In this document: piece after piece, positions 1-26,097 of the stretch
How the letters are laid out: each line of letters opens with the position of its first letter
Position numbering within the stretch: position 1 is the first letter of the stretch
Origin: a virus
Virus record (IMG/VR): IMGVR_UViG_3300037071_002895
Location: 1-26,097 of that record
Length of the DNA stretch: 26,097 nucleotides
Strand: one strand, 5' to 3'
Translations under genes and position numbers: made by a program
The notes under the pieces: generated by a model
Seen by the model: the letters and a program-made list of their open reading frames with translations, nothing else
The model's database searches: none
What the model was told of the DNA's origin: nothing

Positions 1-1
1 T

Positions 2-82
2 CCGGCATTATATGAAGATCAAATACTAGGTGATGACAACTATGATGTACGCGGACGACCAGAGCGAGATAACCAAGAATGA
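2..82 (+). CDS. C-terminal end of an upstream protein, possibly terminase large subunit (partial)
   Basis: An open frame enters from the left edge and stops at TGA 80-82. It gives 26 residues ending in an acidic and polar tail (LYEDQILGDDNYDVRGR, then PERDNQE). It overlaps the portal start by about 40 nt. In P22-like and T7-like phages the gene before the portal is usually the large terminase, so that is the guess, but nothing diagnostic lies inside the window. A competing frame ends at TAG 27-29 after HYMKIKY, and either could be the true end of the upstream gene. Confidence 0.45.
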   Translation, partial: PALYEDQILGDDNYDVRGRPERDNQE

Positions 83-2231
83 TGAGATTAAGAAGCTAGA
101 TGATCTTTACCGTAAGGGTAAAGACGCGGATAAGCGTGAATTTTCGCTTATGCGCAGCTCACTCCTGCTGATTGGCGGAGAGCATTATAATAAGTCTGGG
201 GCATCTCGTTTATGGGATCGCATTCGCACCACCCAGCAGTTCTCGCAAGAAACGCGCCTTCGTTTAACGAAGAACCACATTGGGCGCATTGTAAATATAT
301 ATTCAAACCACGTGATTTCGGCAGCCCCAGGGGTGTCGATTGCGCCAAAACACGAGCGGGATATTCGTTCGCGCAAGAGCGCGGAGCTTCATGAGGCGGT
401 GTGGCAAGATGGCAAATATAAGAATGAATTTGATGAGCTGATTGCCGAGCTTGCTGATGACTTCACGGGTATTGGCGAGGTGTGGACTAAGACTTGGTAC
501 GACGATTCGATGGGCAAGATCTTAGGATACGAGCCTAGCCTAGATGAGATGGGCCAGCCTGTTATGGACCCGAGGACGGGTGAGCAGGTACCGGATGAGT
601 CAAAGCCAGTGCGCGAGGGCACGGTTAAGATTGAAGGCCTCTATGGATTTAACGTTATCAGGGACCAAGCGGTTAAGAACGTTAAAAAGAGCCCATGGTA
701 CTGCTTAGAAAAGATGGTCAACACTAAGGAATTGCAGAAGCGGTTCCCGAAGTTTGCCGATAAGATCGCCGACTCTCAGGATGATACGACCGTGGTGTTT
801 GACGCTGCGACGGGTTATCGCGGATCTGAGACTGGCGAGACGCTCTTAAAGGAGTGGTACTTCAAGCCATGCATGGAGTATCCAGAGGGTAAGTTTTACA
901 TTCAGGCTTCAGGCCATGTGATGGATAGTGGTGATCTGCCGGGCGGCATTTTCCCAATCAACTGTGAGCGTTTTGATTCGCTTCAAACGCGTGCCAGAGG
1001 GTTTTCGATCACCGAGCGCCTGCGTCCTTATCAGATTGAGATTAACAGAACCGCATCGGCCATGGCGGAGCATCAGGTCACGCTTGGCGCGGATAAGCTG
1101 ATCCTTCAGAACGGCGCGAAGATGAGTGCAGGGGCTAAGGTTCCGGGTATTCGCGCGGTGCACGTTACGGGTGCTGCGCCTACAATCCTGCCGGGTCGAA
1201 GTGGGTCGCAGTACATGGAGTATATGGTCTCTCAAACTGAAGAGATGTATCGGGTCTCTGAGATTGACGAAGATGATCCGGCGTCCGCGCAGCTTGATCC
1301 GACGACACTGCTCTATAGAGCTGCATCGCAGAAGAAGAAGTTCAAACGTTATATTAAGCGCTTTGAGGGGTTTTTAAAGCGTCAGTGCACCACTTACCTC
1401 AAGATGGCCAAGTTCTATCTTGATGAGAACAGCGTGATCATGGCCATTGGTCAGAATGAGCGCATTAACATCTCAGAGTTTAAGAATGATGATTCAAGTC
1501 TGGTGGACATCAAAGTTGAGGCCCAGGCGGATGATATTGAGACTAAGCTTGGTCGCCAGATCTCCATTAACCACGTGCTCCAATACGTGGGTCCACAGAT
1601 GAATGAAGAGTCTATTGGTAAGCTGATTAAGAATATGCCGTATGCAAACCTTGATGAGTCATTCTCGGATTTCACCCTTGATTATGAGTCAGCAACTAAC
1701 GATCTCTTGATGCTACAACGCGGCGAGATGGCGGGGATGCCGATTGATAACTATGAATACTATGTGAAGAAAGTCAATTCGCGTATGAAGCAGCCGGATT
1801 TTAGGTTCCTTGAGCCTCAGATTCAGGAGTTGTTTGTCGCTTATAAGGATCAGCTCTTGGGGCTTATGAATGAGGCAAAAGAAGCTGAAGTGCGCGCAAC
1901 AAGTGGTTTTATCCCAGATGGCGGCGCACTTGTTCGCGCGGATTATTACATCACCACCACCGGAGCTGAGGGTCAGGCTAAGACTGCTCGTGCGGAGTTT
2001 CCTGCGGCTTCACTTGAGTGGCTGCATCAGAAGCTACTTGATCAGGGCGCGTTTAAGGGCCGAATGAATGATGCTGTTTCCGAGAAAGATATGATTGAAA
2101 TGTATGGCGCTGGGCAAGGGGAATTGCCTGGTGCTCCTACGCAAGGTCAAGCTGAACTACCGATGAGTAGTGAAGATGAGCTTGCGATGATGCTCGAATC
2201 AGTTGGCCCCCAGGGGATGCCCCAGGGCTAA
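42..2231 (+). CDS. Portal protein (P22 gp1-like)
   Basis: The protein has about 729 residues, close to the roughly 725 of the P22 portal. It would form the dodecameric ring at one capsid vertex through which DNA is packaged and ejected. The charged N-terminus, a long mixed alpha/beta body, a central helical stretch near residues 340-440 with many Tyr and Arg, and a Gln/Gly/Pro-rich acidic C-terminal tail fit large podoviral portals. Assignment rests on size, general composition and position before scaffold and capsid genes, not on a short motif. The frame is open from GTG 30, with ATGs at 33, 42 and 45. The start at 42 is chosen because AGGTGA (28-33) sits at a suitable distance. It overlaps the upstream gene's end. 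It is followed by about 70 nt before the scaffold gene. Confidence 0.8.
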   Translation: MMYADDQSEITKNDEIKKLDDLYRKGKDADKREFSLMRSSLLLIGGEHYNKSGASRLWDRIRTTQQFSQETRLRLTKNHIGRIVNIYSNHVISAAPGVSIAPKHERDIRSRKSAELHEAVWQDGKYKNEFDELIAELADDFTGIGEVWTKTWYDDSMGKILGYEPSLDEMGQPVMDPRTGEQVPDESKPVREGTVKIEGLYGFNVIRDQAVKNVKKSPWYCLEKMVNTKELQKRFPKFADKIADSQDDTTVVFDAATGYRGSETGETLLKEWYFKPCMEYPEGKFYIQASGHVMDSGDLPGGIFPINCERFDSLQTRARGFSITERLRPYQIEINRTASAMAEHQVTLGADKLILQNGAKMSAGAKVPGIRAVHVTGAAPTILPGRSGSQYMEYMVSQTEEMYRVSEIDEDDPASAQLDPTTLLYRAASQKKKFKRYIKRFEGFLKRQCTTYLKMAKFYLDENSVIMAIGQNERINISEFKNDDSSLVDIKVEAQADDIETKLGRQISINHVLQYVGPQMNEESIGKLIKNMPYANLDESFSDFTLDYESATNDLLMLQRGEMAGMPIDNYEYYVKKVNSRMKQPDFRFLEPQIQELFVAYKDQLLGLMNEAKEAEVRATSGFIPDGGALVRADYYITTTGAEGQAKTARAEFPAASLEWLHQKLLDQGAFKGRMNDAVSEKDMIEMYGAGQGELPGAPTQGQAELPMSSEDELAMMLESVGPQGMPQG

Positions 2232-2299
2232 TGCCCTAGGCGGTTATACCTTTATCTTGGTGTGAACAAGGGGAATTGTCGCACCCACTAGGAGTTTTC

Positions 2300-3295
2300 A
2301 TGGACGAAATACAACAAGATTTACAACAAGAACAGGTGTCAACTGAGGTGGTGGAAACAGCGCCGGTGGTCGAAGCCGGTGGTGAGGCACTGCCCCCATC
2401 GGGTGAGAGTGCGCCATATACGCCAGATTACGGATATCGTTTTAAGGACGAAAAGCGTGAGATGGATGAGTTCTGGAAGGGGTTTGTTAAAGATCCTGAG
2501 TCAGAAAAAAAGATCCGCGACACCTTGCAGCGTGCCGATGCCGTGGACATGTATAAGTCAAAAGTCACTGAGGTTGCGCAAGAGGTTGAGCATTACAAGG
2601 CTTTGGAACAGCAGTATTCGCCAGTGATTGAGCGGCTTGAAGAGATCAAGGGTATGTATGCTGAGGGCAGGGATCAAGAGGCGCTCCAAGCGCTGGGCTT
2701 TACGCCTGAGCGCGTACTTGAGTCGATGGATGATCAAGCGGTGTATAACGAAGCACGGAGACGTCTTCAGTTCAAAAACTTGCCCGAAGAGCAAAAGCAG
2801 GTGTATCATGAGAAGAAGAAAATCTACGCGGAGAGTGTAGATAAAGACCGTAGGTATCAAGCGGAGCTGCAACAGCGTGAAGCTGGTTACAGTCAGATGT
2901 TTAGCCAGTTGGTGGATCTTACTAAGGCTCAGATGGGTCAAGAGTTCGCAAAGCCAGAGGTTAAAGCACTATCCGATAAGTTTGATGCCGCAAATGGTGA
3001 AGGCGCATTTGCCGAGTATGTCAGAAAACAGGGGGAGATCCTAGTTAATGACACAGGTAAGTACGTAACACCAAGTGAAGTGATGGCGCATGTGACGAAG
3101 ATTTTCGGCGCATTTACGAGTCCTTCAGTCCCCGCAGCGGGCATTGGGAATGCTTCGCAAACCAATACACAAAACATTGTAACTAAAAAAGCGTCCATTC
3201 CATCGGTGAGTTCCACCAGTGGGAGTCCCGCAAAGCAAGGTGTCACCTCACTGGCTGACATCAAGCGTATTCGGGCACAGATGAACGCTGAATAA
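2300..3295 (+). CDS. Scaffold protein
   Basis: A 331-residue acidic, Glu/Gln/Lys-rich protein with little hydrophobic core and long predicted helices or coiled coils (about residues 45-220). It has a low-complexity Ser/Thr/Pro tail before a short basic helical end, LADIKRIRAQMNAE. This is the usual look of internal scaffolding proteins that guide procapsid assembly and bind coat protein through a basic C-terminal helix. Its place between portal and major capsid protein is the classic scaffold slot. A TTG at 2276 would add eight residues, but ATG 2300 is preferred because AGGAG at 2290-2294 lies 5 nt upstream. No protease motif was recognised, so there is no sign of a fused maturation protease. 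Confidence 0.75.
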   Translation: MDEIQQDLQQEQVSTEVVETAPVVEAGGEALPPSGESAPYTPDYGYRFKDEKREMDEFWKGFVKDPESEKKIRDTLQRADAVDMYKSKVTEVAQEVEHYKALEQQYSPVIERLEEIKGMYAEGRDQEALQALGFTPERVLESMDDQAVYNEARRRLQFKNLPEEQKQVYHEKKKIYAESVDKDRRYQAELQQREAGYSQMFSQLVDLTKAQMGQEFAKPEVKALSDKFDAANGEGAFAEYVRKQGEILVNDTGKYVTPSEVMAHVTKIFGAFTSPSVPAAGIGNASQTNTQNIVTKKASIPSVSSTSGSPAKQGVTSLADIKRIRAQMNAE

Positions 3296-3329
3296 CAACT
3301 TAGCATAACTACTGGAGATTATTAAGAAA

Positions 3330-4574
3330 ATGGCTACAACTAGATCCTTCAATGACATGTTGAACGAATATTTGCCCAATAAGCTTTTGAAAGAAGAGCT
3401 TGTTAAACGTAACTGGCTCTTAAAGAACATTGATCGCGATGACAGCTGGAAAGGTGGACAAGTTATTGTTCCCTTCAAAGGCGCACGCGCATCTTCTTTG
3501 TCTTTTGGCGCTTTGACTGACTCTGCTGACGTTGCAGAAGCGGATTTTGTTCGCGGCACGATCAGTGACTACAAAGAACTCTGGGGCACCCTGAAGTTCA
3601 ACCAACGCGACCTTATCGACCATGAAGGAAAAGTTCCAGAGAACACTTTCCTCAAGATCATCGAAGAAGAGCTTCCAGACTTCATGGACCTTATGGACAT
3701 GCACACTTCGATCAACTTACTTACCGGTTCAACTCTTGCAACTGCAACTGCTGACGGTACTGCTGGCGGCCTCTTGGCTGTTGACAAGGTTGACCGTTTC
3801 GAGCTTGGCCAAAAGGTAGTTCTAACTGACAGCGGTACTGCTGCAGCTAGCTACTACGTGATTGCAATTAACTTGAACACTTCTGTTATCACTTTGTCTG
3901 CAACTCGCGGTGGCGCGGCTGCTGACATTAGTGCTTACGCTGTTGCTCAAGGCGCGGTTGTATCGCTTCCGGGCGCAACTGCTAGCTCGTTCACTTCACT
4001 TCGCGGAGCGCTTTTGTCTGCTGCTAACGGTGGTGACGCGACCCTTCACGGCGTTTCGAAACTCTTGTACCCGTACCTTCAGGCGATCAACGTCTCTGGC
4101 GCAACTATCACTGCAACAAACATCCTTGATAAGATCTTTGACGCATTCGTGATTGTTCAAGCTAAAGCCCGTGGCCAAGGTTCGCGTACAGTTCTCATGA
4201 GCTTCAAGCACTGGGGTTCTGTCATGAAGCAAATCGAAGTTCAAAAGGGCGCGTTTAACGTCGTTCCTGGTAAGAACCCTGTAGCTTCTGAGTACGCGTA
4301 CATGGAAACTATGATCGGCACCCCGACTAAAGGGATGTTGAACTTTGTTGCAACTCAAGAGATGCCGGATGATATCATTTTCTTCATCGATCCGAAGTCA
4401 ATGACCTTCCGTTCAAAAGGGTTCTTCCGTAAGCGTCAAGCTCCAGACGGAAAAGTATATTTCGAATCACGCGCGACCACTGGCTACGTTTACCTTGTAG
4501 ACGTGCTCTTGTTCGGTGAACTCGAAGTCACCAAGCCATCTGGCAACGGCGTACTCTACGCAATTAGCTACTAG
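3330..4574 (+). CDS. Major capsid protein
   Basis: A 414-residue protein directly after the scaffold gene and before a strong terminator, the usual arrangement for the most abundant virion protein. The N-terminus (ATTRSFNDMLNEYLPNKLL) and the region GTLKFNQRDLIDHE suggest an HK97-fold coat protein with its N-arm and spine helix, and residues 235-414 would hold the P and A domains. Residues about 150-214 look like an inserted small beta domain (FELGQKVVL then NTSVITLSATRGG), comparable in role to the extra domains found in other coat proteins. Codon choice is more uniform than in neighbours, with many ACT, GGC, CGC and AAC codons, consistent with high expression. GGAG lies about 12 nt before the ATG, a long but usable spacing. 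The family is inferred from context, as no catalytic motif exists. Confidence 0.8.
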   Translation: MATTRSFNDMLNEYLPNKLLKEELVKRNWLLKNIDRDDSWKGGQVIVPFKGARASSLSFGALTDSADVAEADFVRGTISDYKELWGTLKFNQRDLIDHEGKVPENTFLKIIEEELPDFMDLMDMHTSINLLTGSTLATATADGTAGGLLAVDKVDRFELGQKVVLTDSGTAAASYYVIAINLNTSVITLSATRGGAAADISAYAVAQGAVVSLPGATASSFTSLRGALLSAANGGDATLHGVSKLLYPYLQAINVSGATITATNILDKIFDAFVIVQAKARGQGSRTVLMSFKHWGSVMKQIEVQKGAFNVVPGKNPVASEYAYMETMIGTPTKGMLNFVATQEMPDDIIFFIDPKSMTFRSKGFFRKRQAPDGKVYFESRATTGYVYLVDVLLFGELEVTKPSGNGVLYAISY

Positions 4575-4582
4575 TTTAAACT

Positions 4583-4614
4583 GCGGGGGCCTTTAGGGGC
4601 TCCCGCTATCTTTT
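4583..4614 (+). terminator. Rho-independent terminator after capsid gene
   Basis: The arms GCGGGGGCC (4583-4591) and GGCTCCCGC (4598-4606) form a 9-bp stem with one G-U pair and a 6-nt loop, followed by TATCTTTT. It lies 8 nt after the capsid stop codon and just before the ribosome binding site of the next gene (AGGAG, 4615-4619). It probably reduces transcription of downstream genes relative to the capsid gene, or stabilises the capsid mRNA 3' end. Confidence 0.8.
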
Positions 4615-4627
4615 AGGAGATTACAAA

Positions 4628-4954
4628 ATGGCACTACTTACTGAAGCACAGCGCTACGCTCTAAACCGCGTTGCTGGCTGGGCACAAAAAAATGGCCTTG
4701 GTGATGCACTTAATCACCAGGTTTACACTTCAACTGCAGGAGCTGGTGGAGCAGCCACTGAGGCTATGGTTCTTACCGGCCTTGCGGCAACAGATGTTAT
4801 CTTGTCAGTTACTCAAAAAACTAAAGGCGCAAACAACTTGCCACTACTTGGGCACACCACACAGGCCGCGAACGCGCTCACTTGTGTATGGTCAGCAGAC
4901 CCAGGCGCTGGCGCGGTTGTGATTGTTCACGTTTTGAAAGTTCCACTTAGCTAA
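4628..4954 (+). CDS. Small structural protein, possible head decoration protein
   Basis: A 108-residue protein with a helical N-terminus (residues 1-25, LTEAQRYALNRVAGWAQKNG) followed by an Ala/Gly/Thr/Val-rich beta region ending in VVIVHVLKVPLS. I do not recognise a named family. Its place right after the capsid gene and terminator, small size and beta-rich composition fit a capsid decoration or head-surface protein. AGGAG at 4615 provides a good ribosome binding site 8 nt upstream of the ATG. The gap to the next gene is 10 nt, so the two are probably co-expressed. Confidence 0.6.
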   Translation: MALLTEAQRYALNRVAGWAQKNGLGDALNHQVYTSTAGAGGAATEAMVLTGLAATDVILSVTQKTKGANNLPLLGHTTQAANALTCVWSADPGAGAVVIVHVLKVPLS

Positions 4955-4964
4955 GGGGGTCCTC

Positions 4965-5267
4965 ATGTCAGCATCACGTTTAGGCGTAGCCTCTGTGACG
5001 ATTGCAACCACTGCGACACCACTATCTGCGGTGGCGCTTGAGACTCTTTGCGCACGTCTTATCAACACCTCTGGGGTGACGATCTATATTGGCGACGCAT
5101 CTGTATCGACGACGAACTACGCTAAGGCACTACTCACTGCAACTGACTGGGATCTCCCATCACTTGCAAACGCTCGTGTGCTTCAGCTCTGGGACCTGAG
5201 TAAAGTTTATGCCTGCGTAGCAGCATCAACTCAAACTCTTCGCGTCGCTTATAGCGTCGGCATTTAA
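4965..5267 (+). CDS. Small beta-sandwich structural protein
   Basis: A 100-residue protein with alternating Val/Thr/Ala strands. The sequence SGVTIYIGDASVSTTNYA resembles the conserved strand of small phage virion proteins that show a 'vyiG...vt' motif and end in a repeated beta pattern (TLRVAYSVGI). Such proteins are commonly annotated as phage structural or decoration proteins. I give no firm function. AAGGGGGTCC lies just before the ATG, and the gene directly follows the other small head protein. Confidence 0.6.
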   Translation: MSASRLGVASVTIATTATPLSAVALETLCARLINTSGVTIYIGDASVSTTNYAKALLTATDWDLPSLANARVLQLWDLSKVYACVAASTQTLRVAYSVGI

Positions 5268-5304
5268 TTGGTATAAAGTACTTTAGGGAGAGGGGATCAT
5301 AAAA

Positions 5305-5490
5305 ATGGAATTAGTAGATACTAAGTATGTAGACGTGAAGATTGTTGATGGCAAATTGGTGATTGAAGCTCCGTTAAAAGACGTAGCTCTGCAAGTCCTA
5401 AAGCCTATCGCCGAGAAGCTCAAAGTTGCATTGCCTGACATTGGGGACGCGGCTGTTGATTTCATCTTAAAAGAAATCGAAGAACTTTAA
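5305..5490 (+). CDS. Small protein of unknown function
   Basis: A 61-residue protein with an N-terminal beta hairpin (YVDVKIVDGKLVIEAPL) followed by two amphipathic helices and an acidic end. No signal peptide or membrane segment is seen and no family is recognised. The GGGAGAGGGG stretch at 5287-5296 is a strong ribosome binding site. The 37-nt gap before it contains the palindrome AAAGTACTTT (5276-5285). Position between head proteins and a possible lysis pair does not settle its role. Confidence 0.55.
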   Translation: MELVDTKYVDVKIVDGKLVIEAPLKDVALQVLKPIAEKLKVALPDIGDAAVDFILKEIEEL

Positions 5491-5506
5491 TAAGAAGGGC
5501 GGGGGT

Positions 5507-5716
5507 ATGTGGGCTTCGATATTAACAAAGTTGATTCAGGCTCTAATATTCCCGCTTATCGATAAGCTTTGGGATCTTTTTAACGATTATCTTGAGCGGC
5601 AAAAATCCAAAAAAAAAGATGATAAGACTGCCGATGAAGCTCGTGAGAAAATGGAACAAAGTGAAACGGCTGAGGAGATAGATGAAAGCGCTGACGACAC
5701 TCTTTCTGGCGTTTAG
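5507..5716 (+). CDS. Small membrane-associated protein, candidate i-spanin or holin-like
   Basis: A 69-residue protein. Residues 2-26 (WASILTKLIQALIFPLIDKLWDLF) are hydrophobic to amphipathic, followed by a Lys-rich patch (RQKSKKKDDK) and an acidic helical tail. This suggests membrane anchoring with a charged helical domain. The 3' end overlaps the following lipoprotein gene by 35 nt in another frame, as in Rz/Rz1 spanin pairs. It is much shorter than usual inner-membrane spanins and the hydrophobic segment contains Lys and Asp, so the lysis role is only a suggestion. The ribosome binding site is AAGGGCGGGGG just upstream. Confidence 0.5.
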   Translation: MWASILTKLIQALIFPLIDKLWDLFNDYLERQKSKKKDDKTADEAREKMEQSETAEEIDESADDTLSGV

Positions 5717-5978
5717 CCTTTCGGGCTGCGCCACTATCGCAAAGCCAGATGCAAACCTATGTGTCGTAAACGCGCCAGCGCGTCACCTGAAGTGCTACAA
5801 CCTAGCAGCTGATTATAATGATGATGGAAATATAAAAGCCTCCGCGAAAGCTAAGTTCTTTCGCGCTGAGACTGTTGAGGATTTAAATAAAGGTGTTTGG
5901 ATGTCCAACAATGATTGGGCCAAAGTTAAGGGCTGGATACGCGAGCTTCGCAAAGCCTACGAACAGGGGAAAAAATAA
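5682..5978 (+). CDS. Lipoprotein, candidate o-spanin
   Basis: A 98-residue protein starting MKALTTLFLAFSLSGCATIA: a short basic n-region, a hydrophobic core and a lipobox LSGC with Cys16 as the lipidation site. The mature part of about 83 residues is soluble, mixed charged, and ends in a helical Trp/Arg/Lys segment (WIRELRKAYEQGKK). Lipidation directs it to the envelope, most likely the outer membrane of a Gram-negative host. The gene starts inside the previous gene after GAGGAG and is directly followed by the fibre gene. Outer-membrane spanin, superinfection-exclusion lipoprotein or virion-associated lipoprotein are all possible; the overlap favours spanin. Confidence 0.65.
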   Translation: MKALTTLFLAFSLSGCATIAKPDANLCVVNAPARHLKCYNLAADYNDDGNIKASAKAKFFRAETVEDLNKGVWMSNNDWAKVKGWIRELRKAYEQGKK

Positions 5979-8642
5979 ATGGCAAATATTAACGGCGTAA
6001 ACCCACCGGCAATTAACGATGTTGATTACGTTGATAAGATCACAAACTCCTTTAACGCTATCGACGATCATGATCACAGTAGTGGTAAGGGACTTCCGAT
6101 TGCAGCGGGTGGCATTGCCAACAACGCGGTTACTACAGCAACTATTGCGAATGGTGCGGTCACAGCGCCAAAGCTTGCTTCTGACGCTGTAACAACGGCC
6201 AAGATTCTTGATGCAAACGTCACATACGCAAAGCTATCGATTGCAGGGTCCGTTGTTAACGCTGACATCTCAGCCTCAGCGGCGATTGCGTATTCGAAAC
6301 TCAACCTTGTCGGCGCCATTGTTAACGCTGACATCAATGCCAGCGCAGCAATAGCTGTTAGCAAGCTTGCGGCTGTTACCGCAAGTAGAGCTCTTGTGAG
6401 TGATGGATCTGGTTTTATCGCTCCAGCCACGACAACTGCGACAGAGCTTGGATACGTGAATGGCGTCACCTCAGCAATTCAAACACAGATTGACGGCAAA
6501 CAACCCATTGATGCGGATCTCACTGCACTAGCAGCACTTGCCACCTCTGGCCTTGTTGCCCGTACTGGCGCTGGCACTGTAGCAGCTAGGACTATCACTG
6601 GTACCGCAAACCAAGTTTCTATTACAAATGGTGACGGTGTATCTGGAAACCCGACAATCGCAATTACGACTGACCCAATCATCCCCGGCACCGGCTCGGT
6701 AACGATTCCATACGGCACAACCGCCCAACGCTCATCGCCTGCAAACGGCATGATTCGCGGCAACTCTGATTCCAATTCATTTGAAGGTTACATCAACGGC
6801 GCTTGGGGTTCACTTGGTGGCTCATCGTCGGGCGTTAACTACATCACCAATGGAAGCGCTGAGGCCTCAACAACCGGATGGGCAACTTATTTAGATGCAG
6901 CGGCGGCTATTCCCGTCGATGGAACTGGTGGATCGCCAACGGTTACAATCACACGCAACACGACCAACCCACTAAAAGCACCGGCCATGTTTACGCTCAC
7001 CAAGGGCGCGTCCAATTGCCAAGGCCAAGGGGTTAGTTACGATTTCACGATTTCGAACGAAGACAAAGCCCAAGTTTTAACAGTGCAGTCTTCTTATCTT
7101 GGCTCAGCGGCATTTGCCTATAACCAAGCGACTTATGCAAGCCCCTCGGATGTCGCCATTTACTTATACGACGTTACGAATGCGCAAATCATTTACCCGT
7201 CGCAGTCATTTTTAGATGGCTCTGGTAAGGTGATTTCGCAGTTTCAAACTAACTCGAATTCTACTAGCTACCGACTTATTTTCCACATTGCGACAACTAA
7301 CGCGAGCGCTTGGACTTGGGACTTTGATTCTGTTTCGGTTGGGCCCGCAGTAGTTGCGAGCGGAGTACCGGTTAGCGATTGGATTAGCTACACGCCGACA
7401 ATAACAAACGGTGGTACTACTTCGACAAATTCAGGCCGCTACCGAAGGGTTGGCGACTCTATTGAGCTACAAGTCTACACCGTCTACACGGGCGCCGGTG
7501 CCGCTAGTCCAGTCGTGTATTCATTGCCTAGTGGACTTTCTATAGACACGACTAAAATGTCTTCTGTAGTTACCGATGGGGCTACCGTTGGAAACGTAAT
7601 GTGGTTCGACACCGGTACAAACGAAAAGGCTGGTGGTGTTCTTTACCGCTCTACAACTACCGTTTCATTTGCGATTGATTCAAACGGCACCGCCGTTTTA
7701 AACGGTAGCGCCCTTGCCAATGGCGATTGGATACGTTTTACCGCTCTTTTGCCAATTTCTGGTTGGTCTTCTAACGTGGCGGTTTCGAGTGACTACGGAA
7801 ATCGCCTGATTGCTTTCAATGGAACAAACGCAGCGGCGACCACCATTGGAACCGGCGGCTCAGATGTTCCGTTCGTCACTGTCACCGATACTACGGGTTC
7901 TTTTGGTGGAACGTCGTATACATTTCCAGAATCCGGTTTTTACAATGTTAACTATTTGCTCACGTCTAATAGTGTCACACTAACCACCGCTCAAAGATGG
8001 GCGGCGGCTCTATTCCTAAATGGTGCGACTCAAATCTCAACCGTTAGGTCAAACGGCGTAGGCGTGGCATCTCAGTACTCAGCGGCGGGGTCAATCTCAC
8101 GCTGGTTCAATGCGGGCGACACAATCAAAGTTGTTGGTTATAGCTCAGTTTCGGTTGGGCTAGACCCCTTCGCTAACGAAAACTATTTAACCATCAACAA
8201 AGTACAAACTCCGCAAACCCTTGCGGGCGGTCAGGTGGTTGCGTTTCGGGGTCAAAATAGCGCTGGCACTTCACTAACAACAAGCACCACGTCGGTTCCA
8301 CTTACCACGGTTTTTGATACCCATGGCGCTTATAATGGTTCGACAACTTGGACTTGCCCGGAGCCTGGGTTTTACCAACTTCAAGGTCAACTTATAACCC
8401 AAGCTGCTTCCGTAGCGGCAGGCGTTTACATGCGCCTTCTCATAAATGTTAACGGCACGGCGGTTGTTCAAGTTAGGCAATACGGCACGGCGGCAAGTGA
8501 CTTGCTTGTGGTGAATGGCGGCACGCTTGTTAAACTCGTGGCGGGCGATGCGATTACATTCCAGGGCGGTCCTGAGACTGGCACCTTGTCGCTAGACACA
8601 ACGGCTACGAACAACTTTTTAACTATTGCGAAAGTCAATTAG
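5979..8642 (+). CDS. Tail fibre / receptor-binding protein with tandem C1q-like domains
   Basis: An 887-residue Thr/Ser/Ala/Gly/Asn-rich protein. Residues 1-40 form a likely virion-anchoring start. Residues about 45-135 hold short repeats of the type GAVTxxKLAxxAVTTAKI, and about 165-245 a shaft of the common phage-fibre type (DLTALAALATSGLVARTGAG, then NGDGVSGNPTI). Residues about 285-455 resemble a beta-sandwich, possibly a carbohydrate-binding module, followed by a WISYTPTITNGG segment often seen in fibres. Two C-terminal repeats, about 607-745 and 750-887, share the pattern AFxGxN...FPExGFYxVxxxL...LxxGDxIxxxG...NFLTIxKV, which fits the trimeric C1q/TNF-like jelly roll. The start codon directly abuts the previous stop. 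Role: host surface recognition. Confidence 0.8.
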   Translation: MANINGVNPPAINDVDYVDKITNSFNAIDDHDHSSGKGLPIAAGGIANNAVTTATIANGAVTAPKLASDAVTTAKILDANVTYAKLSIAGSVVNADISASAAIAYSKLNLVGAIVNADINASAAIAVSKLAAVTASRALVSDGSGFIAPATTTATELGYVNGVTSAIQTQIDGKQPIDADLTALAALATSGLVARTGAGTVAARTITGTANQVSITNGDGVSGNPTIAITTDPIIPGTGSVTIPYGTTAQRSSPANGMIRGNSDSNSFEGYINGAWGSLGGSSSGVNYITNGSAEASTTGWATYLDAAAAIPVDGTGGSPTVTITRNTTNPLKAPAMFTLTKGASNCQGQGVSYDFTISNEDKAQVLTVQSSYLGSAAFAYNQATYASPSDVAIYLYDVTNAQIIYPSQSFLDGSGKVISQFQTNSNSTSYRLIFHIATTNASAWTWDFDSVSVGPAVVASGVPVSDWISYTPTITNGGTTSTNSGRYRRVGDSIELQVYTVYTGAGAASPVVYSLPSGLSIDTTKMSSVVTDGATVGNVMWFDTGTNEKAGGVLYRSTTTVSFAIDSNGTAVLNGSALANGDWIRFTALLPISGWSSNVAVSSDYGNRLIAFNGTNAAATTIGTGGSDVPFVTVTDTTGSFGGTSYTFPESGFYNVNYLLTSNSVTLTTAQRWAAALFLNGATQISTVRSNGVGVASQYSAAGSISRWFNAGDTIKVVGYSSVSVGLDPFANENYLTINKVQTPQTLAGGQVVAFRGQNSAGTSLTTSTTSVPLTTVFDTHGAYNGSTTWTCPEPGFYQLQGQLITQAASVAAGVYMRLLINVNGTAVVQVRQYGTAASDLLVVNGGTLVKLVAGDAITFQGGPETGTLSLDTTATNNFLTIAKVN

Positions 8643-8652
8643 AGGGAATGAG

Positions 8653-8895
8653 ATGAACCCCTCCGAGTACATCGAAGCCATAGTAGCCGCAATAACGCTA
8701 ATCGTATGGCTCGTGCGTTTAGAGGGAAAGATTGCGCACACAGAGCGACTTGCCAATGAAGCGCAAAAGGACGTAGATGTACTTCGCACAAAGCACGAGG
8801 GGCTTGACACTAAAATTGTCGAGCAACTTGGAGCTGTAAGAGAAAGTTTAGCCCGCCTTGAAGGCAGGCTTGGGATTAAATACGAGGACAATTAG
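8653..8895 (+). CDS. Small membrane protein with coiled coil, possible lysis accessory
   Basis: An 80-residue protein. Residues 6-21 (YIEAIVAAITLIVWLV) form a single membrane helix, followed by a coiled coil of charged heptads from about residue 22 to 72 (VRLEGKIAHTERLANEAQK, later LGAVRESLARLEGRL). This topology is shared by some small holin/XhlA-like and i-spanin-like phage proteins. The ATG at 8653 is chosen over an in-frame upstream codon at 8626 because the latter would overlap the fibre gene and GAGGG (8642-8646) fits 8653. It ends immediately before the nozzle gene. No close family is recognised. Confidence 0.6.
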   Translation: MNPSEYIEAIVAAITLIVWLVRLEGKIAHTERLANEAQKDVDVLRTKHEGLDTKIVEQLGAVRESLARLEGRLGIKYEDN

Positions 8896-11568
8896 ATGCC
8901 AGTTAAAATATTCTCTGACTTCAGCGGTGGTAAAACCGATTATCCAATTGATGCCAATGACAACCAATTTCAAGATGCTGATAACTTTATTGCAAATGAA
9001 TACCGCAAGGCTGAATCGCGCCCTGGACTCAACTACCGATACCCAAACTCACAGCGCGCATCACAGCCTCTCGCAGCAACATCTGGCGCGGCTAGAACCA
9101 ATGGGCTGACTTATATAGAGCACACCACCGCTCGTGCCATTACAGAATTTCTAGTCTCACGGTCTGGTGGATGCAGTTATTTTAACAGCAGCTCATGGAC
9201 ATTGTTATTTTCAAACATAACTAATACATCTCCGTTTGGCTGCTTGCCTGACTTGTCTCTTGCGTCAGATGCTAAGATCTCGTTTGCCAAGTGGAACAAC
9301 CACACGTTCTTTACGCATAACAGATTATCCACCTGCCGCTCACTTCCAATGAAGGTCTTTAATGACAGCGCGGGCACGGTGAAGATGCGTGTGGCTGGGA
9401 TCATACCAACTGGTGGTGGGTTTACCGCCACTGGCGGAGCTGGCGCAAATTATATATACGCACTTGTTAACAAGTACACGTATTCGGTTAACGGCGTTGA
9501 ATACATAGACAGATCTAGGCCTACGTTTGCAGAGTTCACAGGTATCGGCAATGCTAACCCTGCGCTATCACCTGGCATTACAGTTGGCTCAATCCCAGAC
9601 ATTACGGCAAGCTTTGGTACATACCTGGAGTTTCGTCAGTATCGTTATCCAGCAAACGAAATGAAGGTTGAGATCTACAGAACCCGCAACGGCGGCACGA
9701 CGCTGTACTACATTGGAGAGGTTGACGCTGGCACCGTATCATTTGCTGACACCGTTCCAGATGATACGGCTGACAATAATGCGGTTCTTTATACCGATGG
9801 TGGCGTTCTTGCTAACGATCGGGCTCCAAAAACCAAGTACGTTCACGGCACAGATAACTACGTCTTTTGGGCCAATGGTTATGAAGTGTCCCCCTTGACG
9901 GGTGAAGATGGAGAGCTAAAGACTAACCGAGTTTGGCAGTCAAAGGGTGGTGACGGGGATTCTGTGCCCGGATCATTTTTTGTGGATATTGATGAAGACA
10001 TCACCGGGCTATCGTCGGTGAACTCAATCCCGATTGTCTTTGGTGAGAACTCAGTTTACCGCCTTGATGGTACGTTTGATGACTTTGGTCGCGGCGGGAT
10101 GGTCAAGCGCAAGATCTCGGATGGCATTGGCGCTATTGGCAATGCTTGTATCGTACAGACTGAGAATGGTTTGTATTTTGCCGGTAATGATGGGTTCTAT
10201 TTCACCGATGGATACAAGGTGTATCCGCTGTCAAACATGGACTTTCAAGATTCATACCAAAACCTTGTCACCACTCTTTACGATAAAGAGAATATGAGTG
10301 GTGCTCACGATGTACATAAAAACCGCGTACTGTGGTTCGTTCGTGATGCAGATGCACCAGGACAAATGCCGTTTACTGATGCGCTAAATCTCGTGGTCCT
10401 TGGATACGAGATCAATAAAGTCTTTTGTATGGAAAAGGACACTCGCAAGTTCACCACTTGGAGCACCGGATACTACGGCCTTGGCCCATCCATCAGCTTC
10501 ACGACAGCGGCAGGTTCCAAGGTTGTCACCCTTGGATCAACCGCTGGAATAGAGGCTGGCAGTCTTGTTTATGGCGCAAAAAACTTGTCGTGGGCAGCGC
10601 GCAACTCTTACCGTGGCCGTGTTGTCACGGTGGACTCAGCCACTCAAATCACTCTGGACTTTGTTGCGGACGGTGACTACGAGGTAATTGAAAACACGCC
10701 TGAGGGCAGATACTATAAGAACTTCTTCATCACATGCGTCGCCATTAGCGGAGATAAAAACGTTGTGTTCTTTAACCCAACTGGCACGCTACTGACTTTT
10801 GACGAAGAGGCAGTGTGTGATGTGATCGTGGAAGCTCAATCTGCTGTCAGCGCATCTGCCATCACTAGAAAACAGATTGCTATTAACCATTACTATTCGG
10901 GCATTATTTCAAGCCTTGGCACCACTTCATATCGCAAGTGGGTTCATGGGTTTGTTCTAAAGGCTCGGCCAAGGCCAAACCAGGCCAGTGTGTTTGCCGC
11001 AACTCCTTACAGTGAGAACGACGATAACAACTATCTGCAAGAAATGAAGCAGATGGTGAACTACGACATGTACCCTTGGGGTACGCCGCTTGTGAGCTAC
11101 GGTGATCCAAGGCTTTGGCGCCGAAGGCAGCAGATCTTTGACATCAAGAGGCGCTGCCCTAAGGCAAGCCTCAGGTGTGAATATAAGCAGTTCCACTTCA
11201 CGAACGCATCTATCATACGGTTCAACTCCGATGGTCTTGGCACTGCCACTGTAGGTGCCGTGGGCGCCGATGGTCGTCGCACTGTCACACTTGATGACGT
11301 GACCAACAGCTGGAATACCGATATTGAGAATAACTTCATCACCGTTGAGGCGGATGATTATGTGCAGCTATTCCCGATCATCTCTAGAACAAGTGATACC
11401 GAGATTGTTATCCTTGATGGCCATGGAGTGATCACCGCCGGATCTGGCATTAACTTCAGGCTTCAAGGATTCCCATATAACCAGTTCTTCTACCTTGTAG
11501 AATACGGCGTATTCTATGAAGCCATTGGCCCATCTCAAGAGCCCTATCGCGGCGATGTGGGGACATAG
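8896..11568 (+). CDS. Tail nozzle / stabilisation protein (P22 gp10- and T7 gp12-like beta-propeller)
   Basis: An 890-residue protein beginning VKIFSDFSGGKTDYPIDAN, like other phage tail nozzle proteins that open with a 'gG...p......n...n..' strand. Repeating blade-like segments follow: YVHGTDNYVFWANGYEVS, GLSSVNSIPIVFGENSVYRL, IGAIGNACIVQTENGLYFAG, then DGFYFTDGYKVYPLS. This matches the beta-propeller nozzle of P22 gp10 and T7 gp12 that closes the short tail and holds packaged DNA. It is larger than P22 gp10 (about 470) and nearer T7 gp12 (about 800). Two inserted beta modules are visible near 535-595 and 770-855. The start codon directly follows the previous TAG. Neighbouring adaptor and ejection genes support the call. 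Confidence 0.7.
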   Translation: MPVKIFSDFSGGKTDYPIDANDNQFQDADNFIANEYRKAESRPGLNYRYPNSQRASQPLAATSGAARTNGLTYIEHTTARAITEFLVSRSGGCSYFNSSSWTLLFSNITNTSPFGCLPDLSLASDAKISFAKWNNHTFFTHNRLSTCRSLPMKVFNDSAGTVKMRVAGIIPTGGGFTATGGAGANYIYALVNKYTYSVNGVEYIDRSRPTFAEFTGIGNANPALSPGITVGSIPDITASFGTYLEFRQYRYPANEMKVEIYRTRNGGTTLYYIGEVDAGTVSFADTVPDDTADNNAVLYTDGGVLANDRAPKTKYVHGTDNYVFWANGYEVSPLTGEDGELKTNRVWQSKGGDGDSVPGSFFVDIDEDITGLSSVNSIPIVFGENSVYRLDGTFDDFGRGGMVKRKISDGIGAIGNACIVQTENGLYFAGNDGFYFTDGYKVYPLSNMDFQDSYQNLVTTLYDKENMSGAHDVHKNRVLWFVRDADAPGQMPFTDALNLVVLGYEINKVFCMEKDTRKFTTWSTGYYGLGPSISFTTAAGSKVVTLGSTAGIEAGSLVYGAKNLSWAARNSYRGRVVTVDSATQITLDFVADGDYEVIENTPEGRYYKNFFITCVAISGDKNVVFFNPTGTLLTFDEEAVCDVIVEAQSAVSASAITRKQIAINHYYSGIISSLGTTSYRKWVHGFVLKARPRPNQASVFAATPYSENDDNNYLQEMKQMVNYDMYPWGTPLVSYGDPRLWRRRQQIFDIKRRCPKASLRCEYKQFHFTNASIIRFNSDGLGTATVGAVGADGRRTVTLDDVTNSWNTDIENNFITVEADDYVQLFPIISRTSDTEIVILDGHGVITAGSGINFRLQGFPYNQFFYLVEYGVFYEAIGPSQEPYRGDVGT

Positions 11569-11922
11569 ATGGCACAGATTAACCTAGCGCTACGGCGGCC
11601 TAATTTTGAGGGTATCGAAGACCCGATTGCCCGTGAAGCGCTGCAGTATTTATATGAAGCAAGTCTAAGCGCTCCGTTCTTAAGATCAAACTTTCAGTTC
11701 TTCACGGTGACATACGACGCGCTTGTAACTGAGCAGCGGCTGTATCATCGGATGGGTTTTGTTCCAAAGGACATCATCCAAACCTCACTCCTTGATGGAG
11801 ACGGTAGTGGGCCTTATACTAGTACTTATCACTATGATCTCTTCACACCAGATTACCTGGTGATTAGCACCACCGGACCGTGCGTGATAAGATTATTTGC
11901 GGGGGCATATCAAGATGTTTAA
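11569..11922 (+). CDS. Small protein of the tail/neck cluster, unknown function
   Basis: A 117-residue protein. Residues 1-35 are helical (PIAREALQYLYEASLS) and the remainder is beta-rich with many Tyr and Phe (YTSTYHYDLFTPDYLVIST). No signal or membrane segment is visible. It starts one base after the nozzle stop codon with GGGGA upstream, and its end overlaps the start of the adaptor gene by 8 nt, so it is translationally coupled to both. A minor neck or tail structural role is inferred only from position. Confidence 0.55.
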   Translation: MAQINLALRRPNFEGIEDPIAREALQYLYEASLSAPFLRSNFQFFTVTYDALVTEQRLYHRMGFVPKDIIQTSLLDGDGSGPYTSTYHYDLFTPDYLVISTTGPCVIRLFAGAYQDV

Positions 11923-12853
11923 GACCTATGGCGATGCACTAAGCTTTGTTGAAAATAAGCTTGATCTGCAAGATGAGATTTTCATTACCAGCGCTGAGCT
12001 CACTCAGTACTTCGAAGAAGCGATTAAGTATTGTGAGGCTGAGATTCATAAGCTCGATATTGAGGATATGTATTTTGAAACCGTAGCCCCTATTGCGCTT
12101 GAGGCTGGCGTTTCAACCTATGCGCTGCCTGAGAATATCTACGCTCAAAAGATCCTTCGTCTTGTTTTTAATGACAATACAAAATTCTATGACGTTCGCC
12201 GCAATACCCGCAAGAACCGCTATGCTGAGCAAAAGCTCGTGCAGCAGTATTCGACTGGCTCTTACTACTCGTATCAGCTCTTTAACAACTCGGTGCTTGT
12301 GGGCCCTACGATTGAGATCTCCCCTGCATCGCAAGACATCACTGCGGTGGTGACGGGCATTACTGCTACCACGACCCTTGGGTCTAAGACGCTTAGCGTC
12401 CTTAGCTCCACCGCTGGCCTTGCGTCTCGTTATTTTGTAACCGGAACCGGCATACCAGATGGTACGTGGATTGAGTCGGTTGATACAGTAAACAGCACGC
12501 TTCGCATGAGCCAAGCGGCTACTGCCACAGGTACTACCATTGCCATTGCGGCAACTGAGCCGCGCATGCTTTGCTACTATATTCGCCGAGCTTTTGTACC
12601 CTCGGTCTTAACTGATTACATCGACTACCCTGAGTTTTGGAACTTCATCACTCAGCATGTGATTGTAGAGTGTCTTAAGAAAGAGCTTGGTAACCCTCGT
12701 ATTGCTGATGAAAAGATCAAGCTCGATGAACTACGTCAGCAGATGATTGAAACGCTCACCGACAAGGTGCCGGATCAAGAAGATGAAATTGAGAAAGACA
12801 TAACCGCCTACGACGACATGGACAACTTCTACTCAGGAGCAGGAGCTTACTAA
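11915..12853 (+). CDS. Head-tail adaptor protein (P22 gp4 / T7 gp11-like) with inserted beta module
   Basis: A 312-residue protein. The helical N-terminus (FKTYGDALSFVENKLDLQDE, then QYFEEAIKYCEAEIHKLD) and the segment YALPENIYAQKILRLVFNDN are typical of podoviral adaptor or tail-tube-A proteins that sit under the portal. Residues about 143-212 appear to be an inserted beta domain (GSKTLSVLSSTAGLASRYFV, then GTGIPDGTWIESVD) of a kind common in fibres and other virion proteins. The adaptor fold resumes at RMLCYYIRRAF and ends in an acidic helix and a flexible tail. ATG 11915 is chosen because GGGGG lies 5-10 nt upstream; a TTG at 11897 is the alternative. It is followed after one base by the next gene. 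Confidence 0.65.
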   Translation: MFKTYGDALSFVENKLDLQDEIFITSAELTQYFEEAIKYCEAEIHKLDIEDMYFETVAPIALEAGVSTYALPENIYAQKILRLVFNDNTKFYDVRRNTRKNRYAEQKLVQQYSTGSYYSYQLFNNSVLVGPTIEISPASQDITAVVTGITATTTLGSKTLSVLSSTAGLASRYFVTGTGIPDGTWIESVDTVNSTLRMSQAATATGTTIAIAATEPRMLCYYIRRAFVPSVLTDYIDYPEFWNFITQHVIVECLKKELGNPRIADEKIKLDELRQQMIETLTDKVPDQEDEIEKDITAYDDMDNFYSGAGAY

Positions 12854-12854
12854 G

Positions 12855-13979
12855 ATGCCAAAACTAGAATCAACCGATATTAACGCTTATCAGGCGCAAC
12901 TTGCAGATCTTCAAAAGAAGTCTAAGGCGTTTAAACCCCAGGTGATGAGCGGGGGCGTTGGAACAATTGGGAATAGCGTTCAGCAAAATCCATACGCTGC
13001 ACAAATTGCTAGCCTTAACAAAAAGATCTCAAGCGCTGCTGGGCTTAATAAAGAACGCGAGCTTATTGAGGCCACCATTGCAGAGCGCCCAGACCGCATT
13101 GACACCACGGCATCAGACGAGTTCCAAAAGATGCGTGAGATGGCATTTGGTGGTGCTGAGAATCCATACTACGCAGCTCAGCGTGCAAAAGCAGGTCTTG
13201 ACCAAGGTTTTGCCATTGATGACCTTTCTGCATCAAGCCTTGGCGCTCAGCAGAACGCGTACTCTCAGCTTGCACAATCAGGCGGTTTGTCGGGTGGCGC
13301 TCGTGAGCGCATTGGCGCAGACTCAATTGCAAGTGCCATGAAGGGCAGACAAGGCCTACGCGCTCAGGGCATGAAGAACCTTGCTGATATTGGTATTGCA
13401 GAAGAGGGCACTCGTGCTACTCAGCAGACTGGCGTGACTGACGCTCTGATGAAAGAGACCGGCGCTCAGAACGCGTACAACACTGATGTTTATAATCAGA
13501 ACAATCAGTTCCGTATGAGCCAGCTTAAATCCGAACAAGAGCGCGCGATTGCCGCGAAGAACGCGCCATCGTGCTTTCATCCCAACACCTTGGTCGCCAT
13601 GGCTAACGGATGCTTTAAGCCCATTAAACTTATTGAAGTTGGCGATGAAACTAGCTGCGGCATTGTTTATGCCAAGACTCAGGCGCTTGCCAGCATGTCC
13701 CAGTGGATGAAGTTTAAGAATATCCTTCTCACCGCAAACCATGCAGTCCTTGAGGACGGCGTTTGGAAGCGTGCTAAGGACGCCACCGGTGCCGTGAAGG
13801 GCGACTCCGCATCGCGGTTCACCTACAGCATTGGAACCGAGAGTCACTGCATTGAGTGCGGCCTGAATAAGGTCATGGTATCTGATATGCACGAGACCAA
13901 TGAGGGCGCATCGCTAAGCGATGAAGATTCACTTAAACTTAAAAACCAAGCTGAGATTCACTATGCAAGCGTATCTTGA
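12855..13979 (+). CDS. Ejection/internal virion protein with C-terminal Hint (hedgehog/intein) domain
   Basis: A 374-residue protein in two parts. Residues 1-238 are Ala/Gln/Gly-rich and helical (NPYAAQIASLNKKISSAAG, then GARERIGADSIASAMKGRQG), the look of podoviral ejection proteins. Residues 240-350 form a Hint-type domain. C240 starts CFHPNTLVAMANGCFKPIKL, followed by G263-D264 (IEVGDE), a block-B-like T293-A-N-H296 (LLTANHAVLEDGVWKR), and a late SHCIECG...VSDMHETNEG segment with H331. There is no terminal His-Asn followed by Cys/Ser/Thr and no downstream extein, so it is not a complete splicing intein. It may self-cleave at or near S239-C240 or form a covalent bond. The 3' end overlaps the next gene by 17 nt. 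Confidence 0.7.
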   Translation: MPKLESTDINAYQAQLADLQKKSKAFKPQVMSGGVGTIGNSVQQNPYAAQIASLNKKISSAAGLNKERELIEATIAERPDRIDTTASDEFQKMREMAFGGAENPYYAAQRAKAGLDQGFAIDDLSASSLGAQQNAYSQLAQSGGLSGGARERIGADSIASAMKGRQGLRAQGMKNLADIGIAEEGTRATQQTGVTDALMKETGAQNAYNTDVYNQNNQFRMSQLKSEQERAIAAKNAPSCFHPNTLVAMANGCFKPIKLIEVGDETSCGIVYAKTQALASMSQWMKFKNILLTANHAVLEDGVWKRAKDATGAVKGDSASRFTYSIGTESHCIECGLNKVMVSDMHETNEGASLSDEDSLKLKNQAEIHYASVS

Positions 13980-14301
13980 ATACCTGTCTGAAAAGAAGGG
14001 TCAAACTCTTGAGATCCTAGAGGGCGGTTTTTACGTTTGGTCACAGATCAACGACGTCTCTGTTTTTGTTCACGAAGTGTATGTTGAAAAACCACTACGT
14101 GGCAGTGGCTTCTTAAAACTGTGGACTGAGCACTTGGTGCAAAAACTCCCCACAGGAGTGGAGTGGCTTTTCTGCGAAGTTGATACCAAAGACAAAGCCC
14201 CAGAGATGAGCCTTGGCGCTCTCTTAAAGTACGGCTGCAAGATCCATGAGATCAAAGATAACCGTTATATTGTCTGTTATTATAAATTGGAGAGGAATTA
14301 A
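13963..14301 (+). CDS. GNAT-like acetyltransferase
   Basis: A 112-residue protein. The central segment HEVYVEKPLRGSGFLKLWTE carries a GNAT motif A pattern (V-x-E-x-x-x-R-G-x-G), in which the Arg-Gly-x-Gly loop binds the acetyl-CoA pyrophosphate. This is followed by an alpha/beta end with YGCKIHEIKDNRYIVCYYKL typical of the last strands. It is shorter than most GNATs (about 140-170), so it is a minimal version. ATG 13963 is preferred; an in-frame ATG at 13921 would extend far into the Hint gene. It overlaps that gene by 17 nt and sits 2 nt before the next ejection gene. The substrate is unknown; a virion or host protein is possible. Confidence 0.65.
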   Translation: MQAYLEYLSEKKGQTLEILEGGFYVWSQINDVSVFVHEVYVEKPLRGSGFLKLWTEHLVQKLPTGVEWLFCEVDTKDKAPEMSLGALLKYGCKIHEIKDNRYIVCYYKLERN

Positions 14302-14303
14302 AA

Positions 14304-14747
14304 ATGGATCCTATTACAATCGGCCTTCTATCATCTGGCGTCGGGTCACTTATCGGCGGCATGGGAGCTGCGGGCAAGGCGAAAGAAGCTGCCCGTCGTG
14401 AGCACATCAACGCACTCCTTGGTGCAGGTGACACGCGGTTCTCTCCATTTGTTCAAGGACAATCTAAAAAGCTTGCAGAGACCGATGCTGGCCCAGGGCT
14501 TCTTGGCGGCGCACTATCTGGCGCAGTAGCTGGTTTTCAACAAGGCCAAAAACTTAAAGGTGCAGATCTTTTCGGAAGTGCCAACCAAGACGTAACCGAT
14601 GCCCTCAACATCAAGACCGACATTGGCGGCATCAACACTGGCAAAAAACCTACACTGTTTGATGCTAATAAGTACGCTGTGAATCCAATGCAGCCACTTA
14701 ATCAAAACCCATACGCATCGCAGTCTTTGTACGCATCTAACTACTAA
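14304..14747 (+). CDS. Internal virion / ejection protein
   Basis: A 147-residue protein. The N-terminus is a Gly/Ser-rich hydrophobic helix (ITIGLLSSGVGSLIGGMGAA) followed by a charged patch (KAKEAARRE). A second Gly/Ala segment lies at about 70-85 (GGALSGAVAGF). The C-terminus is Asn/Pro/Tyr-rich and ends NQNPYASQSLYASNY. Such glycine-zipper start regions occur in phage ejection proteins that enter or cross the host membrane. GGAGAGG at 14289-14295 gives a strong ribosome binding site. It lies between the GNAT and the larger ejection genes. No named family is recognised. Confidence 0.6.
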   Translation: MDPITIGLLSSGVGSLIGGMGAAGKAKEAARREHINALLGAGDTRFSPFVQGQSKKLAETDAGPGLLGGALSGAVAGFQQGQKLKGADLFGSANQDVTDALNIKTDIGGINTGKKPTLFDANKYAVNPMQPLNQNPYASQSLYASNY

Positions 14748-14759
14748 GGGGCATTCATC

Positions 14760-15878
14760 ATGGCAGGATTTTTAGAAAAGAAGTTAACTCAAATAACTGG
14801 TGCTCCAGCTGGAATGCGCCAGCCTGCCGGTTTTGATCAATCTATTCCCATGCAAAAAGACTACGGCGCTATGCTTACGCAAAGCCCTGATGCATTATTT
14901 GCACAGCTCTTGCAACAACAGGATGAAGAGGCTGCTGCTCAACAGGCGGCTCTTGAAGAACAACTTATAAAGCGTCAGGGTGAAGCAAAAGGCAACATAG
15001 ACCTGGCCCCCGCAGCTCAACTTATTGACAGCTCTTTTGGTACCAATATTTCACCTGCTTTTGCAGCAGAGCAGAAAGCTCAAATGGCTCGTGAAGCCGA
15101 CCTTGCCGACCTTGAGTTAAAACTTGCTGCCTCAGGCTCCACTAAGGGAAGCGCTGAAGAAAAACTCATCAACTACATGCAGAACAAAAATAAGCAAGGC
15201 GGCATCGATGATAGGTACGTGCTGAATAAAGGCCTTGGTGTTGCAGACAGCCTACAAACTGATATTGAAAAAAACATCACGAATCCACTCAACGAAGACT
15301 TTGAGGGCATGCAAGGGGTTGAGTCTGGATTTGCTCGTGGAGACTACCAAACAGTGATGAGCAACTTGTCGAACTTCTCTCGCGCAGTTGCTGGCCAAAA
15401 AGGCGTACTAACCGATAAAGACATCCAACTTGTATTTCCAGAATCAGTGCAAACTGGTGTTGCCAAGTTCTTCACCAAGTTCGGCAATGGCGAGATCAAG
15501 GTAGATGCGACAGTACAGCGTAAACTCCTTGAGCTTATTGATGTTGCCAAAAAGAAACTACATGACAAAGCATTAAAGCAAATCGCAACTAAACGTGGTT
15601 TGTATGCAGCACGGCCTGAGTTACGCCAACTTGGAGTGGATACCACCGTCAATGCGCTACTTGATGCCACAGCCAATAGCCCTGCACTGAGTTACTTTGG
15701 TGGTTACAACAAAGACGTGATCAAAAACATCGAAGAAGAAGGCCAACTCACAAAAGACCGCATACAGGGTGAGGCTAAGTCCGAGATTGCAAAACGAGCT
15801 GGTAGTAAAAAGCCAGCGCTAAGTGCATCTGAAGCTGAAGAGTTAAAAGCATTTGAAGCAAAATATGGAGCCAAGTGA
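14760..15878 (+). CDS. Internal virion / ejection protein
   Basis: A 372-residue Ala/Gln/Lys/Glu-rich, largely helical protein. Residues 50-80 form a Gln/Glu-rich coil (AQLLQQQDEEAAAQQAALEE) and residues 270-300 a Lys-rich helix. No signal or membrane segment is seen. Amino acid composition, length and position between the adaptor and a second large helical protein fit a podoviral ejection (pilot) protein such as P22 gp20, but no diagnostic motif is visible. GGGG precedes the ATG, and the stop codon TGA overlaps the next start by one base. Confidence 0.6.
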   Translation: MAGFLEKKLTQITGAPAGMRQPAGFDQSIPMQKDYGAMLTQSPDALFAQLLQQQDEEAAAQQAALEEQLIKRQGEAKGNIDLAPAAQLIDSSFGTNISPAFAAEQKAQMAREADLADLELKLAASGSTKGSAEEKLINYMQNKNKQGGIDDRYVLNKGLGVADSLQTDIEKNITNPLNEDFEGMQGVESGFARGDYQTVMSNLSNFSRAVAGQKGVLTDKDIQLVFPESVQTGVAKFFTKFGNGEIKVDATVQRKLLELIDVAKKKLHDKALKQIATKRGLYAARPELRQLGVDTTVNALLDATANSPALSYFGGYNKDVIKNIEEEGQLTKDRIQGEAKSEIAKRAGSKKPALSASEAEELKAFEAKYGAK

Positions 15879-17509
15879 TGACTGAACAAGAAGAGCGTGA
15901 GCGGTATCGTTATCTTCAGTTAAAGGCTAAGGCCGCTGCAGCGGCTGTTGATGATGAACCTGAGATGGACTTTGCGCCAAAGCCTCAGTACTCCCCAGAA
16001 GAAGAAGCTATGATCTACGCTGGTAACAAAGGGCGCGGTATGGGAGAGCTTGCGCTTGAGGGAACTGGCAAGGCACTTGACTATGCTGGCGGCCTTGTTC
16101 GCACTGGCCTTGCTGGCACATCTAACCTTCTTGGCCCTGATGCATCCATCGTATCAATCGAGGATCTTGAGTCCGCACTTCAAGGTAACGCGCCATCTAC
16201 AAGTGAATATCTAGGACGCGCTGGGTTTGAAGCTGGCCCACTTAGATCTGCCGCTGGGTTTCTAGGCGATATCGCTACAGACCCATTCGGCGGAGCGCAA
16301 CTTGTTAAAGGTGCTTTTAAAGGCGGCACCAAGCTTGCCACTCGTGGTGGTGAAGCGCTTTACCGCAAAGGCTTTAAGGCACTCGACCGTGCGGCTGAAC
16401 TTGCCGGGAAGGGTAAGCAGACTGTGAGCGATGTTGCTAGAAACATCGGCTTTAAAGGTGGTGCTGAAGCGTGGGATGAAACTGCGACTCAGCTCATTAA
16501 CGATCTTGGAACAAGGTACAACAAAATCCTTAAACAAGCTGATGCCATGGGCGCTACTGCCGATACTGCAAAAGCGTTTGACCCCATCATCAGAGATGCT
16601 TACAAAATCATCAACGCACCAAACCTGCCGCCTGCTGCAAAACAACAAGCGCAGAATCTAATCAATCAAATCTCGCCAATTATTGAGAATACTAAGCCAA
16701 TTGCTGAGCGGGTTATAAGACAGGCTCCAGTTCAAGGTAGTCTTCTATCTGCGGTTGATACGCCTATTCTTCAGTCAAAAACAATCGCGGCTGCTGACGA
16801 CTTAATCCCAACACAAATCATTGGTGATCAACCGGGTCTTCTTGTTGAGGGCGCTGGGCAATACAAAACTCCAAAGCAGCAAATCAATCTATTTGAAAAC
16901 ACCACCAAGACCGCAGGTATCCCGCAGCCAAACGTCTATGAAGAGATCGTACAAACTGGCGTGCTACCGAAAGATCAGCTCGATATTTTCCTTCCAGGTG
17001 AACTCACGCCGCAACTAACAGAAACCATCATCCCAGGCCGTGCCGCAATGCCAGTATCGAAGATGACTGAGACAAAACGTGCCATCAATAATTTACGTGG
17101 TAAAGAAGGCTATGAGGATCTACCAGAACTATTTAAAGCCGTGGGCAGTCGCGCAAGACTATCAGAACAAGCTGGTATCAGAGCCGTTGAGCCAAAACTA
17201 GCGCGTGAAGCACGCGACATTAACAAGCAATGGGAAGCACTACTCTCAAGCCGTAAGAAAGCTGTTGGAGAAGCCACTAAGGAAATCAATAAAAACGCAG
17301 TAACTGAAGTTGATGCAATGGCAGGTCTTCTCTCACCATTTGCCTACCTTGGTAAACAAGGCGCTAAGTATCTAAACCTTATGGGCGGGGCTACCTACGG
17401 CGGTAGAGCCCTAGAATCCGCTGCCCCCTTACTGGGCGGCGTACCTGCAGCAGCAACTACCGCAGGCCTGTTACAATATTTAAAATCACAAGGAGCACAC
17501 AATGATTAA
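15878..17509 (+). CDS. Large ejection (pilot) protein
   Basis: A 543-residue protein. A charged helical N-terminus (EERERYRYLQLKAKAAAAAV) leads to a Gly/Ala-rich hydrophobic stretch (about 55-170, for example LDYAGGLVRTGLAGTSNLLG and AAGFLGDIATDPFGGAQLV). A long helical and mixed region follows, then a Gly/Ala-rich end at about 490-535. Such amphipathic hydrophobic regions flanked by helical parts fit a protein that enters the host envelope during DNA delivery, as P22 gp16 does. No lysozyme or transglycosylase motif was found. ATG 15878 (in TGATG with the previous stop) is chosen over GTG 15875 because GGAG lies 7 nt upstream. Confidence 0.6.
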   Translation: MTEQEERERYRYLQLKAKAAAAAVDDEPEMDFAPKPQYSPEEEAMIYAGNKGRGMGELALEGTGKALDYAGGLVRTGLAGTSNLLGPDASIVSIEDLESALQGNAPSTSEYLGRAGFEAGPLRSAAGFLGDIATDPFGGAQLVKGAFKGGTKLATRGGEALYRKGFKALDRAAELAGKGKQTVSDVARNIGFKGGAEAWDETATQLINDLGTRYNKILKQADAMGATADTAKAFDPIIRDAYKIINAPNLPPAAKQQAQNLINQISPIIENTKPIAERVIRQAPVQGSLLSAVDTPILQSKTIAAADDLIPTQIIGDQPGLLVEGAGQYKTPKQQINLFENTTKTAGIPQPNVYEEIVQTGVLPKDQLDIFLPGELTPQLTETIIPGRAAMPVSKMTETKRAINNLRGKEGYEDLPELFKAVGSRARLSEQAGIRAVEPKLAREARDINKQWEALLSSRKKAVGEATKEINKNAVTEVDAMAGLLSPFAYLGKQGAKYLNLMGGATYGGRALESAAPLLGGVPAAATTAGLLQYLKSQGAHND

Positions 17510-17720
17510 AGACGAAGTTAAAGAAGAATCAGAAGCAGAAGACGACAAGTTCGAGATCGAATGCCTTGCACGCAAGATCGAAGAAGTCGAATACGCAAAG
17601 ATCAAAAAACCTGAGATGTATTCAAAGGCAGTAGCTGAACTCAAAGGCAAAGCCAAAGTCATCAGCTCAATTGCCGACATCAAGAAAAAGAGACAAGACC
17701 TTGACGACAAGGACGCATAG
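17502..17720 (+). CDS. Small acidic/basic coiled protein, unknown
   Basis: A 72-residue, very charged helical protein (KDEVKEESEAEDDKFEIE, then ADIKKKRQDLDDKDA) with no hydrophobic segment. It starts 8 nt inside the end of the large ejection gene behind an AGGAG and is the last clear plus-strand gene of the late cluster. The composition could suit a chaperone or packaging helper, but no family is recognised. Confidence 0.55.
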   Translation: MIKDEVKEESEAEDDKFEIECLARKIEEVEYAKIKKPEMYSKAVAELKGKAKVISSIADIKKKRQDLDDKDA

Positions 17721-17724
17721 CCAA

Positions 17725-17808
17725 ATGCTCAACGTGTACACGGCCATCAAAAAGCCGCGCGTCACTTCGAGCCCAAAGCCGACAAGTGCTCCAAAAAAGA
17801 AGCCATAG
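17725..17808 (+). CDS. Possible 27-residue basic peptide
   Basis: A short open frame begins at ATG 17725, 4 nt after the previous stop, and codes a 27-residue Pro/Lys-rich basic peptide (starting MLNVYTAIKKPRVTSS, ending APKKKP) that stops at TAG 17806-17808. AAGGA lies about 11 nt upstream. The frame overlaps the 3' end of the minus-strand metallopeptidase gene by about 47 nt. It may be real or chance; there is no family match. Confidence 0.25.
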   Translation: MLNVYTAIKKPRVTSSPKPTSAPKKKP

Positions 17809-18154
17809 ATCTGCCCCATAGCTCTACGATCTGCTCCTCTAGTTCAAGGCACCAGCTAGGGCGAGCAGTGAGCGCCGACTCACATAGCTCCGCATGTGCG
17901 ATCTCATGAAGAAATGTAATCAGCTCATCTCCATGACCCACCAGTAAATAGATCTTCTTCTCACGCATGTCCGCAAGGCCGCTGCAATGTTCACCCCCTT
18001 CAACCAAGCGCTTGCAATAGATAATCTTATAGTCGTACCTAGAGATCCTGATCTTTAATCCAAATGCTTTTTGAAAAGACGAACGAGTTTTCTTGTCTGC
18101 GAGCTCATAAATAACTCGCTCATTGTTATCACCATCTTCAGTAAATGCAGCCAT
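17762..18154 (-). CDS. HExxH metallopeptidase-like protein
   Basis: A 130-residue protein with H83-E84-I-A-H87 in the helix LITFLHEIAHAEL, the zinc-binding signature of metallopeptidases. Glutamates at about 105-108 (SWCLELEEQIVELW) could supply the third ligand, as in small gluzincin or ImmA-like enzymes. The N-terminal part has short beta strands (KIRISRYDYKIIYC) and a Cys/His patch (GGEHCSGLADMREKKIYLL) before the helix, the usual layout for such minimal domains. The start is at ATG 18154 behind GAGGTGTT on the minus strand. Its first 100 nt overlap the 3' end of the upstream HNH gene. Substrate unknown; regulator cleavage or anti-host activity are options. Confidence 0.65.
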   Translation of the reverse strand: MAAFTEDGDNNERVIYELADKKTRSSFQKAFGLKIRISRYDYKIIYCKRLVEGGEHCSGLADMREKKIYLLVGHGDELITFLHEIAHAELCESALTARPSWCLELEEQIVELWGRSMASFLEHLSALGSK

Positions 18155-18465
18155 AACACCTCAATCCCCATATCGCCTTTGACCATGTTGCAAACTTTGC
18201 AGCACGGCACAGTGTTTTCAAACGTATAACCTTCACCGCTATCCACCCGGTCTATGCCAGAGTAAAACAGCACGTAGCTATCCTCATATGTGTATTTATT
18301 AGAGGGGGGTTTGCTGCAGAACATGCAGTCCATTTTCATCAGGTCAATGACATCCTCATTCGTAAGGTGCCACTCTTTACCGCGCCTACAAGCACAGTGC
18401 TTCATCTTTGATATCAGAGAATTATAAACAGCCCTCGGCACTCCCAAGCCAAATAACCCCCTCAC
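18055..18465 (-). CDS. HNH endonuclease-like protein
   Basis: A 136-residue protein. Zinc-binding cysteines C47-x-x-C50 (DCMFCSKPPSN) and C89-x-x-C92 (PCCKVCNMVKGD) flank the segment YSGIDRVDSGEGYTFENTV. This is the pattern of a well-known phage HNH family in which the first His is replaced by Asp-Arg-x-Asp and an Asn follows. An upstream helix with RRGKEWHLTNEDVIDLM fits the same family. The start is uncertain: GTG 18465 is the longest, with TTG 18447 or GTG 18441 as alternatives. The C-terminal 24 residues lie in the overlap with the metallopeptidase gene and look less family-like, perhaps a run-on tail. Likely a free-standing homing-type nuclease. Confidence 0.65.
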   Translation of the reverse strand: MRGLFGLGVPRAVYNSLISKMKHCACRRGKEWHLTNEDVIDLMKMDCMFCSKPPSNKYTYEDSYVLFYSGIDRVDSGEGYTFENTVPCCKVCNMVKGDMGIEVLWLHLLKMVITMSELFMSSQTRKLVRLFKKHLD

Positions 18466-18510
18466 GCCCCATATATAAATATATCAGTTAGAGGGGGCCA
18501 CGTATTGACA

Positions 18511-18726
18511 CTACTCGGCAAGAGTTGGCATCTGAGCCTCAAGCCACTTGATGAGCGCCGCGATCTCCGCGCGCTTCGTGTAGCTGTGGTCACTGCATTT
18601 TATATAATCAAGTCTGCGGTGAGCCGTCACATGGCTACTGTAACCAGGCGGGATGAAGTAGTCACTCACAGGCTCTACGTCTTTTGGTGCTTCAATGGTG
18701 GTCTTCTTTACAATCTTAGGTTTCAT
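18511..18726 (-). CDS. Small protein of unknown function
   Basis: A 71-residue basic protein with a Lys-rich start (KPKIVKKTTIEAPKD), a Tyr/His-containing centre and a C-terminal amphipathic helix (RAEIAALIKWLEAQM). No family is recognised. AAGGAG lies 10 nt before the ATG on the minus strand. Its 5' end contains the promoter elements of the divergent plus-strand gene. Expressed with the early minus-strand genes by position. Confidence 0.5.
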   Translation of the reverse strand: MKPKIVKKTTIEAPKDVEPVSDYFIPPGYSSHVTAHRRLDYIKCSDHSYTKRAEIAALIKWLEAQMPTLAE

Positions 18727-18736
18727 AGTTTATAAT
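18707..18736 (+). promoter_or_regulatory. Sigma70-type promoter
   Basis: TTTACA (18707-18712) and a perfect TATAAT (18731-18736) are 18 bp apart. The expected transcription start, 7 nt downstream, is at about 18743, which is the start codon of the following plus-strand gene. The promoter overlaps the 5' end and ribosome binding site of the divergent gene, so the two are likely to affect each other. Confidence 0.6.
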
Positions 18737-18742
18737 CTCCTT

Positions 18743-18943
18743 ATGTCTAACGGTTGGGGTAAGGGAACTGGTGTCGATCAAAAGAACGCTGAAGCTGCGG
18801 CCAAAGGCGCAACTAAAGCCCCAGAGTACGCCACTAAAATCTGGCAAGCAATGAAGGGCGCTCTTGGATCTAAGGCCACTGCCGAAGAGAAGAAAGCTAA
18901 CGACATGAAAAAGCCCGAAGAAGAGCGCGAATCCACGTTCTAA
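18743..18943 (+). CDS. Small Ala/Lys-rich protein on opposite strand, possibly leaderless
   Basis: A 66-residue hydrophilic protein (starting SNGWGKGTGVDQKNAEAAAKG, later EEKKANDMKKPEEERESTF) that exactly fills the gap between two minus-strand genes. Its TAA overlaps the stop of the exonuclease gene by 2 nt. No Shine-Dalgarno sequence lies before the ATG; the bases there are the complement of the divergent gene's AAGGAG. A promoter places transcription start at the ATG. A longer form from ATG 18695 would add a hydrophobic 16-residue segment, but it is antisense to the neighbouring gene and has only a weak ribosome binding site. No family is recognised. Confidence 0.5.
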   Translation: MSNGWGKGTGVDQKNAEAAAKGATKAPEYATKIWQAMKGALGSKATAEEKKANDMKKPEEERESTF

Positions 18944-19734
18944 TCCTTTATAGTAATCCGGTAATGTCCATCAAAACTCATCGTAATCGTCACGCCATCA
19001 CAGACCACGCTTGGCCTTGCAACTGAGGTTAACTCGTGTAGGCGCAAGCGAAGGCTTTCGTCTACGTCATCTAACGCCTTTACTCTTTTGTACTCACGGC
19101 ACAGAGCCATCGCATACTCATCTGTCAGATCGATTCGGTCCTTGGGTGTTAATGCGGGCGGGATATCTTTGACGACATGTTCATTCCACCAATCTAAAAC
19201 GATGGCTAATAATTTTTCTCTGCGTTCAAGATCTACTCTAATCTCAACGACGGCCAACTCTTCTGTCTCTGGCCAAAAGCTTGCAAAATAACAAAGCTTC
19301 GCTTTAGAAACCGCAAGGTTGTACTCGCATTGAAGGCGGTAGTGATCAGGGACTTCACCGCGTTGTGTTGCCTCATGTTTTGCTCTACTTTGAACTTTAC
19401 ATTCAAAAATGGCCTCAAAGTCGTGGTTGTACCCGTCATCATTGCAACGCCAAGGGGAATTAGGCACGACCCAACTTTTAGGTTTGAAATTTTTCCCGGT
19501 CTGCTGTTCAAACAATGCTCTTGCGATGGGCTCATTTGTGATACCTCTTTGTACGTGGGGCAAGCCAGATATATCTGGTGGTGTGACTCTACCAGTTTTC
19601 TCAAGCCATAGGCTATACGCTGTGCGGTATGGGGAGATGCCCATAAGGGGGGCCAAGTCTGAGCCACCTATTCCTTTGCGGCGCTCGGCGGTCCATGTTT
19701 CGTTGGCAGCTTTTTTTTCTTTTATTTTAAACAT
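18940..19734 (-). CDS. YqaJ-type viral recombinase exonuclease (lambda exo-like fold)
   Basis: A 264-residue protein. It opens with the YqaJ signature WTAERRKGIGGSDLAPLMGI (G21-D26), continues with HVQRGITNEPIARALFEQQT (E68), and has the metal-binding core CNDDGYNHDFEAIFECKVQS with D99/D100, E111 and K113 (E-x-K). This is the PD-(D/E)XK nuclease fold of 5'-3' exonucleases that resect DNA ends for recombination with an annealing or RecA-like partner. The start MFKIKEKK is the only ATG before the signature and overlaps the previous HNH gene by 8 nt, with a weak ribosome binding site. It works with the Sak4-like and SSB-like proteins of the same block. Confidence 0.8.
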   Translation of the reverse strand: MFKIKEKKAANETWTAERRKGIGGSDLAPLMGISPYRTAYSLWLEKTGRVTPPDISGLPHVQRGITNEPIARALFEQQTGKNFKPKSWVVPNSPWRCNDDGYNHDFEAIFECKVQSRAKHEATQRGEVPDHYRLQCEYNLAVSKAKLCYFASFWPETEELAVVEIRVDLERREKLLAIVLDWWNEHVVKDIPPALTPKDRIDLTDEYAMALCREYKRVKALDDVDESLRLRLHELTSVARPSVVCDGVTITMSFDGHYRITIKD

Positions 19735-20290
19735 CAGTCAGTCCCAGCGCCTGCTCCAGCGACATCTTTTTGGTGTAAAGCCTAGAGCAAAGGTTGCTAT
19801 AAGTTATGCCAAAGTGTTTGCATAATTCTTTTTTGTTTTTGAATAGAATGCCATTAACAAAAACTTGAGATGGCCTTGGGCTACCATAGGCAGCTATTTG
19901 TTCAACGGTAAAGCCTTGCCCAAGTCTGCCGCGCACTGTTGTAAAAGGGATGTTGAGCTTTTGCGCCAAAAGCCTCACTGTTGATATTTTTTCACCCTTG
20001 TATACAAATACCCTATTGTCGCTTCTGTTGGCGCCTTGCTCAGAAGCTGGTATCCACTTACAGTTTGTTGGCTCGTAATCGCCATTGAAATCTATTCTTT
20101 CAATAGTGAATCCTTCGGGTCGAGGACCCATGTCAGCGTAGAAGTTTTCAAAAACAAGCCAGCGCTCACACAGCTTTATTCCACGTCCGCCATATCTTTC
20201 AAAGCATCTAACATTAGGATCTCTGCACCTCTGCTTGATTGCAGCCCATGTTTTATATTCAGGCATTTTGTATTTTTGAGTTCTACTCAT
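19727..20290 (-). CDS. HNH homing-type endonuclease with tandem DNA-binding repeats
   Basis: A 187-residue protein. Residues 11-90 follow a common phage HNH pattern: YKTWAAIKQRCRDP, then FERYGGRGIKLCERWLVFEN, then GFTIERIDFNGDYEPTNCKW and ASEQGANRS. The C-terminus has two NUMOD1-like helix-turn-helix repeats, about 95-133 (VYKGEKISTVRLLAQKLN) and about 143-182 (VNGILFKNKKELCKHFGITY), that would bind the target DNA. The start overlaps the VRR-NUC stop by 4 nt (ATGA), and the end overlaps the YqaJ start. It is inserted between two nuclease genes of the recombination module, as mobile HNH genes often are. Confidence 0.75.
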   Translation of the reverse strand: MSRTQKYKMPEYKTWAAIKQRCRDPNVRCFERYGGRGIKLCERWLVFENFYADMGPRPEGFTIERIDFNGDYEPTNCKWIPASEQGANRSDNRVFVYKGEKISTVRLLAQKLNIPFTTVRGRLGQGFTVEQIAAYGSPRPSQVFVNGILFKNKKELCKHFGITYSNLCSRLYTKKMSLEQALGLTDV

Positions 20291-20685
20291 ACTCCAAACA
20301 CCTTCTCAATAAGCTCCTCAGCATCATCAACCGACGTAAGCACTTCATAGATGCCGCCTTTGGAGCGAATGGCTTTCATGAATTTGATTTGATCCCCTGA
20401 CTGTTTGCCGCCCGGACGCTTGATCTCCAAGAACAGCACAAGCGTTTCACGTATTGCCATCACATCGGAAATCCCATTAACAGCAAATGGACTGCTCTTA
20501 CGAAAATTACCACTAGTGCTATCAAACATCCCAACGCTATGTACCTTCCAAGCATAACAACGACCCCCATCGTTTAAATACCTTAGTATGTCCCTTTCGA
20601 TGGCTGATTCCTTGCGGTGATCAGTCTTGATCTCCTTGTATTCCACGAGTGGAACCACCCCATCACGTCTAAGCCTTCTTTTCAT
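20287..20685 (-). CDS. VRR-NUC domain nuclease
   Basis: A 132-residue protein. After KESAIERDILRYLNDGG it shows the VRR-NUC/PD-(D/E)XK core NGISDVMAIRETLVLFLEIK, with D74, E87-x-K89, and Q99 in GGKQSGDQIKFMKAIRSKGG. These enzymes cut branched or nicked DNA structures and occur in phage replication blocks. ATG 20685 is preferred. An upstream in-frame ATG at 20724 would add 13 residues and deepen the overlap with the helicase to 56 nt; with 20685 the overlap is 17 nt. Its end overlaps the HNH start by 4 nt, so helicase, nuclease and HNH are translationally linked. Confidence 0.75.
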   Translation of the reverse strand: MKRRLRRDGVVPLVEYKEIKTDHRKESAIERDILRYLNDGGRCYAWKVHSVGMFDSTSGNFRKSSPFAVNGISDVMAIRETLVLFLEIKRPGGKQSGDQIKFMKAIRSKGGIYEVLTSVDDAEELIEKVFGV

Positions 20686-22474
20686 CGAGTCCAAACAATA
20701 CCCCCTGCTCTGCGTGTACCGCAATATCCTCTATCTCGGTCTTATCCTCAGGCTTATCAAACGAGAATGACCGGATGATAAACCTCTTCTCTTGATTCTT
20801 ATAAACGTAAGCCCAGCTTGGCGCCTTGATGATTGATATCCCCTTGCCAGCAGCATCAAGCACATCGCGCACCATTTGAAACGTACAGTGATGGCTACCG
20901 AACATCAGCGGCGCAAAGAGCCTTCGAATACGTGCCTGCATCGCGTTTCGCATCGCCCACTTAGCCTTAGTACTTGGCAGCCATATGCTACTGGCAACTG
21001 TCACCACTGTTCCAAGTAGTGGATCATGTGTATCAAAGACGACCTTGATATGCGGAAGGCGCACCTCGACTCTAAAGTTCTCCACAGGCACCCAATGACT
21101 ATCTATCCAGTGGCTGTCGATGGCGCACTCTTCAGATGAGTATAGTGACTCACCAGTAAACGAGGTGGTGGAAAGGCTAAGTACACTGCTAAATCCAAGC
21201 TCGATCACAGCGCCGCAGTTCTTACATAGCAGCTTGTCACCTTCATACAGAAAGTTAAACAGACCGCAAGCATCGCATGTCACCACGCGGTAGTTCACCG
21301 CATCTTCAACATCCTGGCGCTTCAGTTTGCCATCAACCATCTGTAGCAGGTCTTCTTGCACTACTGGGCGGTCAAGTGAGCCGCAATGGCGAATCGTTTG
21401 GCCGTAATCTAAAACGGTTGCCGATAATTTCCCTGGATGCGTTCTTAGCGCACGGCCAATAGTTTGAATCATCAGTGTGGGTGATCGCATCGGACGCATT
21501 AGCACAACAGCATCAGTGGGTGGATAATCAAACCCCTCCGACAACTTAGTAACAAACACCATATGACGTGCGTCACGCTTTGTGAACATCTCAAGCGCTG
21601 CCACCTCATCACGGCGCACCATCTTGGAATGCACGCACGTTGCGATCTCTTTCATTCCAAGTAGCACATCACGCACACGCTCAGCATGTGTGATGTTGAT
21701 ACAGGCCCATGCCACTTTCTTTCGGCCATCAAGTCTAAGCAGCGCATCCTTAACCTGGCTCATGATCTTATCCCAGTATACTGAGACCATGGCGTTAAGC
21801 GTGCCTTCACTATAGTCACCTTTACCTGGCTCATAGCGGAGCTTTTCGATGCTAAACACCTCAGACTTTGCCCCACTTGCAAGATGCGCTGGCACTAGAT
21901 ATCCATCCCTCGTAAGCTCCTTGATACCAATCGAGAACGTCACATCTGGAAAGAACCTGCCCGTATCACCGCGCCGATTGTAGATATACCTTCCGCCAGT
22001 GAATGGCGTTGCCGTAGCGCCAATGATCCTACACGTAGGGGACGCCTCTTTAATCTTGTTCCACATGGGCATGAACTGCCCATCTTCTTTGTCATTAAGG
22101 CGATGCGCTTCATCAAAGATCACTAGATCAAACTTGCCAACCGCTGTGCGTGCAAGACTTTGCAAAGTGCCAACGACAATCTGGCGATCAATCTCGTAGC
22201 GCTTATGTGTTGCACAATATACGCCAACATCAACAACACCTCTTGCCTTAAGCTCCGCTTCAATCTGTGGCACCAAAGCTTCTTTAGTCACCACGAGTAG
22301 CACCCGCATGTGTGGACTAGTTGATCCAAGGATCTCGGCTATGAGGGTGGTGAAGATACGGGTCTTGCCGCTCCCCGTAGATGCCACAAGGAGGAGCCGC
22401 TCATGGCCTGTGCGCAGGCGTTCGCGCAGCACATCCACTGCACGCCTTTGATAATCTCGAAGCTGTTTACTCAT
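20669..22474 (-). CDS. SF2 DEAH-box helicase, RadD-like, with zinc finger
   Basis: A 601-residue helicase. Walker A ASTGSGKT (31-38), DEAH (121-124), motif III GATATP (152-157) and motif VI QTIGRALR (337-344) are all intact. A four-Cys zinc site at C400/C403 and C417/C420 (CDACG...CKNCG) follows the helicase core, as in RadD (YejH). The C-terminal third is mixed and contains a short IDSHWIDSHW duplication. RadD-type enzymes help recombination-linked repair, so this would remodel strand-exchange intermediates beside Sak4 and YqaJ. The start is ATG 22474 with a weak AAGAG ribosome site; a structured leader lies upstream. The end overlaps the VRR-NUC start. Confidence 0.8.
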   Translation of the reverse strand: MSKQLRDYQRRAVDVLRERLRTGHERLLLVASTGSGKTRIFTTLIAEILGSTSPHMRVLLVVTKEALVPQIEAELKARGVVDVGVYCATHKRYEIDRQIVVGTLQSLARTAVGKFDLVIFDEAHRLNDKEDGQFMPMWNKIKEASPTCRIIGATATPFTGGRYIYNRRGDTGRFFPDVTFSIGIKELTRDGYLVPAHLASGAKSEVFSIEKLRYEPGKGDYSEGTLNAMVSVYWDKIMSQVKDALLRLDGRKKVAWACINITHAERVRDVLLGMKEIATCVHSKMVRRDEVAALEMFTKRDARHMVFVTKLSEGFDYPPTDAVVLMRPMRSPTLMIQTIGRALRTHPGKLSATVLDYGQTIRHCGSLDRPVVQEDLLQMVDGKLKRQDVEDAVNYRVVTCDACGLFNFLYEGDKLLCKNCGAVIELGFSSVLSLSTTSFTGESLYSSEECAIDSHWIDSHWVPVENFRVEVRLPHIKVVFDTHDPLLGTVVTVASSIWLPSTKAKWAMRNAMQARIRRLFAPLMFGSHHCTFQMVRDVLDAAGKGISIIKAPSWAYVYKNQEKRFIIRSFSFDKPEDKTEIEDIAVHAEQGVLFGLDEKKA

Positions 22475-22486
22475 GATGAAAATCTC

Positions 22487-22610
22487 TTAAGGATGGACTC
22501 TATTACCTAGAGCGCTGATGATTTGTAACAATGCATCTTAGACAAAATCCAAAGGGGGAGACCTTTTTTAATTATTGTAAATAGCACCATCTAATAGAGC
22601 CCATTCCTAA
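22487..22610. repeat. Long inverted repeat in the helicase leader
   Basis: Two 19-bp arms (22487-22505 and 22592-22610) match at 16 positions. As minus-strand RNA they make 18 of 19 pairs, two of them G-U. Nested inside are GATG/CATC (22517-22520, 22588-22591), ATTTGTAACAAT/ATTATTGTAAAT (22521-22532, 22571-22582) and a small AAAGG/CCTTT hairpin followed by T residues. The base of the outer stem is about 12 nt before the helicase ATG, so it could touch the ribosome site. Confidence 0.55.
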
Positions 22611-22616
22611 AAGAGC

Positions 22617-22657
22617 ATCACCCACCAGATAGAAACCAAACCTATCCAGCAGGTGAT
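22617..22657 (-). terminator. 16-bp hairpin after the DUF669-like gene
   Basis: On the minus-strand transcript AUCACCUGCUGGAUAG pairs with CUAUCUGGUGGGUGAU across a 9-nt loop with no mismatches, four pairs being G-U. On the plus strand those four would be A-C mismatches, so the fold belongs to minus-strand RNA. It starts 9 nt after the stop codon and is followed by GCUCUUUUAGG, a weak U-run. It may be a terminator, an attenuator or a 3' end protector. Confidence 0.55.
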
Positions 22658-22666
22658 ACAAACTAG

Positions 22667-23140
22667 TTAATAAACAACCGATTGCTGTACGGCTTTTGCC
22701 ACTTCAACCTTGTTCTTAGACTCATTAAAGAACACGTTGTACTGCATGTAGCCAGCATCGTTAAGACCGCGCTGTTTCACACTCACAGATACTGGCAGAC
22801 CTTTGAGGTATGCCGCAAGTTTTTCTGCAGTCTCAATTTCATCCGGCGGATTCTTCACAGCCCCAAGCACGATAGAGGATACAGCATCCGATGCGGATTC
22901 GGCAGTCTTCGGGTGGTCGAGGAGGATCGAGTGACGAAGCTTCTTCACCTCACCGCCACTATCCACAGTGAGCCTTGGCAACACGAGCTCTAGCCAAAGC
23001 ACCAGCATGTTGTGGCCAGCTGCCGTTTTCTTTAACTCCACATCACTGATCTCGCCGTCATACTTGCCATTGGCAAATTCAAACGCTGATCCTTTAGATC
23101 CAGCATTCGCCTTTGCGGTTTTTAAATTAAATACTCCCAT
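22667..23140 (-). CDS. DUF669-like single-stranded DNA binding protein
   Basis: A 157-residue protein. The opening GVFNLKTAKANAG and the segment FANGKYDGEISDVELKKTAA followed by NMLVLWLELVLPR match the layout of DUF669 proteins, small phage OB-like ssDNA-binding proteins (P-x-G-x-Y-x-v-x-I-x-d-v-E-l-K-x-t). The C-terminal half is helical with beta strands (LPVSVSVKQRG) and ends KAVQQSVVY, without the acidic tip of bacterial SSB. ATG 23140 is chosen because AAAGGAGA lies 8 nt before it; a start 17 residues upstream would overlap the Sak4-like gene. It follows that gene after one base, the usual partner arrangement. Confidence 0.65.
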   Translation of the reverse strand: MGVFNLKTAKANAGSKGSAFEFANGKYDGEISDVELKKTAAGHNMLVLWLELVLPRLTVDSGGEVKKLRHSILLDHPKTAESASDAVSSIVLGAVKNPPDEIETAEKLAAYLKGLPVSVSVKQRGLNDAGYMQYNVFFNESKNKVEVAKAVQQSVVY

Positions 23141-23141
23141 T

Positions 23142-23894
23142 TTATTTTTCTCCTTTGTTAAGTGCGGCACCTGCCGCAACATCTTTCCCATACATCTTAG
23201 TTATCAGATTCATGAGGTGCGGATCTTCCACAGCATCAAGATTACCTGACCTATCCTTGGCCTTCGTTTTAGTCGTCGGCTGGCAGATCAGCTTACGCGT
23301 TCCAAGATCATCCACCACAACAAGGCGTAGTAGTTCATCAACCAAGGGTTGAATCGCCGCCTTGATCTGCTTACCTTGAATCATCGGTGCATAATACGAA
23401 GTGCCATCCTTATCATCCACACGATCTTCAATGGCGGTCATGATCACCGTATAGTGCCCAATGTCTCTGAAGAATTTAAGTATGCGCATCAAGGTATCGT
23501 TATACTCGCCCCACATGGCCCATCCCTCTAGTGCATCCTCGCCTTCACCGTTTTCTAAACTGTTCTTCAGGTTCTGCGAGATCTCCGTCAGGGAATCCAC
23601 GAACACGTAATCGTATTTCTTCTGCGCATCTTCTGTTAATAAAAATTCACAGAACGCATCAAACCTGGTGAATCTTGCTTTTTCTGGCAAGAGCTTTCCA
23701 TCATCATCACGACACAGCTCCACAAGATCGAACTTAAAAGCACCAATAGATTTCGTGCCCTGCTCTGCATCTAGCATAAGAGTTTTACCAACGGGGAGCG
23801 TCTTCAAGAGTGATGTCTTACCTGCACCACTCGCGCCGTAGATGAAAATAAAATAAGGTTGTTGATGTGCATTGTTTACTGTCGTGATTTTCAT
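23142..23894 (-). CDS. Sak4-like RecA/AAA-type recombination ATPase
   Basis: A 250-residue protein. Walker A GASGAGKT lies at residues 20-27, and Walker B ends at D100 (KKYDYVFVDSL). MLDAEQGTKSI after the P-loop and the segment HYTVIMTAIEDRVDD are typical of the AAA_24/Sak4 family, short RecA-core proteins that promote annealing or strand exchange in phages with an SSB-like partner. The length matches the family (about 220-260). It is the first gene of the minus-strand operon and is followed directly by the DUF669-like gene. The ATG at 23894 is the only suitable start; the purine run before it (AAAGGGG) is about 15 nt away, so translation may be weak. Confidence 0.75.
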   Translation of the reverse strand: MKITTVNNAHQQPYFIFIYGASGAGKTSLLKTLPVGKTLMLDAEQGTKSIGAFKFDLVELCRDDDGKLLPEKARFTRFDAFCEFLLTEDAQKKYDYVFVDSLTEISQNLKNSLENGEGEDALEGWAMWGEYNDTLMRILKFFRDIGHYTVIMTAIEDRVDDKDGTSYYAPMIQGKQIKAAIQPLVDELLRLVVVDDLGTRKLICQPTTKTKAKDRSGNLDAVEDPHLMNLITKMYGKDVAAGAALNKGEK

Positions 23895-24061
23895 GTCGTG
23901 ATTGATGATCCCCTTTGATGTTTCAAAACTACACTCACATAGAATAAATTAATACAGCGTCATTTATTTTTAACTGACACGGCGCACGCTGATTGACAGG
24001 GTGGTGAGAGATTAGTGTACGCTGACCAATTCAGAACACGCATCATCTTTTGGGGAGCCTA
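23895..24061. promoter_or_regulatory. Divergent regulatory region with ACGCTG repeats
   Basis: This 167-bp gap separates the minus-strand recombination operon from the plus-strand primase gene and must hold both promoters. TTGACA at 23993-23998 is a perfect -35 for the plus strand, but the -10 (TACGCT at 24018-24023, spacer 19) is poor. The heptamer ACGCTGA occurs at 23986-23992 and 24019-24025, and ACGCTGT in reverse at 23954-23960; starts are 32-33 bp apart. No clear minus-strand promoter was found, though the segment 23939-23972 is AT-rich. Confidence 0.45.
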
Positions 24062-26097
24062 ATGTCAGAACGAACGCCATCACAACTTGTATCGCCATTT
24101 CACCTAGTTGCAGAGGAGATGGTCGAGAAGGGCTACAGGCCCATACCAATCCACTACGCCACAAAGAAATCTGCTATAGGAAAATACCAAATATACAAAG
24201 ATCAAGATGTCACTATGGATAATGTAGACAGATGGTGTGAACTGTTTGAAAATACACCACTTAACATCGCCCTTGTGACTGGCGATAGCCTCATTGTTAT
24301 TGATGTGGACTGTGAGGGCATGCCGGATCTCGCCACTGAAATCCTGGCCATGGCACCACCATCACCAATACGACGTGTAGGCAGAAAAGGCGCTTGTTTA
24401 TTATATAAGCCAGATCCAACTATCCCAATGAGGAAAAAAGTAGCCCCGCTATGGGGCGAGGTTCTATCTAATGGTTGTTATATGGTGGTGCCACCATCTA
24501 TCCACGATAAAACCAATAAGCCATACAAGTGGGAAGGCCATCTAGTGGATGCCGCAGAGCTTCCAATTCTCCACAATGACATTCTTGAGACCTTTATTGT
24601 TAAGGCCAACGCCGCCTATCTTGCATACCAAACGGCGCAAGGCAACACAGAGCTTGTGGAGAAACTTAAAGGCGGCCAAACGCTGGGCTTAGCCCCAGGC
24701 GACCAAAACCGAAATGAGTATCTAGTGGGTGTCGCATACGCCATGGCATGCAAAGGGCATGATGCCGACTATATAGCTGAGGAACTGCGCAGAGTCTCCA
24801 CACATGAGATATCAAGTATCAAGGGCGATTACTTTATGAACGATGAAACCCTTGCTGGAACTGATCCAGATGCTGCAGCTCTGACCATGGCCAAGAGAGC
24901 CATTAAAGCTGCCACCACCGATGGGGCAAGGATGGATAGGGAGAAGATGATACGCCTGCCTAAGTCGTATGACTTTACCGACACAAGTATTGATGAAATC
25001 AATATCGAAGCACCACCACCCACCATATACCTAGAATCCCTGCCGCCAATAGACACCCTCACCCCAGCACAAGCTGAGGCCAGGACGCTTACTATCTATA
25101 ACGCCAAAACATACGAGGAGCTAAACGATGCCTTCGCATTCATGGTCCCAGCAGAAGGCCTCATGCGCTACATATACGATGAAGCGGTGGTGGAACATGA
25201 CCCCTCACCTGCCATAGCCCTATCATCTGCCATCGCTCTATGCATGGCGCTTGGCTGTAACAGGATACGTGTCCCCAAGAGCAAGGGTAACGTATATGCT
25301 GGTGGTTTTGTCATGAACATAGCCTATTCAGGGCGAGGCAAGACCAAGGCCCAAAACGCCGTGAACGAGTTCTTAGCCCTCACTGGTGATAAAGGCGTAC
25401 AGCTTATTGGCGATGCCAGTTTACTATCTTCAAACGCCGTCTTTGAGTCCCTAAAAGACAAGTTCCTGCACCGAAAACTAAACTGCTACGACGAGATGGC
25501 TAAGCTATGGACCGATGTAGAGCGTGAATCAGGCGCTCTAATGGGGGCTGATGATATCCTCAACAAAGCCTACTCAGCCATTGGGAACCGCTACAACGGT
25601 GACTCTGCTAAATCAAAAGAGTCCAAAATAGCGGCCATTGAGCAGCCAGGGATCAATATCCTTGGCTCATCTACCCCTGGAGAAATGGCAGCATCACTCC
25701 GTGCCAAGCACTTCAAGAAGGGGTCGCTCTCCCGCTACATGATATTCATCGACCTCAAACAGCCACCACCCACAGACTTTGCCGCATACACCGCTAGCTG
25801 GGAGGAGGTTGGAGATCAGGCAGACCTATATGAGTTTGATAACGGTGGTGTGATAGACGACGCTGATGATAGCGATCCGCTGTTTAGGTTCAATAGACTG
25901 CCAGAGCGCATCCATGACATTGTGGATCGGTTCATCCTTAAGGAGCCAAAAGCTACAGGTACCAACAGGTTTGTAGTCCAAAAGATACCAATGCGGCCTG
26001 GAACTGTTGAGCTCCTTAGGCAAAACAGGCTCGCAATGGATGATATCAAGGAACAATTAACAGAAGCCTCCAAAGGGAAGGGGCACGATAGCCCTGA
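24062..26097 (+). CDS. Primase-polymerase / DUF3987-like helicase fusion (partial at 3' end)
   Basis: An open frame of at least 678 codons runs off the right edge. The N-terminal AEP (Prim-Pol) domain has the metal motif IVIDVDCEG (D81, D83) and the S-x-H motif VPPSIH (S146, H148), with GRKGACLLYKPDP between them. After a linker of about 200 residues, a P-loop AYSGRGKT (421-428, K427) and an acidic Walker B-like CYDEMAKLW (D477, E478) fit DUF3987, a helicase-like domain often fused to phage and plasmid primases. This single protein could prime and unwind for phage replication. GGGGAG lies 4 nt before the ATG. The gene uses ATA, AGG and CTA codons more than the late genes do. Confidence 0.75.
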   Translation, partial: MSERTPSQLVSPFHLVAEEMVEKGYRPIPIHYATKKSAIGKYQIYKDQDVTMDNVDRWCELFENTPLNIALVTGDSLIVIDVDCEGMPDLATEILAMAPPSPIRRVGRKGACLLYKPDPTIPMRKKVAPLWGEVLSNGCYMVVPPSIHDKTNKPYKWEGHLVDAAELPILHNDILETFIVKANAAYLAYQTAQGNTELVEKLKGGQTLGLAPGDQNRNEYLVGVAYAMACKGHDADYIAEELRRVSTHEISSIKGDYFMNDETLAGTDPDAAALTMAKRAIKAATTDGARMDREKMIRLPKSYDFTDTSIDEINIEAPPPTIYLESLPPIDTLTPAQAEARTLTIYNAKTYEELNDAFAFMVPAEGLMRYIYDEAVVEHDPSPAIALSSAIALCMALGCNRIRVPKSKGNVYAGGFVMNIAYSGRGKTKAQNAVNEFLALTGDKGVQLIGDASLLSSNAVFESLKDKFLHRKLNCYDEMAKLWTDVERESGALMGADDILNKAYSAIGNRYNGDSAKSKESKIAAIEQPGINILGSSTPGEMAASLRAKHFKKGSLSRYMIFIDLKQPPPTDFAAYTASWEEVGDQADLYEFDNGGVIDDADDSDPLFRFNRLPERIHDIVDRFILKEPKATGTNRFVVQKIPMRPGTVELLRQNRLAMDDIKEQLTEASKGKGHDSP

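Follow-up and report, generated by a model that had tools for sequence, protein, structure and literature searches.

A phage protein with a C-terminal Hint domain

The C-terminal part of the phage protein P0001 (374 aa; plus strand, positions 12,855–13,979) is a genuine Hint domain that spans residues 240 to about 350 (13,572–13,904), and it belongs to a large and apparently undescribed family of viral C-terminal Hint domains. The window, i.e. the whole stretch of DNA that was analysed, comprises 26,097 nt (positions 1–26,097 of IMG/VR record IMGVR_UViG_3300037071_002895) and belongs to a phage of an uncultured lineage. In P0001, the Hint core is preceded by a helical Ala/Gln-rich part and followed by a tail of about 24 residues (351–374; 13,905–13,976), for which a helix was predicted with low confidence.

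A Hint domain had been proposed at this site from the sequence alone, and independent evidence confirmed its presence. A profile was built from 32 C-terminal Hint domains of other viral contigs, leaving out the window and its relatives, and this profile matched P0001 with 75 bits (E = 4.7e-22). Since 2000 shuffles of the Hint part scored at most 6 bits, chance is excluded as the source of the match; the N-terminal part of P0001 gave no match above the shuffles. When the whole protein was compared with Pfam, the matches to Vint (E = 0.005) and Hint (E = 0.09) were both under their cut-offs, and the domain alone matched Vint with an E-value of 0.0006. The Vint scores of 17–20 bits fell short of the cut-off, which lies at 27, so that simple automated annotation would overlook the Hint domain of P0001. 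Querying GenBank phages and the PDB directly with the window protein or with its Hint domain yielded nothing of use, and the family surfaced only through a degenerate DNA motif scan of IMG/VR.

The structure prediction, which the original prediction had named as a check together with the profile search, also returned a Hint fold. The AlphaFold model of the domain, built on a 24-row alignment, reached a pLDDT of ∼90 in the core. Foldseek matched it with a probability of 1.00 to BIL2 (6y75; 1e-6), Vint (8r2c; 3e-5), DnaB inteins and the BIL domain of C. thermocellum (2lwy), while the match to Hedgehog (1at0) was weaker, also at a probability of 1.00. Among solved structures, the closest in fold was the BIL2 domain from the BUBL1 locus of Tetrahymena. 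The full-length model of P0001 was poor in the N-terminal part (pLDDT 30–50 for residues ∼80–220) and was left unused.

Active-site residues and selection

The residues from which the domain had originally been recognised were all found at the positions given for them. Cys240 (13,572–13,574) represents block A and is the predicted nucleophile, with the predicted scissile bond between Ser239 and Cys240; it is invariant across the family. G263-D264 forms the GD pair, and block B corresponds to T293-A-N-H296 (13,731–13,742), with T293 at 13,731–13,733 and the nearly invariant H296 at 13,740–13,742. The domain has the late conserved acidic segment D344-M-H-E347 (13,884–13,895) and no His-Asn pair plus nucleophile. 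An equivalence of D344 with the last Asn of an intein is putative, as the profile alignment with canonical tandem Hint domains spans only the N-terminal half. This half-length alignment identified no block F in the P0001 Hint; blocks A and B are present.

To avoid circular selection on Hint residues, Hint domains were gathered via a neighbouring GNAT-like acetyltransferase gene. This GNAT-anchored set contained 29 distinct sequences, two of them truncated, in which the Cys was conserved in 27 of 27, the His in 28 of 28 and the late Asp in 29 of 29. The original prediction had made itself dependent on conservation of the Cys in homologues, and on this point it held. The Thr of the TxxH motif was replaced by Ser (25) or Ala (2), so that the first step of the reaction could be weakened in nearly all relatives. 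In a wider set, the Cys was present in 75 of 75 sequences, which is partly due to the design of the search, and the His in 74 of 75. The residue after the late Asp is Met in the window and Tyr in 74 of 75 relatives. One C-terminal Hint domain, at locus L045, is degenerate, with Gln in place of the block B His and Cys in place of the late Asp.

Furthermore, a comparison of the window with the near relative at L001 (88% identity) suggested that purifying selection acts more strongly on the Hint domain than on the N-terminal part of P0001, the dN/dS ratios being 0.04 and 0.11, respectively, which are rough values as dS in the Hint part is near saturation. The window lineage also carries four extra Cys residues (253, 268, 332 and 335; 13,611–13,859), all retained in L001. 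Cys332 and Cys335 form a CxxC motif with a 2-residue insertion, as seen in this lineage, and a metal site or a redox switch is a possible role for the four residues.

A family of viral C-terminal Hint domains

The Hint domain of P0001 had been regarded as a single odd fusion, and this turned out not to be so: many further viral Hint domains belong to the same large family, whose members are attached to many different host proteins. Scanning IMG/VR for the motif CFxPxTxVxMADG yielded 84 stretches, which included ordinary inteins and, as a group of their own, short Hint domains at the extreme protein C-terminus. The window Hint aligns with this short C-terminal group. In a second scan, for which a ten-row alignment served as the query, 255 stretches proved to be related, and the best 80 of them were retained. 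Two main types were distinguished by their late Asp segment, FTDYFE and ADYNGD, the latter reading FADYNGD in full; the window (VSDMHE), L001, L011 and L096 represent looser branches. When 16 records were checked, each contained one C-terminal Hint domain of the family type, and a second match in three of them was a tandem partner. Such tandems, with a canonical Hint domain ending in VVHN directly before a C-terminal FTDYFE-type Hint domain, were seen at L106, L114, L123, L126, L128, L130, L162 and other loci. As a Lys follows the HN pair in these canonical domains, splicing is doubtful there too.

The N-terminal partners of the family Hint domains are mutually unrelated, and Gly/Ser-rich linkers often precede the Hint domain. 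The same module on unrelated proteins, often behind such linkers, is what would be expected of a removable cap. In a T4-type group, the host part has homologues whose annotation reads structural, virion-associated or VrlC. This host part was matched by 688 GenBank phage records, none of which covered 80% of the Hint-including query, and this fits a gain of the Hint domain in uncultured lineages.

Neither the window protein nor members of the two main types, used as queries, had a match in 50,697 GenBank phage records at an E-value of 1e-3, and the family is nearly absent from 85,000 bacterial and archaeal genomes, where two short partial matches were obtained. Hint domains in viruses are not new as such, since a viral structure library contains distant Hint proteins from giant viruses and uncultured Caudovirales, some of them labelled 'Hint domain containing protein'. 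No description of the C-terminal family was found in the open-access literature searched, a scope outside which most subscription papers fall. In cultured phages, most Hint domains known so far are inteins within enzymes, for instance the terminase (PMC3556154). If non-splicing Hint domains, for which GenBank phages yielded no relative, indeed cap probable virion proteins, phage particles would be matured or chemically marked in a new way, and protein engineering could then draw on the family for compact natural cleavage domains.

Overlap with a GNAT-type gene

What is new here is that a small GNAT-type gene starts at, or a little before, the stop of the Hint gene in the FTDYFE subfamily, at L011 and in the window. 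For the FTDYFE type, the next gene encoded a GNAT-like protein of ∼145 aa in 39 of 39 testable loci, and in all of these, as in L011 and the window, the Hint stop overlapped or abutted the GNAT start, usually with an overlap of 11 to 29 nt. For the ADYNGD type, in contrast, an adjoining GNAT gene was present in 0 of 29 loci (Fisher p = 7e-20, a value that is overstated as the rows are not independent). In the window, the GNAT-like gene P0003 (plus strand, 13,963–14,301) starts within the last 17 nt of the Hint gene, and its ortholog at L001 shows an identical 17-nt overlap. P0003 contains the sequence RGSG, corresponding to the R-G-x-G of motif A, and Pfam gave no more than an E-value of 0.1, for the L001 ortholog. 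The arrangement at L011 is as in the window with a different type of GNAT (PF00583, 1e-6), which matches P0003 weakly in a pairwise comparison (E = 6e-4). Where the common 11-nt overlap occurs, an Arg or Lys at position 4 of the GNAT protein encodes the overlapping Hint stop codon.

A scan from the GNAT side detected a Hint domain on 45 of 74 upstream genes, while 29 of 74 loci were Hint-less. The Hint-less upstream gene was mostly another enzyme-like gene with the identical 11-nt overlap (L175, L176, L181 and others). Some phages without a Hint domain, those of Cellulophaga among them, also carry related GNATs in their structural modules. The idea of a Hint-specific GNAT is weakened by these same-family proteins, and the Hint–GNAT pairing may reflect gene order only. 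As judged from gene neighbourhoods, the link is strong within the FTDYFE type, and a functional tie is putative.

Proposed autoprocessing and its alternatives

From the observed fold, residue conservation, selection and gene overlap, we infer that the Hint domain would serve as an autoprocessing module, in which an N-S acyl shift at Ser239-Cys240 is followed by release of the N-terminal part through hydrolysis; this is the reading that we hold, by a modest preference, to be probable. Cys240, assisted by H296, would attack the Ser239 carbonyl to form a thioester, which would then be broken by water or another nucleophile. The virion protein, residues 1–239, would thus be set free, and the Hint domain of ∼15 kDa would be shed before or during particle maturation. 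The freed end could be modified, and the co-translated GNAT protein may act on such ends. Its mode of action would resemble that of type-B bacterial intein-like domains (BIL type B) and that by which Hedgehog processing begins. That P0001 performs cleavage or covalent attachment, as originally suggested, is put forward as a hypothesis, supported by the strict Cys, His and Asp conservation in the set gathered without use of Hint residues and by the purifying selection. A wider version, in which the Hint domain and the overlapping GNAT gene form a mobile, phage-specific C-terminal autoprocessing cassette that cleaves or conjugates virion-protein ends during assembly or entry in many unrelated uncultured phages, is tentative, and we lean against it.

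The same conserved first-step residues would also serve in a transfer reaction, in which an amine or alcohol instead of water resolves the thioester. The virion protein would thereby form a covalent bond with a second virion protein, a lipid or a small molecule, comparable to the cholesterol transfer by Hedgehog. Some end chemistry is suggested by the location on probable virion proteins and by the co-translated GNAT, and the BIL2 domain as nearest fold points in the same direction. However, no lipid- or acceptor-binding region is recognisable, only the short tail follows the core, and no partner was identified; we consider transfer unlikely. We rank two further readings as less likely than cleavage or transfer. 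One holds that the domain is non-catalytic, its fold being kept for binding or assembly while it stays on the virion protein. The frequent Ser or Ala in place of the block B Thr and the loss of the His in L045 would agree with this, but the otherwise strict conservation of Cys and His would not be needed for a purely structural role, and we regard this reading as improbable. The other, to which we give the least credence, takes the domain for the relic of an intein, selfish or in decay, that has relocated to the ends of genes and persists there because it does no harm. Its modular spread across unrelated genes and its tandem occurrence with canonical VVHN-ending Hint domains are in line with such an origin; however, the strong purifying selection, the absence of an endonuclease and the active-site residues kept across many divergent phages speak against it.

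With hydrolytic autoprocessing as the favoured reading, BIL type B is the closest functional class, a likeness drawn from described motifs rather than from a BIL-B profile. BIL-B domains share the intein motifs except the C-terminal one and undergo N-terminal cleavage (PMC7765530, reviewing Amitai 2003). They have in common with the P0001 Hint the fold, the N-terminal Cys, the missing C-terminal intein motif, the expected N-terminal cleavage and the variable host proteins. The P0001 Hint differs in being phage-borne, in its place at the extreme end of a probable virion protein, in its DY/DxxE-type end and in that its family is tied, in one subfamily, to a GNAT gene. BIL type A was excluded, because the conserved C-terminal His-Asn is absent. 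The original prediction had judged splicing unlikely, and this stands: the protein ends in VSDMHETNE...YASVS, with no His-Asn (or Gln/Asp) followed by C/S/T and no C-extein, so that splicing is not expected and a splicing intein was excluded. Class 1 inteins share blocks A and B and the fold, whereas the P0001 Hint lacks the block G His-Asn, the +1 nucleophile, the C-extein and the endonuclease.

Vint (PF14623; 8r2c) was the best, though weak, Pfam match and among the top Foldseek matches, and, like the P0001 Hint, it possesses motifs A and B but lacks J, K and L (PMC2362128). However, Vint is a eukaryotic family and P0001 has no VWA or Vwaint domain; with a score below the PF14623 cut-off and no VWA, membership in Vint was excluded. 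Hedgehog Hog (1at0) is likewise a C-terminal Hint domain whose first step is an N-S shift, but the fold match is weak, as is the match to PF01079, and no sterol-recognition region is visible in P0001. The features of the Hint superfamily, namely the fold, the block A nucleophile and the block B His, are all present.

Host protein and genome context

Residues 1–238 of P0001 (12,855–13,568) are predicted to be helical and, as originally described, are rich in Ala (16%) and Gln (9.7%). They represent an orphan sequence, with no match in PHROG or Pfam to internal or ejection protein families or to any known family, and a virion or ejection protein is probable by position. The window encodes a P22-type portal and, directly upstream of P0001, an SU10-type adaptor (plus strand, 11,897–12,853; PF24175, above cut-off). 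Downstream follow Ala-rich genes; the proteins of 147, 372 and 544 aa encoded there by three genes (plus strand, 14,304–17,509) are probably internal virion proteins, as judged from position and composition, and had no database match above noise. No tape-measure gene was recognised in the window. This arrangement fits a podovirus ejection module, and it is plausible, from gene order, that P0001 is a podoviral ejection-type protein as originally proposed. Close relatives of P0001 were limited to two IMG/VR contigs (87–100% identical), and only these same contigs were found for the whole protein or for its 890-aa neighbour P0005. The portal and the 890-aa virion protein had no relative among GenBank phages. 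Positions 18,940–26,095 hold a replication/recombination block. Its minus strand encodes a RecE-like exonuclease, an HNH endonuclease, a VRR-NUC-like protein, a helicase and a Sak4-like annealing protein, and its plus strand a Prim-Pol primase.
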